A DNA stretch of 64,000 bases from Domibacillus indicus (GTDB taxonomy: Bacteria; Bacillota; Bacilli; Bacillales; Domibacillaceae). A program made the position numbers and the translations under genes. The DNA lies in NCBI RefSeq assembly GCF_000970685.1, contig NZ_LAJB01000014.1, positions 1 to 64,000 of the forward strand, written 5' to 3'. Below the pieces are notes generated by a model, which saw only the letters and a program-made list of their open reading frames with translations, made no database searches and had not been told where the DNA came from. The number at the start of each line of letters is the position of its first letter. Within the stretch, counting starts at the first letter, position 1. Below are positions 1-64,000 of this stretch, one piece after another.

Positions 1-14
1 TAGATTCTTTTTGT

Positions 15-371
15 TTATTTTTTCGTTTTTTGGGATTTGGTTTTCTTCGTTGAACTGCTTGTTCGTTTGCTTGCTGATTTAGGAGCAGGAGCAATCGCCA
101 GTGCTTTATCTGCTTTTTCCAGGTCATGTGAAACCTGTTCATCCAGGTCATAGGCATGATACATTTCATTGTCAATCATATACTGGGCAATTTTATCATG
201 CGTATCGATTGCATTATCAAGCTCCCGCCGCAGTATTCTTTTTACTTCAGGTGTTGCAGTTTCTGTAATTGCGACTGCCAAGTTTCGAACACCGGCTTTT
301 GCTGTGATCAAAAAGTCGGTCGCAATGGCCAGGTCATCTAAGACATCTTTCTTTTTGTCTTTTTGGGCCAC
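15..371 (-). CDS. CotF-family spore coat protein
   Basis: A 118-residue protein resembling the CotF spore coat family. The central segment (about residues 11-75) has the family pattern AIATDFLITAKAGVRN followed by AITETATPEVKRILRREL, a helical bundle. The last 25 residues are a Lys/Ser/Thr-rich tail (KSASKRTSSSTKKTKSQKTKK region), common in coat proteins that are cross-linked or surface exposed. It is the last gene of a leftward operon whose first genes encode manganese catalase and a small coat-like protein; the gap to its upstream neighbour is 27 bases. Role in the coat is inferred from the family; no enzymatic activity is expected. Confidence 0.85.
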   Translation of the reverse strand: MAQKDKKKDVLDDLAIATDFLITAKAGVRNLAVAITETATPEVKRILRRELDNAIDTHDKIAQYMIDNEMYHAYDLDEQVSHDLEKADKALAIAPAPKSASKRTSSSTKKTKSQKTKK

Positions 372-398
372 GGCCTATCACCTTCCTATCGCTGATTG

Positions 399-596
399 TT
401 ATTGGTCTTCTTCTAGAACTGCCCGTAAATCTTTTATTGCTTTAGTAGAAAGTTTAATATCATCTTTTAACATTTTTTTTAATGCTGAGTCTTCTACATG
501 TTCAAGCATAGCGGTGCTTTTCGTCACACAAGCCGTTTTAAATAAAAGAACCTCATGAACTTCCAGCTTTTCATGCATTGCCAGTTGGTTTGCCAT
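399..596 (-). CDS. Small CotF-like spore coat protein
   Basis: A 65-residue protein starting MANQLAMHEKLEVHEVLLFK. The ATG at 596 is preferred over one 21 bases upstream because a GAAAGGA ribosome-binding site lies just before it. Helical composition and the pattern HEVLLFKTACVTKSTAMLEHVEDSALKKML resemble the N-terminal half of short CotF/YraD-type coat proteins found beside manganese catalases in Bacillus. It lies between the catalase (23 bases away) and the longer coat protein (27 bases away), so the three probably form one sporulation operon. Function in the coat is inferred from family and position. Confidence 0.75.
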   Translation of the reverse strand: MANQLAMHEKLEVHEVLLFKTACVTKSTAMLEHVEDSALKKMLKDDIKLSTKAIKDLRAVLEEDQ

Positions 597-619
597 TGTG
601 TTCTTTCCTTTCTTCAATG

Positions 620-1462
620 TTATTTCTTTAGAAACTTTTTTGCGTCCAAATCATGGTGAATGGTTGTCGGCGGCACTTGCGGATTTGGAACTTGTCCTAG
701 CGGCGCAGGGTTTTGCATATATACATATTCACCTGTTCCATCTGGAGAAGTTCCTTTCGCCCAGCGCCCCTCCGATGACTGCGTTCCTTCTGAAAGATCC
801 CAGAATTCATAAGCATGAGGCTGTGCTTCCTCCTCTGCGGACGGTGGGAAAGAAGCCGGCACTACTACTCCGTTTTTCTCTTCAAGCTCCGCGATGGCTT
901 CCATCCATTGATATTGGTGATAGCGGTCGCGGGCAATCATTTTACGGAGAGTAGCACGTACACCTTCATCCGTCGTCATTTCGTAAAGACGTGCAACCTG
1001 CAGGCGTCCTTGAGTTTCCGCATGAAGGTTGGAGCGCATATCAGCAAGCAGGTTTCCGCTGGATACAATGTAAGCGCCGTTCCAAGGCACTCCATTTGAG
1101 TTGGTCGGCATGCCGCCCAGTCCGCTTACGATTAAGTGCTGCGGGTCCATGCCGCCCATAATGGCTGCAACCGCCGGGTCTTTCGCAGCTTCTGCCTGAT
1201 CTTCCGGTGAAGCACCATCCAGCAGCTGACTGATCAAAGAACAAAGCATTTCTACGTGGCCGATTTCCTCTGTTCCAATATCCATTAACATATCTTTATA
1301 CTTTTCTTCTCCACGGCAGTTGAATCCCTGGAATAAATACTGCATCATAACAGTCATTTCTCCGAATTGACCGCCCAGCACCTCTTGAAGCCGGCGTGCA
1401 AACTGTGGATCTGGACGTTCAACTTTTACTTCAAACTGCAATTCTTTTTGGTGACGGAACAT
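620..1462 (-). CDS. Manganese catalase
   Basis: A 280-residue non-haem, dinuclear manganese catalase (ferritin-like four-helix bundle) that dismutates hydrogen peroxide. Visible metal-ligand motifs are the glutamate in QEVLGGQFGEMTVMMQYLFQ (residues about 26-45), EEIGHVEML (about 65-73, Glu and His ligands), the Glu in SNLHAETQGR (about 145-154), and the His in ARDRYHQYQW. The C-terminal tail, rich in Pro/Gly (residues 225-280), is typical of the family. Length matches spore-associated Bacillus catalases such as YdbD. It heads a leftward operon with two coat proteins, suggesting the enzyme is deposited in the spore coat. The 220 bases upstream hold no other gene. Confidence 0.93.
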   Translation of the reverse strand: MFRHQKELQFEVKVERPDPQFARRLQEVLGGQFGEMTVMMQYLFQGFNCRGEEKYKDMLMDIGTEEIGHVEMLCSLISQLLDGASPEDQAEAAKDPAVAAIMGGMDPQHLIVSGLGGMPTNSNGVPWNGAYIVSSGNLLADMRSNLHAETQGRLQVARLYEMTTDEGVRATLRKMIARDRYHQYQWMEAIAELEEKNGVVVPASFPPSAEEEAQPHAYEFWDLSEGTQSSEGRWAKGTSPDGTGEYVYMQNPAPLGQVPNPQVPPTTIHHDLDAKKFLKK

Positions 1463-1682
1463 AAAAAAAGTCCTCCTTTAGAATAGTAGAGTGGTATCTC
1501 TATCTTTTGTACCCGAAAGAGTTTTAAAAAATCTCTTCTAAGGAAAAACAGGAAATATTTCACTTAACAAATTCATGACGTGAATCTATAGTTTCAGGAT
1601 AGAGAACTAAAGTTTTCGGAATATTTTGTAAATAATTCAACCATGATAAGGTTGAGAAATACATAGGATTGGAGGGAATAGT

Positions 1683-2072
1683 ATGCCATTATTGCGTTTT
1701 GATGTGATTGAGGGAAGAACAGAAGAGGAGTTGAAGCAGCTGCTTGACGCCGCTCATCGAGGAATGCTTAAAGCATTTGAAGTGCCGGAACGTGACCGGT
1801 ATCAAATTATTCATCAGCACCCGGCCCATGAAATGATTATTGAAGATACAGGCCTGGGCTTTGAACGATCAAAGGATGTTGTGCTGATCAGCATTACAAG
1901 CAAGCAGAGAACGGAAGAGCAGAAACAGAAGTTATATCAGTACATTGTAGAGGAGCTTCAAGAAAGCTGCGGTATTGACCCAAAAGATGTCATGATTTCT
2001 CTTACACTCAATGGGGACGCTGATTGGAGTTTCGGTTTTGGCAGGGCGCAGTTTTTAACAGGAGATCTTTGA
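1683..2072 (+). CDS. Tautomerase-superfamily protein
   Basis: A 129-residue member of the 4-oxalocrotonate tautomerase superfamily (Tautomerase_2 type, like B. subtilis YusQ). The mature N terminus after Met removal is Pro ([17 protein letters not shown]), the catalytic base of the superfamily. The C-terminal half contains the second beta-alpha-beta unit, ending [16 protein letters not shown], which is characteristic of this subfamily. A good ribosome-binding site (ATTGGAGGG) precedes the ATG. Substrate is unknown. It is monocistronic: a divergent catalase lies on one side and a gene-free repeat region on the other. Confidence 0.85.
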
Positions 2073-2317
2073 CTGAACAGGCAGGACTGCCGGCAAAGCC
2101 GCCAATTCTTTTTCGAGGCCTCTAGTGCTGAAGACGAACAGTTCCGCTGCCATTTAAGCTCTTGGGTAAAGAAGCAATCCGAGCTAAACTGTTATTTTAC
2201 CCAAAATGAGGAGCTGTTTCATTTCATAGTGTTAAAAAAGGGAGCCGTCAAGAAGATATTCCGTTTTTGAGCGAAATCGTCTTTTTTTATAGGCTGGAAA
2301 TGAGCTGTTTTCTTTTA

Positions 2318-2394
2318 AAAGCAATGTCGGGGGCTGCGGTCTGCCGGCTGCGCTTTCCTGCAGGGCGAACGCTGAACCAGCCATTGCTTTGCAC
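2318..2394 (+). repeat. Interspersed GC-rich repeat, copy A
   Basis: This segment shares 32 identical bases (2351-2382) with the complement of 16324-16355 and shows looser similarity to 18936-18985. Common features are a flanking AAAAGCA, a GGCTGC-rich left part and the core CGCTTTCCTGCAGGGCGAAC. The outer ends (GCAATG and CATTGC) are themselves inverted. It lies in non-coding DNA, as do the other copies. Confidence 0.75.
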
Positions 2395-2431
2395 TGTCTG
2401 TTTCAATTTCTGCTTCTTATATATGACCAGG

Positions 2432-2462
2432 AAAGCCTGTTTTCAAAACGGGCTTTTTTATT
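2432..2462 (+). terminator. Rho-independent terminator
   Basis: The hairpin AAAGCCTGTTTT-CA-AAAACGGGCTTT (one T-G wobble) is followed by a run of T. It would stop transcripts leaving the tautomerase gene, although 360 bases separate it from that stop codon. Confidence 0.8.
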
Positions 2463-2569
2463 TTAACTAAAATGGTTTCCACTCCGAACCTTTTCGAGTA
2501 AAATAGGAAAAACTAGTGAGACAATTCACAAACACCGGTGAACCAAAAATAGATAAGGGGAGAAACGGC

Positions 2570-4294
2570 ATGACAGATGCGATAAAGAAATTGATTTACA
2601 CAGCGCAGCATCCAGATGAAGCGGATTTAATTATTCAAAATGGGATGATTGTTGATGTCTTTTCACTCGAAACATTTAAAGCAGATGTGGCGGTTAAGGA
2701 TGGCGTCATTGTCGGTATTGGCACTTATCCCGAGGGGAAAAAAGTGCTTGATGCCTCGGGAAAATATGTAATACCTGGTTTTATTGACGGCCATATTCAT
2801 ATTGAATCGACTATGGTTACTCCATCCGAGTTTTCACGGGCACTAATTAAGCATGGAGTTACCACTGTTGTAACCGATCCGCATGAAATTGCCAATGTAG
2901 CGGGGACAAAAGGTATTGATTATATGCTTAAGGATGCATCTCGCACAGACATTGATATTTTAATGAAGCTCCCTTCCTGTGTGCCGGCTACCCCATTTGA
3001 GCAAAACGGAGCAACATTAACGGCCGATGACCTTCGCCCTTACCTTCATAAAGAAAAAGTGATAGGACTGGCAGAAGTGATGGATTATCCGTCTGTTTTG
3101 CATGCGGATGATAAGATGATGGCGAAGATTGCAATGACAACTGAAGCTGGATTAACGGTGGACGGCCATGCGGCTGGACTGTCAAATGAAGCGCTGAATG
3201 TGTACAGCACGGCGGGCATCCGCAATGATCATGAAGCCGTGACAGCTGAGGAAGCAAGAGCACGTGTGCAAAGAGGCATCCACGTTTTAGTGCGGGAGGG
3301 ATCAGCCGCAAAAGATCTGCTGTCGATTTTGCCGGCTATTCACGAACGGAACAGCACCCGGTTTTCATTGTGTACGGATGATAAGCATTTAGACGAATTA
3401 GCGAAGGAAGGAACCGTTAATTATGCTGCGCGCCTGGCGATTGAGCAGGGGCTCAATCCGCTTATTGCCATTCAAATGGCGACGCTGAATAATGCCGTTT
3501 GTCATGGGCTGCAAAATAAAGGAGCCGTCGCGCCGGGCTACCAGGCAGATTTGTTAATTGTGGAAAGCATTGAAGCACTGTTCCCCGAAACAATTATTAA
3601 AAACGGGCGCATTATCGATGTGAATCAGGCCGAAAAAGAGCGGGCGGCTGTGCCGGAAGCGGTGAAATCTTCAATTAACCTAAAGAAAATCACAAAAGAA
3701 GCCCTGCAGATTCCACTTAACACCGGTCAAGAAGCAATGGTAATCGGCGTGGTGCCCGGCCGGATTATTACAAATAAAATTCAAGCCCGGGTGAAAATAG
3801 AAGACGGTTTTTTTGTCCCGGATATTGAACGGGACCAGCTGAAAATTGTTGTTTGTGAGCGGCATCATGCAACGGGAAGTATAGGAGCGGGAATTGTAAG
3901 CGGGCTCGGCTTAAAACGGGGTGCCATTGCATCCACGGTTGCTCATGATTCTCATAATCTGGTGGCTGCCGGAACAAACGATGAAGACATTCTGGCGGCG
4001 ATTGAAGCAGTCGAAAACATGCAGGGCGGGCTTGTTATTGTAGATGGCGGTCGTGTTCTGGCAGCGGTGCCGCTTTGTGTTGGCGGCATTATGTCAGAGA
4101 AACCATATGAAGAAGTGATTCAGGAATTGCACCACCTGCATGAACAGCTGGCACTGCTGGCCGAAGAATCGCAGAACATTTTTATGATTTTATCATTCCT
4201 GTGCCTGCCGGTTATTCCGAGCTTAAAGCTGACAGACAAGGGCTTGTTTGACGTTGACTCCTTCTGCCATATTGAGGTGGGCATTCCGGAATGA
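2570..4294 (+). CDS. ade: Adenine deaminase
   Basis: A 574-residue metal-dependent amidohydrolase converting adenine to hypoxanthine and ammonia in purine salvage. The ATG at 2570 is chosen because AGGGGAGA lies 5-7 bases upstream and the family starts here. The metal-binding motif PGFIDGHIHIEST occurs at about residues 78-90, TTVVTDPHEIANV follows, and the Bacillus AdeC C-terminal signature LSFLCLPVIPSLKLTDKGLF closes the protein. Length matches AdeC (about 577). Its last codons overlap the start of the next gene (ATGA), so both are probably co-translated. Confidence 0.96.
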   Translation: MTDAIKKLIYTAQHPDEADLIIQNGMIVDVFSLETFKADVAVKDGVIVGIGTYPEGKKVLDASGKYVIPGFIDGHIHIESTMVTPSEFSRALIKHGVTTVVTDPHEIANVAGTKGIDYMLKDASRTDIDILMKLPSCVPATPFEQNGATLTADDLRPYLHKEKVIGLAEVMDYPSVLHADDKMMAKIAMTTEAGLTVDGHAAGLSNEALNVYSTAGIRNDHEAVTAEEARARVQRGIHVLVREGSAAKDLLSILPAIHERNSTRFSLCTDDKHLDELAKEGTVNYAARLAIEQGLNPLIAIQMATLNNAVCHGLQNKGAVAPGYQADLLIVESIEALFPETIIKNGRIIDVNQAEKERAAVPEAVKSSINLKKITKEALQIPLNTGQEAMVIGVVPGRIITNKIQARVKIEDGFFVPDIERDQLKIVVCERHHATGSIGAGIVSGLGLKRGAIASTVAHDSHNLVAAGTNDEDILAAIEAVENMQGGLVIVDGGRVLAAVPLCVGGIMSEKPYEEVIQELHHLHEQLALLAEESQNIFMILSFLCLPVIPSLKLTDKGLFDVDSFCHIEVGIPE

Positions 4295-4584
4295 CGCCGT
4301 TCACGGAAGAAGTCATTCGTATTTTAAAAGACATTCCGCCGGGCGTAGTGGTCACATATGGGCAGGTGGCAAGGCTTGCGGGAAGTCCGCGTTCTGCTCG
4401 CCAGGTTGTCCGTATTTTGCATTCGATGAGTGAGAAGCACGGCCTTCCATGGCACCGGGTCGTAAATGCCAGAGGAGAAATAAATGTGCCTGATGAAGCG
4501 TCCAGGACGAAGCAGCGCCGGCTTTTAGAAGCTGAAGGTGTATCATTTACAGAGGATGGACGGGTTCATTTTAAAAAGAATTGA
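4291..4584 (+). CDS. Alkyltransferase-like DNA-repair protein (ATL)
   Basis: A 97-residue homologue of the C-terminal domain of O6-alkylguanine-DNA alkyltransferase. The active-site motif PCHRV is replaced by PWHRV (residues 53-57), so the acceptor cysteine is Trp54. This is the diagnostic change of alkyltransferase-like proteins (E. coli YbaZ/eATL, S. pombe Atl1). The DNA-binding helix and arginine finger region (GSPRSARQVVRIL, residues 31-43) are kept. Such proteins bind O6-alkylguanine lesions and hand them to nucleotide excision repair instead of removing the alkyl group. The start overlaps the stop of ade by four bases, an unusual partner. Confidence 0.9.
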   Translation: MTPFTEEVIRILKDIPPGVVVTYGQVARLAGSPRSARQVVRILHSMSEKHGLPWHRVVNARGEINVPDEASRTKQRRLLEAEGVSFTEDGRVHFKKN

Positions 4585-4626
4585 AAAGTGCAACTCAGCG
4601 GGCTGAAAGCTGAGTTGCACTTTTTT
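4584..4626 (+). terminator. Rho-independent terminator
   Basis: A perfect 16-bp stem (arms 4584-4599 and 4609-4624, AAAAGTGCAACTCAGC) with a 9-base loop and a T run lies directly after the ATL stop codon. It closes the ade-ATL operon. Confidence 0.95.
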
Positions 4627-4696
4627 ACTGTTCGACAATTTTAGATATAATTGTTATATTTTATAAAAAATGGTTTTTTGTGAAGGTGGCTATAAA

Positions 4697-6124
4697 ATGA
4701 GAGCAATTTTGTTTGTTCTTTGCTACAGTACTTTATTTGCGGCTTCTTTATATGTATATACCCAGTTTTATTCCAGACCGGCGGCAGAGGATGCCGGCCG
4801 TCTTCTGCCGGCCCGGGTAAAAGAGATTAAACAGGCGGATGGAGAAGAAACGCTAAAAGAGATTGTCAGCGAGACAGGCCGGACAGGAAGCCGCCTTACT
4901 ATTGCAGGAATGCAGCACAGCCAGGGGGGCCAGACGTACTATCCCGGAGCAGTGATGATTGATATGAAGCCATTTAATAAAGTGCTGGATTTTCAGCCTG
5001 AGAAAAAATTAATTACCGTCCAGGCAGGGGCTACGTGGGATGATATTCAGCAGTACATAAATCCAGCCGGACTTGCCGTGAAAGTCATGCAGTCACAAAA
5101 TATCTTTACAATTGGCGGCTCCTTGAGCGTAAATGTACACGGAAGAGATATCCGTCATGAATCACTGATCGACACGGTGCAATCTTTTCGGCTGTTAAAG
5201 CCGGACGGTACAATCATTCAGGTCAGCCGGACGGAAAACGCCGATCTTTTTCCATATGTTATTGGCGGCTACGGTTTATTTGGCATCATTCTTGATGTAA
5301 CACTTTCTTTGACGGAGGATGAGTTATATGAAAAAGAAACAAGAGAACTCGATTACGGTGAATACAGCCGCTATTTTCAGGAAGAAGTAAAAGAGAACCC
5401 GGCGGTAAAAATGCATCTTGCTCGTATTTCAGTTGCTCCTTCGTCTTTTCTGAGGGAAATGTACGCAACAGATTATGTGAAAGCCGGGGATCAGCGGCTG
5501 CTCGAAGACTATCAGGCTTTAAAAACAGAAAGGATAGTCGCCCTGCCGAAATTTTTCCTTGGCCTGTCCCGCCACAGCGGACGGGGGAAAGATGCATTCT
5601 GGAATATTCAAAAGAAGTATATGCTTGAAGGCAGCGGTTCATATGAATCCAGAAATAATGCCATGCGCTCTGAAACGGATTTTATGACCTATGAAAGCAG
5701 TACAAAAACAGAAGTATTACAGGAGTATTTTGTACCGGTTGACGAATTTGCCAGTTACATAGACGATCTGCGCTTTGTTCTGCAGCAAGAAAAAGAGTTT
5801 AATTTGTTGAACATCACTGTCCGCTATGTAGAAAAAAGCGACGAGGCCTTTTTATCTTATGCAAAGGAAGATATGTTTGCGCTTGTTCTGCTTATCAATC
5901 AGGGAAAATCAGAAAAAGAAGTAGAAAAAGCCGGTTTGGTTATTCGGAAGATGATTGATGTGACCTTGAATCACCGGGGCAGCTATTATCTTCCCTATTA
6001 CTCCTTTCCTTCAAAAAAACAGCTGGAGACAGCGTATCCGCGTATTGATGAGTTTTTCAGGAAAAAAAAGCAGTTCGATCCAAATGAACGATTTACGAAT
6101 TATTTTTATGAGGAGTATAAATAA
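4697..6124 (+). CDS. Membrane-anchored FAD-binding oxidase (VAO/PCMH family)
   Basis: A 475-residue protein with an N-terminal hydrophobic anchor (residues 2-20, RAILFVLCYSTLFAASLYVY) followed by a PCMH-type FAD-binding domain. Signatures are SRLTIAGMQHSQGGQTYYPG (about 65-84), VQAGATWDDIQQYI, and FTIGGSLSVNVHGRD (about 143-157) around the pyrophosphate-binding loop. The C-terminal third has the FAD-oxidase/dehydrogenase layout ending in FDPNERFTNYFYEEYK, as in arabinono- and gulonolactone oxidases. The ATG at 4697 is chosen over one 27 bases earlier because GAAGGTGG precedes it. Substrate is unknown; the anchor suggests it acts outside or at the membrane. Its stop overlaps the start of the next gene by one base. 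Confidence 0.8.
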   Translation: MRAILFVLCYSTLFAASLYVYTQFYSRPAAEDAGRLLPARVKEIKQADGEETLKEIVSETGRTGSRLTIAGMQHSQGGQTYYPGAVMIDMKPFNKVLDFQPEKKLITVQAGATWDDIQQYINPAGLAVKVMQSQNIFTIGGSLSVNVHGRDIRHESLIDTVQSFRLLKPDGTIIQVSRTENADLFPYVIGGYGLFGIILDVTLSLTEDELYEKETRELDYGEYSRYFQEEVKENPAVKMHLARISVAPSSFLREMYATDYVKAGDQRLLEDYQALKTERIVALPKFFLGLSRHSGRGKDAFWNIQKKYMLEGSGSYESRNNAMRSETDFMTYESSTKTEVLQEYFVPVDEFASYIDDLRFVLQQEKEFNLLNITVRYVEKSDEAFLSYAKEDMFALVLLINQGKSEKEVEKAGLVIRKMIDVTLNHRGSYYLPYYSFPSKKQLETAYPRIDEFFRKKKQFDPNERFTNYFYEEYK

Positions 6125-6657
6125 TGGGCTATCGTCAGCTTGTGTTGTCTCAAAGCATTGTTTTTATGGCAGGGAGCATGATTTTTCCATTTTATGTCCT
6201 GCTGCTTCGGAATGTTGGTGACAGTTATTCGCAATTTGGCTGGGCATACGGACTTTTTGCCCTGGCATCAGCTGTTTCATATCCACTTATCGGGAAATGG
6301 GCGGATCGATTCGGGGATAAAAAACTGCTTCTTTTTTATTCACTGGCAATGGCGGCCCTTCTGTTATTTTTTCCGCTTGTCACCGCTGTCTGGCAGGTGT
6401 ATGTGCTGCAAATAATGATGGGGATATTGGGGGCTGTACAAAAAAATACAGAAAAGGCGGCACTGGCAAGGAGTACTGATAAGAAGCATGCCGGTTCAGA
6501 TATGGGCCGCTATCATTTTTGGACGTCTGTTGCAGCGGCGGCATCCATTATTATTACCGGCTACCTCGTTGACTTTTTAACAATCGCAGCTATTTTTTAT
6601 ATCGCATCCCTCTTATACGCGGCAAGCGGAATTATTATTTGGCGCAAACACCTATAA
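6124..6657 (+). CDS. Half-size MFS-type membrane protein
   Basis: A 177-residue protein with about six predicted membrane segments (near residues 5-28, 38-56, 69-86, 90-105, 131-150, 153-172). Between segments 2 and 3 lies GKWADRFGDKKLL, a good match to the MFS loop 2-3 motif (G-x3-D-R-x-G-x-(K/R)). Full MFS carriers have about 12 segments, so this is half a transporter. It overlaps the preceding FAD oxidase by one base and is probably co-translated with it. No in-frame continuation is seen downstream, so it is either a natural half-size protein that dimerises or a truncated carrier. Confidence 0.7.
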   Translation: MGYRQLVLSQSIVFMAGSMIFPFYVLLLRNVGDSYSQFGWAYGLFALASAVSYPLIGKWADRFGDKKLLLFYSLAMAALLLFFPLVTAVWQVYVLQIMMGILGAVQKNTEKAALARSTDKKHAGSDMGRYHFWTSVAAAASIIITGYLVDFLTIAAIFYIASLLYAASGIIIWRKHL

Positions 6658-6731
6658 ATTTCGTGAAAAGGTTTCTACATTGTATAGGAAGCCGAAATGA
6701 GAGAGACGCTTTTTCTTTGGGAAACGAGCTT

Positions 6732-7076
6732 TTATATGTACAGAGCAGCCGCAAGAACAAATAAATGAAAGATTTGGTCAACGACAATCCCGAGCCAGCC
6801 TGCTTCCGGTCCGTTTGTTTTCATAATGGTTCGCACCCACCAGCTGACAAATGTACGCCGGTCAAGCAGAATATGGGTGATAAAGATAAAAGCAACGGCC
6901 GGTAAAGAAAGCCCGCCAAACGCTATCAAGGCGAATAAAGAAACAGTTAAAGTGTAGACAAAGCAGTGGGTGAGAAGCGGCACCCACCTGGACGCTTTAT
7001 AGCGCGCCATCCAGCTTGTTTGAAACAAATAATCCCCTGCCAGATGTGCCAATAATAAAAAATCAAATGGTCCCAT
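6732..7076 (-). CDS. DUF3307 membrane protein
   Basis: A 114-residue membrane protein with three to four hydrophobic segments. The N terminus MGPFDFLLLAHLAGDYLFQTSWMA and the following THCFVYTL and FIFITHILLD are the recognisable pattern of DUF3307, a family of unknown function with conserved His and Asp residues near membrane segments (HxxxDxxFQ, THxxxY, THxxxD). It stands alone on the minus strand between two rightward units. No function is claimed. Confidence 0.8.
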   Translation of the reverse strand: MGPFDFLLLAHLAGDYLFQTSWMARYKASRWVPLLTHCFVYTLTVSLFALIAFGGLSLPAVAFIFITHILLDRRTFVSWWVRTIMKTNGPEAGWLGIVVDQIFHLFVLAAALYI

Positions 7077-7191
7077 TGATGCACCTCATTTGCAAAATAG
7101 AGCTCTATATCTTCGCAAGAAGTATGATATATTAAAAATATCATACTATTGTTTTAGGTCATAGGAACTTTTTATAGATGAGGTGAAGGTT

Positions 7192-8316
7192 ATGACGGGC
7201 AACAAGTCCGTTCAGTATGAGCTTTCGGCAGAAGAAATGCTCGAAATTATATTGAATTACGCGGCGAAAATTTCAGGAGAAAGTGACCTGGAAACGCTGC
7301 TCATTTTAATGTCTGAGATGGGCCGCAGGCTTGTGCGGGCTGACCGTTGTACTCTCTGGCTTATCGATCACGAAAAAAAACGCTTGTGGACAAAAGTGGC
7401 GCAGGGAATGGAACGGATTGATATGCCGGCTGACAGCGGTTTCGCCGGTTTTTCCGTTCAAACAGGCGAGGCTGTCCTGGTAAAAGATGCCTACCTGGAT
7501 GAGCGGTTTAATCCGTCCATTGATAAAAAAACAAACTATCGGACACGATCGGTGCTTTGCATACCTATCCGCAGTTTTGGCCAGGAAGTAATCGGTGTGT
7601 ACCAGGCGATTCATAAAGGGATAGGCTGGTTTTCAGAAAAAGACGCGAAAACATTATCGCTGGCAGCCTCTTATATGGGGAAATCTATTCAAGCGGCTAT
7701 TTTACACTCAGAGCTTGTAAAAACGCAGCGGGAAATTATTTTTAAAATGGGAGAAGTAAGCGAGAGCCGTTCACAGGAAACCGGACAGCATGTAAAGAGG
7801 GTCGCCAAGTATTCACGGATGCTCGCAAAGCTGGCCGGACTGCCGGAAACAGAAGCGCAGATGCTTGAGCTTGCATCACCTATGCATGATATCGGCAAAG
7901 TCGCCATCCCGGATCATATTTTGAAAAAACCGGGCAGGCTGACAGCAGAGGAATATTCAATGATGAAGACACATACAACAGAGGGCTATAATATTTTCAG
8001 AAGTTCGACCCGCCAAATTTTTAAAACAGCTGCGATTATTGCACATGAGCATCATGAAAAGTGGGATGGAACAGGATACCCGCGCGGATTAAAAGGCGAA
8101 GAGATTCATTTATATGCCCGAATTACTGCTATTACGGATGTATTTGACGCTTTGGGGAGCGACCGGGTTTATAAAAAAGCCTGGCCGCTTGATCAGATCA
8201 TTGAATTTATTGATAAAGAGCGGGGCGGTCACTTTGACCCCAATCTGGTAAATTTGTTCCTGGATAATATTGATGTGTTTATTACCATCAGGAAACAATA
8301 TGAAGACTCAGTGTAA
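7192..8316 (+). CDS. GAF/HD-GYP domain phosphodiesterase
   Basis: A 374-residue cytoplasmic sensor. Residues about 30-170 form a GAF domain (TLWLIDHEKKRLWTKV, SVLCIPIRSFGQEVIGVYQ). Residues about 180-365 form an HD-GYP domain with the paired motifs HDIGKVAIPD and GTGYPRGLKGEEI plus downstream RITAITDVFDAL, all needed for metal binding and cyclic-di-GMP hydrolysis. No receiver or membrane segment is present, so a soluble signal probably acts through GAF. The ATG at 7192 is preferred to the GTG at 7183 because GAGGTGAAGG lies just before it. Substrate assignment to cyclic-di-GMP is by family. Confidence 0.88.
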   Translation: MTGNKSVQYELSAEEMLEIILNYAAKISGESDLETLLILMSEMGRRLVRADRCTLWLIDHEKKRLWTKVAQGMERIDMPADSGFAGFSVQTGEAVLVKDAYLDERFNPSIDKKTNYRTRSVLCIPIRSFGQEVIGVYQAIHKGIGWFSEKDAKTLSLAASYMGKSIQAAILHSELVKTQREIIFKMGEVSESRSQETGQHVKRVAKYSRMLAKLAGLPETEAQMLELASPMHDIGKVAIPDHILKKPGRLTAEEYSMMKTHTTEGYNIFRSSTRQIFKTAAIIAHEHHEKWDGTGYPRGLKGEEIHLYARITAITDVFDALGSDRVYKKAWPLDQIIEFIDKERGGHFDPNLVNLFLDNIDVFITIRKQYEDSV

Positions 8317-8343
8317 CTGAGTTCAAAAAAAGGCGGAATAACA

Positions 8344-9000
8344 GTGCCGAAAGAAAAAGTGTACCGATTTCAAAAAACCTATCCGCTGCCGAGGCATGAA
8401 GTGTGGCTGCTTTTGGCTGACACAGACCACTTAAATCGGGTGGCAGGGCTTTTTCCAGTCCAGTTTTCGAAAGCACAATTTAAAGACCGGTCTATGTTTC
8501 TTTACGCCACAGCAAAAGTTTTAGGGATTGTGCCGATGAAAAGGCGTGAATACCCATTTGAATGGCTGAAGGAAGAGCGGTATTCTGTTGAACGCGTGTA
8601 TGAAAGCGGACCGCTCAAACGGGTGCTGTGGACGATTGAATTTAAAGATATTTCTGTAGATGGCAGGCAGTGTACAGAAGTCACGGGAACAGCCCGCTTT
8701 CTGAAGCGCAATATACTTGGAAAGGCTGCCATTTCACTGGTCGCCCTGCCTTCTTTAAAGAGAATTATTTTAAATTATTTGGACCAGTATATAAAGGAAA
8801 ATAAAAATCAGCCAATCAAGGGGCAGCCGCAGGAAAAAACATCTTATTCTGTAGACCGCCAGCGTCTGGGCCGCCTGCTTGATCAGCTGAGAGCTGCATA
8901 CCCGAAGGAAGAACTGATCAGACGTCTTGAGCACCATTTAACGGGAAGCGGTGATGATGAAGTGCTTCATCGGGTATTCAGCAGACTGCTGAACTCGTAA
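8344..9000 (+). CDS. SRPBCC-domain protein, probably truncated cyclase N terminus
   Basis: A 218-residue protein with an SRPBCC/START-like fold at about residues 5-150 (YPLPRHEVWLLLADTDHLNRVAGLFPV; EYPFEWLKEERYSVERVYESGPLKR). This block, followed by a short segment ending LIRRLEHHLTGSGDDEVLHRV, matches from memory the N terminus of large adenylate/guanylate cyclase-like proteins (SRPBCC plus DUF5939 plus class III catalytic domain). Here the protein stops right after the DDEV segment and no cyclase domain follows before the MarR gene at 9059. A real short protein is also possible. It begins 27 bases after the HD-GYP gene and may be co-transcribed with it. Confidence 0.6.
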   Translation: MPKEKVYRFQKTYPLPRHEVWLLLADTDHLNRVAGLFPVQFSKAQFKDRSMFLYATAKVLGIVPMKRREYPFEWLKEERYSVERVYESGPLKRVLWTIEFKDISVDGRQCTEVTGTARFLKRNILGKAAISLVALPSLKRIILNYLDQYIKENKNQPIKGQPQEKTSYSVDRQRLGRLLDQLRAAYPKEELIRRLEHHLTGSGDDEVLHRVFSRLLNS

Positions 9001-9058
9001 GGATTACTCGTGTTTCAGCGTTAGACAGCCTCACTATTTAACATTATGGGAGGAAGCC

Positions 9059-9484
9059 ATGAATATTTCGCTCAAGGACTATATCAGCATCTTTATCCAT
9101 CAAACCGATTTGAAAATAACAAACTGCGTAAAAGAGCAGCTCGCTCCCTTCAATCTTGCTCCTGAACAAAACTTGATTATGCTGCTTCTTTGGGAACGAG
9201 ATGGGCGGACCCAGCAGGAGCTGGCGGAGCAGCTTCAAAAAGATAAAACAACGATTACCCGCATGCTGTCAAGCCTGGAACAAAAAGGCTTTATAAAGCG
9301 TGTTACAGAGACATGCGACCGGCGTTCTATGCGAGTATTTTTAACAGAAGGGGGAAAAAAGCTGGAATGTAAAATTATCCCTGTGACGGAAGGCTTCCAT
9401 AAAGCAGTAACAAGAGGCATTACAGAAGAAGAGCTGGCAGAAGTCCGCCGAATCCTGACAAAAATGCAGAAAAATATTCATTGA
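9059..9484 (+). CDS. MarR-family transcriptional regulator
   Basis: A 141-residue winged-helix regulator. Residues about 45-100 carry the DNA-binding region GRTQQELAEQLQKDKTTITRMLSSLEQKGFIKR followed by the wing with DRRSMRVFLTEGG. A single Cys near residue 22 (KITNCVKEQL) and Cys in TETCDRRS could sense oxidants or electrophiles, as in OhrR/YodB/MhqR-type proteins, but this is inference. It is followed by an operator-like palindrome and an azoreductase gene, so it probably represses that gene. GGGAGGA precedes the ATG. Confidence 0.9.
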   Translation: MNISLKDYISIFIHQTDLKITNCVKEQLAPFNLAPEQNLIMLLLWERDGRTQQELAEQLQKDKTTITRMLSSLEQKGFIKRVTETCDRRSMRVFLTEGGKKLECKIIPVTEGFHKAVTRGITEEELAEVRRILTKMQKNIH

Positions 9485-9495
9485 AAAAATTAAAT

Positions 9496-9521
9496 TAATT
9501 AGTTGCTATAGCAACTAATTA
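9496..9521. promoter_or_regulatory. 26-bp perfect palindrome, probable MarR operator
   Basis: The sequence is fully self-complementary around the centre CTATAG, with the inner 20 bases TTAGTTGCTATAGCAACTAA. It lies between the MarR gene and azoR, 57 bases before the azoR ATG. The TAGTTGC half-site resembles MarR-family boxes, so it is the likely binding site of the neighbouring regulator. Confidence 0.8.
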
Positions 9522-9577
9522 TATGTTATACTTTCAATGGTGATAAAAAGTAACTAAATAACTGGAGGAAACAGAAA

Positions 9578-10204
9578 ATGTCAAACGTTTTATTTGTTAA
9601 AGCAAACTCACGTCCGGCCGATCAAGCGGTCAGCGTGCAACTATACAATGCGTTTTTAGAAGCATACCGTGCTGAAAACCCATCGGATACTATTACGGAG
9701 CTAGATCTTTTTGCCGAAAACCTTCCATATTACGACACGGATAAAATTAACGGTATGTTTAAATTGGCACGCGGCATGGAATTAACGGAAGATGAAAAAG
9801 CAGCAGCGGATCTTGTTGCAAAATACTTAAATCAATTTTTAAAAGCGGATAAAGTTGTTTTTGCATTCCCGCTTTGGAACTTTACCGTTCCGGCGCCGCT
9901 TCATACGTACCTTGACTATTTAGGCCAGGCAGGCCAAACATTTAAGTACACAGCGGAAGGCCCTGTTGGACTGTTGAAAGATAAAAAGGTAGTTCTTCTC
10001 AACGCGCGCGGCGGTGTGTATTCAGAAGGTCCGGCAGAAGCCGTGGAAATGTCTGTGAAGTATGTACAGACTGTCATGGCATTCTGGGGTGTAGAAGATG
10101 TAGAAACAATCGTAATTGAGGGGCATAACCAGTTTCCGGACCGTTCGGCGGAAATCATTCAAGAAGGCCTCAACAGAGCAAAAGAAGCAGCACTTACATT
10201 TTAA
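9578..10204 (+). CDS. azoR: FMN-dependent NADH-azoreductase
   Basis: A 208-residue flavodoxin-fold quinone/azo reductase that transfers electrons from NADH through FMN to quinones or azo compounds. The FMN phosphate loop is KANSRPADQAVSVQL (residues 8-22), the flavin-contact motif is FPLWNFTVPAPLHTYLD (about 100-116), and LLNARGGVYSEGP (about 145-157) forms the other side of the pocket. Length matches Bacillus AzoR1/AzoR2 (208-211). ACTGGAGGA precedes the ATG. Placement after a MarR gene and palindrome suggests induction by quinones or other electrophiles. Confidence 0.93.
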   Translation: MSNVLFVKANSRPADQAVSVQLYNAFLEAYRAENPSDTITELDLFAENLPYYDTDKINGMFKLARGMELTEDEKAAADLVAKYLNQFLKADKVVFAFPLWNFTVPAPLHTYLDYLGQAGQTFKYTAEGPVGLLKDKKVVLLNARGGVYSEGPAEAVEMSVKYVQTVMAFWGVEDVETIVIEGHNQFPDRSAEIIQEGLNRAKEAALTF

Positions 10205-10249
10205 ATGCAAAAAAACTGTCCCGCAGCGGGGCGGTTTTTTTGCATTTAA
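10201..10249 (+). terminator. Rho-independent terminator
   Basis: A long near-perfect stem begins at the azoR stop codon (TTAAATGCAAAAAAACTGTC) and ends in the matching GGTTTTTTTGCATTTAA. The central CCCGCAGCGGG forms the GC-rich part. Confidence 0.9.
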
Positions 10250-10324
10250 AAATCGACAGAAAATAAGCACTCCGATAAAATGAAAAATAAGACAGAATTA
10301 ATTTAAGGGCTGAGGGTGTGGACA

Positions 10325-11152
10325 ATGCATAGAAATCCAGAACTGTATAAATATCTATTGGACAAGGCATGGAACTTAACTGAAGAATGGTACGCCGCTT
10401 TAAATAAATCAAAAACCGAGGGAGTATATGCATCAAACGATCCAGAGGTAATCCGCAAATTAAAGCAGCAAAACTTTGATTTTCATGAGCATTTGTGTGA
10501 AGTTTTCATTAAGGAAGAAGCAGCTTTTTTTGAGAGCTTTACAGAATGGATTAGGGAAATTGCAACGGACGACGAGCATTTAAATACGCCAATCCACATT
10601 ATTTTAAGTGAATTTTTAAACGTTCAGGAACAGTATCTTGATTACATTGCCCAATTCGTACGCGATCATGAAGGCGCATACACTTTTGAGGAAGTTACCA
10701 GGTGGAATCGGGTGCTTGTTAAAACATTTGGAAAAGTAGTACGCAGATTTGTGGAAGAAAACCATAAATTTTCCCAGTTAAAGCTGAAGAGCCAGCAGGA
10801 AGTGATTTATGAATTAAGCGCACCCGTTATCGCGCTGCAAAGTCATAAAGGTCTTTTGCCCGTTATTGGAGCAGTAGATACCGAGCGAGCCCGGCACCTG
10901 CTTGAAAAAACGATCTCGCAATGTGCAGAAAAAGGCATTAATCATCTATTTATTGATCTGTCAGGTGTAATTGTTGTGGATACGATGGTTGCATTAGAGA
11001 TTTTCCGTTTAGTTGAAGCCTTAAAATTAATAGGCGTAAAATCTACGCTGTCCGGTATCCGCCCAGAGGTGGCTATGACATCGATTCAACTGGGAATCAA
11101 TTTTAACGACCTTGATATTACCGGCAATTTAATTCAGGCGATGAAAGATTAA
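10325..11152 (+). CDS. RsbR-family STAS protein (stressosome component)
   Basis: A 275-residue RsbR paralogue. The N-terminal half (residues 1-145) is the variable helical sensor domain of the non-haem globin type. The C-terminal STAS domain (about 155-270) carries LSGVIVVDTMVALEIFRLVE and LSGIRPEVAMTSIQLGI, which contain the two threonines (DTMVA and MTS contexts) phosphorylated by RsbT in B. subtilis RsbRA. It would form the stressosome with RsbS and RsbT and control sigma-B. No rsbS, rsbT or sigB genes are in the window, as for the scattered RsbRB, RsbRC and RsbRD genes of B. subtilis. The ATG at 10325 is preferred over GTG 10316, which would sit on the ribosome-binding site. Confidence 0.9.
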   Translation: MHRNPELYKYLLDKAWNLTEEWYAALNKSKTEGVYASNDPEVIRKLKQQNFDFHEHLCEVFIKEEAAFFESFTEWIREIATDDEHLNTPIHIILSEFLNVQEQYLDYIAQFVRDHEGAYTFEEVTRWNRVLVKTFGKVVRRFVEENHKFSQLKLKSQQEVIYELSAPVIALQSHKGLLPVIGAVDTERARHLLEKTISQCAEKGINHLFIDLSGVIVVDTMVALEIFRLVEALKLIGVKSTLSGIRPEVAMTSIQLGINFNDLDITGNLIQAMKD

Positions 11153-11386
11153 AATGTTTTCGCAAAGCGGCCAGGCTGCAGGCAAATGATAATTGATGGC
11201 CATACGTATAAACAGCCGGATCAGGGCAGGCGCCAAGTGGCTTACGATAAGATTGTATGAGGCTGATGCAGCCATATTTTTTCTTTTTAAAAGAAAATGG
11301 TGATTCCGTCCCTGGTTATTTAACTTCAAACCCGCCTGTCCGTTCCGCAAAAGCGTTATTTATCAATCGAAAGGGGGAGGTGGAGA

Positions 11387-12259
11387 GTGAATCGACTGAT
11401 GTATGGATTTCTCGTTGTGCTGACAACATTTTTAATGGGCTCAACTTTTGCGATCGGCAAAATAGGGCTTGCATATGCATCGCCTCTTTTACTGGCATCG
11501 CTCCGCTTTATAATTGCCGGAATCGTTATGGCTCTGGCTGTGAAAATAAGTAAACGTCCACATCCAAAAAGCAGCAGGCAATGGCTGCAAATAGCTGTGG
11601 TAGGTTTTTTTCAAACAGCAGCTGTAATGGGCTGTATTTTTGTAAGCCTGAGGACCATTACATCGGGAGAATCAGCCATTTTAACTTTTACAAACCCTCT
11701 TCTAGTCGTTTTGTTCGGTACGGTCTTTATGCGGGCAAAGTACCGTCTGATGCAGTGGCTTGGTGTCCTTCTTGGCTTCCTTGGTGTGTTTATCACAATG
11801 GGCGGCGAGCTGACGGCGGAGAAAGGAACATTTCTGGGGATTATGTCGGCGGTCGCCTGGGCTTTCGCTACGCTGCTTATTAAAAAGTGGGGCGGCCAGC
11901 TGGATACCTGGGTGCTGACCGCTTACCAGATGTTGTTTGGCGGTTTCTTTCTATTGATAGCGAGTTTCTTTTTTGAACATCCGGTTATTCAGTTAACTAT
12001 CGCTTCAGCAGGAATTCTGGCTTGGCTGGCTTTTATGGGTTCGATTGTTCAATTTGCCGGCTGGTTTTATTTACTTCAAACTGGCGATCCAGGCAAAACG
12101 AGCGCTTTTTTATTTTTAGCTCCATTTTTTGGTGTGCTAAGCGGCTGGATCTTATTAGGTGAAAAGCTTCACTTTTATATTTTAGCGGGAGGTGCCTTGA
12201 TTTTTGCGGGTATTTTTTTAGTGAATTGGCAGAATGATTTTTCCTCAAAAAGGAAATGA
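11387..12259 (+). CDS. DMT-superfamily EamA transporter
   Basis: A 290-residue membrane protein with about ten hydrophobic segments and two EamA repeats (residues about 7-135 and 150-283). First-repeat signatures are LMGSTFAIGKIGLAYASPLLLASLRF; second-repeat ones are AVAWAFATLLIKKWGG and FLAPFFGVLSGWILLGEKL. The family exports metabolites and drugs, and the substrate here is not predictable. It starts with GTG behind a strong GGGGGAGGTGG ribosome-binding site. It stands alone between rsbR and the cold-shock gene. Confidence 0.88.
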   Translation: MNRLMYGFLVVLTTFLMGSTFAIGKIGLAYASPLLLASLRFIIAGIVMALAVKISKRPHPKSSRQWLQIAVVGFFQTAAVMGCIFVSLRTITSGESAILTFTNPLLVVLFGTVFMRAKYRLMQWLGVLLGFLGVFITMGGELTAEKGTFLGIMSAVAWAFATLLIKKWGGQLDTWVLTAYQMLFGGFFLLIASFFFEHPVIQLTIASAGILAWLAFMGSIVQFAGWFYLLQTGDPGKTSAFLFLAPFFGVLSGWILLGEKLHFYILAGGALIFAGIFLVNWQNDFSSKRK

Positions 12260-12282
12260 AAACATTTTCTTTTTTGAAATCC

Positions 12283-12311
12283 TTGCTTATTTTTATAAAA
12301 GCTGTTAAGAT
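12283..12311 (+). promoter_or_regulatory. Probable sigma-A promoter of the cold-shock gene
   Basis: TTGCTT (12283-12288) and TAAGAT (12306-12311) are separated by 17 bases. This gives a transcribed leader of about 110 bases before the cold-shock start codon, typical of csp genes whose leader folds in a temperature-dependent way. Confidence 0.55.
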
Positions 12312-12428
12312 GAAATAGAATTATTTTTGTTCGAAAGGTACAAGTGCTGTAAAAGCTTATTGTCTTGATATTGCTTTGAGCAGGAATAGTATTAATTTGT
12401 GCATAAGCACAACGGGAGGCAACATAAC

Positions 12429-12629
12429 ATGGAACAAGGTAAAGTAAAATGGTTTAACGCAGAAAAAGGTTTCGGCTTCATCGAGCGCGAAGCTGGAGAC
12501 GACGTATTCGTTCATTTCTCAGCAATTCAAGGCGAAGGCTACAAAACTCTTGACGAAGGTCAAGAAGTAACATTCGAAGTTGAACAAGGACAACGTGGTC
12601 CTCAAGCAACTAACGTACAAAAAGGTTAA
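12429..12629 (+). CDS. cspC: Cold-shock protein (CspC-like)
   Basis: A 66-residue single cold-shock domain, an RNA chaperone binding single-stranded RNA and DNA. RNP1 (KGFGFIER, residues 13-20) and RNP2 (VFVHFSAI, residues 26-33) are intact. The N terminus [20 protein letters not shown] is closest, from memory, to B. subtilis CspC. The ATG at 12429 follows GGGAGG at a normal distance; a longer in-frame reading is rejected. A leader of about 110 bases precedes it and a strong terminator follows. Confidence 0.95.
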
Positions 12630-12644
12630 TCTTATATAACATAT

Positions 12645-12678
12645 AAAAAAGGCAGCCCGGTTTCGGGCTGCCTTTTTT
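12645..12678. terminator. Bidirectional rho-independent terminator
   Basis: The arms GGCAGCCCG and CGGGCTGCC are flanked by A6 on the left and T6 on the right. It therefore serves both the cold-shock gene and the convergent CAP-domain gene. Confidence 0.92.
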
Positions 12679-12714
12679 ATTGGTTTTGGAGCCGCAGCGG
12701 CTAGGACAGTCCGG

Positions 12715-13821
12715 CTAGTTATCAAAAAAATTCTCTGTAAAATAAGGCTGGTTATCCTCGTTAAATGAGACTCCTACACCTAAATAACCGTAATGGTCAC
12801 TAACAATATTTTTTCGGTGGCCGGCCGAGTTCATAAGTCCTTCATGTGCAAAAATACTGCTGAACTGACCATAAGCAAGGTTTTCACCAGCAGCAATAAA
12901 GCGTGTTCCTCCTTCTTTCATACGGTCAAAAGGAGATTGGCCTTTTAAATTTGTATGATCAAAATAAGAATGTTCGGCCATGTCCCTACTATGGCGACGG
13001 GCCGTTTCACTTACCCGGTCATCCCATGCCAGAACGCGCAGTCCATGGTTAACGCGTGCAGCATTAGTCACATCAAAAAGCTGATATTCAAATCCATGCC
13101 GAAGTGCTGTGCTGTTTTCTCCATACATGCCACCCTTGTCTGCCTCAAGATCTTCATCTAGAATTTGGATAGCTGTCACCGTATTTTGTTCATGAACATC
13201 ATAAAAAACGGTAACAAAGCAGTTATCGATATGATAATAGTCATGCTCATCTGTTTCATTTAACATATAATAGGTCAAGCCTTTACGCATTTTGTCCACC
13301 GGCTCGCCGAGCTGTCCCCGCACAGTTTCCTTCGGTGTGTTCAGTGCAACGCCAATATTGGATGAAATTAAGTCGTGGTTCGTGTATAAGCCGTTCACAT
13401 GGTTTTCTTCATCGTAAGAAATCATTAAAAAATTTTGATAATTCTCATGGTAAGCATACCAATCGGTCCCATATTCATTTTGGGACTGCCGTTTCGGTGC
13501 GCCAATTTCTTTTTCCACATCAGTGCGGTTATCCCCGATTTGGATATTATAAACTGAAAACGTCTGTGAATCTGGTGAAGTAAGAGCAGGTTTTTCTGCA
13601 GGTTCGGTTTTTTCTGGTCCCGCGCCGACCAGGCTTTTTACTTCACCTGTTACTTTTTCAACCGTGCTGGTGACAACAGGGCTTTCACGAATATCCTCCA
13701 TTTCCTCGCTAATGATATCCATAAACGCTAAATTTACATAAGGTTCGGCATACTCTTCCCAAAGAGGCCGTGTATTGAATGCCAAAACAAGCAGCAAAAC
13801 AAAATAAAGTAGTTTTTTCAA
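12715..13821 (-). CDS. Secreted CAP-domain protein (YlbC-like)
   Basis: A 368-residue exported protein. Residues 1-18 (MKKLLYFVLLLVLAFNTR) form a signal or anchor segment. A linker rich in Glu/Pro/Thr follows, then a CAP-associated N-terminal domain (about 95-230). The C-terminal CAP/SCP domain (about 245-365) has the motifs FDVTNAARVNHGLRVLAWDD, HSRDMAEHSYFDHTN, ENLAYG and GHRKNIVSDHYGYLGVGV. The organisation matches B. subtilis YlbC and YkwD-type proteins. Role unknown; CAP proteins in spore formers act at the cell surface or in spores. It faces the cold-shock gene and shares its terminator. Confidence 0.87.
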   Translation of the reverse strand: MKKLLYFVLLLVLAFNTRPLWEEYAEPYVNLAFMDIISEEMEDIRESPVVTSTVEKVTGEVKSLVGAGPEKTEPAEKPALTSPDSQTFSVYNIQIGDNRTDVEKEIGAPKRQSQNEYGTDWYAYHENYQNFLMISYDEENHVNGLYTNHDLISSNIGVALNTPKETVRGQLGEPVDKMRKGLTYYMLNETDEHDYYHIDNCFVTVFYDVHEQNTVTAIQILDEDLEADKGGMYGENSTALRHGFEYQLFDVTNAARVNHGLRVLAWDDRVSETARRHSRDMAEHSYFDHTNLKGQSPFDRMKEGGTRFIAAGENLAYGQFSSIFAHEGLMNSAGHRKNIVSDHYGYLGVGVSFNEDNQPYFTENFFDN

Positions 13822-14035
13822 TCACTCACGCTCCGTTCTTTTTTAATTTTAACGGAAATGAACAAGTTTTTCACGTAAAGAGACAGTAAAGCAGCAGGTA
13901 AAAAACGAACAGGCAGCCTGATTATTTTGCGTGATTTTGAAGAAGGGACGCAGGGAAATATTTCGTTTAATAAAATGTGAATAAATTCACATAATTTTTT
14001 AAGTTTTTTAAGTTTTTTATCCTAAAAAAAGAGCT

Positions 14036-14049
14036 TGAAAGCGCTATGA
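14036..14049. promoter_or_regulatory. cre-like site before malic enzyme
   Basis: TGAAAGCGCTATGA differs from the CcpA consensus TGWAANCGNTNWCA at one position. It lies 35 bases before the malic enzyme start, so carbon-catabolite control by CcpA is likely. Confidence 0.6.
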
Positions 14050-14083
14050 TATAGAGAGAACATTTAATGGAGGTACATACTTA

Positions 14084-15397
14084 ATGGCATATAACAAATT
14101 GATTCGTGCATTGATGATTGAAATTCCATCCGTACCAGGCAGCCTGGGCAAAGTCGCAACTGCGATTGGCCTTTGCGGCGGTGATATCGGGGCAGTTGAA
14201 ACGATCAAAGTAGGTACTGCTTATACACAGCGGAACATTACCGTTCAAATTGAAAATGAAGAGCAGCTCGACAAGATTATTAAAAGCATTAATGACCTTG
14301 AAGGCTTCCGGGTGCGGGCGGTATCGGATGAAGTGCTTCGCGCCCATGAAGGCGGCAAAGTACAGATGAAGAGTAAAATGCCAATTCAATCACTCGCTGA
14401 TTTAAGCCGCGTTTACACGCCGGGTGTGGCGGATGTGTGCAAAGTAATCGAGGCAGAACCGGAAAAAGCGAAAATTTACACAAATATCGGCAACAGTGTC
14501 GCCATTGTAACAGATGGCACGGCGATCTTAGGACTTGGAGACATTGGACCGGTAGCAGGCATGCCGGTTATGGAAGGAAAGTCGGCGCTGTTTGACCAGC
14601 TTGTGGGTATTAACGGCATTCCAATTTTGCTCGATACAAAAGATCCGGACGAAATTATTGAAACTGTCAAACACATTGCACTGGGGTTCAGCGGGATTTT
14701 GCTGGAGGACATTGGCTCCCCTCACTGTTTTGAAGTAGAAGAGCGCTTAAAAGCTGAGCTTAATATCCCGGTTATGCATGATGATCAGCACGGTACAGCA
14801 GTTGTGACGCTGGCAGCCATTATTTCTGCCTGCAAAAGCACAGGAGTGGATTTAAAAGATGCAACGGTGGGCCAAATTGGTCTGGGTGCTGCAGGCCTGG
14901 CGATTTGCCGTATGCTTATGGCCTATGGAACAAAATCAGTCCTGGGCGCAGACCGTTCACAGGAAGCAAAAGACCGGCTTGAAAACTACGGCGGTATGCC
15001 GGTGGATTCTTTAGAAGACTTAATGAGCCGCTGTGATATTGTTATCGCAACAACCGGAGTTCAAGGATTAATTAAAAAAGAATGGGTGCGGAAAGGGCAG
15101 ATTATTCTGGCTCTGTCAAATCCGAAGCCGGAAATTGAAGCGAACGAAGCACTCGAGGCGGGGGCGGCATTTGCAGCAGACGGCCGTTCTGTAAATAACG
15201 TTCTTGGCTTCCCGGGCATTTTCAGAGGCGTTCTGAATGCACAGTCCGATAAAGTAACACACGCGATGCTTGTTGCGGCAGCGGAAGCGATAGCAGCATG
15301 CACAAAACCTGGTGATCTTGTACCTCAGCCGCTTGACCGGTCGGTGCACGAACAGGTTGCGGAAGCGGTTGAAAAAGTTGCAAGGAACGCTAAATAA
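14084..15397 (+). CDS. mleA: NAD-type malic enzyme with N-terminal ACT domain
   Basis: A 437-residue malic enzyme (malate + NAD(P)+ to pyruvate + CO2). Residues about 8-80 are an ACT domain (MIEIPSVPGSLGKVATAIG). The catalytic part has RVYTPGVADVC, TDGTAILGLGDIGPVAGMPVMEGK, FSGILLEDIGSPHCFEVEERL, MHDDQHGTA (metal and catalytic residues) and a Rossmann motif GQIGLGAAGLAICRML. Size and ACT domain match B. subtilis MleA/YqkJ (439 residues) rather than YtsJ. A cre-like site is upstream. The next unit on the right starts with its own promoter. Confidence 0.9.
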   Translation: MAYNKLIRALMIEIPSVPGSLGKVATAIGLCGGDIGAVETIKVGTAYTQRNITVQIENEEQLDKIIKSINDLEGFRVRAVSDEVLRAHEGGKVQMKSKMPIQSLADLSRVYTPGVADVCKVIEAEPEKAKIYTNIGNSVAIVTDGTAILGLGDIGPVAGMPVMEGKSALFDQLVGINGIPILLDTKDPDEIIETVKHIALGFSGILLEDIGSPHCFEVEERLKAELNIPVMHDDQHGTAVVTLAAIISACKSTGVDLKDATVGQIGLGAAGLAICRMLMAYGTKSVLGADRSQEAKDRLENYGGMPVDSLEDLMSRCDIVIATTGVQGLIKKEWVRKGQIILALSNPKPEIEANEALEAGAAFAADGRSVNNVLGFPGIFRGVLNAQSDKVTHAMLVAAAEAIAACTKPGDLVPQPLDRSVHEQVAEAVEKVARNAK

Positions 15398-15415
15398 GAA
15401 GCGGATTGACACGGA

Positions 15416-15444
15416 TTGACAATTTGGAAGGTCTGTATTATAAT
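15416..15444 (+). promoter_or_regulatory. Consensus sigma-A promoter of the riboswitch unit
   Basis: TTGACA (15416-15421) and TATAAT (15439-15444) are both perfect and separated by 17 bases. Transcription would start near 15451, just before the riboswitch. Confidence 0.9.
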
Positions 15445-15464
15445 GGTTATACAAAATTAAACGT

Positions 15465-15567
15465 ATGCTCCTAAAGGGGAGTAGCTTTAGCGGTACAGTC
15501 GTCATTTCAGAGATTTAACTCTCGGCTGTTCCGGCAGCATATTGCTGTTAGCGAGACCTTTACCTCC
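15465..15567 (+). ncRNA. yybP-ykoY manganese riboswitch
   Basis: The family's conserved pieces occur in order. AAAGGGGAGTAGC (15473-15485) is the 5' strand of P1 and the L1 loop. GTACAGTCGTCA (15493-15504) pairs with GGCTGTTCC further on. TTAGCGAGACCTTTACC (15548-15564) is the 3' part. P1 forms between TAAAGG and CCTTTA. The 3' strand is also the first arm of the downstream terminator (15550-15583), giving mutually exclusive folds. In B. subtilis Mn2+ binding to this class favours read-through. The usual downstream gene (TerC, MntP or P-type ATPase family) is absent. Confidence 0.88.
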
Positions 15568-15592
15568 TGGTAAAGGTCTCGCTGTTTTTTTA
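15550..15592 (+). terminator. Riboswitch expression-platform terminator
   Basis: AGCGAGACCTTTACC (15550-15564) pairs perfectly with GGTAAAGGTCTCGCT (15569-15583) over a 4-base loop, followed by a run of T. The first arm overlaps the P1 strand of the aptamer. Confidence 0.92.
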
Positions 15593-15626
15593 AAAACCTT
15601 TGCCAGAGCTGGCAAAGGTTTTTTTT
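15593..15626 (+). terminator. Second terminator directly after the riboswitch
   Basis: AAAACCTTTGCC and GGCAAAGGTTTT form a perfect 12-bp stem followed by T. It is not part of the aptamer and would stop transcripts even when the riboswitch is on, which isolates the riboswitch from the Spo0M-like gene. Confidence 0.88.
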
Positions 15627-15672
15627 CGTTTTATTGGTCCATACTAAACACAAACAAAAAGGGTGGAGGAAA

Positions 15673-16068
15673 ATGATTATGATGTTGAGAAAATATATGT
15701 CACTGCTGGGGATTGGGTCAGCTCAAATTGATCTGATACTGCCAAAAGAAACATACAGACCGGGTGAGCAAATTCAAGCATATTTTTTAATACAGGGCGG
15801 AACAGTCGATCAGCGGATTACCCGGATTGAATGTGATCTTATGCTTGAAAACCATATGGACGAAACAAGCAAAACAATAGAAACGCGCACAATCTTGTCA
15901 ACACGGACAATCGCTGCCGAAGAGTTAAATAAGGTGCCCTTTACCTTCCGGCTGCCGGAAGTGCTGCCGGTTCCGGGGCGTGATGAATCGTATCGCTTCA
16001 GGACAAAGCTGACATTTGACCAGGGCACAGAAAGTGTTGATCAGGACTGGATTAAAATTGTTGTATAA
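15673..16068 (+). CDS. Spo0M-like arrestin-fold protein (half length)
   Basis: A 131-residue protein similar to the N-terminal domain of Spo0M (SpoOM family). Recognisable parts are LGIGSAQIDLILPKETYRPGEQIQAYFLIQGG and the C-terminal TKLTFDQGTESVDQDWIKIVV. B. subtilis Spo0M is about 258 residues with two arrestin-like domains; this one has only the first. The ATG at 15673 follows GGTGGAGG. It lies 47 bases after a strong terminator that follows the manganese riboswitch, so its own promoter must lie close by or expression depends on read-through. Whether it is a natural short form or a truncated gene is not resolved. Confidence 0.75.
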   Translation: MIMMLRKYMSLLGIGSAQIDLILPKETYRPGEQIQAYFLIQGGTVDQRITRIECDLMLENHMDETSKTIETRTILSTRTIAAEELNKVPFTFRLPEVLPVPGRDESYRFRTKLTFDQGTESVDQDWIKIVV

Positions 16069-16434
16069 AACAGCGCTCTCTTGAATGCGCTGTTTTCAAC
16101 ACCATGAAAACAAACTTGTTAAGCGTCCCTTCATTCGTTTTTAAAGAATGTCTGGCCAAAAGTTTCGTGAGTCAATCGTTTACATAAGTGGAACAAGCAA
16201 TGTTACATACTCTTTTTTAAAAAAGGTAGAAGAACAGCGGCGCTTGGCCCAAGCAAGAAACAGCGGCATTCGCGGAACTCCGCTTTCCATAAGGCAGGCT
16301 GAAACAGGCAGCGCGAGAGCGTCGGCTGGTTCAGCGTTCGCCCTGCAGGAAAGCGAAGCCGCCAGCCCGCAGCCCACTATGCTGCTTTTTATAAGAATAG
16401 TTATATAAATGGAAGCGGTAAATGACAAAACAGG
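16069..16434. other. Gene-free stretch with repeat copy B
   Basis: No gene is supported in these 366 bases. An open frame across 16148-16408 follows the composition of the repeat (Ala/Ser/Arg-rich), has no ribosome-binding site and no recognisable domain. The stretch contains repeat copy B at 16259-16395. Confidence 0.6.
16259..16395 (-). repeat. Interspersed GC-rich repeat, copy B
   Basis: The complement of 16324-16355 is identical over 32 bases to 2351-2382. Its far end (ACAGCGGCATTCGCGGAACT) matches, with a few differences, the complement of the right end of copy C (CCACGAATACCGCTGT, 19171-19186). The copy is in reverse orientation to A and C. Confidence 0.75.
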
Positions 16435-16707
16435 TCAATATTTAATTCGAAATGAGCTAAATGATTGAAGGTCGGCAGCTCCTTCTTCAATCTGATGCAC
16501 TTTTGCAAAGTGATTGCCTTTTTTCAGCGACTCACCAAAAGAGTTTAATTGTTCGGGAGTTCCTTCTGCATGAATGGCAACAGAGCCATTCTCAAGATTT
16601 TTTGTCCAGCCGGTAACACCGTGATCGACTGCGGTCATTTGGGCAAAATAACGGAAACCAACCCCTTGTACTTTGCCGGATACTAGTAAATGCCGGGCTT
16701 GTTTCAT
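16435..16707 (-). CDS. acyP: Acylphosphatase
   Basis: A 90-residue acylphosphatase hydrolysing carboxyl-phosphate bonds such as those in acetyl phosphate or 1,3-bisphosphoglycerate. The phosphate-binding loop VSGKVQGVGFRYF (residues 9-21) supplies the catalytic Arg. Residues 33-42 (GWTKNLENGS) contain the catalytic Asn. The length is standard for the family. It is divergent from the alanine symporter with a short shared upstream region; GAAGGGGTGG precedes its start. Confidence 0.95.
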   Translation of the reverse strand: MKQARHLLVSGKVQGVGFRYFAQMTAVDHGVTGWTKNLENGSVAIHAEGTPEQLNSFGESLKKGNHFAKVHQIEEGAADLQSFSSFRIKY

Positions 16708-16794
16708 TTTTCCACCCCTTCTTTCACTTTTTTGTTTATAGAGACAGGCTTAGGGAATAAAAAACAAAACTATGTATTTAGGTGGTGCAGGCAA

Positions 16795-18177
16795 ATGGAA
16801 TCTTTCTTAGAAGCGGTCAGTACGTTTTCCGGCTGGCTATGGGGTTTTCCCCTTATTACGCTGCTGGCGGCAACGGGTATTTATTTAACCATTAAATTAG
16901 GATTCTTTCAATTTCGATACCCGCTTTACATGCTGAAGCAAACATTTGGCAGCGTTTTGAAAAAGCCAAAAGGAGAAGGGGATATTACACCGCTCCAGGC
17001 TCTTACATCCGCGCTGTCCTCGACCGTCGGGGCTGCAAACATCATCGGAGTTCCCGCTGCGATTATGTTTGGAGGACCGGGAGCAGTGTTTTGGATGTGG
17101 GTTATTGCCATAATCGGTATGTCGATTAAATTTGCTGAAAGTGTACTCGCTGTTCATTACCGGGAAAAAAATAAAGCGGGCGAGTATGTGGGCGGTCCTG
17201 TTTATTACATGACAAAAGGATTAAATATGAAATGGCTCGGTGCATGGTTTGCTTTCGCCCTCATGATTGAACTGATTCCAAGTATTATGGTACAGGGAAA
17301 TGCTGTGTCTTCAGCAGTTAGAGAAACATTTAATGGAAATACTCTCGTATCGGGTATTGTTACAGCAGCAATAGTAGGGATGGTGGTATTTGGCGGTTTA
17401 AAGCGAATTGCCAGAGTAACCGAGATTGTGGTTCCATTTATGGCGCTTATTTATGTGGGAGCCGGCTTTATTATTGTTGTGATGAATATTACTGAGCTGC
17501 CGAATGTATTAAGCCTTATTTTCTCTTATGCGTTCCAGCCGATGGCGGCAGTGGGAGGTTTTGCAGGTGCAGCAGTAGCTGAAACGATTCGTTGGGGATT
17601 TGCCCGCGGCTTGTATTCCAATGAAGCCGGTCTTGGGACAGCTCCGATTGCCCATGCAGCGGCAACGACTGATCACCCGGTCAGGCAGGGGTTTTGGGCC
17701 GTAATGGGAATTGTTATCGACACGCTTATTATTTGCAGTACCACGGCCTTTGTTGTTTTATCATCAGGTGTTTGGACGAGAGAGAATGCGCTGGAGGACC
17801 CGGCAGCGCTGACTACGGCGGCTTTTGAACAGTACTTTGGTTTTGCAGGCAGTGTACTTGTGACTGTTTCGCTTATTTTCTTCGTGCTTTCAACCATTCT
17901 TGTTGTTATTTTTTACGGCTCTCGTCAGGCGGAGTTTTTATTTGGCCTGCGGGCGGGCTTTATAATGAAATTTGTTTACCTGGCGTCTATTATAATTGGA
18001 GCGATTGGCGGTGCTCAGGTCATTTGGAACTTCCTGGATCTTGCGCTCGCAGCGATTTTGATACCAAACGTAATTGCTGTTTTATTGCTGAGTGGCGAAG
18101 TGAAAAAGCTAAAAAAAGAATTTTTTACCTCCGAGCAGTATTATAAAAAAGATATAAAGAAAAAATCTGTCTCGTAA
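16795..18177 (+). CDS. Alanine/glycine:cation symporter (AGCS family)
   Basis: A 460-residue membrane transporter with about ten to eleven hydrophobic segments. AGCS signatures include TPLQALTSALSSTVGAANIIGV (about 75-96), PGAVFWMWVIAIIGMSIKFAE, GGPVYYMTKGL and RWGFARGLYSNEAGLGTAPIAHAAA (about 265-290). It imports alanine or glycine with Na+ or H+, like B. subtilis AlsT and YrbD. The ATG at 16795 follows TAGGTGG; a longer in-frame N terminus is not expected from the family. The flavin reductase gene begins 14 bases later, so the two are probably co-transcribed. Confidence 0.93.
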   Translation: MESFLEAVSTFSGWLWGFPLITLLAATGIYLTIKLGFFQFRYPLYMLKQTFGSVLKKPKGEGDITPLQALTSALSSTVGAANIIGVPAAIMFGGPGAVFWMWVIAIIGMSIKFAESVLAVHYREKNKAGEYVGGPVYYMTKGLNMKWLGAWFAFALMIELIPSIMVQGNAVSSAVRETFNGNTLVSGIVTAAIVGMVVFGGLKRIARVTEIVVPFMALIYVGAGFIIVVMNITELPNVLSLIFSYAFQPMAAVGGFAGAAVAETIRWGFARGLYSNEAGLGTAPIAHAAATTDHPVRQGFWAVMGIVIDTLIICSTTAFVVLSSGVWTRENALEDPAALTTAAFEQYFGFAGSVLVTVSLIFFVLSTILVVIFYGSRQAEFLFGLRAGFIMKFVYLASIIIGAIGGAQVIWNFLDLALAAILIPNVIAVLLLSGEVKKLKKEFFTSEQYYKKDIKKKSVS

Positions 18178-18191
18178 CAGGAGGAGAAAGA

Positions 18192-18803
18192 ATGCAAAAA
18201 ATCGATCCGGCACACCTTGGTGAACGGGAGAATTACAAGTTTCTCACAGGAAGTATTGTTCCGCGCCCGGTTGCGTTTGTTACGACGCTCTCTGAAACAG
18301 GCGTGTTAAATGCGGCGCCATTCAGTTATTTTAATATTGTTTCATCCAATCCGCCGATGGTTTCTTTATCCATTCAAAGAAACAAAGGAGAAATGAAGGA
18401 CACGGCAAGAAATGCAGCGGCACAGTCAGCGTTTGTAGTGCATATTTCTGATGAATCTTATCTGGAGGAGCTGAATAAAACTGCCAAAATGCTGCCGCCT
18501 GAGGAAAGTGAACTCGATCTTACCGAGTTAACGCCTGTTAAAAGCGAAAGAATAAACGTACCCGCCGTTCAGGAAGCAAAAATTCGCATGGAATGTGTGC
18601 TTGAGCAGCAAATAACGCTTGGAAAAACAGAAGACGGCCCTTCGTGTGATTTGCTGATCGGCCGAATTGTACAGTATCACATTCAGGAAGAACTTTATAA
18701 GAACGGCCGGATTGATGCAAAAAAGCTTGCTCCGGTCAGCCGGCTGGCTGGCAATTTTTACGCCGGGCTTGGGGACATATTTGAGCTGAAAAGACCGACA
18801 TGA
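18192..18803 (+). CDS. Flavin reductase-like (flavoredoxin family) protein
   Basis: A 203-residue FMN-binding split-barrel protein. The flavin-binding region is FLTGSIVPRPVAFVTTLSETG (about 16-37), then APFSYFNIVSSNPPMVSLSI (about 42-61), a classic flavin reductase-like pattern. The C-terminal LAPVSRLAGNFYAGLGDIFEL is typical of the Bacillus flavoredoxin group. AGGAGGAG precedes the ATG. It follows the alanine symporter gene by 14 bases, but a functional link is not evident. Confidence 0.88.
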   Translation: MQKIDPAHLGERENYKFLTGSIVPRPVAFVTTLSETGVLNAAPFSYFNIVSSNPPMVSLSIQRNKGEMKDTARNAAAQSAFVVHISDESYLEELNKTAKMLPPEESELDLTELTPVKSERINVPAVQEAKIRMECVLEQQITLGKTEDGPSCDLLIGRIVQYHIQEELYKNGRIDAKKLAPVSRLAGNFYAGLGDIFELKRPT

Positions 18804-18812
18804 TCGGTCTTT
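18789..18812 (+). terminator. Terminator-like hairpin
   Basis: AAAAGACCGA and TCGGTCTTT form a stem across the stop codon of the flavin reductase gene. The T tract is short, so termination may be partial. Confidence 0.6.
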
Positions 18813-19272
18813 CATGCTGCTGAAAAAAGAGATTGTCAATCGAAATAACGTAATACAGGTACAGCCATTCTCTGAACGATAGAAGTAGAATGTGGCTCTT
18901 CCGCTGCCGTCTCCTCACATGCAGCCATTTCTTTTCAAAAGCAGTGTAACGGACTGCCGGCTGGCGGCTTCGCTTTCCTTTTTAGGAAAAAGAGGCTGCG
19001 AATAAATAACGGTGCCTTTTCCTTTTGATAAAAGAAGCAAAACAATTCCTGCTGTTTTTCCTCCCCACAAAAGCGGTATTCGGGGGGACGTAGACTCCTA
19101 TGGGACAAGCAGGCAGATTAGACCGGCAGAGCCGCGGAGCGGGGAAGACGGGTTTATCGTCTGCCCCGCTCCACGAATACCGCTGTTTCTTACTCGGATA
19201 AAGCACTTTTCTTCTGCACTTTTCAAAAAGGATTTGTAATATCGATTGTTTCAATTTATTTCAGGCAGCGGG
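18804..19272. other. Gene-free stretch with repeat copy C
   Basis: No gene is supported in these 469 bases. The frames crossing it have repeat-derived composition and no start signals. It contains repeat copy C (18936-19200) with nested inverted repeats. Confidence 0.6.
18936..19200 (+). repeat. Interspersed repeat, copy C, with nested palindromes
   Basis: The left part (CAAAAGCAGTG then GGCTGGCGGCTTCGCTTTCC) matches copies A and B. The right part is an inverted structure: GCGGTATTCG (19073-19082) pairs with CGAATACCGC (19174-19183). Inside it GGAGCGGGGAAGACG (19136-19150) pairs with CGTCTGCCCCGCTCC (19158-19172), 14 of 15 positions. The layout resembles the GC-rich intergenic repeats scattered through several Bacillaceae genomes. 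Confidence 0.75.
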
Positions 19273-19428
19273 TTACTTTGCACTTCTGGTTAATAATTTT
19301 TTTCTGTGAAGAATCGATAATAAGATCATTTTTTCAAGATGTTCTAATTTATCAAGGGTGTCTACATCCTGTTTTATATACCTCAGCGTTTTTTTTATTG
19401 TTTTTGGCAGGTGATCCAGATTGTTCAT
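19273..19428 (-). CDS. Small hypothetical protein (51 residues)
   Basis: A 51-residue open frame with an ATG at 19428 preceded by AAGGAGCGGAG at a good distance. The product begins MNNLDHLPKTIKKTLRYIKQ and is a charged, helical protein with heptad-like leucines (LDKLEHLEKMILLSIL). Codon use is ordinary for this genome and there is no overlap with another gene. I do not recognise a family. It lies between repeat copy C and the divergent ywbE operon. Confidence 0.55.
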   Translation of the reverse strand: MNNLDHLPKTIKKTLRYIKQDVDTLDKLEHLEKMILLSILHRKKLLTRSAK

Positions 19429-19649
19429 TTTTCTCCGCTCCTTCTTTGTTTACTACTATCTCATTGTTCATTATAAAGAACAATTGAGATTTTTTTAAGT
19501 GAAAAAGCTTAAAAATTAAAAAAATGTTCTTTTTAAAGGACAGATTAATGTTTTCTTCCAGTATAAATCTGCATCTATCACCGTTAAGAGTCGTTTATAA
19601 AAGAAAAAACCTTTATACTAATAATAAAGAAAAAAAGGGGGCGCACAGA

Positions 19650-19841
19650 ATGAACGGCCAAAATCGAAGCGACATCCAGCCTGGCATGGATGTTTATGTC
19701 ATTTTAAAAAAAGATCAGCGGACCGGAGAGAAAACCCGCGGGACAGTGAGAGACATTTTAACGAAATCGAGCTTTCATCCCCATGGCATTAAGGTTAGAC
19801 TGGAAGACGGCCAGGTCGGGCGGGTCTGTGATATTTTATGA
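19650..19841 (+). CDS. ywbE: YwbE-family protein
   Basis: A 63-residue protein of the YwbE (DUF2196) family. The sequence MNGQNRSDIQPGMDVYVILK followed by KDQRTGEKTRGTVRDILT and HPHGIKVRLEDGQVGRV is nearly the family consensus. The fold is a small beta-barrel; function unknown, possibly nucleic-acid binding. The ATG at 19650 follows AAAGGGGGCG. It is the first gene of a five-gene run; its stop overlaps the next start (ATGA). Confidence 0.9.
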   Translation: MNGQNRSDIQPGMDVYVILKKDQRTGEKTRGTVRDILTKSSFHPHGIKVRLEDGQVGRVCDIL

Positions 19842-20146
19842 GTTATATTGTTCATTCAATTGTAAATGTGCCCGAGGAAAAAGTAGAAGAAACCATTTCC
19901 ATTTATCAAAACCGCTCAAGGCTTGTAGATAAGTGCGAAGGCTTTCTTTCATTTCAGCTTCTTCAAAATGAAAAGCGTCCTTCTGAATTAACAGTCCAGC
20001 TTGTTTGGAAAACGAAAGAAGCATACATGAACTGGGCTACAAGCGAAGCGTTCCAAAAAGTCCACGAGCTTGAAAAAAATTACCCGGATCAGGAGCTGGC
20101 TGCCATCATTCCGAAAGTCCAAAAATATCGTGTGGTGGCGACATGA
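19838..20146 (+). CDS. ABM-domain monooxygenase (HmoA/HmoB-like)
   Basis: A 102-residue ferredoxin-like alpha+beta protein of the antibiotic biosynthesis monooxygenase superfamily. The pattern FLSFQLLQNEKRPSELTVQLVWKTKEAYMNWATSEAFQKVHE is that of HmoA/HmoB-type small haem-degrading enzymes and their relatives. A conserved Trp (NWATS) is kept; the catalytic Asn/Trp/His set of IsdG cannot be confirmed by eye. It overlaps the neighbours by four bases on both sides. Haem or other substrate is inferred only. Confidence 0.75.
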   Translation: MSYIVHSIVNVPEEKVEETISIYQNRSRLVDKCEGFLSFQLLQNEKRPSELTVQLVWKTKEAYMNWATSEAFQKVHELEKNYPDQELAAIIPKVQKYRVVAT

Positions 20147-20502
20147 TTTTTGAACAGGTAGAACACTATATTGCAGTAATTATGGACGGCATGTACCGCG
20201 ACTATCCGGAACTAATGAACCGTTTTGGTGAACGGGGCAGGGAAAAGTGCCGGGAAGATAATCATCATCATTTTAATCATTTAAAGACGGCTCACGAACT
20301 TCAAAATGTTCAGCTTTTTGTGGACTACGCACATTGGCTGACCAGCTTACTTGTATCACGAGGAATGAAGGCGGAGCATGTGATCGACAATTTTGAACGA
20401 ATCCAGCAGGTTCTTGAAGACAATCAGTCAGAAGAAGCAGACAAGTATAAAAGTATGCTTGCAAAAGCAATTGTCTCGATTGAAAGAAGGGAAAAAGCTT
20501 GA
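20143..20502 (+). CDS. Helical protein, probable partner domain of the B12 sensor
   Basis: A 119-residue all-helical protein without signal or membrane segment. Residues 21-50 (YPELMNRFGERGREKCREDN then HHHFNHLKTA) and 57-83 (QLFVDYAHWLTSLLVSRGMK) resemble a domain that, from memory, occurs N-terminal to cobalamin-binding domains in other bacteria. Here it is a separate gene that overlaps the B12-binding gene by four bases (TTGA). A His cluster at 41-43 could bind metal. I do not assign a named function; its place in the operon suggests a sensor or scaffold that works with the B12 protein. Confidence 0.7.
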   Translation: MIFEQVEHYIAVIMDGMYRDYPELMNRFGERGREKCREDNHHHFNHLKTAHELQNVQLFVDYAHWLTSLLVSRGMKAEHVIDNFERIQQVLEDNQSEEADKYKSMLAKAIVSIERREKA

Positions 20503-21149
20503 ACACTGAAGCAATAGAGTTGGCGCAAATGCTGCTTGAAGGCGATGTGGATAAAAGTTATGCATTTATGTATGCTCTTCATAACAAGGGCTGGGCCTCA
20601 GCAGATCTTTATCAAAAAACTGTAAGCGGAGCAATGCAGCATATTGGCGAATTGTGGGAGCGGGATGAAATTTCAGTGGCGGATGAGCACCTGGCAACAG
20701 CTACATGCGATTTTATGATTTCGCGTTTTCATGGCCAGGTGAAAAAACAGCCAGCTGCACAAAAAGCAATGTTTTTATGTGTGGAAGAGGAACAGCATAC
20801 ACTTGGTATGAGAATGGCTTCTTTTTTATTTGAGGAAAACGGGTGGCAAACACGTATGATGGGCGCCAATTTGCCATTAGAGCATGCTCTTTCCGCCGCG
20901 GAAAAATGGCAGCCGGATGTTATCTGCTTATCCGTGACAATTCTGTATCATGTACCGCAGCTGCAAGCATATGCAGAGGCGCTGGAAGCACTGCCGTTTC
21001 GTCCGCAGCTGATGGTCGGCAGCCGCCTTTTGTCTATGTATGATTTATCACCATATTGTACAGCAAATACGATCTTTATTACGGATTATAAAAAGTTAAT
21101 CGACTGGATGAATGATCAGAGCGGGAGGAATAAGATTGGGGCTTCTTGA
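20499..21149 (+). CDS. CarH-like cobalamin-binding photoreceptor domain, no DNA-binding domain
   Basis: A 216-residue protein. Residues 1-85 form the four-helix cap and 87-205 the Rossmann-type B12 domain. W53, then nine residues, then E63-H64 reproduces the Wx9EH signature that contacts 5'-deoxyadenosyl in CarH/LitR photoreceptors. E98-x-H100-xx-G103 (EQHTLG) supplies the lower cobalt ligand His100. CarH has a His directly after the signature Trp, used as the light-state ligand; here it is Glu54. The MerR domain of CarH is missing. The start is TTG overlapping the previous stop (TTGA). Adenosylcobalamin binding is likely; light sensing is inferred. Methyltransferase corrinoid protein is the alternative, but no partner is nearby. 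Confidence 0.82.
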   Translation: MNTEAIELAQMLLEGDVDKSYAFMYALHNKGWASADLYQKTVSGAMQHIGELWERDEISVADEHLATATCDFMISRFHGQVKKQPAAQKAMFLCVEEEQHTLGMRMASFLFEENGWQTRMMGANLPLEHALSAAEKWQPDVICLSVTILYHVPQLQAYAEALEALPFRPQLMVGSRLLSMYDLSPYCTANTIFITDYKKLIDWMNDQSGRNKIGAS

Positions 21150-21873
21150 TTTTATGCCGCTGCCGACTTTCCGGATAGACCGCCAGTTAAATGTGCTTGA
21201 ATGCTCCGAGTCTGCCATCCGCCACTTTGGCAAACAGGCACATCTTGAAGCGATTGTAGATGAAGGCAGCCGGCGAAAATTAGCAAAATTGCAGGAACAG
21301 TCAGCAATGGTAGAGATGGCACTGCTGACTGCTGCCTTTAAACTCAAGCCGTATTCTATGTCGGTTCAATGGAGCGGCAATGAAGCGGTGATCCAGTGTG
21401 TAGAAATAAATCCGCAAGTTGAACGCCTTGAACAATTGGTTCATCAGCAGCAAACGCGCCTGGCGGAGGCAGATTTTCAGCTGATGGAAAAAAAGGAAGA
21501 GGCGGAGCAGGCGCTCGTTAAAATGAAAGAAAGGTCCGCACCGCTTATTTCATTAAACAGCAGAACGGCTCTTATTCCCATGTTTGGTGATTTAGATAAC
21601 GCGCTGATGGAGCAAACAAAGGAAAAGCTTATCAGGCATTTTTATGATGGAGGATTTGAACAGCTTTATATTGACTTTACTGCTGTAGACAGCATTACAC
21701 TGTCAGGAATTAAACTGTTTAAAGCACTGATCGATACACTGATGATTTTAGATGCGGAAATTCATATTGTTGGTATCAAGCCTGAACATGCACCATTTTT
21801 AAAAGACCAGGAGCATGAAGAAGTTACGTATTCCGGTACGATTCAATTAAAAAGCGAAAGCCTTTATTCATAG
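21136..21873 (+). CDS. PAS-like plus STAS-domain protein
   Basis: A 245-residue protein. Residues about 5-95 look like a PAS-type domain (FMPLPTFRIDRQLNVLECSE), residues 100-145 a coiled coil (RLEQLVHQQQTRLAEADFQL then EKKEEAEQALVKMKE), and 148-240 a STAS domain (SLNSRTALIPMFGDLDNALM; IDFTAVDSITLSGIKLFKAL; IHIVGIKPEHA). The DSITLS segment aligns with the DTMVA phospho-threonine region of RsbR; the second site is not conserved. The TTG at 21136 is chosen because GGGAGGA sits 6-7 bases before it, inside the end of the B12 gene. It probably receives the signal of the B12 protein and passes it to a kinase or phosphatase pathway. Confidence 0.78.
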   Translation: MGLLDFMPLPTFRIDRQLNVLECSESAIRHFGKQAHLEAIVDEGSRRKLAKLQEQSAMVEMALLTAAFKLKPYSMSVQWSGNEAVIQCVEINPQVERLEQLVHQQQTRLAEADFQLMEKKEEAEQALVKMKERSAPLISLNSRTALIPMFGDLDNALMEQTKEKLIRHFYDGGFEQLYIDFTAVDSITLSGIKLFKALIDTLMILDAEIHIVGIKPEHAPFLKDQEHEEVTYSGTIQLKSESLYS

Positions 21874-21896
21874 GGAATAAAGGCTTTCGTTTTTTA
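21855..21896. terminator. Bidirectional rho-independent terminator
   Basis: CGAAAGCCTTTATTC (21855-21869) pairs perfectly with GAATAAAGGCTTTCG (21875-21889). The stem is flanked by A and T runs and lies between the convergent STAS and ldh genes. Confidence 0.93.
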
Positions 21897-21901
21897 ATTT
21901 A

Positions 21902-22888
<987 letters not shown>

Positions 22889-22900
22889 TCAAGTTAATAA

Positions 22901-22916
22901 TGTGAAATACTTCACA
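22901..22916. promoter_or_regulatory. Rex operator upstream of ldh
   Basis: TGTGAAATACTTCACA is a palindrome with only the centre (ATAC) off, extended by flanking AA on the right. It matches the Firmicute Rex consensus TTGTGAAATATTTCACAA. It lies 46-61 bases upstream of the ldh start codon, the usual promoter position. Confidence 0.88.
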
Positions 22917-23051
22917 AATTCATTATAGGATGTTCAAGAAGGGATTTCAAGGTAGATTTTTAAAAAAATGTGACAGTATGCGTTTTCTTTTTGACACATT
23001 TTTCAAATTCCCTCCAAGCCTTTCCGAAAAACATTGAGAAGACGATTAAAC

Positions 23052-23107
23052 AAAAAAAGCCGGCCTCCTCTGCAAAGTATATACTCTGGAGAGCCAGCCG
23101 CTTTTTT
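23052..23107 (-). terminator. Probable terminator of the AIM24-like gene
   Basis: An imperfect stem (AGCCGGCCTCC on one side, GGAGAGCCAGCCGCT on the other) is flanked by A7 and T7 runs. It follows the minus-strand AIM24-like gene. Confidence 0.65.
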
Positions 23108-23117
23108 TACGTATCGA

Positions 23118-23912
23118 TCAGTCTCCGTCGCCGCCAATAAAGTCAAAAATGCCTCCAAGGCCGCCTTCCCCTTTTGAACCGCCATTTTGTGGCATAGCAG
23201 CAAACACACGGCTCGCCAGGCGGCTGAATGGAAGCGACTGCACCCAGACGGTTCCCGGTCCGCGAAGCGTTGCCAAAAACAGGCCTTCACCGCCAAACAG
23301 AGCAGTTTTAACGCCGCCCACTGCTTCAATATTGTAATCAACATCTTTCGTCATTGCGACAAGGCAGCCAGTATCCAGACGGATCACTTCACCTGGAGCC
23401 AGTTTCTTTTCATGAATGGTTCCGCCGGCATGAATAAAGGCCATGCCATCGCCTTCAAGCTTCTGCATAATAAAACCTTCGCCGCCAAAAAAGCCGGTGC
23501 CGAGCTTGCGCTGTAATTCAATACCGACAGATACACCTTTAGCAGCTGCCAGAAATGCGTCTTTTTGGCAGATGATTTTGCCTTCATGCTCACTCAAATC
23601 CATTGGAACAATTTTTCCTGGATAGGGAGAAGCGAATGAAACGTGTTTTTTTCCGCTTCCTTCATTCGTAAATGTGGTCATAAATAAGCTTTCGCCAGTT
23701 AAAACACGTTTCCCTGCTCCAAGCAGCTTGCCCATTAAACCGCCGCCGCGGTTTGAAGATCCGTCGCCGAAAACCGTTTCCATTTTAATACCGTCATCCA
23801 TCATCATTAAGCTGCCGGCTTCTGCAATGACTGTTTCCTTCGGATCAAGCTCTACTTGCACAAACTGCATGTCATCCCCGAACAATTGGTAATCAATCTC
23901 ATGGTTATTCAT
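23118..23912 (-). CDS. AIM24/TIGR00266-family protein
   Basis: A 264-residue all-beta protein of the AIM24 family. The start [20 protein letters not shown] is fixed by AAAGGAGG just upstream. Typical parts are [58 protein letters not shown] and [27 protein letters not shown]. The C terminus is a Gly/Asp-rich tail. Bacterial members are of unknown function. It is 80 bases downstream of the kinase-like gene on the same strand and may be co-transcribed with it. Confidence 0.9.
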
Positions 23913-23992
23913 CTTTTTATCCTCCTTTAATGTCACGTTGAAATACGTGCACTAATACAAAAAGTTTCAAAATGTTTAAAATAAATGTACCG

Positions 23993-24580
23993 TCAATTTT
24001 CTAAAAGGTTCTTCACATATTCCCCGCTTGTTCCGCTTATGATTATATCAGCGGCACCGGCAGGATACTGTTCTTGAATATAGACCTGCTCTCCGGGCAT
24101 CCAGACATCTTCCCACATCGAACGCAATCCTTCGCCATCTCGTTCAATTCCACGCTGAAGCCTTATTTCTCTTGGACTGTCCACCCAGATTTTAAAATTA
24201 TAATAAGGCAGAAATCGTTCCAGCATTGTATAGCAGCCTTCTACAATAACAAAGCCGCCTGGCGGAACAGCATGTATTTCAGCAAGCTGGTCGGTTTCCC
24301 AGTCGTATCGTTCATAACGAGCCGGCATATTTTGTCTGAGCGGCTTCAATAATTGATTTTCAAGCCGATTCAGATCCCAGCTGCCTCCAATGCTGCTATT
24401 GCGCTTGCTTGAAACTTGATAAAAATCATCCGCGTGAACAATAACTGCAGTATTGCCCAGTTCTTTTTGCAGTGCGCCGGCCAGTGTGCTTTTTCCGGCA
24501 CCGCCGCAGCCATCAATAGCGATGATAAAAGTCTGGCCGCCGTTCTTTGAAAACGAAGCAATCAGTTGTTTTAAACTCAT
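23993..24580 (-). CDS. Uridine kinase-like P-loop protein
   Basis: A 195-residue nucleoside/phosphoribulokinase-type P-loop enzyme. The Walker A motif GCGGAGKST is at residues about 24-32, followed by VIVHADDFYQ (substrate Asp) and VIVEGCYTML with the Walker B-like region. EIRLQRGIERDGEG provides the lid arginines. The size is slightly short of Udk (about 210), and it belongs to the group annotated uridine kinase or para-aminobenzoate-type kinase in Bacillus; the true substrate is uncertain. It is divergent from the MarR gene at 24675, whose operator lies between them. Confidence 0.8.
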   Translation of the reverse strand: MSLKQLIASFSKNGGQTFIIAIDGCGGAGKSTLAGALQKELGNTAVIVHADDFYQVSSKRNSSIGGSWDLNRLENQLLKPLRQNMPARYERYDWETDQLAEIHAVPPGGFVIVEGCYTMLERFLPYYNFKIWVDSPREIRLQRGIERDGEGLRSMWEDVWMPGEQVYIQEQYPAGAADIIISGTSGEYVKNLLEN

Positions 24581-24626
24581 CCAAATCCCCCCTTTGAAAA
24601 AATTATACCTTATTCATTGACAGTTT

Positions 24627-24673
24627 ATCGTTCACCCCCTAAACTAAAATATGAAGTTTAGGGGGTGAACGAT
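24627..24673. promoter_or_regulatory. 19-bp-arm inverted repeat, probable MarR operator
   Basis: ATCGTTCACCCCCTAAACT (24627-24645) is perfectly complementary to AGTTTAGGGGGTGAACGAT (24655-24673) around a 9-base centre. The right arm includes the Shine-Dalgarno GGGGGTGA of the MarR gene and ends one base before its GTG start. Bound regulator would block transcription, and in RNA the hairpin would hide the ribosome-binding site. Confidence 0.85.
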
Positions 24674-24674
24674 T

Positions 24675-25127
24675 GTGGAAAAACAGCTGCAGGAAGCAGT
24701 TGAGTTATTTGAAGAAGTAATGGTTTATGGAACGGAGAGAGTACTCAAATCGATCGATGATCCGATTATCCATGAGTTTTCCCCGGAACAAATTCAAATG
24801 ATGAAAATTATCGGCAAGCACGGTTCCATTACGGCAGGCAGCCTGGCGGTCATGCAGGGTGTCCATAAAAGTGCTATCTCGAATCGGCTGAAAAAGCTGG
24901 AGGAAAAAGGACTTATCCAAATCGTGAAATCAGAAGGCGACCAGCGGACGAAATGGATAAAGCTTACGAATGAAGGTATTGCATTCGTTGAAAAAGCAAA
25001 AGCAATTTTGTCAGACTTTATTACCGCGCTCCTCTCGGATCATGTTGATGAAAAAGAAGTAGAGCAGTTTGTAAAGACATTTCGCAAGTTAAAAGAAATT
25101 TTGAAATTAGGTGAGGAAAATCAATGA
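24675..25127 (+). CDS. MarR-family transcriptional regulator
   Basis: A 150-residue winged-helix protein starting at GTG. The DNA-binding region is GSITAGSLAVMQGVHKSAISNRLKKLEEKGLIQIVKS (about 52-88) with the wing GDQRTKWIKLTNEG. It overlaps the MMPL exporter gene by four bases (ATGA), so it probably represses its own operon. The long inverted repeat immediately before its start is the candidate operator. The usual situation in Bacillus is that such pairs respond to toxic hydrophobic compounds; the ligand is unknown here. Confidence 0.9.
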   Translation: MEKQLQEAVELFEEVMVYGTERVLKSIDDPIIHEFSPEQIQMMKIIGKHGSITAGSLAVMQGVHKSAISNRLKKLEEKGLIQIVKSEGDQRTKWIKLTNEGIAFVEKAKAILSDFITALLSDHVDEKEVEQFVKTFRKLKEILKLGEENQ

Positions 25128-27784
25128 GAAAAATTATTCAATGGCGCTGGCCTATTTTCATCGGCCTGATTATTTTAACAGCTGCCCTGTTTGTGCTGGC
25201 CCCTAATTTATCAGAGCAGGCGGAAGAAGCCGGCTCGTTCCAGCTCCCGGCTGATACAGATTCTCAGCGGGCAGCCGATATTCTAGAAAAAGCAGGGGCA
25301 AGCGAAGAAACCATCTCGCTTGTTTATTCATTGGATAAGCCGCTTGATGACAATGCCCGCCAGTCTATCGCTGACAGCATAGCAGACTTGCAAAAGATCG
25401 GTGAGCCGGTAACGGGTGTACTAAATCCATTTGAAAGCGAAGAGATGAAAAGCCAGCTTGTGTCCGAAGATGAAAAAACCGTGCTGGTTCCCGTAACGGT
25501 GGAGGGCACACAGGAAGAAATCAATAAGCTTGCGGATGATATTCGTTCAGACATACTGGCGGATAATGATTTGACGGTTTATGTTACAGGGGAAGCTATT
25601 ATTAATAACGACGTAAATGTCAGTTCGCAGGAAGGCTTGAAAAGAACGGAGCTTATTACAGTTGCATTGATTTTCGTGCTGCTCCTGGCAGTCTTCCGTT
25701 CTATTATAACGCCGCTTATTCCTCTTGCGGCAGTTGGGTTTACGTACCTGCTCAGCCAGTCGCTCGTAGCTTTTTTTATTGACTGGTTCGATTTTCCAGT
25801 TTCCAATTACACTCAGATCTTTCTTGTAGCTGTACTGTTTGGAATTGGGACGGATTACTGTATATTGCTGCTCAGCCGGTATAAAGAGGAGTTACAGGTC
25901 GGGCATTCTGTGGAGGATTCCATTGTCAATACTTATAAAACAGCCGGGCGTACCCTGCTGATCAGTGGTATTGCAGTCTTTATCGGTTTTTCCGCTATTG
26001 GCTTTGCTGATTTTCCGATTTTCAAATCAGCAGTGGGTGTGGCGGTAGGAATTGCCGTTTTACTGATCGTGCTGTTTACACTCGTTCCTTTTTTTATGGC
26101 GGTATTAAAAGAAAAGCTGTTCTGGCCGTCTAAAAAGTCAGCTTCTCACAATGACAGCAGGCTGTGGGCCTGGTTCAGCCGTTTATCGGTGAAGCGTCCG
26201 CTTCTTTCCATGCTTGCTGTCGCTTTAATAACGGTTCCGCTTTTATTTACCTATGAGGGGAAACTATCATTTAATACAGTAGATGAGATTGGCAGCAGCT
26301 ATGAATCTGTAAAAGGGCTTGACGCAATTTCGGAAGGGTTCGGAAAAGGAGATTCATTGCCTGTCAACGTTATTATCAGTGGAGAAAGTGATCTTGTAAC
26401 GGAAGAAACGGTGCCGTACGTAGAATCGGTCAGCCAGGAGCTTTTAAAAATAGAGGGAGTAGAAACAGTTCGGACACTTACACGCCCGACAGGAGAAGCA
26501 ATTGATGATCTTTACGTTGATAAACAGCTTGGCCTGCTGGCAGATGGTCTTGTAGAAGCGCGCGATGGCCTGATTGAAGTGCAGGATGGATTGGCAGATA
26601 TCCAAAATGGACTGACGCAGGCAGGAGGGCAGCTTCCATCGGGGAGTGAAGCGTCGTCAGGTGCACAGGGGCTGCAGCAGGCAGCTGATGGAATCGGGCA
26701 GACCAATGAACAGCTTGGCCTTATCGCAGGCGGCATTCAGCAGTCTGGCAGCACTGAACAGGCAGCTGCTCAGATCAGTGCTGTTCAGCAGCAGCTTACC
26801 CAAATCGGCCAGGGAGTCAATACGGCGGCTGAAGAGCTTGAAGGAACAGCCGGACAGGTTGGAGAGCTTGGCGGAGGACTGGAGCAGCTGGCCGGCGGTA
26901 TTGGCGAAGCGAGCGAGGGTCTTGGTGAGATTGCCGGCGGATTAACAAGCGCGGCACAAACAACACGCGCAATGAGCGAGTCGAAAAGTGTCAGAGATAC
27001 AGGGATGTATATTCCAGATGGCACACTTGAAAAAGAAGACTTTGCCGATCTGCTGGAGCGCTACACAATCGACGGGCAAAAAGGAATCAAGCTGGAAGTT
27101 GTCTTAACAGAAGACCCGTATTCTCCAGAAGCTATTAACATTGTAGAAGAAGTAAAGGAGACGGCAGAAAAAGCAGTGACAGGTACGCCGTTTGAGCAAT
27201 CAGACCTTTCGTATAGCGGCATTTCAAGTGTAAACAGTGATTTGAAAACAATATCGTCTGATGACTTTACGCGAACTGTAGTCATTATGCTTACCAGCTT
27301 ATTCGTGGTGCTCGCGCTGTTGTTCCGTTCCCTGGTCATGCCGCTTTACATGATTGGTTCATTACTCTTGACATACTATACATCGGTCGCTGCAGCGGAA
27401 TTAATTTTCGTGAATGGGCTTGGGTATGACGGCGTAAGCTGGGCGGTTCCGTTCTTTGGTTTTGTTATGCTTGTTGCGCTTGGCATTGATTATTCCATTT
27501 TCCTGCTTGACCGTTTCCGGGAAGAAGCAAGTGACGGAGTGAGTGTTCAGCAGGCAATGACAATATCTATGGCAAAAATGGGCACCGTCATTATTACGGC
27601 GGCTATTATTCTGGCCGGCACATTTGGCGCGATGATGCCCTCCGGTGTCCTCAGCCTCGTGCAAATCGCAACAATTGTTATCACAGGCCTCCTGTTATAT
27701 GGCTTGATTGTATTGCCATTGCTTATCCCGGCAATAACAGTTTCGTTTAATCAAGGCGTCTGGTGGCCATTTAAGCGAAAATAA
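25124..27784 (+). CDS. MMPL-type RND exporter (YdfJ-like)
   Basis: An 886-residue membrane protein of the RND superfamily. Each half has one membrane segment, a large external domain and five more segments. The first-half cluster includes FGIGTDYCILLLSRYKEEL (about 242-260) and the second FVMLVALGIDYSIFLLDRFREE (about 782-803), the conserved GxxxDY motifs for proton coupling. Residues about 470-625 of the second external domain are a Gly/Gln/Leu repeat region (GLVEARDGLIEVQDGLADIQ), predicted to form long helical hairpins. It exports lipids or hydrophobic toxins in relatives. It is co-translated with the MarR gene. Confidence 0.93.
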   Translation: MRKIIQWRWPIFIGLIILTAALFVLAPNLSEQAEEAGSFQLPADTDSQRAADILEKAGASEETISLVYSLDKPLDDNARQSIADSIADLQKIGEPVTGVLNPFESEEMKSQLVSEDEKTVLVPVTVEGTQEEINKLADDIRSDILADNDLTVYVTGEAIINNDVNVSSQEGLKRTELITVALIFVLLLAVFRSIITPLIPLAAVGFTYLLSQSLVAFFIDWFDFPVSNYTQIFLVAVLFGIGTDYCILLLSRYKEELQVGHSVEDSIVNTYKTAGRTLLISGIAVFIGFSAIGFADFPIFKSAVGVAVGIAVLLIVLFTLVPFFMAVLKEKLFWPSKKSASHNDSRLWAWFSRLSVKRPLLSMLAVALITVPLLFTYEGKLSFNTVDEIGSSYESVKGLDAISEGFGKGDSLPVNVIISGESDLVTEETVPYVESVSQELLKIEGVETVRTLTRPTGEAIDDLYVDKQLGLLADGLVEARDGLIEVQDGLADIQNGLTQAGGQLPSGSEASSGAQGLQQAADGIGQTNEQLGLIAGGIQQSGSTEQAAAQISAVQQQLTQIGQGVNTAAEELEGTAGQVGELGGGLEQLAGGIGEASEGLGEIAGGLTSAAQTTRAMSESKSVRDTGMYIPDGTLEKEDFADLLERYTIDGQKGIKLEVVLTEDPYSPEAINIVEEVKETAEKAVTGTPFEQSDLSYSGISSVNSDLKTISSDDFTRTVVIMLTSLFVVLALLFRSLVMPLYMIGSLLLTYYTSVAAAELIFVNGLGYDGVSWAVPFFGFVMLVALGIDYSIFLLDRFREEASDGVSVQQAMTISMAKMGTVIITAAIILAGTFGAMMPSGVLSLVQIATIVITGLLLYGLIVLPLLIPAITVSFNQGVWWPFKRK

Positions 27785-27820
27785 AAAAAGCTGCTTCGCG
27801 TTGTGCGAGGCAGCTTTTTT
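27783..27820. terminator. Bidirectional rho-independent terminator
   Basis: AAAGCTGCTTCGC pairs with GCGAGGCAGCTTT (one wobble) around a 5-base loop, flanked by A and T runs. It lies between the MMPL gene and the convergent AraC gene. Confidence 0.92.
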
Positions 27821-28745
27821 AATTAATAATAATATGCTGAAAGTCGTTCATTTTCTTATCTTTCCGAAAGCTGTCAGCGGACATCCCGATCATTTTTTTA
27901 AATACCTTGCTGAAGTAATTCGCATTGTCATACCCTGTTTCAACCGCAATTTCATGGATGGTTTTATTTGTTGTAGAGAGAAGTTCCATCGCTTTTTGCA
28001 TTCGTATTTTTGCTAAAAATTGAATGGGCGTTGTTTTCATATATTTTTGGAATTTATTTGTAAAATAATGTTTGGACAATCCAGCATGACCCGCAATCTC
28101 GTCCAGTGACAGAGGCTCATGATAGTGCGCTGTCATAAACTGGATGGACATGCGGATATCATCCGGCATATCGGTTTTAACATAATCGATCCCCTTTGAA
28201 AACCGGTAAAGGCCCATTATAAATTCATATGCATAAGCGGAGGAAGTGAAGGTATCCTCAATCCCTTCTTTAACTGCAAATTGATAAATTTTCTGCAAAA
28301 GAAAAATTAACGGCCCCGCATTCTCCAAAGCGATTCTGAAACCAAATTGCTTAATTAAATAATCCCAGCACTCCTCTGCTTTTGTTCCCTCCAGTGTAAT
28401 GAACAGAAATTCCCACTCCGTACTTTCCTTCGGCAGGTAATAGCGGTGGTTACTTGGCACTTTTGCTATAAAAGCTTCACCAGGACGTACAGGTAATGTT
28501 TGTTCGTCTGCTTGAATTTCTCCATAGCCGTTCAGTGTGTACTGGAAGATATACGTATTCAAATCGTTTTTTCGCATTCGGCCATCCCAGCAGTAACTCG
28601 TTGATGTCCGTTTTTCAAAGCCGATCGAAACAATCCGGGCGGCTTCAGTGAGCGGTTCTTTAGAATGATGATAAGCAAAACTATGATATGAATCATCTGG
28701 CAAAGAAAACAATATTTTACCCTCTTTTCCGCGTTTATTTACCAT
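27819..28745 (-). CDS. AraC-family regulator of the melA unit
   Basis: A 308-residue regulator. Residues about 60-110 form the cupin-like sugar-binding part (YIFQYTLNGYGEIQADEQTL, VRPGEAFIAKVPSNHRYYLP). Residues about 205-300 hold the double helix-turn-helix (LSLDEIAGHAGLSKHYFTNK and IHEIAVETGYDNANYFSKVF). It is divergent from a GH4 alpha-galactosidase and, by family and position, activates it in response to melibiose, raffinose or galactosides. The ribosome-binding site before its ATG is weak. A cre-like site lies in the shared 98-base intergenic region. Confidence 0.88.
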   Translation of the reverse strand: MVNKRGKEGKILFSLPDDSYHSFAYHHSKEPLTEAARIVSIGFEKRTSTSYCWDGRMRKNDLNTYIFQYTLNGYGEIQADEQTLPVRPGEAFIAKVPSNHRYYLPKESTEWEFLFITLEGTKAEECWDYLIKQFGFRIALENAGPLIFLLQKIYQFAVKEGIEDTFTSSAYAYEFIMGLYRFSKGIDYVKTDMPDDIRMSIQFMTAHYHEPLSLDEIAGHAGLSKHYFTNKFQKYMKTTPIQFLAKIRMQKAMELLSTTNKTIHEIAVETGYDNANYFSKVFKKMIGMSADSFRKDKKMNDFQHIIIN

Positions 28746-28756
28746 TGTTGTATTTT

Positions 28757-28770
28757 TGAAAGCGTTATAT
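28757..28770. promoter_or_regulatory. cre-like site between araC-type gene and melA
   Basis: TGAAAGCGTTATAT matches the CcpA consensus TGWAANCGNTNWCA at 12 of 14 positions. It lies in the divergent promoter region, which suggests catabolite repression. Confidence 0.5.
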
Positions 28771-28843
28771 TATCAGTTTATTAAAGCTACATTAATTAAC
28801 TTTTACTAAAAATTCAATACAAAATTCGAATGGAGGCCAGGAA

Positions 28844-30169
28844 ATGAAAAAAATTACGTTTATCGGTGCGGGGAGCACGATTTTTACAAAAAATGTGTTA
28901 GGAGACTGCATGCTGTCTCCCGCTCTTCAAGGCTTTGAGTTTGCTCTTTTTGATATTGATGCCGGCCGCTTGTCTGAATCAGAAGTACTGTTAAAAGCAT
29001 TAAAAAACACCTTGAATGCTTGTGTCACTATTAAGACATATACGGACCGGAGAGAAGCATTAACGGACGCAGAATATGTAATTAACGCCATTCAAGTCGG
29101 CGGCTATAAACCAAGTACTGTCATTGATTTTGAGATTCCGAAAAAGTATGGACTCCGCCAGACCATTGCCGATACAGTTGGAATCGGCGGATTATTCCGG
29201 GCGCTGCGCACGATCCCGGTGATGCTCGACATTGCAAAGGATATGGAGGAGGTCTGCCCGGACGCCTGGCTTCTTAATTACACCAATCCAATGGCTTCAT
29301 TAACTGGAGCAGTTTCCCGTTATACAAATGTGAAAATGGTTGGCTTGTGTCATAGCGTGCAGGTATGTACAAAGGATCTTCTGAGAGATCTTGAAATTCC
29401 ATATGAAAATATTGAAGAGCGGATTGCCGGTATTAACCATATGGCCTGGCTGCTTGAGATCAAATCTGATGGGAAAGACTTATATCCCGAAATTAAAAGA
29501 AAAGCGAAAGAAAAGCAGAAAACGGAGCATCATGATATGGTCCGTTATGAGCTGATGGATAAATTCGGCTTTTATGTGACAGAATCCTCTGAGCATAATG
29601 CAGAGTACCATCCATTCTTTATTAAAGAGAAATATCCGGAACTGATTGAACGCTTTAATATTCCGCTCGATGAGTATCCGCGCCGCTGCGAGGAGCAAAT
29701 CAATAACTGGCTGAAAACGAAAGAAGAACTCATGAATGACCAGAACATAACACATGCACGCTCTCATGAATATGGATCTCGCATTATTGAAGCGATGGAA
29801 ACGAATCAACCGTTTGTATTCGGAGGAAATGTGCTGAATACCGGCGGCCTTATTTCCAACCTGCCGGAGAAAGCCGTTGTTGAAGTGCCGTGCATCGCGA
29901 ACCGAAATGGGATTACTCCGGCGTACATGGGCGAGCTTCCTGAGCAGCTGGCGGCCTTAAACCGCTCGAATATTAACACTCAGCTACTAACGATTGAAGC
30001 GGCAATGACCCGGTCGAGAGAAAAAATTTACCAGGCGGCCATGCTGGATCCGCATACTGCAGCTGAATTGTCGATGGATGATATTATCAGCCTTTGTGAT
30101 GAATTAATTGAGGCGCATGGAGATATGCTGCCAGAATATAAATCTGAAAAAGAAGCGGCCAGAATTTAA
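28844..30169 (+). CDS. melA: GH4 alpha-galactosidase
   Basis: A 441-residue family 4 glycoside hydrolase, which uses NAD+ and a divalent metal (usually Mn2+) in an oxidation-elimination mechanism. The NAD-binding loop is FIGAGSTIFTKNV (residues 5-17). NYTNPMASLTGAVSRY (about 148-163) and GLCHSVQ (about 171-177, metal-ligand Cys and His) and the motif GINHMAWLL (about 201-209) are intact. It cleaves melibiose and short galactosides inside the cell. GGAGGCCAGG precedes the ATG. It is divergent from an AraC regulator. No dedicated transporter is adjacent. Confidence 0.93.
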   Translation: MKKITFIGAGSTIFTKNVLGDCMLSPALQGFEFALFDIDAGRLSESEVLLKALKNTLNACVTIKTYTDRREALTDAEYVINAIQVGGYKPSTVIDFEIPKKYGLRQTIADTVGIGGLFRALRTIPVMLDIAKDMEEVCPDAWLLNYTNPMASLTGAVSRYTNVKMVGLCHSVQVCTKDLLRDLEIPYENIEERIAGINHMAWLLEIKSDGKDLYPEIKRKAKEKQKTEHHDMVRYELMDKFGFYVTESSEHNAEYHPFFIKEKYPELIERFNIPLDEYPRRCEEQINNWLKTKEELMNDQNITHARSHEYGSRIIEAMETNQPFVFGGNVLNTGGLISNLPEKAVVEVPCIANRNGITPAYMGELPEQLAALNRSNINTQLLTIEAAMTRSREKIYQAAMLDPHTAAELSMDDIISLCDELIEAHGDMLPEYKSEKEAARI

Positions 30170-30280
30170 AAAAAGAGAAAGGAGCATACTTGTTGTTGAA
30201 AAAGAACAAACGGGTTTTTTACAGACCGTGCATTTACAGCTGGTAAACGGCCTGGAAGCAGATGTTTGCACACAGTTCGG

Positions 30281-30304
30281 AGCCCTGTTTCAAACAGGGC
30301 TTTT
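30281..30304 (+). terminator. Rho-independent terminator after melA
   Basis: AGCCCTGTTT pairs with AAACAGGGCT and is followed by TTTCATTTTT. It lies 112 bases after the melA stop. Confidence 0.75.
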
Positions 30305-30388
30305 CATTTTTAAAATCTCAAAAATTGCTGGAGAGATTCGAGTGTATTAAACTAATTGTATCCGTTTACAGAGAACAGGAGGGGTAGG

Positions 30389-31301
30389 ATGAAATACCGT
30401 ATACTTGGTAAAACAGGCTTGAATGTATCTGTAGTGGGAATCGGCACATGGCAATATGGAGGAGAATGGGGAAAAGACTTTGAGCAAAAAGAAGTCGATG
30501 CCATCTTATACAAAGCAAAAGAGCTGGGCATTAACTTTATTGATACTGCTGAATGCTATGGTGACCACTTGTCTGAGTCACTAATTGGACAAGCGATCCA
30601 GAAAGAGCGTGAGGAATGGATTGTTGCTACAAAATTTGGCCATCAATTTCATGGGAATTTTGAGAGAAGCAGCCACTGGTCGGCCGAAGCGGTCGTAAAG
30701 CAGCTGGATGCGTCTTTAAAGGCGCTTCAAACAGATTATATAGATCTATATCAATTCCATTCCGGAAGCGACGAAGCCTTTGACAATGATGATCTTTGGA
30801 CGGAGCTTGACAAGCAGGTAAAAGCGGGCAAGGTACGCCAACCTTGGCATTTCGATTGGCAGCAACGCAAACATTCATCAGACAAGCAGGGCGGGCGATG
30901 TGAACGCAGAAGTGATTCAGGTTGTTTACAACCGCCTTGACCGTGTGCCGGAAGAAGAAGTCTTGCCTTCCTGTGAAAAACAAAACCTTGGAGTATTGGC
31001 CCGCGTGCCGCTGGCAAGCGGATTTTTAAGCGGCAAATATAAACCGGGTGCTGTATTTGGCGAAAATGACGTCCGTCATAATCGAGATAAACAAGAACAG
31101 GAAAGAATCCTGAAGCTGGTTGAACAAATTCAGCAAGAGGAAGTACCTACGGATGTTAATATGGCTGAATGGGCACTTGCCTGGTGTTTAAGGCATCCAG
31201 CTGTCACAAGTGTAATTCCTGGCTGTAAAAATATTGAGCAGGTGGAATCAAATGCGAGAGCAGCTGAGCTGGTAAGAGATGATCGCCCGCAGGCTGAATA
31301 A
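30389..31301 (+). pseudogene. Frameshifted aldo/keto reductase
   Basis: The first reading frame (from ATG 30389, with AGGAGGGG before it) gives MKYRILGKTGLNVSVVGIGT through LDKQVKAGKVR, including the catalytic Asp/Tyr region FIDTAECYGDH. After base 30838 the reading must shift: the next frame continues NLGISIGSNANIHQTSRAGD and on to the family C terminus NIEQVESNARAAELVRDDRP. Reading CAACCTT as CACCTT would restore the usual KVRHLGIS and a protein of 303 residues. The total of 913 bases is one more than a multiple of three. Either the gene is broken by one added base or there is a sequence error. Substrate class is NADPH-dependent aldo/keto reduction. Confidence 0.85.
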
Positions 31302-31380
31302 TAGGCAGGGAAAAAGTAAACACTGCCGCTGAAACATCACCTTTCTAGTGTAAACTTTTTGTTTTTTAACGTTAGTAACA

Positions 31381-31423
31381 AGCCTTTCCTAAAAGCCATT
31401 TCTGCTGGCTTTTAGGAAAGGCT
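31381..31423. repeat. Perfect 18-bp stem hairpin
   Basis: AGCCTTTCCTAAAAGCCA (31381-31398) is the exact complement of TGGCTTTTAGGAAAGGCT (31406-31423), with a 7-base loop. No run of T follows on either strand, so it is not a standard terminator, though it may act as one for the aldo/keto reductase transcript. Confidence 0.85.
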
Positions 31424-31673
31424 CTGATCAGAAGAACTGCCCTCGCAGACAATTCATTCAGCTATCAGCCTCTTAAAAGAGGTATCCCGCCAATTAACAT
31501 TAAAATAAACTTACCTTATTGAAACAACCTTTTCTTTTACCCTCTTTCAAATATAGAAGTATTCCCTCTTATTATAAAACACTTGAAAACAAGATGGACA
31601 GTTATAGACAGGCCGGACAATGAGATGGTAGTATAAATTCACATTATTTTAAATAACTTTTTATGGAATTGGA

Positions 31674-31689
31674 ATTCATTCGTACATGT
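31674..31689. promoter_or_regulatory. Possible AraR box before the GH27 gene
   Basis: ATTCATTCGTACATGT matches the AraR consensus ATTTGTACGTACAAAT at 11 of 16 positions including the CGTACA core. It lies 28 bases before the chosen start. Confidence 0.4.
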
Positions 31690-31716
31690 TTACTTAACGA
31701 AAGGCTGGCGAAGCAA

Positions 31717-33012
31717 ATGAAGCATCATCAATATGCATTGACACCACCAATGGGATGGAACAGCTGGGATTGTTACGGAGCGACAGTAACAGAGGATGAA
31801 GTAAAAGGAAACGCGGATTATATGGCCGAGTATTTAAAAGAATATGGCTGGGAGTATGTAGTCGTAGATATTCAGTGGTCGGAGCCAGGAGCTGTTTCGT
31901 CTGCTTACCGCCCGTTTGTGCCATTGGAAATGGATGAATATTCGAGGCTCATTCCGGCCGAAAACCGGTTTCCTTCTGCAAAAGGCGGAAAGGGGTTTAA
32001 GCCTCTGGCTGCTTACATCCATCAGTTAGGATTGAAGTTTGGCATTCATATTATGCGGGGAATTCCCCGGCAGGCAGTTCACCAAAACACAGCCCTGCTG
32101 GGGACGAATGTGCGGGCGCGGGATATTGCCAAGCCAAACTCGATCTGTCCGTGGAATACAGATATGTACGGCGTCGATATTACAAAAGAAGGAGCGCAGG
32201 AATACTATAACTCTATATTCCGGCTTTATGCGGAATGGGAAGTGGACTTTGTAAAAGTAGACGATATTGCAGACTCCAGGTTATATGGCGCCCATCTAGA
32301 TGAAATAAAGATGATTCGGAAAGCGATTGATCAATGCGGGCGTCCAATGGTATTGAGTCTTTCTCCGGGGCCGGCTTCTTTGGAACACGCGAGTTTCCTG
32401 GAAGAACATGCAAACATGTGGCGGATGACAGATGATTTTTGGGACATCTGGGATCATTTACACGCCATGTTTGAGCGGTGCTACAAATGGAGCAAAAACA
32501 GCGGGCCGGGCTTTTGGCCGGATGCTGATATGCTGCCGCTGGGGCATATCGGCATCCGGTCCGTTGATGGAGGGGCAAACGACCGGTTCACAAGATTTAC
32601 AAAAGAAGAGCAAAGAACGATGATGACATTATGGGCCATTTCCCGCTCTCCTTTAATGTTTGGCGGTGAACTGCGTGACAACGATGACTGGACACTATCA
32701 TTAATAACAAACAAAAAGGTGCTTGAAATGCATAAAAGCAGCCATAGTGCACGCCAGGTAATAAGAACGGATGCCGGACAGGTGATATGGAAAGCGGAAG
32801 GGAACCATAAAGTGTATGTGGCTCTGTTTAATATCGGGGAAGAAATGCAAAATGTCGGTGTGCACTTAAGTGAGCTGGATTTGAGTGCGGAAAATCATTC
32901 ACTGGCAGTAACAGATATATGGAAAGATGAACAAATAAAGCTGCAGGATGGTGAAATTTGCTGCAAATTATCCCCTCATTCATGCAAGCTGCTGGAATTC
33001 ACCCATCAGTAA
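31717..33012 (+). CDS. GH27 glycosidase, probable beta-L-arabinopyranosidase
   Basis: A 431-residue family 27 hydrolase with a TIM barrel then a beta-sandwich domain. It opens MKHHQYALTPPMGWNSWDCY. The nucleophile is the first Asp of VDFVKVDDI (about 186-194) and the acid/base lies in ANMWRMTDDFWD. True alpha-galactosidases have DDCW at the first strand; here it is YVVVDIQW, with Ile in place of the second Asp. This change is known from the Streptomyces avermitilis and Geobacillus GH27 beta-L-arabinopyranosidases. No signal peptide, so it acts inside the cell. An upstream in-frame start exists, but the ATG at 31717 fits the family. The arabinan context supports the assignment. Confidence 0.82.
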   Translation: MKHHQYALTPPMGWNSWDCYGATVTEDEVKGNADYMAEYLKEYGWEYVVVDIQWSEPGAVSSAYRPFVPLEMDEYSRLIPAENRFPSAKGGKGFKPLAAYIHQLGLKFGIHIMRGIPRQAVHQNTALLGTNVRARDIAKPNSICPWNTDMYGVDITKEGAQEYYNSIFRLYAEWEVDFVKVDDIADSRLYGAHLDEIKMIRKAIDQCGRPMVLSLSPGPASLEHASFLEEHANMWRMTDDFWDIWDHLHAMFERCYKWSKNSGPGFWPDADMLPLGHIGIRSVDGGANDRFTRFTKEEQRTMMTLWAISRSPLMFGGELRDNDDWTLSLITNKKVLEMHKSSHSARQVIRTDAGQVIWKAEGNHKVYVALFNIGEEMQNVGVHLSELDLSAENHSLAVTDIWKDEQIKLQDGEICCKLSPHSCKLLEFTHQ

Positions 33013-33084
33013 ACGGATCACAAAATAGCTGCTTCTTCCAGGAAAACGTATAAAATAATCTGTTTCCGATGCGCAAGTATGCTA

Positions 33085-33100
33085 ATATATACGTATAAGT
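33085..33100. promoter_or_regulatory. AraR box before araR (autoregulation)
   Basis: ATATATACGTATAAGT matches the AraR consensus at 12 of 16 positions with an intact TACGTA core. It lies 38 bases before the araR start. Confidence 0.65.
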
Positions 33101-33137
33101 CAGCATGGAGAGAAGCAGAATAAACTGGGGTGATCCA

Positions 33138-34268
33138 TTGGAAACAAAACACAGCATGGTTAAAAAGGCGATTCAGTCGCGTATTTTAGACGGCACTTTC
33201 TTGCCGCATCAAAAAATAAGCTCGGAAAGTGAACTGATGAAAGAATTCGGTGTAAGCCGCCATACAGTCCGGCTTGCACTGGGTGATTTGGTCAGCAAAG
33301 GCTGGCTGTACCGTGAGCAGGGTGCCGGCACATTTTGTGCTGACCGCCAGGCGAATGGAGCTGTGGCTGGTCCAGGCGGGCAAAAAAACATTGCGTTAAT
33401 TACAACCTATATTTCAGATTATATTTTTCCGTCTATTATTCGGGGGGCGGAATCAATACTTAGTGAACACGGCTACCATGTTACGCTGTTCAGCACAAAC
33501 AATAATCACGAAACCGAAAAAGAAATCCTGGAGAAAATATTGGCCGGTTCTTTCGAAGGTGTTATTGTGGAGCCGACAAAGAGCGCCTTCAGCAACCCGA
33601 ATATTAACTATTATTTAAACCTGGAGCGGCAAAACGTCCCGTACGTTATGATTAATGCTTATTATGATGAGCTGGAACCTCTGTATGTGGCCATCGATGA
33701 CGAAAAAGGCGGCTTTTTGCAGACGGAATTTTTAATCAAACAGGGCTGCCGCAATATTGCCGGCTTTTTTAAGACAGATGACATTCAGGGTGTCAAGCGC
33801 ATGAAAGGTTTTTTGAAAGCCCACCGAAAGTATCGGATTCCGATTGAGCCCCAAAATATTATCACGTATTACACAGAAGAAAAAGAAAGCAAGCCGGCTC
33901 ACGAATTGCAGCAGCTGCTGGCGCTTCCGGAAAAAGCTGTGCCTGACTCGCTTGTCTGTTACAACGACCAGCTGGCGCTGAGCCTGCTGAATATTTTGCG
34001 TGAAAAAAATCTCCGGGTCCCGGAAGATATAGCAATAGTGGGCTATGATGATTCATTTTTAGCAGATATATCTGAAGTAAAGCTGACAACTGTTAAACAT
34101 CCGAAAAGTGATCTTGGCCGTGAAGCGGCAAGGCTGGTGATAGAACTTATTGAGGGGCGCAAAGGCGCAGCAGCGAAAAAAGAATCCATGCAGGAGCCCA
34201 TTATTTTTAAACCGGATCTTCACATAAGATCATCTGTAAAAGCAATAGAAGAAGCTCATAAACAATAA
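33138..34268 (+). CDS. araR: Arabinose-responsive repressor AraR
   Basis: A 376-residue chimeric repressor. The N-terminal 70 residues are a GntR-type winged helix (ISSESELMKEFGVSRHTVRL, LVSKGWLYREQGAGTFCADR). The rest is a LacI/GalR-type sugar-binding domain (NIALITTYISDYIFPSIIRG, IAIVGYDDSFLADISEVKLT, TVKHPKSDLGREAA). This architecture is specific to AraR. L-arabinose releases it from DNA. The TTG at 33138 is chosen because TGGGGTGA lies just before it and the protein then aligns with B. subtilis AraR. Probable binding sites are scattered through the cluster, including one before this gene. Confidence 0.94.
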   Translation: METKHSMVKKAIQSRILDGTFLPHQKISSESELMKEFGVSRHTVRLALGDLVSKGWLYREQGAGTFCADRQANGAVAGPGGQKNIALITTYISDYIFPSIIRGAESILSEHGYHVTLFSTNNNHETEKEILEKILAGSFEGVIVEPTKSAFSNPNINYYLNLERQNVPYVMINAYYDELEPLYVAIDDEKGGFLQTEFLIKQGCRNIAGFFKTDDIQGVKRMKGFLKAHRKYRIPIEPQNIITYYTEEKESKPAHELQQLLALPEKAVPDSLVCYNDQLALSLLNILREKNLRVPEDIAIVGYDDSFLADISEVKLTTVKHPKSDLGREAARLVIELIEGRKGAAAKKESMQEPIIFKPDLHIRSSVKAIEEAHKQ

Positions 34269-34289
34269 CCTGTTTATGAGCTTTTTTTA
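34253..34289 (+). terminator. Rho-independent terminator of araR
   Basis: AGCTCATAAACA and TGTTTATGAGCT form a perfect 12-bp stem overlapping the araR stop codon and followed by T7. Confidence 0.92.
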
Positions 34290-34317
34290 AGTTATTGAAA
34301 AAATATCATAAAATGTA

Positions 34318-34346
34318 TTGATTATGCGTACATATTGTACTATTAT
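34318..34346 (+). promoter_or_regulatory. Sigma-A promoter of the araDBA operon
   Basis: TTGATT (34318-34323) and TATTAT (34341-34346) are 17 bases apart. An AraR box fills the spacer and a second one lies just past the expected start point. Confidence 0.7.
34320..34335. promoter_or_regulatory. AraR box 1 of the araDBA promoter
   Basis: GATTATGCGTACATAT matches the AraR consensus at 11 of 16 positions and lies between -35 and -10. Confidence 0.6.
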
Positions 34347-34360
34347 TTATTTAAGAAAAT

Positions 34361-34376
34361 AGATATACGTACAAGT
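34361..34376. promoter_or_regulatory. AraR box 2 of the araDBA promoter
   Basis: AGATATACGTACAAGT matches at 12 of 16. Its centre is 41 bases from that of box 1, about four helical turns, close to the spacing used for cooperative AraR binding in B. subtilis. Confidence 0.7.
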
Positions 34377-34394
34377 TAGATAAGGAGGCTTTTT

Positions 34395-35087
34395 ATGCTG
34401 GAGCAATTAAAGCAGGAAGTTCTTGAAGCAAACCTCGCTCTTCCTAAACACGGGCTTGTTACTTTTACTTGGGGTAATGTAAGCGGTTTCGATGAAAATG
34501 AAAAGCTGGTAGTCATTAAACCAAGCGGGGTGGCATATGACAAGCTGACAGCGGACGATATGGTTGTGGTTGACCTGGAAGGAAATATCGTGGAGGGACG
34601 TTTAAAACCATCTTCTGATACGGCGACTCATTTAATTTTATATAAAAATTTTCCGGGGATTGGCGGAGTTGTTCATACGCATTCACCGTGGGCGACAAGC
34701 TGGGCACAGGCTGGGCGTCCAATTCCGGCTCTTGGTACAACACACGCCGACTATTACTACGGAGAAGTGCCATGTACACGCCCATTGACGCAGGACGAAA
34801 TTGAAAGAGGCTATGAAGCGGAGACGGGGAACGTCATCGTCGAAACGTTTGCCCACACTGATCCTCAGGCGATGCCGGGAGTGCTGGTTTATGGGCATGC
34901 ACCATTTAACTGGGGGAAGGATCCGAAGGAAGCGGTTCATAATGCCGTTGTCCTGGAAGAAGTCGCTAAAATGGGCTTACATACATTTCAGCTCAATCCT
35001 GCTATTCAGCCGATTGACCAGTTCCTGCTGGATAAACATTACTTGCGAAAGCATGGAGCAAACGCTTATTACGGGCAAAAAGGATAA
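34395..35087 (+). CDS. araD: L-ribulose-5-phosphate 4-epimerase
   Basis: A 230-residue zinc-dependent class II aldolase-fold epimerase converting L-ribulose-5-phosphate to D-xylulose-5-phosphate. Signatures are [20 protein letters not shown] (about 24-43), the zinc ligands in [15 protein letters not shown] (His pair, about 93-107), [17 protein letters not shown] and the distal His in [20 protein letters not shown]. Length equals that of known AraD (about 230). It is first in the araD-araB-araA-galM order, unlike B. subtilis araABD. AAGGAGG precedes the ATG. Confidence 0.96.
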
Positions 35088-35211
35088 AACGATTATAACG
35101 TCGCTGACAAGGGGCTTCAGGGTTAAGGTCAATACTTTATCTTACACGCCCTTCAGCACTGTCGAATTTTAATAAGGGATTATACATTATCGATCAAAAG
35201 GAAGTGGCTGA

Positions 35212-36846
35212 ATGACTAACAAGCTGAATTCAATAAAAGCTGATATTACCAGCAGTCGAACGGCTTTAGGTATTGAGTTTGGTTCTACCCGCATCAAGGC
35301 AGTTCTGATTGATTCCAACCATTCGCCAATAGCTTCGGGAAGCTATGAGTGGGAGAATCGCCTGGAGAATGGCATATGGACCTATTCTCTTGATGATATT
35401 TGGAAGGGTCTTCAAACAAGCTACCAGGAGATGGCTGCTGAAGTAAAAGAAAAGTATGACGTAACCCTTCAGAGAGTAGGCGCTATTGGCTTCAGTGCAA
35501 TGATGCACGGCTATATGGCATTTAATCAAGAGGGAGAATTACTGGTGCCGTTTCGTACCTGGAGAAACTCGATCACGGAACGAGCAGAAAAAGAATTAAC
35601 TGCGCTTTTCAATTATAATATTCCGCAAAGGTGGAGCATCGCCCATTTATATCAAGCGATTATAAATGAAGAAAAACATGTGGAAAGCATTGATTTCTTC
35701 ACAACGCTGGCTGGCTATATCCACTGGAAGCTGACGGGCAGAAAAGTGTTAGGGCTTGGAGATGCTTCCGGTATGTTTCCGATCGATTTGGAAACAAAAA
35801 ATTACGATACAAAGCTGATTCAAACTTTTGATGATTTGATCCGTGAAAAGAATTACCCGTGGAAATTGGAAGAGATTCTGCCCCAGGCTTTGCCGGCTGG
35901 CGATGAGGCCGGCCGATTATCAGAAGAAGGTGCAAAGCTATTAGATGTAAGCGGGAACCTTCAAGCTGGTATTCCGCTTTGTCCTCCAGAAGGCGACGCG
36001 GGAACAGGCATGGTCGCAACGAACAGTGTTGCCCGGCGTACTGGAAATGTGTCAGCGGGAACTTCGGTGTTTGCGATGATCGTGCTGGAAAAAGAGTTGA
36101 GCAGGGTTTATCCGGAAATCGACCTGGTTACCACGCCTTCTGGAAGCCTCGTTGGTATGGTTCATGCGAACAACTGCTCTTCAGATATTAATGCCTGGGT
36201 CAAGCTTTTCCGTGAATTTTCAGAAGTTCTTGGTTTTGAAGTAAATACAGACAAAATGTTTGAAGCTTTATTCAATAAAGCTCTTGAAGGAGACCGGGAC
36301 TGCGGCGGGCTGTTGTCTTACGGCTATTATTCCGGTGAGAATATCACAGGAATAAAAGAAGGCCGGCCATTATTCGTGCGTTCACCGGAAAGCAATTTCA
36401 ATCTGGCAAACTTTATGCGTGTACATTTATTTTCGGCACTTGGAACTTTGAAGATTGGAATGGATATTCTATTAAACGAAGAAAATATTCAGATTGATAG
36501 AATACTGGGGCATGGAGGCCTGTTTAAGACGAAAGGGGCCGGGCAGAAGATCATGGCCGCAGCTATGAATGCGCCTGTGTCCGTTATGGAAACTGCCGGT
36601 GAAGGCGGTGCATGGGGAATTGCCCTGCTTGCAGCCTTTACCGCTAACAAAGAAGGAAATGAATCACTGGAAGAATATCTTGATCAAAAAGTATTCGCCG
36701 GAAATGCCGGTGTGGAAGCGGCGCCGGATGAAAAAGACGTTGAAGGCTTTGAAGTCTTTATCGAACGCTATAAACAGGGACTTGCAATCGAGCAGGCAGC
36801 GATTGATCATTTAGTCATTCAGAAGAAGGCCGAGCAGCTGGTTTAA
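35212..36846 (+). CDS. araB: FGGY-family L-ribulokinase (lactobacillus-type)
   Basis: A 544-residue FGGY carbohydrate kinase. The ATP-binding phosphate-1 loop is [17 protein letters not shown] (about 19-35), with [15 protein letters not shown] and the C-terminal ATPase motif [15 protein letters not shown]. The usual B. subtilis/E. coli AraB begins with a GVDFGTLSGRA motif and has a different middle. This one matches, from memory, the ribulokinases of Lactobacillus and clostridia ([11 protein letters not shown]-type N terminus). Position between araD and araA makes phosphorylation of L-ribulose by ATP the obvious role. A gap of 124 bases separates it from araD. Confidence 0.85.
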
Positions 36847-36898
36847 AGGGAAACCGGCGGAACAAACACGTTGAAAATAACGCAAGGGAGCGAGAAGG

Positions 36899-38371
36899 AT
36901 GTTAACGATAAACAATAAAGAATTTTGGTTTGTAACGGGAAGCCAGCATCTCTACGGAGAAGAAACATTGAAGGAAGTTCAGAAAAACTCCGAGGAGGTT
37001 GTAAGCGGATTAAATGAAGGCGATGGGCTTGCTTATCCCATCGTATTTAAAGAAATATTAACAACCTCAGGTGATATTCACCAGCTTATGCAGCAGGCAA
37101 ACAGTGATGAAAATTGTGCAGGTGTTATTACATGGATGCATACATTTTCACCGGCAAAAATGTGGATTGCCGGCTTAAAAACCTTACAAAAGCCGCTTCT
37201 TCATCTTCATACGCAGTTTAACCGTGATATTCCATGGAGCAGTATTGACATGGACTTTATGAACTTAAATCAAGCGGCACACGGGGACCGGGAATATGGA
37301 TTTATCGGCACACGCATGCAGATCGGCCGCAAAGTAATTGTCGGCCACTGGCAGAATGAATCTGTAAGGAAAGATGTAAGTGACTGGATGAAAATCGCGG
37401 CAGCTGTGGCGGAGGGGCCGAATATCCGCGTTGCCCGTTTCGGTGACAATATGAGAAACGTAGCGGTGACAGACGGTGATAAAGTTGAAGCGCAAATTAA
37501 ATTCGGCTGGGTTGTTGATTATTACGGAATCGGAGACCTTGTCGAAGAAATGAGCGCGATTACAAACGCGCAAATTGATGATGTTTACGAAGAATACAAG
37601 CAGCTCTATGATTTTGAAGAAAGTGATGAAACCTGTGCAGCCATCAAGGAACAGGCGCGTATTGAAATTGGACTGCGGTCATTTTTAGAAAAAGGCAATT
37701 ATACAGCGTTCACAACGAATTTCGAAGACCTTCATGGCATGAAGCAGCTGCCAGGTCTTGCAGTTCAGCGGCTGATGGCAGACGGCTACGGCTTTGCGGG
37801 AGAAGGTGACTGGCGGACAGCTGCGCTTCTCCGCATGATGAAAATTGCAGCCGGCAACGAGCAGACATCCTTTATGGAAGACTATACGTATCATTTAGAA
37901 GAAGGAAATGAAATGATTCTTGGCTCGCACATGCTTGAAGTGTGCCCGACTGTTGCGGCCACGAAGCCTCGGATTGTTGTTAATCCGCTCTCAATTGGCG
38001 GAAAAGAAGATCCGGCACGCCTTGTGTTTGACGGATTAAGTGGACAGGCAGTTAATGCGTCGCTTGTAGAAATGGGCGGACGCTACCGCTTAATCGTCAA
38101 TGTGGTGGATGCAGTTGAGTCACCGCAGCAAACACCAAACCTTCCAGTCGCAAAAGTGCTCTGGAAGCCGCAGCCATCTTTAAAAACAGCAACGGAATCC
38201 TGGATTTATGCGGGCGGCGCCCATCATACAGTTCTTTCTTTTGCGGTGAGCGCTGAGCAGCTGTATGACTTTGCGGAAATGGCTGGCATTGAATGTATCA
38301 TTATTGACAATGACACAAAAACATCCCAGCTGCGCAATGAGCTAAAGTGGGGAGAAGCAATCTGGAAGTAA
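36899..38371 (+). CDS. araA: L-arabinose isomerase
   Basis: A 490-residue Mn2+-dependent isomerase converting L-arabinose to L-ribulose. The N terminus FWFVTGSQHLYGEETLKEV is diagnostic. Metal ligands lie in FTTNFEDLHGMKQLPGLAVQ (Glu) and in the EGDWRTAALLR, EDYTYHLEEGNEMILGSHML region (Glu and His residues). Length agrees with Bacillus and Geobacillus AraA (about 495). AGGGAGCGAGAAGG precedes the ATG. It follows araB by 52 bases and is followed by galM. Confidence 0.97.
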   Translation: MLTINNKEFWFVTGSQHLYGEETLKEVQKNSEEVVSGLNEGDGLAYPIVFKEILTTSGDIHQLMQQANSDENCAGVITWMHTFSPAKMWIAGLKTLQKPLLHLHTQFNRDIPWSSIDMDFMNLNQAAHGDREYGFIGTRMQIGRKVIVGHWQNESVRKDVSDWMKIAAAVAEGPNIRVARFGDNMRNVAVTDGDKVEAQIKFGWVVDYYGIGDLVEEMSAITNAQIDDVYEEYKQLYDFEESDETCAAIKEQARIEIGLRSFLEKGNYTAFTTNFEDLHGMKQLPGLAVQRLMADGYGFAGEGDWRTAALLRMMKIAAGNEQTSFMEDYTYHLEEGNEMILGSHMLEVCPTVAATKPRIVVNPLSIGGKEDPARLVFDGLSGQAVNASLVEMGGRYRLIVNVVDAVESPQQTPNLPVAKVLWKPQPSLKTATESWIYAGGAHHTVLSFAVSAEQLYDFAEMAGIECIIIDNDTKTSQLRNELKWGEAIWK

Positions 38372-38377
38372 TTTGTA

Positions 38378-38412
38378 AAAAGGCTGTCTCATTTATGAGC
38401 CGGCCTTTTCTT
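38378..38412 (+). terminator. Weak terminator or processing hairpin between araA and galM
   Basis: AAAAAGGCTGTCTCAT and ATGAGCCGGCCTTTT can pair imperfectly, with CTCAT/ATGAG at the top and AAAAGGC/GCCTTTT at the base. It may reduce read-through into galM. Confidence 0.5.
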
Positions 38413-38432
38413 CTACTAAGGGAGCGGAGAAT

Positions 38433-39443
38433 ATGACTGGGAATATAAATGGCAAAAATATTAAAGAGTTTACGCTGAAAAACAAAAATGGCATGGAAGT
38501 GTCTTTTATTGATTATGGCTGCATCATTACCAAAATTATTGTGCCAGACCGTGAAGGAAACCGTGAAAACGTCGTACTGGGGTATGGAAGAACCGATCAG
38601 TATGCGTACAATCCCTGGTATTTAGGTGCTGTCATTGGCCGCTTTGCCGGCCGGATCGGAGAAGGCTCATTTGAGCTGGGCGGGAAAATGTACACCCTTG
38701 AACGCAATGATGGAAACAACCATCTGCACGGCGGACAGGAAGGATTTGACAAAGTCATCTGGCAATCTGAATCCATACCAGGCGGTGTCCGGTTCACCCA
38801 TGAAAGCCCCGATGGGGAAGGCGGATATCCGGGGAACATAAAGGTTACGGTTACGTACACGCTGAATGATGAAAATGAATTTATTATTCAATATGAAGCT
38901 GTATCGGATCAGCCGACTCTTCTAAACCTGACAAACCATACGTATTTTAACTTAAGCGGTAATGTAAAACGGGATATTACCGGTCACCTGCTGCAAATGG
39001 ACAGCGACCGGTATGCAGAATTAAATGACCAGCTTTTGCCGACCGGCAGGCTCCAGCCAGTTGAAGGCACTGCGTTCGATTTTCGCCGGGGCCAGACTAT
39101 TCAAGCAGGGGTAAAATCAAATGACCCGCAAAATAAGCTGGCAGGTAAAGGGTACGACCATCCTTTTGTTTTAAACGGGGATGGCGGCATCACTTTATCA
39201 GATGAAGAAAGTGGTCGTGTGCTCAGAATAAAAACGGATCAAGAATGTGTTGTATTGTATTCCGGCACGCAGATAACGAATGGCGTACTGCTTGATGGCG
39301 GAGAGTCGCGGAAATACGCCGGCCTTTGCCTGGAAACACAGGGACTGCCGGATTCTATTCATCATCCAGGTTTTCCCCAGAATACGATTCAGCCAGGAGA
39401 AAACTATGCGTCGCGGACTGTCTACAGGTTCGAAACAAAGTAA
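38433..39443 (+). CDS. galM: Aldose 1-epimerase (mutarotase)
   Basis: A 336-residue galactose mutarotase-like beta-sandwich enzyme that interconverts alpha and beta anomers of sugars. The motifs GRFAGRIGEGSFELGGKMY with NDGNNHLHGGQEGFDKVIW, the catalytic His in LTNHTYFNLSG (about 168-178), and the catalytic Glu in GLCLETQGLPDSIHHPGF (about 300-317) are intact. GGGAGCGGAG precedes the ATG. Placed after araA, it probably supplies the anomer of arabinose used by the isomerase. A strong shared terminator follows. Confidence 0.93.
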   Translation: MTGNINGKNIKEFTLKNKNGMEVSFIDYGCIITKIIVPDREGNRENVVLGYGRTDQYAYNPWYLGAVIGRFAGRIGEGSFELGGKMYTLERNDGNNHLHGGQEGFDKVIWQSESIPGGVRFTHESPDGEGGYPGNIKVTVTYTLNDENEFIIQYEAVSDQPTLLNLTNHTYFNLSGNVKRDITGHLLQMDSDRYAELNDQLLPTGRLQPVEGTAFDFRRGQTIQAGVKSNDPQNKLAGKGYDHPFVLNGDGGITLSDEESGRVLRIKTDQECVVLYSGTQITNGVLLDGGESRKYAGLCLETQGLPDSIHHPGFPQNTIQPGENYASRTVYRFETK

Positions 39444-39452
39444 GTACTTGCT

Positions 39453-39491
39453 AAAAAAGCGGATGTCTTTTCGTAAGACATCCGCTTTTTT
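39453..39491. terminator. Bidirectional rho-independent terminator
   Basis: AAAAAAGCGGATGTCTT and AAGACATCCGCTTTTTT are perfect complements around a 5-base loop. It lies between galM and the convergent regulator gene. Confidence 0.94.
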
Positions 39492-39503
39492 AATAAAGGT
39501 GTT

Positions 39504-40406
39504 TTAGAGATAATAAAGCTTAAATGCAATATCTTGATTATGATTGCCGAATTTTTTTCCGAAAATAGTTGCGCCTCCTACATGCTCGGCATCCTCTTTC
39601 ACTTCAAGACAAAAAGTCCATCTGTCGCAGGTTGTGTCCAAATCATCTACTGAGATATCTGACAAAGGATCGCCATCTATATAAGTTCCATGCTTTGTAA
39701 TGCGAATCGTTTTCAGCAGCCCATACTGGTTTAAATTATGGGGCCACCAGTCAGGCGTGTATTTTCCTCTCGTGTCTGCGAAATCTCCAGGGCTTATCCA
39801 GGTGCCTAATTCAATTCCATTCAAGGAGAACGTAATATCCGAAGGCCAGACATCATTAGAAAAAGGAAATTCTGAAGATAATTCCAGGGAAATTTCAAAC
39901 TGCTGCAATGACTCTCCAGGTTTTAGAAAGTTTGCCGTATTGTATTGAATAAACCCCTGTGTAAACCAGAGAATTTCTGCGTCTACGCGCTGAGGGTCCA
40001 TAAAATACTGCGGTTCATCTACCGGGCCGATAAAATCTTTTTCCGTTGCGAGGCCGCACGTTGGCTTTACATTAAAGTCTGTATAATGGCCGATTGGTAC
40101 TGAGGACTCATAGGAAGCAAATGAGTGAAAGATTTTCTTTGGAAAATTGATCTCAATGTGGTCAACCTTTAAGATGGAAATTTTCTGCTGGCCGGACTTT
40201 CCGGGGATTTTTTCGGTTCTGATAATCCCTGCAGCTTCTAACTTCTTTATATGCTTGGTCACAATGGGGCTGCTGATTCCCAGTTCTTCCGCTAATTCTT
40301 TAATATTCATTTTATTTTTAGACAGCAGCTGGATGATTTTTAAGCGGACCTCGCTTGCCAGTGCTTCATAAACAACAAGCGAGGATTGATCAATTTCTAA
40401 TTGCAT
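39504..40406 (-). CDS. ArsR-type HTH regulator with beta-rich C-terminal domain
   Basis: A 300-residue regulator. Residues 1-80 form an ArsR/MarR-like winged helix (ALASEVRLKIIQLLSKNKMN, IKELAEELGISSPIVTKHIK, KLEAAGIIRTEKIPG). Residues 110-300 are a beta-rich domain (ISLELSSEFPFSNDVWPSDI, LNGIELGTWISPGDF, RGKYTPDWWPHNLNQYG) that looks like a sugar-binding sandwich; I cannot name it. Similar proteins are found near pectin and arabinose genes in Bacillaceae. The ATG at 40406 follows AAGAAGGAC. Upstream lies an AT-rich array of TTAATTAA-like words and a rightward promoter, so it may control the neighbouring ABC operon. Confidence 0.75.
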   Translation of the reverse strand: MQLEIDQSSLVVYEALASEVRLKIIQLLSKNKMNIKELAEELGISSPIVTKHIKKLEAAGIIRTEKIPGKSGQQKISILKVDHIEINFPKKIFHSFASYESSVPIGHYTDFNVKPTCGLATEKDFIGPVDEPQYFMDPQRVDAEILWFTQGFIQYNTANFLKPGESLQQFEISLELSSEFPFSNDVWPSDITFSLNGIELGTWISPGDFADTRGKYTPDWWPHNLNQYGLLKTIRITKHGTYIDGDPLSDISVDDLDTTCDRWTFCLEVKEDAEHVGGATIFGKKFGNHNQDIAFKLYYL

Positions 40407-40588
40407 AAGCAATGTCCTTCTTTCTCTGATGTATTTAATTAACATAAATAATAACATAATGATGATTAACTAAAAAATAAAATAATGAAAAAGTTAATTG
40501 ATTTTAATTAATTATACAATAAAAAAATTAAGTTAACAAATTAATTAATCTTAATAAATAAAAAAAGATTATGTTTATTAAAAAGTTA

Positions 40589-40618
40589 TTGACAGCGTTT
40601 TCAGTTGGAATATATAAT
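40589..40618 (+). promoter_or_regulatory. Strong rightward sigma-A promoter with overlapping cre site
   Basis: TTGACA (40589-40594) and TATAAT (40613-40618) are perfect and 18 bases apart. TGACAGCGTTTTCA (40590-40603) overlaps the -35 and fits the cre consensus at 13 of 14 positions. The first complete gene in this direction is the sugar-binding protein at 41681, so the transcript would cross the DUF624 gene in antisense. Confidence 0.8.
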
Positions 40619-40797
40619 ACTATTAAGTTAACGTATTGTTTTAAAGGATAATTGGTTTGAAAGAAAAAGCTGGTCTACTAAAAACTGGATACACCTTGTA
40701 GAGGTTCGGTTGAACAGATAGGAGGAATGGGCAGGGGGCTTATATAGCAGGAAGGGATTTTGATGGAAAGCGTTTTTTCGAAAACCGTGTGGAGCAT

Positions 40798-40832
40798 AAA
40801 AAAAGCGCGATTAAATTGATTACCGCGCCAGG
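40798..40832 (-). terminator. Terminator of the DUF624 gene (minus strand)
   Basis: On the minus strand GCGCG and CGCGC enclose an AT-rich loop and are followed by T7. It lies 30 bases past the DUF624 stop. Confidence 0.65.
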
Positions 40833-40861
40833 TGAAAAAACATTTCTATATACTTTAAAGA

Positions 40862-41452
40862 TTACGTCTCTATTACTCTAGTGAAAGTCTTGTGGCAGAT
40901 AATGTAGATCAAGTAGGAGCCTGTACTCACGATAAAAAAGAAAGAAAAAGGAACAGCGTACACGGTCAAGGCTGATATAAAAGCAATAGCCAGCAGAGTA
41001 ACCGTAGTGAAAAGCCGGCCGATCGTGAAGAAAAGAGTGTTTCTAAGCAGCGTTTTTATTGCTCCTTCGTAGTGCGCCATCACCGGAAACAAAAACAAGG
41101 TAAAACCTATGAACAAAACAGCGAAGGCGATAAATATAGCAAGGAAAAGCGGCCGCATGTAATGAAAATTCAAAATAGAAAAAAAGTTGAGGTACAGGAA
41201 GCCGGCAATAGCGTACAAAAGCAATCCGATAAGGAAACTTTTTTTGAAGTTTTCTTTAAAAAACCGAATGAAAGACCTGTATACTCCAGGGTCTTGATGG
41301 ATGATCCATTGCCGGATAACACAGTACATGGCAACAGTGGCCGGAACAGCTGTAATGATTGGAAGGCAGAACAAAATCCATAAAATGTTTAGCTGGAAAA
41401 GGTTGGTGACTGTTTCTAAGCCATTGAATAATTTGTTTTGATTTTTATTCAT
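40862..41452 (-). CDS. DUF624 (YesL-like) membrane protein
   Basis: A 196-residue protein with about five membrane segments. The start NKLFNGLETVTNLFQLNILW then ILFCLPIITAVPATVAMYCV is the DUF624 signature (two segments around a conserved Pro-Ala-Thr-Ala motif). Members such as B. subtilis YesL sit beside ABC sugar importers and AraC-type two-component genes; their function is unknown. It is on the strand opposite the ABC operon that starts at 41681. A second DUF624 gene occurs at 57771 next to the other ABC system. Confidence 0.85.
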   Translation of the reverse strand: MNKNQNKLFNGLETVTNLFQLNILWILFCLPIITAVPATVAMYCVIRQWIIHQDPGVYRSFIRFFKENFKKSFLIGLLLYAIAGFLYLNFFSILNFHYMRPLFLAIFIAFAVLFIGFTLFLFPVMAHYEGAIKTLLRNTLFFTIGRLFTTVTLLAIAFISALTVYAVPFSFFFIVSTGSYLIYIICHKTFTRVIET

Positions 41453-41598
41453 TATAATAGACTCCTTTTAGTTGTTCGTATAACTGTTTGTTATTATAGC
41501 GCAAAACTATAGTAAAAACATCCTGTTTAAGTATCTTGTCGAGGGAAGCATTGTATATGAACAGCATTAATGTATAAAAAATATTATTGTTTTGATAG

Positions 41599-41614
41599 GG
41601 ATGTACGTATAAGT
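41599..41614. promoter_or_regulatory. AraR box upstream of the first ABC operon
   Basis: GGATGTACGTATAAGT matches the AraR consensus at 11 of 16 positions, including GTACGTA. It lies 67 bases before the sugar-binding protein gene. Confidence 0.65.
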
Positions 41615-41680
41615 AGAGGCGGATAAGGGGTAAATGCTTCAAGGGCTCATTTATAAAAAAAGAGAAGGAGAGGAAAGTAA

Positions 41681-43036
41681 ATGAAAAACAAGAAGTTCAA
41701 TATATTGTTTTTAGCTTTGTTCTTAATGATTGGTGCGGTCTTAAGTGGATGCTCGAATGGAGGAAGTGCGAGCGAGGACAGTGGCGGCAAAAAGGAATTA
41801 ACATTTATGTTCAGAGGACAGCCGCAGGAACAGGCAGCTTATAAGGCGGTTGTAAAGAAATTTGAAGAAGCCAACCCGGACGTTAAAGTAAATATTGTAG
41901 TAACAGCTGGTGACCAGTACGATACAAAATTACAGGCGGCGATTGCAGGACGTAAAATTCCAGATGTGTTTTTCTACAATCCAGGACAATTAAAAGCTTA
42001 TGTGAATTCAAATGTATTAAGAGATATTACAGAATACGTTGAAGGCTCGGAAGGTGTTAATCTAGACGATATTTGGGAAACAGGTGTAGCGAAGTACCAA
42101 TATGATGGAAAAGAAACTGGAACAGGAGCTATTTACGGTCTTCCAAAAGACCTTGGACCTTTTGCTCTAGGATACAATAAAACAATGTTTGAAAAAGCAG
42201 GTATCGCTCTTCCGGATAAAGACAAGCCGATGACATGGGATGAATTTATCAATGTATCAAAACAACTAACGCAAGATACAAATGGTGATGGGAAAATGGA
42301 TCAGTATGGAACTGGATTCAACGTTAACTGGGCCCTTCAGCCATTTGTTTGGAGTAACGGTGCTGACTTTGTAGATGAAACATACACAAAAGTAACAGTA
42401 GATGATCCGAAATTCGTGGAAGCGCTGCAGTACTTTGCAGACATGCAAAATAAATACAAGGTAACACCGTCAATCGGAGAAGCACAATCATTAGACACGT
42501 ACCAAAGATGGCTTCGTGGACAGCTTGCTTTCTTCCCTGTAGGTCCATGGGATATGGGTACGTTTGAAAAAGAGCTTAAATTTGAATATGATTTAATGCC
42601 TTGGCCTGCTGGTTCTACTGGTGAATCTGCTGCATGGATTGGTTCACTTGGAATCGGCGTTTCGAAAACATCTAAAAACCCGGAAGCAGCTGCTGAACTT
42701 GCTATGTATCTATCAGCTGACCAGGAAGGCCAGCAAGCCCTTATTGACCAGCGTGTTCAAATTCCAAACTCTGTGAAAGTAGCGGAAGAATGGGCAGCGG
42801 ATACATCAATTGTTCCGGAAAACAAACAAGAATTCCTTGATATTATTAATGACTACGGCCGCAGCCACTCAACAGACTTTACTTATAACGGTGAATGGCT
42901 CGATTACTTCTTCGCCAATGTTCAGCCGGTACTCGATGGCAAGAAAACAGCGGCAGAGTATACAAAAGAAGTACAGCCAAAGATGCAGGAACTGCTTGAT
43001 AAAGCAGTTAAGCAAGAAGAGCAGTCAAAAAAATAA
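41681..43036 (+). CDS. ABC sugar-binding lipoprotein (arabino-oligosaccharide importer 1)
   Basis: A 451-residue extracellular solute-binding lipoprotein (family 1 type, MalE/MsmE group). The signal peptide ends in the lipobox VLSGC, giving a mature N-terminal Cys at residue 24. The binding fold shows [40 protein letters not shown] and [20 protein letters not shown]. The role as AraN-like binding protein for arabinan fragments is inferred from the AraR box upstream and the arabinanase genes downstream. Both permease genes follow, but no ATPase gene is in the window, so a shared ATPase such as MsmX is probably used. Confidence 0.9.
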
Positions 43037-43056
43037 GGCTTAAAAATTTTAAAAAA

Positions 43057-43098
43057 GGTGCCAGTTCAGTGCAATCTGTAACAACTGGCACTCTTTTA
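43057..43098 (+). terminator. Intercistronic hairpin after the binding-protein gene
   Basis: GTGCCAGTT pairs with AACTGGCAC and is followed by TCTTTTATT. Such a partial terminator keeps binding protein more abundant than permeases. Confidence 0.7.
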
Positions 43099-43138
43099 TT
43101 CATACGCAGATAAAATCTGCTAAACGGAGGTGCCTAAT

Positions 43139-44032
43139 ATGAAAGCAGAAAAATCAAAACTGTATAGAAAAGAAGGACTGTATGGTTATCTTTTTATTGC
43201 AGCGCCTGTTATTGGTTTTTTGATATTTTCAATGATTCCGGTAGCGTATTCTTCTTACGCAGCTTTTACAGACTGGGACGGCCTTAGTCAAATGAATTTT
43301 ATCGGATTGGAAAACTTTAAAGCCTTACTTCACGACGAATATTTTCATAAAGCTATGTTTAACACAATCTTTCTTATGATAGGGATTCCAATTGGTATTA
43401 TCCTGTCGCTTCTCCTGGCAATGGGATTAAACCGGGGGATATGGGCGACCAGCACATTCCGCGTTATTTATTATATTCCGGTAATCTCCTCCATTGCCGC
43501 TATTGCAATTTTGTGGCAGTGGGCATTTAACGGCGATTATGGGCTTATTAATCAATTTCTTGGTTATTTCGGAATTGAAGGACCAAACTGGCTGTCAGAT
43601 AAAGACACTGTGAAACCGGGTCTTATTCTCATGACTGTGTGGAAAGGCCTTGGCTATACTATGCTCCTGTATTTGGCTGCTATTCAGAGTGTTCCGAAAA
43701 CCTATTACGAAGCGGCAAAATTGGATGGAGCAAACGCTTTTCAAATTTTCCGCCATATTACTTTGCCAATGGTCAAGCCAGTGACGTTCTTTATCGTTGT
43801 TACGTCTATTATTGGGGGTGCGCAAGTATTTACAGAAATCAACATTATGACTCCAACCGGCGGTCCGGAATATTCTTCCGCTACAGTCGTATTTTACATC
43901 TGGGAGAAAGCTTTCGGTAATTTCCAGCTGGGCTATGCATCGGCTATGGCAATGGTGCTTGGGATTTTTATTTTCGTAGTTACATTAATTCAATTTAAAA
44001 TCAATGAAAAAACATCTTATGATATGGATTAA
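43139..44032 (+). CDS. ABC sugar permease, MalF-type
   Basis: A 297-residue integral membrane subunit with six membrane segments. The EAA loop that docks the ATPase is YYEAAKLDGANAFQIFRHIT LPMVKP (about 190-213, Glu-Ala-Ala-x3-Gly pattern). The ATG at 43139 is chosen over GTG 43130 because GGAGGTG is then at the right distance. It is similar in type to AraP of B. subtilis. It is the first of two permeases after the binding protein and works with the next gene. Confidence 0.9.
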   Translation: MKAEKSKLYRKEGLYGYLFIAAPVIGFLIFSMIPVAYSSYAAFTDWDGLSQMNFIGLENFKALLHDEYFHKAMFNTIFLMIGIPIGIILSLLLAMGLNRGIWATSTFRVIYYIPVISSIAAIAILWQWAFNGDYGLINQFLGYFGIEGPNWLSDKDTVKPGLILMTVWKGLGYTMLLYLAAIQSVPKTYYEAAKLDGANAFQIFRHITLPMVKPVTFFIVVTSIIGGAQVFTEINIMTPTGGPEYSSATVVFYIWEKAFGNFQLGYASAMAMVLGIFIFVVTLIQFKINEKTSYDMD

Positions 44033-44060
44033 TTAACATCAGAGAGGAGAAGTGACAAAG

Positions 44061-44945
44061 ATGGAGGCAACTTTTGCAAAGAACAAGGAAAAAGTAAAAC
44101 ATACCTCTGAAAGAAAAACAAAGCGGATAGCTGACATCGTGATCTTTGCCCTCCTTAGCGTCGGTGCATTTATCATGGTGGCACCGCTTCTATGGATGGT
44201 TACAACTTCTTTAAAAGAACGGGAAGATGTTTTTGCTATTCCACCAACGTGGATACCAGATCCGATTCAATTTACAAAGTACTTTGAAATATGGGAAAAG
44301 GGTCCTCTCTTAAGCGGGATTACCAACAGTTTAACAGTAGCTCTGTCTGTTACGATCATCGGAACATTTACTTCCAGCCTGGCGGCATTCGCGTTTTCAA
44401 AGTTACGGTTTAAATGGAAAAACCAGCTGTTCCTGCTTCTTCTTGCTTCTATGATGATTCCTTATCCTGTGGTGATGATTCCACAGTTTATCATCTTTTC
44501 AAACATCGGCTGGGTTGATACATTGCTTCCTTTAATTGTCCCAGGTCTTTTCGGCAATGTTATAATGATTTTCTTTATAAGACAGTACTTAACGAGTATT
44601 CCGAACGCTATTATTGAAGCGGCTAAAATTGATGGATGCTCATACTTTCAAATCTACTACCGTATTGTTTTGCCGCTGATCAAGCCGGCGATCGCTGCAC
44701 AGTTTATCTTATGGTTTATGGCAATTTGGAATGACTACTTGGCGCCTATTCTTTATTTGAATTCGCCTGAAAGACAAACACTCCAGCTTGTAATCGCAAA
44801 CTTTAATGCGTCGTATGCTATTCAAAGTGATTATCCGCTTATTATGGCTGCGTCTGTAGTAGCTCTTTTGCCAATGCTGATTGTATTTATTATATTCCAG
44901 AAACAAATCATCGAATCGGTTGCAATTTCCGGTGTGAAAGGCTAA
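44061..44945 (+). CDS. ABC sugar permease, MalG-type
   Basis: A 294-residue subunit with six membrane segments. The EAA loop is IIEAAKIDGCSYFQIYYRIV LPLIKP (about 180-203). The N terminus has a charged cytosolic stretch (KNKEKVKHTSERKTKRIAD). The alternative start GTG 44052 lies too close to GGAG; ATG 44061 is used here, though both are possible. It is similar in type to AraQ. The arabinanase gene starts only 4 bases after its stop, giving an operon of import and hydrolysis. Confidence 0.9.
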   Translation: MEATFAKNKEKVKHTSERKTKRIADIVIFALLSVGAFIMVAPLLWMVTTSLKEREDVFAIPPTWIPDPIQFTKYFEIWEKGPLLSGITNSLTVALSVTIIGTFTSSLAAFAFSKLRFKWKNQLFLLLLASMMIPYPVVMIPQFIIFSNIGWVDTLLPLIVPGLFGNVIMIFFIRQYLTSIPNAIIEAAKIDGCSYFQIYYRIVLPLIKPAIAAQFILWFMAIWNDYLAPILYLNSPERQTLQLVIANFNASYAIQSDYPLIMAASVVALLPMLIVFIIFQKQIIESVAISGVKG

Positions 44946-44949
44946 GTGC

Positions 44950-46380
44950 GTGTCGGCAGGAAAGAGATGGACAATCCTTGTGGCGATTATCTCGACTGCG
45001 GTTGTATTGGGTATCTCCGGATTTTACAAGGAAAAAGCCATAACGTATCCGAAGGCGCCGCCTGAATCAGTCGCAAGCAAAACAGATCCGGATATTGTGA
45101 TGGATGAATTGAAATGGACAACCAATAATACACATGATCCGGAGATTATAAAAGAAGACGGTGTGTATTACGTGTACTCTACCGATTATATGACTGGTGG
45201 AAAGCCGGCTCCGGGTATTCAAGTTCGCAAATCAACAGATTTAGTTAACTGGGAATTCGCAGGCCGTGTTTTTGACCAGGTTCCACTTGAGGCAGCTGAA
45301 TGGACAATGGGTGGGTCAACGTTTTGGGCTCCAGAAGTCGTGAAAATGAATGACCGTTTTTATCTCTACTATTCTGTTTCTCAAACAGGATCCAGAAACT
45401 CTTACATTGGTGCAGCAGTAAGCAGCTCGCTGGAAGGTCCATGGAAAGACCTTGGAGCAGTTGCTGTTTCAAAAGAAGGTGACGGGCACACAGTAAATGC
45501 CATTGATCCATCTATCATACAAGCGAAAGACGGAACATACTGGATGAGTTATGGATCGTACTTTGGCGGAATTTTTCTAGTAGAGATAAATGCGGAAACC
45601 GGTCTGATGAAGAATCGAAATGAGGAAGGCGTGAAAATAGCCCAGAGAAAGAATATGGACTATGGAATTGAAGCTCCTTCTTTGTTTTATAACGATCAAA
45701 CTGATATGTATTATTTGATGACATCATATGGCTGGCTTGAAGATACCTACAATGTTAGAGTGGCGCGGTCACAAACGATTGAAGGCCCATATTTAGACTA
45801 TAACGGCCGTGAAATGATTGATGTAAGCGATGGGTCCTGGGATACAGGAACGAAAATAATTGGTTCTTATTTCTTTGAGAATGACAGTGGCTGGATTGGC
45901 ACAGGCCACAGCGCCTTCCTGCAGGATAATGGAAAAGACTATATTCTTCATAATGCTAGAGTAGGGGACGATAAATTTTGGTCGCATTTGCATGTTCGAG
46001 AGGTTTTTTGGACGGAGGATGGATGGCCGGTTGCTTCGCCTGAACGCTATACAGGTAAAGGAAGTGTTAAAGCAAACAAGAGGGAGATCGCCGGTACGTG
46101 GGAATATATTCATCATGAACGGTTCAATGAGGAGCCGGCTTCTTCCACAATCATTACTCTGGGAAAAGACGGTTCAATTCAAGGTGATACTGTATCAGGC
46201 CTTTGGTCAACTACGAAAGAAAACATGCTTTTACTTGAATGGGATTTGGGCGGCGAAACAGTGTCAGAAAATGTGATCCTTTCAGCCGCGTGGGATTGGG
46301 AAAATGGAAAAGGAACCATTGTATTTACCGGCCTTGGCGAGAATGGGACGGCTGTTTGGGGCAAGAAAGTTGAGAAATGA
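44950..46380 (+). CDS. GH43 arabinanase with signal/anchor sequence
   Basis: A 476-residue endo-alpha-1,5-L-arabinanase-type GH43 enzyme. Residues 7-24 (WTILVAIISTAVVLGISG) are a hydrophobic export or anchor segment without a clear cleavage motif. The five-bladed propeller has catalytic Asp63 (HDPEII), Asp186 (IDPSII) and Glu241 (EAPSLF). The C-terminal 100 residues (IAGTWEYIHHERFNEEPASS to the end) are the small beta-barrel seen in Abn2-type enzymes. It starts at GTG right after the permease stop. It probably works at the cell surface to make oligomers for the importer. Confidence 0.9.
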   Translation: MSAGKRWTILVAIISTAVVLGISGFYKEKAITYPKAPPESVASKTDPDIVMDELKWTTNNTHDPEIIKEDGVYYVYSTDYMTGGKPAPGIQVRKSTDLVNWEFAGRVFDQVPLEAAEWTMGGSTFWAPEVVKMNDRFYLYYSVSQTGSRNSYIGAAVSSSLEGPWKDLGAVAVSKEGDGHTVNAIDPSIIQAKDGTYWMSYGSYFGGIFLVEINAETGLMKNRNEEGVKIAQRKNMDYGIEAPSLFYNDQTDMYYLMTSYGWLEDTYNVRVARSQTIEGPYLDYNGREMIDVSDGSWDTGTKIIGSYFFENDSGWIGTGHSAFLQDNGKDYILHNARVGDDKFWSHLHVREVFWTEDGWPVASPERYTGKGSVKANKREIAGTWEYIHHERFNEEPASSTIITLGKDGSIQGDTVSGLWSTTKENMLLLEWDLGGETVSENVILSAAWDWENGKGTIVFTGLGENGTAVWGKKVEK

Positions 46381-46394
46381 AGGATGGGATCTGA

Positions 46395-47678
46395 ATGAAT
46401 GCGAACCTTTTGGATATTCAGTATGAACGGATGAACGAATCAACGGTTAATAACGAGAAAGAATGGGGCACGCTGCACGTTCATGATCCTGCTATTTTAA
46501 AGTACGGAGATACATATTATGTATTCTCGACTGATGCTAAAGTGAACGGAGAACCGCGTGGCGGAGTCCAGATTCGCAAATCCAAAGATATGATTAAATG
46601 GGAGTGGGTCGGCTACGCGTTCGACGCCATTCCTGAAGAAGCATATCAATGGACAGGAGCTAAAGGATTATGGGCACCGGAGGTTATTCAAAACGGTGAT
46701 GAATTTTTAATGTATTATTCTGCATCCCAATTCGGTAAAAACCAGTCTTTTATTGGCCTTGCACGCGCTAAACACCCAGAGGGCCCGTGGACAGATTATG
46801 GAGAAGTTGTGAAAACAACGCATACAGATGAGCAAAACGCCATTGATGCAAACATTGTTTGGGACGAGAAAAAGCAACCATGGCTTGTTTACGGTTCTTT
46901 TTTTGGCGGTATCCGGGTGTTTCCGATTGACCCATTGACCGGGAAGAAAAAAGAAGGAGCAGAAGAAACGGTTATAGCCAGACGGCATAAAAGTGTGGAA
47001 GGAGCGATCGAAGGGCCCTATATCGTTTATCACCCCGGTTTTAAAAAATATTATCTATTTGTCTCCTACGACTCCCTATTTTCCACATACCATATTCGAG
47101 TGGGCCGCTCCGACTTTGTGACAGGTCCTTATTACGATCGGGACGGAAACAGTTTGACTGATACTTCTCTTCCACCGCACGAAGTAGGCCTTAAAGTTCT
47201 TGGCGGTTATAGATTTGGGGAATCACTAGGCTGGATTGCGCCGGGCCACAATTCGATTTTAAAAGAAGATAATGATTATTTCATATGCCATCATGCAAGA
47301 GATGAAAAAAATCCAACATGGCATTCACTTCATATTCGCAAAGTTGTTTGGAGCAGCGATGGATGGCCGCTGGTTTCACCCGAGCGCTACAGTGGAGAAA
47401 TAGAAAAGCCAATAATTCCTGATTCACTTGATGGAACCTGGGATATTATTGAAATGACAAAGGATGACAATAAACAAATTAAGTCCAAGCCTTATGGCTT
47501 AAAGGGCTTGGACTTTTTGCAGCTTGATGGCTCGCGGTTTCTCATTTCAGCAGGCCGGGATAAGATAGAAGCTGTTGTGCTAGAAGCCTGGGACTTTGAA
47601 TATCGTATTCCAACCTATGTATTTACAGGAATCAATCAGGACGGGATAGTCATAGTGGGGAAAAAAGACAGCCGTTAA
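46395..47678 (+). CDS. GH43 arabinanase, intracellular
   Basis: A 427-residue paralogue of the preceding GH43 enzyme without a signal sequence. The catalytic triad is Asp31 (HDPAIL), Asp151 (IDANIV) and Glu206 (IEGPYI). The C-terminal small domain ([14 protein letters not shown] to VIVGKK) is also present. It likely cuts imported arabino-oligosaccharides, in the manner of AbnB of Geobacillus. It begins 14 bases after the previous stop. Sequence similarity to its neighbour suggests an old tandem duplication followed by loss or gain of export. Confidence 0.88.
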
Positions 47679-47703
47679 TGAATGCGAAAAGGAGTTTTTT
47701 GAT

Positions 47704-49194
47704 ATGACAAACCACGTTACATTAAACACTGATGTTATAAAGGGAACGATTAACAAAAATATTTACGGCCATTTCGCAGAGCATCTTGGCCGCTGTATTT
47801 ACGAAGGAATCTGGGTAGGAGAAGAATCAGATATTCCAAATACAAATGGTATTCGCAATGATGTGCTGCAGGCATTAAAAAATATTAATATCCCGCTGCT
47901 GCGCTGGCCGGGCGGCTGCTTTGCGGATGAATACCACTGGCGGGATGGCGTAGGTCCGCGTGAAGGGCGCAAGCATATGGTTAACACGCACTGGGGCGGT
48001 GTGGTGGAGAATAACCATTTCGGCACTCATGAATTTATGATGCTGTGCGAAATGCTTGAGTGCGAGCCGTACATTTGCGGCAATGTCGGCAGCGGCAGCA
48101 TTCAGGAAATGTCGGAGTGGGTTGAATACATGACGTTTGACGGTGAATCCCCAATGGCCAACTGGCGCAGGGAGAATGGCCGGGAAGAGCCATGGGAATT
48201 AACCTACTTCGGTGTCGGGAATGAAAACTGGGGCTGCGGCGGAAATATGCGCCCCGAATATTATGCTGATTTATACCGCCGCTTTCAAACCTTCGTCCGC
48301 AATTACGGAGAAAATAAAATTTACCGGATTGCCGGAGGAGCGAATGTAGACGATTACAACTGGACAGAAGTACTGATGCGTGAAGCTGCACCGTTTATGG
48401 ATGGATTAAGCCTTCACTACTACACAATTCCGGGCGATTTTTGGAAAGGAAAAGGCTCTGCGCTTGATTTCCCGGAATCCGAGTGGTTTGTCACCATGAA
48501 AAAAGCATTACATATGAACGAGCTGATTACACGCCATTCAACCATTATGGATAAATATGATCCAGAAAAGCGGATTGGCATGATTATTGATGAGTGGGGC
48601 ACCTGGTTTGATGTAGAGCCCGGCACAAACCCTGGCTTCCTTTATCAGCAGAATACGATTCGTGATGCGCTTGTTGCAGCAGTTCATTTCCATATTTTCC
48701 ACGAACATGCGGACCGCGTTCACATGACAAACATTGCCCAGACGGTAAATGTACTGCAGGCGATGGTACTCACAGATAATGAAAAAATGATTCTTACACC
48801 AACTTATCATGTATTTGAAATGTACAAAGTGCATCAGGATGCACAGCTTTTAGATATCAGCATCAACAGCGGCGCCTATGAAATGGAGGGTGATTCTCTT
48901 TCCCAGATAAGCGCTACCGCCTCCAAAAATACGGATGGGGTTATTCACCTCAGCCTGTGCAACATTGACCACCAAAATGGCGCATCTATTTCCGTTGATG
49001 TGCGGGGTATCGCCGGCAGCTCCTTGTCTGTAGAAGGACGTGTTTTAACTGCAGATGTAATGAACGCCCACAACACGTTTGAAAACCCTGAGCAGGTGAA
49101 GCCGGAAGAGTTTACAAGCTTTACGCTGGAGAACGGCCAGTTAACAGCAGAGCTGCCAAGCATGTCCGTTGTGTTGCTAACAATCTATCCTTAA
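47704..49194 (+). CDS. abfB: GH51 alpha-L-arabinofuranosidase (AbfB/Xsa-type)
   Basis: A 496-residue GH51 enzyme with a TIM barrel and C-terminal beta domain. The acid/base is Glu174 (GVGNENWG) and the nucleophile Glu297 (IIDEWGTW). [20 protein letters not shown] at the N terminus and [17 protein letters not shown] are subfamily signatures, distinct from the second GH51 type just downstream. It releases arabinose from oligosaccharides inside the cell. AAAAGGAG precedes the ATG. The next gene starts 12 bases later. Confidence 0.93.
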
Positions 49195-51802
<2,608 letters not shown>

Positions 51803-51806
<4 letters not shown>

Positions 51807-52777
51807 CAGTATATGAAAATCCATTATTATTGAAACAAGCAGATCCATTTATTTACAAACACCAGGACGGCTATTATTATTTTATTGCGTCTGCGCCGGA
51901 ATTTGACCGAATCGAACTGCGGAGAGCAGAAACAATAAATGGACTCCGGGAGGCGGAGCCGGTTACGGTTTGGCGAAAGCATGAAGAAGGGCCGATGAGC
52001 AGCCTGATCTGGGCACCGGAGCTTCATTATATAGAAGGAAAGTGGTTCATCTATTTTGCGGCTGCGCCAAATGAAGAATCACATCCGGAACACAAAACGT
52101 TTCAGCACCGTATGTATGTGATTCAAAACAGCAGCAGCAATCCACTTGAAGGCAGCTGGGAAGAAAAAGGACAGGTGAAAACCGACTGGGAGTCCTTCTG
52201 CCTGGATGCCACTGTGTTTGAACAAAAAGGCACCTACTATTACGTATGGGCGCAAAAAGATCCGTCCATTTTAGGAAACTCGAATTTATATATCGCTGAA
52301 ATGGAAAACCCATGGACGTTAAAGTCAAAGCAGGTAATGCTTACGAAGCCGGACTTGGAATGGGAGATGCGGAAAATTCCCGTGAACGAAGGACCGGCCG
52401 TTTTAAAAAGAAACGGAAAGATATTTATTACGTATTCAGCCAGTGCTACTGATGAAAACTATGCGATGGGCCTGCTGACTGCGGACGAAAATGCGGATCT
52501 GCTGGATGCAGCTTCCTGGGAAAAGTCAAAGCAGCCTGTATTCCAAACAAGCGAAGAAAACAAAAAGTTTGGTCCGGGGCATAACAGCTTTACAGTCGCC
52601 GAGGATGAAACAACAGATTTGCTTGTGTATCACGCCCGGGATCAAAAAACGGGAGGCGGAGAAGCGCTCAATGACGCGGGACGGCATGCCTGCATCCAGT
52701 CGTTTACCTACGATGAAAAAGGCTATCCGCAATTTGGAGAGCCGCAGCCTAATACGGAGCCTGCCTCTGCTTTATAA
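51803..52777 (+). CDS. GH43 exo-arabinofuranosidase-type enzyme
   Basis: A 324-residue GH43 enzyme, single propeller domain, no signal peptide. Catalytic residues are Asp14 (ADPFIYKH), Asp135 (CLDATVF) and Glu196 (VNEGPAVL). The N terminus YENPLLLKQADPFIYKHQDG and the short length fit the exo-alpha-1,5-arabinofuranosidase subfamily (GH43_26-like). It ends the long import/hydrolysis operon and overlaps araM by four bases. A decayed partial copy follows the second abfA at 60002. Confidence 0.85.
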
Positions 52778-53192
52778 AATCATGCATGAAAAGCATACGT
52801 GCAGCGGCATATTCTATCAGGCTATAGACAAAGTTTGGCTTCCAGATCTCTGATTTGGAGCCGTTCTGTCTTTTTTTGTGCATTATCATACTTGAATGAA
52901 TTTAAAGAGTCAGACAATTAAGCTGGACGACAAAAAGGATTGGACCCTGTGTTAAGCAGAGTCCAATCCTTTTTATTTTCTCTTAATTCGTTTGGAAGTA
53001 TAACAGTCAATGGCCAACATGGTCTCCTTGGTGGGTATACCTTTTTTGCCCGTCAATTAGAATACGATTTATAGGTATGGTGTGATGTTTTCTATTAGTT
53101 AATTTATAAGTTGACCGCCCAGGTGAAGTATAATAAAGTATTAGCAATCTTAGTGAGCTTGAGATAAATGGCAGCCAAAGGAGGAATAAAAA
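52778..53192. other. Gene-free stretch before the LacI regulator
   Basis: These 415 bases contain the operon terminator (52932-52974) and otherwise nothing that I can support. No clear promoter or operator is seen before the LacI gene. Confidence 0.55.
52932..52974 (+). terminator. Rho-independent terminator
   Basis: AAAAAGGATTGGAC pairs perfectly with GTCCAATCCTTTTT. It lies 155 bases after the GH43 stop and closes the long operon. Confidence 0.92.
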
Positions 53193-54179
53193 ATGCGAGT
53201 TACCATTAAAGATATCGCGGCCATTTGTGGTGTTTCTGCTGGCACTGTGGATAGAGCGCTTAATAACCGGTCAGGGATTAGTAAAAAAACAAGAAACAAA
53301 GTATTAAAAGTGGCAGAAGAGATGAATTACCAGCCGGATTATACTGCAAGAAGCCTTGTGATGGGGAGAACGATGACACTCGGCATTGTGCTGTTTGATT
53401 TATACAATCGTTCATTTGCCCAGTTAATGAATGCAATCGAACGGAAAGCGAGGGAGCTTGGTTATTTTGTTTATATTACGCTAACAGATAAAAATCCTGA
53501 AAATGAGCGGGTATGCATTGAGTACTTAATTAATCGAAAAGTGGATGGAATTATTTTATTCACAGTAAATGAGGGTGAAAAATTTAACGCTTATTTAAGC
53601 AAATTTCATACACCAATCGTAACTATTTTCAATTATATATCAAGAGATTGGGAATATGTCGGAATTCATGAGCGGCAAGCTATGAAAGAGGCAGTCGACT
53701 ATATTATATCAAACGGTTATAAACGCTTTATTTATATAAGCCCTCCTCTGGCATATGAGGGAAAATCAAACATTTACACACAAAAAGAGCGCTTTATTGG
53801 ATTTATGGAAGGAATCAGAGAGGGCAGCGCTTCTGAACCGCTTGTAATAAAGGTTCCGAATTATTTAGAGAAATTAGAAGATTATTCGTTTGAACCAGCT
53901 AAAAAAACAGCTATAGTGTGTTCTACAGACTTATATGCTTTGGAAGTAATAAATTTTTTAAAAGAAAAAGATATCCCGATCCCGGAATCGGCGGGAGTTA
54001 TGGGATTTGATGATATTGATATGCTGAAATATATTTCGCCGCGTTTAACAACAGTGAAGTATCCTATCGCGGAAATTGGTGAAAAGGCTGTTGAAAGTAT
54101 TGTGAATAAAATAGAAAAAGATGCATATATATCTATATCACTGTTAGGATATGAGATTATTAAAGGAGAATCTATCTGA
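53193..54179 (+). CDS. LacI-family transcriptional regulator
   Basis: A 328-residue LacI/GalR regulator. The DNA-binding part is MRVTIKDIAAICGVSAGTVD RALNNRSGISKKTRNKVL with the hinge YQPDYTARSLVMGRT. The periplasmic-binding-like domain follows (TLGIVLFDLYNRSFAQLMNA; VMGFDDIDMLKYISPRLTTV). In this group (GTVDRALN in place of the common STVSRALN) ligands are often pentoses or inositols. It lies upstream of the second ABC system and could control it alongside AraR; the ligand is unknown. AAAGGAGG precedes the ATG. Confidence 0.9.
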   Translation: MRVTIKDIAAICGVSAGTVDRALNNRSGISKKTRNKVLKVAEEMNYQPDYTARSLVMGRTMTLGIVLFDLYNRSFAQLMNAIERKARELGYFVYITLTDKNPENERVCIEYLINRKVDGIILFTVNEGEKFNAYLSKFHTPIVTIFNYISRDWEYVGIHERQAMKEAVDYIISNGYKRFIYISPPLAYEGKSNIYTQKERFIGFMEGIREGSASEPLVIKVPNYLEKLEDYSFEPAKKTAIVCSTDLYALEVINFLKEKDIPIPESAGVMGFDDIDMLKYISPRLTTVKYPIAEIGEKAVESIVNKIEKDAYISISLLGYEIIKGESI

Positions 54180-54201
54180 TTTTATCGAATATTCAAAAAA
54201 C

Positions 54202-54217
54202 AGTTGATCGTACAAGT
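54202..54217. promoter_or_regulatory. AraR box upstream of the second ABC operon
   Basis: AGTTGATCGTACAAGT matches the AraR consensus at 12 of 16 positions. Confidence 0.6.
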
Positions 54218-54262
54218 TAACGGTGATAAAATCTATTTAATCAACAGGGTTGATGGATTATT

Positions 54263-54276
54263 TGTAAGCGCTATCT
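54263..54276. promoter_or_regulatory. cre site upstream of the second ABC operon
   Basis: TGTAAGCGCTATCT fits TGWAANCGNTNWCA at 13 of 14 positions. It lies between two AraR boxes. Confidence 0.75.
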
Positions 54277-54281
54277 CAAGT

Positions 54282-54306
54282 CACCTTTATAAATGATATA
54301 AAGGTG
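54282..54306. repeat. Hairpin in the leader of the second ABC operon
   Basis: CACCTTTATA and TATAAAGGTG are perfect complements around a 5-base loop. It lies between the cre site and the second AraR box; no T tract follows. Confidence 0.75.
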
Positions 54307-54320
54307 CTATGGCCTGTTTT

Positions 54321-54336
54321 TCGTGTACGTACACGG
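54321..54336. promoter_or_regulatory. Palindromic AraR box upstream of the second ABC operon
   Basis: TCGTGTACGTACACGG contains a perfect 14-bp palindrome around GTACGTAC, the core of the AraR operator. Its centre is 119 bases from the box at 54202, which would allow a loop around the cre site. Confidence 0.75.
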
Positions 54337-54402
54337 AAAAACAACCTGTTATGTTGATGAATAGCAGACATTCAATTTAATCGAGCAAAGGGGGAGAAAG
54401 AA

Positions 54403-55752
54403 ATGAAAAAAACCAGTTTGTACACCATGCTTTTTAGTATGCTGCTTGTTCTGCTGGCAGCTTGTGGCGGAGGTAGTGGCGGAGGAGGCGGCGGCTCAGA
54501 AAATTCTGAAGGCGCGGACAAAACCGAAGTCATTGGCAGCGATTCTAAAGACGCTACAGAACTAACATTTTGGACATTTCAGGAACTTCATATCAACCTT
54601 TTTGAAGACGCGGTCACACGATGGAATGAAGAATTTCCGGATCGCCCAATTAAATTGAAGGCAGAGGCATACCCGTACGACAATATGCACAATAACCTGC
54701 TGTTAGCACTGCAGTCCGGTAAAGGGGCACCCGATATTGCTGATATTGAACTGGGCCGCTTTCCAAACTATCTGCAGGGAGAACCGCAGCTTCTTCCGAT
54801 GAATGAATATGTAGAGCCTGTCCGTGATGAATTTATTGAATCAAGGTTTGATATCTATTCAAAAGATGGACAGAACTATGGACTGCCTACTCACGTTGGC
54901 GCAACCGTTGTTTTTTATAACAAAGAAATTATGGACAAAGCAGGCGTAGATATTGATTCAATTGAAACATGGGATGATTATGTAGCGGCTGGAAAACAAG
55001 TTGTAGAGAAAACAGACGCGGTCATGACAACGCTGGAAACAGGTGACTACTGGTCTTACTGGCCGTTAATTAAACAGCAAGGTTCGGATTTCTTTGATGA
55101 AAACGGCAAGTTGACACTTGCAAACGAGACAAATGTAAAAACGCTTGAATTTATGCATGGTTTAATCCATGATGAAAAAATTGCTGAAATTACACCAGGC
55201 GGCACTCATCACGAGGAAGAATACTATGGATTTATGAATGACGGAGGTGCAGCTTCTGTCATTATGCCAATGTGGTATATGGGCCGCTTCACTGATTATA
55301 TGGAGGATTTAAAAGGAAAAATGGTTATCCGTCCAATGCCGAAATGGACAGAGGATGGAAACCGCTCGGCCGGTGCAGGCGGTACGGGAACAGTCGTCAC
55401 AAATCAAACAGAGCATCCAGACCTGGCGAAAGAATTCCTGGCTTATGCAAAGCTGTCTGAAGAAGGAAATCTGGCCCTATGGGAAATTATGGGATTTGAT
55501 CCTCCGCGATGGACTGTTTGGGAGAACCCTGCAATTAAAGAAGACAATAAATATTACCAGTACTTCGGTACCGATATTTTCGATACGCTGCTCAGTATAA
55601 AAGACGAAATTGATTCGATCCACATTACAGAGAAAAATCCGCTTGTCCAGGAACAGCTGTCAACAAACGTGTTTAATAACGTTCTTCGAGGTGAAAGTCA
55701 GTCGCCGGAGGAAGCATTGAAAGAAGCGGAAGCTGCTATTAACAGCAATTAA
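54403..55752 (+). CDS. ABC sugar-binding lipoprotein (importer 2)
   Basis: A 449-residue solute-binding lipoprotein. The lipobox LLAAC gives a lipid-modified Cys at residue 21, followed by a Gly/Ser-rich linker. Binding-protein features are ELTFWTFQELHINLFEDAVT, LLLALQSGKGAPDIADIELG and KEFLAYAKLSEEGNLALWEI. It differs clearly from the binding protein at 41681, so the two importers probably take different sugars. AraR boxes and a cre site upstream place it in the arabinose regulon; L-arabinose or arabino-oligomers are likely ligands. Confidence 0.9.
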   Translation: MKKTSLYTMLFSMLLVLLAACGGGSGGGGGGSENSEGADKTEVIGSDSKDATELTFWTFQELHINLFEDAVTRWNEEFPDRPIKLKAEAYPYDNMHNNLLLALQSGKGAPDIADIELGRFPNYLQGEPQLLPMNEYVEPVRDEFIESRFDIYSKDGQNYGLPTHVGATVVFYNKEIMDKAGVDIDSIETWDDYVAAGKQVVEKTDAVMTTLETGDYWSYWPLIKQQGSDFFDENGKLTLANETNVKTLEFMHGLIHDEKIAEITPGGTHHEEEYYGFMNDGGAASVIMPMWYMGRFTDYMEDLKGKMVIRPMPKWTEDGNRSAGAGGTGTVVTNQTEHPDLAKEFLAYAKLSEEGNLALWEIMGFDPPRWTVWENPAIKEDNKYYQYFGTDIFDTLLSIKDEIDSIHITEKNPLVQEQLSTNVFNNVLRGESQSPEEALKEAEAAINSN

Positions 55753-55756
55753 CATT

Positions 55757-55791
55757 GATGGGAAGGAAGGATGAATTCCTGCCTTCCCATC
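55757..55791. repeat. Intercistronic stem-loop after binding-protein gene 2
   Basis: GATGGGAAGG and CCTTCCCATC form a perfect 10-bp stem with a 15-base loop. It lacks a T run, so it is more likely an mRNA-stabilising element than a terminator. Confidence 0.8.
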
Positions 55792-55819
55792 TAAATAAGT
55801 GAAAAGAAAGGGGATTATG

Positions 55820-56752
55820 ATGATTGAACGCGCTGCTTCATCAACCGAGAGTCGTCGGTCGAAATGGTCCGTGAAAGACTTCTTTCTGTCGAAAAAGGTA
55901 GTCCCGTATGTTTTTGTCTCACCTTTTATTATTTCTTTTCTGCTTTTGTTTTTGTATCCGCTGATCAGCGGCGTCGTAATGAGCTTTCAGACGATTTTGC
56001 CTGGACAGACGACGTTTATCGGAATGAGTAATTATGAGCGGATTTTCAATCCAACTTTTTTTAAAGCGCTATCCAATACAACTGTTTACGTTATTTTAAC
56101 CACCGTTATTTTAACAATATTGCCTATGGTTTTAGCGACAATGCTTAATTCAAAGTTTGTCCGTTTTTCCAATATATTTCGGGCCTCTTTGTTTATTCCG
56201 GCATTGACTTCAACAATTGTGGCAGGGGTTGTATTCCGGTTGATGTTTGGAGAATCGGAGTCTTCTCTAGCGAATACAGTGGTTGGCTTTTTCGGGGTAG
56301 AACCGCTGGAATGGAAGTTTGGCGCCGCAACAGGAATGTTTTTAATGGTGCTGCTTTGTACATGGAAATGGCTTGGTGTAAATATTCTTTACTTTATGGC
56401 GGGTCTCGCTAACGTTCCAAAGGAGTTATATGAAGCTGCTGAAATGGATGGGGCAGGAATTCTTAATAAGTTCCGCCATATTACACTCCCAATGTTAAAA
56501 CCGATTACAGTGTATGTGGTTACCATCACAATCATTGCCGGCTTTCGGATGTACGAGGAATCATACGTATTCTGGCCCGAAGGTTCCCCGGGAAATATCG
56601 GCTTGACGATTGTCGGCTACATTTATCAGCAGGGCTTCCGTATGAATGATCTTGGTTTTGGCGCGGCAATTGGAGTCGTATTAATGCTGATTATTTTCAT
56701 CATCAGTATTCTTCAGCTTTCATTATCCGGCGCATTAAAGAAAGGAGAGTAA
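55820..56752 (+). CDS. ABC sugar permease, MalF-type (importer 2)
   Basis: A 310-residue membrane subunit with six segments. The EAA loop is LYEAAEMDGAGILNKFRHIT LPMLKP (about 207-232). Several starts are possible (GTG 55799, ATG 55817, ATG 55820); the last gives the best spacing from AAAGGGG. It is followed after 3 bases by the second permease. No ATPase gene accompanies the pair. Confidence 0.9.
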   Translation: MIERAASSTESRRSKWSVKDFFLSKKVVPYVFVSPFIISFLLLFLYPLISGVVMSFQTILPGQTTFIGMSNYERIFNPTFFKALSNTTVYVILTTVILTILPMVLATMLNSKFVRFSNIFRASLFIPALTSTIVAGVVFRLMFGESESSLANTVVGFFGVEPLEWKFGAATGMFLMVLLCTWKWLGVNILYFMAGLANVPKELYEAAEMDGAGILNKFRHITLPMLKPITVYVVTITIIAGFRMYEESYVFWPEGSPGNIGLTIVGYIYQQGFRMNDLGFGAAIGVVLMLIIFIISILQLSLSGALKKGE

Positions 56753-56755
56753 AGC

Positions 56756-57592
56756 ATGTTAGCACGAGACAGGCTTTTAACTACTATTGTTACTGCTGCT
56801 ATCGCACTAATTGCAATTCTGGCCTTGTTCCCGCTATTTTCTCTTATGCTCTCTTCTCTACGGCCATCCTCAGAGCTAATGAGAAATGGAATTACCTTAT
56901 CGGTACCGTTTGACCAATTGAATCTCAATAACTACACCTATATTTTTACAGAGGCAGGAAACTATTGGAGCTGGTATATGAACAGCATTATGATTTCTGC
57001 TGCAACTATCATTCTTTGCTTGTTTTTCTCTTCAATGGTTGGCTATGCGCTGGCTGTTTATGATTTCAAAGGAAACCGCTTTATTTTTATCCTCGTTTTG
57101 CTGATTCTTATGGTGCCTTTTGAGATACTCATGCTTCCGCTTTATCAGCTGATGATCGGGCTTCAGATGATTGACACGTACCTGGCGGTTATTTTGCCGA
57201 TGATGGTAGCTCCTATTGCCGTCTTTTTCTTCCGGCAGTATGCATCAGGCCTGCCAAAGGATTTGATGGAATCAGCCCGGATGGACGGCTGCACTGAGTA
57301 TGGAATTTTCTTCCGGATTATGGCGCCGCTTATGCTGCCTTCCTTTGCAGCAATGGCAATTTTACAGGGCCTTTCAAGCTGGAATAACTTTCTGTGGCCG
57401 CTCGTTGTACTTCGGTCGAACACCATGTTTACCCTTCCGGTCGGCTTAGCGACTCTGTTAACACCGTACGGCAATAACTATGATATCTTGATCGCGGGAT
57501 CTGTTATGACAATTCTTCCCGTTGTTATCCTGTTCTTATTCTTCCAGCGCTACTTTATTGAAGGATTGACAGTAGGCGGAGTCAAAGGATAA
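56756..57592 (+). CDS. ABC sugar permease, MalG-type (importer 2)
   Basis: A 278-residue membrane subunit with six segments. The EAA loop is LMESARMDGCTEYGIFFRIM APLMLP (about 168-193), with Ser in place of the first Ala. The C terminus LFFQRYFIEGLTVGGVKG is typical of this family. GGAGAG precedes the ATG. It completes the second importer together with the genes on its left. Confidence 0.9.
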   Translation: MLARDRLLTTIVTAAIALIAILALFPLFSLMLSSLRPSSELMRNGITLSVPFDQLNLNNYTYIFTEAGNYWSWYMNSIMISAATIILCLFFSSMVGYALAVYDFKGNRFIFILVLLILMVPFEILMLPLYQLMIGLQMIDTYLAVILPMMVAPIAVFFFRQYASGLPKDLMESARMDGCTEYGIFFRIMAPLMLPSFAAMAILQGLSSWNNFLWPLVVLRSNTMFTLPVGLATLLTPYGNNYDILIAGSVMTILPVVILFLFFQRYFIEGLTVGGVKG

Positions 57593-57770
57593 AGCTGACA
57601 GACACCGGAGAATTATCGGTCCAAAAAATGGCGTCTTCAATGCTGTGCACAAGGTGAATTTTACAGAACGACATGCGGCCGGTATGCTTGTTTCGCGCCG
57701 TGCAGGATTGCCGGATACGAAATGCCTGGACTTGGCAGAAACAAAATGGTGAAAAACGGGAGGGAATGCA

Positions 57771-58436
57771 ATGAAATTCAATTCATTTATGGAAAAGCTG
57801 ACCTGCGTCTTTTCCTGGGTGGCCAGGCTGGCTTATGCTCATTTTCTCTGGATGCTTTTTAGCGCGGCGGGCCTGTTTGTTTTCGGAGTTTTTCCGGCGA
57901 CGGCTGCTTTAATGACCATCTGCAGAAAGTGGCTTGACGGTGAAGAAAGCGTGCCGGTATTTCGTTCGTTTTGGGCTTCATACCGCTCATCCTTTTTTTC
58001 TGTAAATAAAATTGGTCTTGCTTATATGGCCGGCGCACTCGTTTTATATTTAAACTTTTTAGTGATTGAGGAAAATGGAGCAGGGATTGTAATGGTGGCC
58101 GCATTTTATCTGTCTGTTTTCTTTTTAGCTGTCACGGGAACTCATCTGCTGCCGTTGTACGTAGTAAGGAAACAATCGTTTCTTTATACATGGAAAACAG
58201 CTTTTGTTATGAGTATTGTAAATCTTCCTATTTCAATAGCTGTTCTTATTAGTCAATCTGCTATTTACTATTTGCTGTTTTCATATCCTTCAGCTGCCCT
58301 TTTCTTTCTTAGCAGCACACTGGTCATGATTCAATTGTGGCTTGTGCAGCATTCATTTAACCGTATTGAAAAAAAAGCAGAAGCATTGCGGGCCAGGAAA
58401 AGTGCTTCACCTGTACAGGAAACATATACAGCATGA
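57771..58436 (+). CDS. DUF624 (YesL-like) membrane protein, second copy
   Basis: A 221-residue protein with about five membrane segments and the DUF624 start KLTCVFSWVARLAYAHFLWM then LFSAAGLFVFGVFPATAALM. It differs strongly from the DUF624 protein at 40862 but has the same layout. GGGAGGGAATGC precedes the ATG. It lies between importer 2 and the second abfA on the same strand, so co-transcription with the importer is possible (178-base gap). Function unknown. Confidence 0.85.
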   Translation: MKFNSFMEKLTCVFSWVARLAYAHFLWMLFSAAGLFVFGVFPATAALMTICRKWLDGEESVPVFRSFWASYRSSFFSVNKIGLAYMAGALVLYLNFLVIEENGAGIVMVAAFYLSVFFLAVTGTHLLPLYVVRKQSFLYTWKTAFVMSIVNLPISIAVLISQSAIYYLLFSYPSAALFFLSSTLVMIQLWLVQHSFNRIEKKAEALRARKSASPVQETYTA

Positions 58437-58440
58437 GTGG

Positions 58441-58456
58441 ATTTATACGTATATAT
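58441..58456. promoter_or_regulatory. AraR box before the second abfA
   Basis: ATTTATACGTATATAT matches the AraR consensus at 13 of 16 positions, the best in the window by count. It lies 18 bases before the abfA start, just upstream of the ribosome-binding site. Confidence 0.7.
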
Positions 58457-58459
58457 TAA

Positions 58460-59980
<1,521 letters not shown>

Positions 59981-60001
59981 AGTGAGCGAAGGGAGAAACC
60001 G

Positions 60002-60315
60002 ATGACGTATTGTAATAATCCGCTTCTTTTAGGGCAGACCGCCCCGTTTATTTACAAACACCAGAGGGGCTATTACTATTTTATTGCATCGGTTCCGGAG
60101 TTTGACCGAATCGACCTCGACCCGTGGAAGGTGAGAACAATAAATGGACTCCGGGAGGCGGAGCCGGTTGCGGTCTCGCGAAAGTATGCAGAAGTGCCGA
60201 TGATCAGTCTGGTCTGAGCATTGAGCTTTATTATTTCAGCGCTTAATGATGAAAAAGGCTGTCCGCAATTTGGAGAGCTGCAGCCCAATATGGGGCCCGG
60301 GTGGGATTATGGATG
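60002..60315 (+). pseudogene. Decayed partial copy of the GH43 exo-enzyme gene
   Basis: The first 71 codons are similar to the start of the GH43 gene at 51803 (CNNPLLLGQTAPFIYKHQRG against YENPLLLKQADPFIYKHQDG). The catalytic Asp14 is Ala here, and the Trp codon of SLIWAPE has become TGA. After a short further match to the ELHY region the copy jumps to the 3' end of the gene (NDEKGCPQFGELQPN against YDEKGYPQFGEPQPN), so about 600 internal bases are missing. The product cannot be active. It sits directly behind the second abfA. Confidence 0.88.
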
Positions 60316-60348
60316 AAAAGAATGTGCGCCTCAGCACATTCTTTTTTT
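60316..60348 (+). terminator. Rho-independent terminator
   Basis: AAAAGAATGTGC and GCACATTCTTTT form a perfect stem with a 6-base loop and T tract. It closes the abfA2 unit. Confidence 0.93.
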
Positions 60349-60399
60349 GTATGCAAACGATTATTGTATAAAAATAGGAAAAATGCTATTGTGAAACTA

Positions 60400-60415
60400 T
60401 GTTATACGTACAAGT
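60400..60415. promoter_or_regulatory. AraR box before the AraPST-like genes
   Basis: TGTTATACGTACAAGT matches at 12 of 16 positions, with TACGTACAA intact. It lies 32 bases before the start of the sugar-binding protein gene. Confidence 0.68.
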
Positions 60416-60446
60416 GAAACAAGCTTTTTGGAAAGGGGGATTCGCT

Positions 60447-61418
60447 TTGAAGAAACTTCTTATTATTTATACAGTGCTGATTGGAGCATTCGGCATTTAT
60501 TTTTATTACTATCAACTAAGTGAGAAAGCCCTGCAGAAAAGCGGGCCGGCTTTGCTGTCGGCATCATTGGATGAAAAATATGTAATGGTTACCTTTCAGG
60601 CAGGTATTGACTATTGGAGGCCGGCCGTTAAAGGATTCGAGGACGCAGCTGAAAAGCTAGGTGTCTCAGTAGAATACAGGGGAGCCCCGCAGGTAGACGT
60701 GTATGAACAAATAACGGTGCTTGAACAGGTTATTGCAAGAAAACCGGCGGGCATTGCCGTTTCGGCGGTTGACTCTTCCAGGCTTAATCCAACTATTAAG
60801 CAAGCCCTGGAAGCAGGTATTCCAGTTGTTTTGTTTGATGCGGATGCACCCGACAGCGGCGCGGCATCTTTTTTAGGAACCAATAATAAAGAAGCAGGCT
60901 CAGCCGCTGCTCACAAACTGGCGGCTCTGATGAACAGGAAAGGCAAAACGGCCGTTATAACAGCGCCGGGCCAGTTAAACCTGCAGGAGCGGACAGAGGG
61001 ATTTATCCAGACTATTGAACAAAGCTATCCTAATATGTCGGTTGCTGCTATTAAAGACGGACAGCGGGATGAGATGAAAGCAAAACAGGCAGTGATTGAC
61101 TTGCTCAAAGAGCAGCCGGATATTGGAGGTTTTTTTTCAACAGAAGCAAACGCGGGAACCGGCATTGCGCAGGCGGCAAAGTCATTGCATAAAGATGTTC
61201 GGATTATTGGCTTTGACACGCATAAGCAGACACTGGATTTAATCAAAGCAGGAGAAATCGATGCAACAATCGCGCAGGGAACCCGGGAAATGGGTTATCG
61301 CTCTCTTCACTTTCTGGTACAGCTTCACCAAAATCCAAAATACGCTGTACCTGAACGTGTAAATACAAATGTAACAGTGGTAACGGAGGAAAACGTAGAC
61401 GCATACTACGCATGGTAA
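60447..61418 (+). CDS. araP: Membrane-anchored sugar-binding sensor protein (AraP-like)
   Basis: A 323-residue periplasmic-binding-type protein with an N-terminal anchor (KLLIIYTVLIGAFGIYFYYY) and no lipobox Cys. The ribose-type binding fold shows MVTFQAGIDYWRPAVKGFED, PAGIAVSAVDSSRLNPTIKQ, VVLFDADAPDSGAASFLGTN and IIGFDTHKQTLDLIKAGEID. It is followed by a YesM-type kinase and a YesN-type regulator, matching the AraPST three-component system of Geobacillus stearothermophilus that senses external arabinose. The TTG at 60447 is chosen because AAAGGGGGATTC lies before it and the earlier frame would start inside the AraR box. Confidence 0.8.
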   Translation: MKKLLIIYTVLIGAFGIYFYYYQLSEKALQKSGPALLSASLDEKYVMVTFQAGIDYWRPAVKGFEDAAEKLGVSVEYRGAPQVDVYEQITVLEQVIARKPAGIAVSAVDSSRLNPTIKQALEAGIPVVLFDADAPDSGAASFLGTNNKEAGSAAAHKLAALMNRKGKTAVITAPGQLNLQERTEGFIQTIEQSYPNMSVAAIKDGQRDEMKAKQAVIDLLKEQPDIGGFFSTEANAGTGIAQAAKSLHKDVRIIGFDTHKQTLDLIKAGEIDATIAQGTREMGYRSLHFLVQLHQNPKYAVPERVNTNVTVVTEENVDAYYAW

Positions 61419-61444
61419 AACGAGTCAGGAAATGAGAGATCAAT

Positions 61445-63241
61445 ATGCAGGCGGAAAAACTTAAATTAAATAATATACCTATTAAACACAAGCTGGTCGT
61501 TCTTCTGCTTGTCATTACTATTTTGCCGTCAATTATCATCAGCTCTTTGATTGCTGTGACAGTAGAGAGAGTAATTGAGGAACAAGTGACAGACAATACG
61601 CTTCAGCTTATTGGGCAGGTCAATAAAACATTAGAGTATTATGCAGGCAATATGCAGAATGTAAGCTATTTGCTTTCATTTGATCCGAATGTTGAAGCGT
61701 TTTTAGAAGCCGGTGGAACCGAGCAGGGAAATTACAATGTCCGCCAATTTATGCAAAGGCTTACAACTCTTTACCCGGAAGTAGCCGGTATTTTAGCGGT
61801 AAACAATACGGGAGAATCTATCAGTAATGAGCTTTATGCACAGCCAGGCCAGAATTTAACTCAAGAGGACTGGTATAAGCAGGCTGTCGAAGGAGCGGGT
61901 ATTTTTAAAATGATCGGCCATCCGAAGGACCGGTCGATTTCAAGTCATGTCCATTACCGGGAGGATGAAGTTGTATCGGTGGTTCGAGCTATTCTCGATC
62001 CGGATACGAAACAAGTAAAAGGTGTTATTTTGATCGATTTAAAGCTTCGTGTAATTGCCGAGGCGGCCAGAAACATTAATACTGGAAAAGCCGGATATTT
62101 AATGGTGCTTGATGAAAACGGAGAGGCGGTTTATACGCCGGAACCGTCACTCCTGACGGGCATTCCGGCAAGCCGGTTTAAGGAAAAAGCAGCAGGCTCC
62201 TTTTCTGCTTTTATCAAAGGAGAAGAGCGTCAGCTGATCTATCAAAATCAGCCGTTTACAAACTGGACGACGGTTGGTGTTTTTTCAACCAAAGAATCAG
62301 TTGTCGAAGTGCGCAGAATTAACTTTTTTGTTGTTTGCTTCATTTTCTTAATTTTCTTTGTGGCTATCACAGCGGCATATGTATTATCAAATTCGATGTC
62401 ACGGCCTATTCTGCGTTTAATTTCGTTCGTTCAAAAAGTGGAAGCCGGGGATTTGGCCGCCCGGTATAAGGATAACCGTAAAGATGAAATCGGTGTGCTC
62501 GGCCGCAGCTTAAACCGGATGCTTCTGCAAATTCAAAAATTAATGAGTTTGAACAAAGAACAAGAACAAAAAAAGCGGGAAGCGGAGCTGCGCAGTCTGC
62601 AGGCTCATATTAAACCGCACTTTTTATATAACACATTAGATACGATTAACTGGATGGCCCGTAAAAGGGGAGCGGAGGATGTGGCCAGTGTGGTTGATTC
62701 TCTGTCAACGCTGTTTCGGATTGGCCTGAGCAAAGGACATGATATTATTTCGATCCAGGATGAAATGACGCATATTAAAAGCTACTTAACGATTCAAAAA
62801 GCAAGATATAAAGACAAACTCCATTACGAAATTCAGGTTGAGCCCGAGGTAGAGGAAGCTGCCGTGTTAAAGCTGGTTCTTCAGCCGGTTGTAGAAAACG
62901 CGATTTATCATGGCATTAAAGAGCGCCGCGGACCCGGCCGGTTGAAAATTTCAGTGTTTGAACAACAGGGGCAGCTTCGGCTGACCGTAGAAGACGACGG
63001 AGCAGGCATGACAGAAGAAAGGCTGGAACAAATCCGGGCCAAGCTGGCATCCGTCCGGGCAGAAAAAACCATGCAGGAAACCGATTTTGGCTATGGCATG
63101 ATGAACGTACAGGCGAGAATTCAGCTTGCGTTTGGTTCGGAATACGGCATTCGAATCGAAAGCTGTTTGGGCACTGGCACAAAAGTGGAGATTGCCCTGC
63201 CGCTGACACGTCATTTAACAGTAGTGGAAGGAGAAAAGTAA
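61445..63241 (+). CDS. araS: Sensor histidine kinase, YesM type (AraS-like)
   Basis: A 598-residue membrane kinase. One membrane segment at about 19-41, an extracellular Cache-type sensor domain to about 285, a second segment at about 293-315, then HAMP (SRPILRLISFVQKVEAGDLA). The phospho-acceptor His is in SLQAHIKPHFLYNTLDTINW (about 381-400), typical of LytS/YesM kinases. The ATPase has the N box (LQPVVENAIYHGI) and G boxes (DDGAGM, GYGMMNV, GTGTKVEIALPL). It probably receives the sugar signal from the binding protein encoded just upstream. Confidence 0.88.
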   Translation: MQAEKLKLNNIPIKHKLVVLLLVITILPSIIISSLIAVTVERVIEEQVTDNTLQLIGQVNKTLEYYAGNMQNVSYLLSFDPNVEAFLEAGGTEQGNYNVRQFMQRLTTLYPEVAGILAVNNTGESISNELYAQPGQNLTQEDWYKQAVEGAGIFKMIGHPKDRSISSHVHYREDEVVSVVRAILDPDTKQVKGVILIDLKLRVIAEAARNINTGKAGYLMVLDENGEAVYTPEPSLLTGIPASRFKEKAAGSFSAFIKGEERQLIYQNQPFTNWTTVGVFSTKESVVEVRRINFFVVCFIFLIFFVAITAAYVLSNSMSRPILRLISFVQKVEAGDLAARYKDNRKDEIGVLGRSLNRMLLQIQKLMSLNKEQEQKKREAELRSLQAHIKPHFLYNTLDTINWMARKRGAEDVASVVDSLSTLFRIGLSKGHDIISIQDEMTHIKSYLTIQKARYKDKLHYEIQVEPEVEEAAVLKLVLQPVVENAIYHGIKERRGPGRLKISVFEQQGQLRLTVEDDGAGMTEERLEQIRAKLASVRAEKTMQETDFGYGMMNVQARIQLAFGSEYGIRIESCLGTGTKVEIALPLTRHLTVVEGEK

Positions 63242-64000
63242 ATGGAAACCTGGAAAGTGATAATCGCTGACGATGAACCTATGATTCGGGAAGGGCTGGC
63301 GGAATCTGTTAACTGGCCGGAGCTTGGCATGGAGGTTGTAGCTGAAGCAGAAGATGGGGAAGAAGCGCTCGAACTTGCGTTAAAGCATGATATCGATTTA
63401 TTACTGGCTGATTTGAATATGCCGATTATGAACGGCATTGACGTAATTCGCGCATTAAAGGAGCAGAAACCGAATTGCCAGGTAATTATTATTACCGGCC
63501 ATGATGAATTCGTTTATGCGCAGGAGGCGGTCCGCATGAACGTAACAGATTATATTTTAAAACCGGTCAGGCCCGAGCAGCTGCGTCAAGTCGTCAGGAA
63601 TGTTCGTGACAAGCTGGAAGAAGCACGGAACCAGGCCTCCCGCGTTGAGCGGATGAATGAACAGCTTGCAAAAAATGAACTTATGCTGAAAGAAGCATTC
63701 GGGAGGGACTGGGTGAAGGGCCTGCTGAATGAAAAAGAAGTGGAAATGCAGCTTGAATTTTTTGGGCTTCCGGTCAGGACGCCATCGGAAATTGGCATTA
63801 TTCGAAGCCAGTCATATCGGTCGGGGAAGCCGCTTTTAACTGAAAAAGACCGCCGTATGATGTTATTTGCCGTGAAAAACATTACAGAAGAGTGGCTGAT
63901 AGAAACAGAACACCTCTTATTTTCAGATGAAGAGCATGTTATGCTGATTACCTGGAGGCCGCTCGAGGAAAAATTGATCCGTGCAATTGAAGAGACTTTA
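63242..64000 (+). CDS. araT: Response regulator, YesN type (AraT-like), cut by window end
   Basis: The first 253 codons of a response regulator; the gene continues past 64000. The receiver domain has the acidic pocket IIADDEPM (about 7-14), phospho-acceptor Asp57 (LLLADLNMP), and Lys in DYILKPVRPEQL. A linker typical of YesN proteins follows (VERMNEQLAKNELMLKEAFG). The C-terminal AraC-type DNA-binding domain should lie outside the window. It starts directly after the kinase stop (TAA then ATG) with GGAAGGAG before it. In Geobacillus the partner AraT activates the araEGH importer genes. Confidence 0.85.
   Translation, partial: METWKVIIADDEPMIREGLAESVNWPELGMEVVAEAEDGEEALELALKHDIDLLLADLNMPIMNGIDVIRALKEQKPNCQVIIITGHDEFVYAQEAVRMNVTDYILKPVRPEQLRQVVRNVRDKLEEARNQASRVERMNEQLAKNELMLKEAFGRDWVKGLLNEKEVEMQLEFFGLPVRTPSEIGIIRSQSYRSGKPLLTEKDRRMMLFAVKNITEEWLIETEHLLFSDEEHVMLITWRPLEEKLIRAIEETL

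Follow-up and report, generated by a model that had tools for sequence, protein, structure and literature searches.

Riboswitches of the yybP-ykoY family are built around a four-way junction that includes helix P2, and the L. lactis representative responds to Mn2+ with ON polarity (PMC11087558). For the ykoY switch of H. halodurans, in vitro termination gave about 50% read-through at 200 uM Mn2+ (PMC10898510), and meeY (ykoY) of B. subtilis is regulated by a Mn riboswitch (PMC10550928). A review regards yybP variants for other metals as likely and points out that Mn2+ sensing is a poor fit for some of the genes preceded by yybP motifs (PMC7266159). The leader examined in the present study lies in Domibacillus indicus, on the + strand of a 64-kb stretch of DNA, analysed at its full length and hereafter called the window.

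The locus begins with a TTGACA-17-TATAAT promoter (15416..15444) that agrees with the sigma-A consensus at 12/12 positions. This exact match is the single one in the 64 kb, against 0.02 expected by chance, and a similar promoter stands upstream of most Domibacillus leaders in the comparison. A preliminary description had named a perfect sigma-A promoter, an aptamer core, two hairpins and a Spo0M-like open reading frame (ORF), and had remarked that the usual target, a transporter, was absent. All of these pieces are present in the window and the promoter is as described; among the downstream genes of the window, no TerC or other exporter was found in place after the ORF, which is followed by an acylphosphatase gene on the minus strand and then by a Na/Ala symporter. 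The leader (15450-15592) folds with a z-score of -8.7, and none of 200 shuffled sequences was as stable. Elsewhere in the window, positions 12299-12678 over a csp-like gene match the Rfam cspA thermoregulator (82.4 bits, cut-off 78); the match is largely coding sequence, which makes it a candidate RNA thermometer only.

A search with the covariance model of the yybP-ykoY family (RF00080) returned a match at 15464-15549 (20.9 bits, E 0.0002), and RF00080 was the only Rfam family at E <= 0.05, a relaxed threshold, on 15455-15566. The proposed family assignment thus obtained its match, at a score below the 45-bit gathering score, and an Rfam scan at the gathering threshold listed no Mn2+ switch in the window. 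Only four of 20 loci with such leaders pass this cut-off, two of the four being compact (L112, L150). A large share of the family thus escapes it, and the Mn2+ regulon of Bacilli would be under-counted because many of its switches stay hidden. A second covariance model, R1, was built from the aptamers of 19 related leaders including that of the window, which consequently matches by construction (113 bits at 15462-15565). The 19 aligned leaders share long invariant stretches and covarying pairs, with 16 of the 52 predicted pairs changed on both sides. The window leader has the conserved L1 (GGGGAGUAGC) and L3 (GUCGUCA) cores together with the closing strands of the P1 switch helix, placed by the leader alignment at 15472-15477 with 15557-15562.

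L1 and L3 lie 12-16 nt apart in all parsed leaders but three (L001, L002 and L100, 21-30 nt), which implies that P2 is missing from the compact form. The window leader likewise has no P2 between L1 and P3 and, not having the four-way junction, is classed as a variant of RF00080. R1 was built from compact leaders only and still picks up the three P2-bearing leaders at 35-44 bits, lower scores that nonetheless indicate one family rather than a new one. On the strength of the RF00080 match, R1 and the alignment, the element at 15462..15565 is a compact, P2-less member of the yybP-ykoY family, with Mn2+ as its presumed ligand by analogy with characterised members. A chance or decayed aptamer was rejected on the stability of the fold, the conservation of the leader and the invariant stretches of the alignment. 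Both the low RF00080 score and the unusual targets would also be expected if compact leaders had changed ligand, for example to another divalent metal, which would explain the FbpB and Spo0M-like genes behind them and which the review cited above anticipates (PMC7266159). We consider such a change improbable, given that compact aptamers also stand first before TerC in dozens of leaders, that L112 and L150 exceed the RF00080 cut-off, and that the L1 and L3 core letters are identical to those of P2-bearing switches.

In front of the aptamer core lies a possible early OFF hairpin, P0 (15468..15481), in which CUCC (15468-15471) pairs with GGAG (15478-15481) to the exclusion of L1 and of the P1 5' strand. 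This 4-bp helix can form in 79 of 92 Spo0M-type leaders versus 9 of 42 leaders with TerC first. Formation of P0 would mask L1 together with the P1 strand and may set the OFF state.

Among 61 genomes drawn from the genus, family and order, 50 match the leader, the window's own included; across the class, R1 has matches in 253 of 398 genomes, from 103 of 146 genera. As the loci were gathered by searches with the compact leader or the Spo0M-like protein, they are uninformative on the frequency of P2-bearing switches. Within Domibacillus, 11 of 13 genomes score above 100 bits with R1, in each case at this locus, and a close Spo0M-like ORF is likewise missing from the two without a match (G003, G009). 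Four plasmid records of 266 kb to 1.4 Mb carry the leader; a phage origin was rejected, there being no phage record among the matches. Several further arrangements were observed. One genome (L017) has two compact Mn2+ switches 511 nt apart (1502 and 2013), with FbpB after the second. Three Domibacillus have a second compact switch (L241, L242, L243) before a hydrophobic peptide of ~50 aa, which resembles the first ORF of L071, and T1 is there almost without a U tract. Decaying switches occur in Bacillus sp. ZZV12-4809 (L232), where the aptamer is gone and the hairpins are kept, and in Cytobacillus firmus AMY 5.1.1 (L233), where L1 is destroyed and a foreign hairpin replaces T1. Five compact switches (L074, L076, L084, L090, L097) precede a secreted-looking protein of ~145 aa containing KSGKK, for which a Pfam scan of one representative gave no family over the cut-off; other targets (L089, L118, L122, L130, L136, L107, L108) include DUF6376 lipoprotein-like and DedA/VTT membrane proteins.

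The gene directly behind the D. indicus leader encodes a Spo0M-like single-domain protein of 131 aa (15673..16068, + strand). It matches Pfam Spo0M (PF07070) at 80 bits (cut-off 23) over family positions 1-134 of 213, the N-terminal part only, and aligns with residues 4-127 of the 252 residues of Spo0M structure 5CL2. Its structure model (mean pLDDT 79.8) finds its best fold matches in Spo0M and in arrestin N-lobes. The gene had been called half-length. Truncation was rejected, the ORF having the length of its counterparts in congeners and relatives (~130 aa), and it is full length for a family of single-domain proteins. In seven congeners the directly downstream Spo0M-like ORF is 91-92% identical, and a GGTGGAGG-type ribosome-binding site is kept among the congeners.

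This gene and the switch travel together. In a pattern search, 19 of 20 homologues at >= 47% identity, the window among the 20, had the aptamer upstream, versus one of 10 at 30-43%; the twentieth (L031) has an aptamer by leader match that the pattern missed. Eighteen of the 19 pattern matches lie within 500 nt, and the remaining one (L036) lies at 1449 nt, behind DUF1232 and TerC genes. The GTDB species genomes yielded 118 candidate stretches coding for a relative of the ORF, of which 80 were kept as named loci. An R1 match lies upstream on the same strand in 76 of these 80, a count that includes L233 at 38 bits although its L1 is destroyed and its T1 lost. The exceptions are L172 (contig edge), L232, and L210 and L221, in which the ORF is present and the R1 search found no switch upstream. 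The riboswitch had initially been called orphaned; as judged from this sequence comparison, the Spo0M-like ORF is instead a regular, conserved partner of the compact switch. An apparent relic thereby becomes a conserved unit, very probably a working one, and Mn2+ sensing would be linked to a sporulation-type (Spo0M-like) protein and to FbpB, which Pfam names as Fur-regulated. An earlier reading suggested that the switch might have lost its gene and might make only a short Mn2+-dependent RNA, one that would end at the second hairpin, T2; the strength of T2, the missing transporter and the probable loss of TerC from this spot all speak in its favour. We give it little credence, since it leaves unexplained why the gene stays attached to the switch across the named loci, why it is kept directly downstream at such identity in the congeners, and why its ribosome-binding site is conserved.

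Between T2 and the ORF (15624-15672), six congeners (L157-L162) share TTTGTCCATACTAA or a near form, where the window has TTGGTCCATACTAA. This shared stretch could be a second, sporulation-type promoter, on a resemblance to sigma-factor sites that we assume.

The genes behind related switches place the absence of TerC in context. Targets were assigned by a reference-protein search downstream of 184 leaders, and the target counts rest on this search since earlier first-ORF calling had misassigned some loci; 183 of the 184 regions entered the grouped counts. In relatives the switch heads an operon of FbpB, Spo0M-like, DUF1232 and TerC genes in varying subsets, and the 93 regions with a Spo0M-like gene also contain FbpB in 57 cases, DUF1232 in 43 and TerC in 24. 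The annotation of a Sporosarcina psychrophila plasmid has the switch followed by FbpB, a 'sporulation protein', DUF1232, a Ser/Thr kinase and TerC, and Cytobacillus spongiae has the switch, FbpB and a 'sporulation protein'. TerC directly follows the Spo0M-like gene in D. epiphyticus, D. antri and the metagenome-assembled Domibacillus RH52, and was not found there in the six other named congeners compared. In the tree, D. epiphyticus and RH52 fall outside the window's clade with support of 97/88 and 100/98 (a rough bootstrap, D. antri being absent), so a single loss of TerC toward that clade is the simplest reading. The window's clade has thus probably lost TerC from behind the Spo0M-like gene. 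The suggestion of a lost transporter gene accordingly survives for TerC, which three Domibacillus retain, and fails for a switch left without any gene, the Spo0M-like partner having been retained. On the whole Spo0M tree the TerC label shows no clustering (it needs 8 changes, and 283 of 500 shuffles needed no more), and in view of this scatter we claim no single loss outside Domibacillus. A shared operon with TerC offers a concrete alternative for genes behind yybP motifs that seem ill-suited to Mn2+ sensing.

The leader carries two hairpins, each with a U tract. T1 (15549..15584, 16 pairs) overlaps P1 with its 5' strand, and T2 (15592..15623, 14 pairs) was noted at the outset to echo it, which is confirmed in that its 5' arm is able to base-pair with the 3' arm of T1. 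Of 92 Spo0M-type leaders, 88 have a T2 of this kind; the same echo is found in 12 of 14 leaders with FbpB and without Spo0M, 22 of 29 with other targets, 20 of 42 with TerC first and 2 of 6 unclassified; all groups summed, the echo is kept in 144 of the 149 leaders that possess T2. T2 is absent from 19 of the 42 TerC-first leaders, so a relay between the two hairpins is not general to the family.

The complementarity of the two arms exceeds that of chance neighbours. A first parse of 119 loci (four duplicates having been removed beforehand) yielded 82 with T1 and T2, 27 with T1 only and 10 unparsed, and 78 of the 82 (75 distinct) entered the permutation test. The T1 3' x T2 5' duplex averages -13.6 kcal/mol over the 75 distinct loci, compared with -4.5 kcal/mol for pairings with 138 unrelated terminator arms, and reaches -9 kcal/mol or below in 92% of cognate versus 5.9% of unrelated combinations; a random neighbouring terminator was rejected as the origin of T2 on these figures. 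Swapping partners between loci weakened the duplex (-13.59 cognate versus -12.76, sd 0.17), with 0 of 5000 permutations as good, a p value that, like those below, is optimistic because the loci are related. The mirror pairing, T1 5' x T2 3', gave p 0.60 on the same loci, in a test with less power because the T1 5' strand varies little. When each genus contributed one locus (40 genera, 200 draws), the cognate advantage was -1.04 kcal/mol (largest p 0.007) and that of the mirror pairing -0.25 (median p 0.107). The named set (62 distinct pairs from 76 leaders) gave p 0.02 and p 0.996, respectively. Pair counts showed a small effect (94.0% paired versus 93.0% shuffled, 8 of 2000), with six double changes in the relay helix versus 2.3 when shuffled (24 of 2000). 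This test used 65 of 179 leaders, 71 being dropped as duplicates, 32 for want of a T2-like arm and 11 of T1, and 17 loci had been excluded beforehand as duplicates or repeats of named genomes. In leaders such as L115, L121 and L187 both strands of the relay helix have changed, and the T1 5' strand, also needed by P1, stays within its usual range. The helix is weak in Domibacillus robiginosus (L157, -4.7).

The T1 3' and T2 5' arms are thus complementary and covary between loci, the effect in pair counts being small. If T2 were a neutral copy, both pairings should be equally tuned; that only T1 3' x T2 5' is tuned argues against this. T2 had also been called unconditional, a label at odds with its conservation and with this covariation, which points to conditional use. 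Tandem terminators are common, and T1 and T2 could be a plain pair of them, Mn2+ relieving T1 only, with T2 a leaky back-stop that damps expression and the likeness to T1 a leftover of duplication. The greater stability of T2 at equilibrium fits such an arrangement. We nevertheless regard it as unlikely, though not negligibly so: it does not account for a cognate preference restricted to one of the two pairings or for the persistence of the echo in leaders with T2, and some T1 hairpins have hardly any U tract (e.g. L120, L071) and could not be the sole regulated terminator.

We propose instead that the leader is a working transcriptional Mn2+ ON switch of compact yybP-ykoY type that controls the Spo0M-like gene through a two-stage T1/T2 platform, a reading to which we assign a probability of roughly 0.62. 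At low Mn2+, P1 would stay open, T1 and then T2 would form, and transcription would stop. At high Mn2+ the aptamer would dock and P1 would take over the T1 5' strand; the T1 3' strand (15567-15577), now unpaired, would capture the T2 5' strand (15596-15606) ahead of synthesis of the T2 3' strand, both terminators would fail, and the gene would be read. This putative relay antiterminator (15567..15606) comprises 11 bp at about -15 kcal/mol once P1 is closed. Nascent-RNA folding with P1 enforced made the 11-bp relay hairpin (-15.0 kcal/mol) the best fold from 15608 to about 15616, and from 15620 on T2 was more stable (about -20.7). As T2 beats the relay hairpin at equilibrium once fully transcribed, antitermination must be kinetic, and capture of the T2 strand would have to be co-transcriptional; kinetic control is discussed for riboswitches generally (PMC11087558). 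The comparison supports the proposal through the conservation of the leader, its link with the Spo0M-like gene, the T1/T2 echo, the covariation of the T1 3' and T2 5' arms, and TerC in sister lineages; Mn2+ as ligand and the ON polarity are carried over from family members. In D. indicus the unit would be a trimmed form of an operon that once included TerC.

The P1 3' strand is repeated in the T2 5' arm, which allows an inverse logic in which T1 formation leaves the P1 5' strand free to pair with the T2 5' arm, so that Mn2+ would turn the gene OFF. Such a helix would span a long range with just 6 bp and compete with the 14-bp T2, P0 would compete for the same P1 strand, and the known relatives are ON switches; we consider this highly improbable. 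Returning to the relay, we hold it an even bet that Bacillaceae Mn2+ switches more widely use two-stage strand exchange, with T1 as an anti-antiterminator (sometimes no terminator) and T2 as the real terminator, and that they govern an undescribed Mn2+ regulon joining FbpB, single-domain Spo0M, DUF1232, a protein-kinase-like gene and TerC in one operon. Relay antitermination of this type would, if true, be a platform type new to the family. In the open-licence PMC literature we found no paper on a manganese riboswitch with FbpB, on yybP-ykoY with DUF1232, or on a riboswitch with tandem terminators and manganese; the gene links may be published elsewhere, and the P2-less form may likewise already be published beyond the open-licence PMC articles that the search covered.

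Compared with the RF00080 switches of L. lactis (yybP) and H. halodurans (ykoY), the window leader shares the L1 and L3 cores, the order of promoter, leader and terminator, and a P1 switch helix that has its 3' strand in common with the terminator. It differs in the absence of P2 (an L1-L3 spacing of 12-16 nt, compared with 21-30 nt), in the P0 placed in front, in the echoing second hairpin, in the Spo0M-like target and in a score below the Rfam cut-off. The same genome has two further RF00080 matches (51.5 and 38.1 bits), both before TerC-type genes (by Pfam scan for the first). The genome's two other Mn2+ switches, C30 and C23, before TerC genes, have L1 and L3 cores as in the window and R1 scores of 35.3 and 44.2 bits, but both possess P2, C30 has a single terminator and C23 no echoing T2. 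The encoded protein resembles B. subtilis Spo0M (PDB 5CL2, PF07070) in its arrestin N-lobe-like domain and differs from it in being a single domain of ~130 aa, without the C-terminal half, in a switch-tied subfamily of its own.
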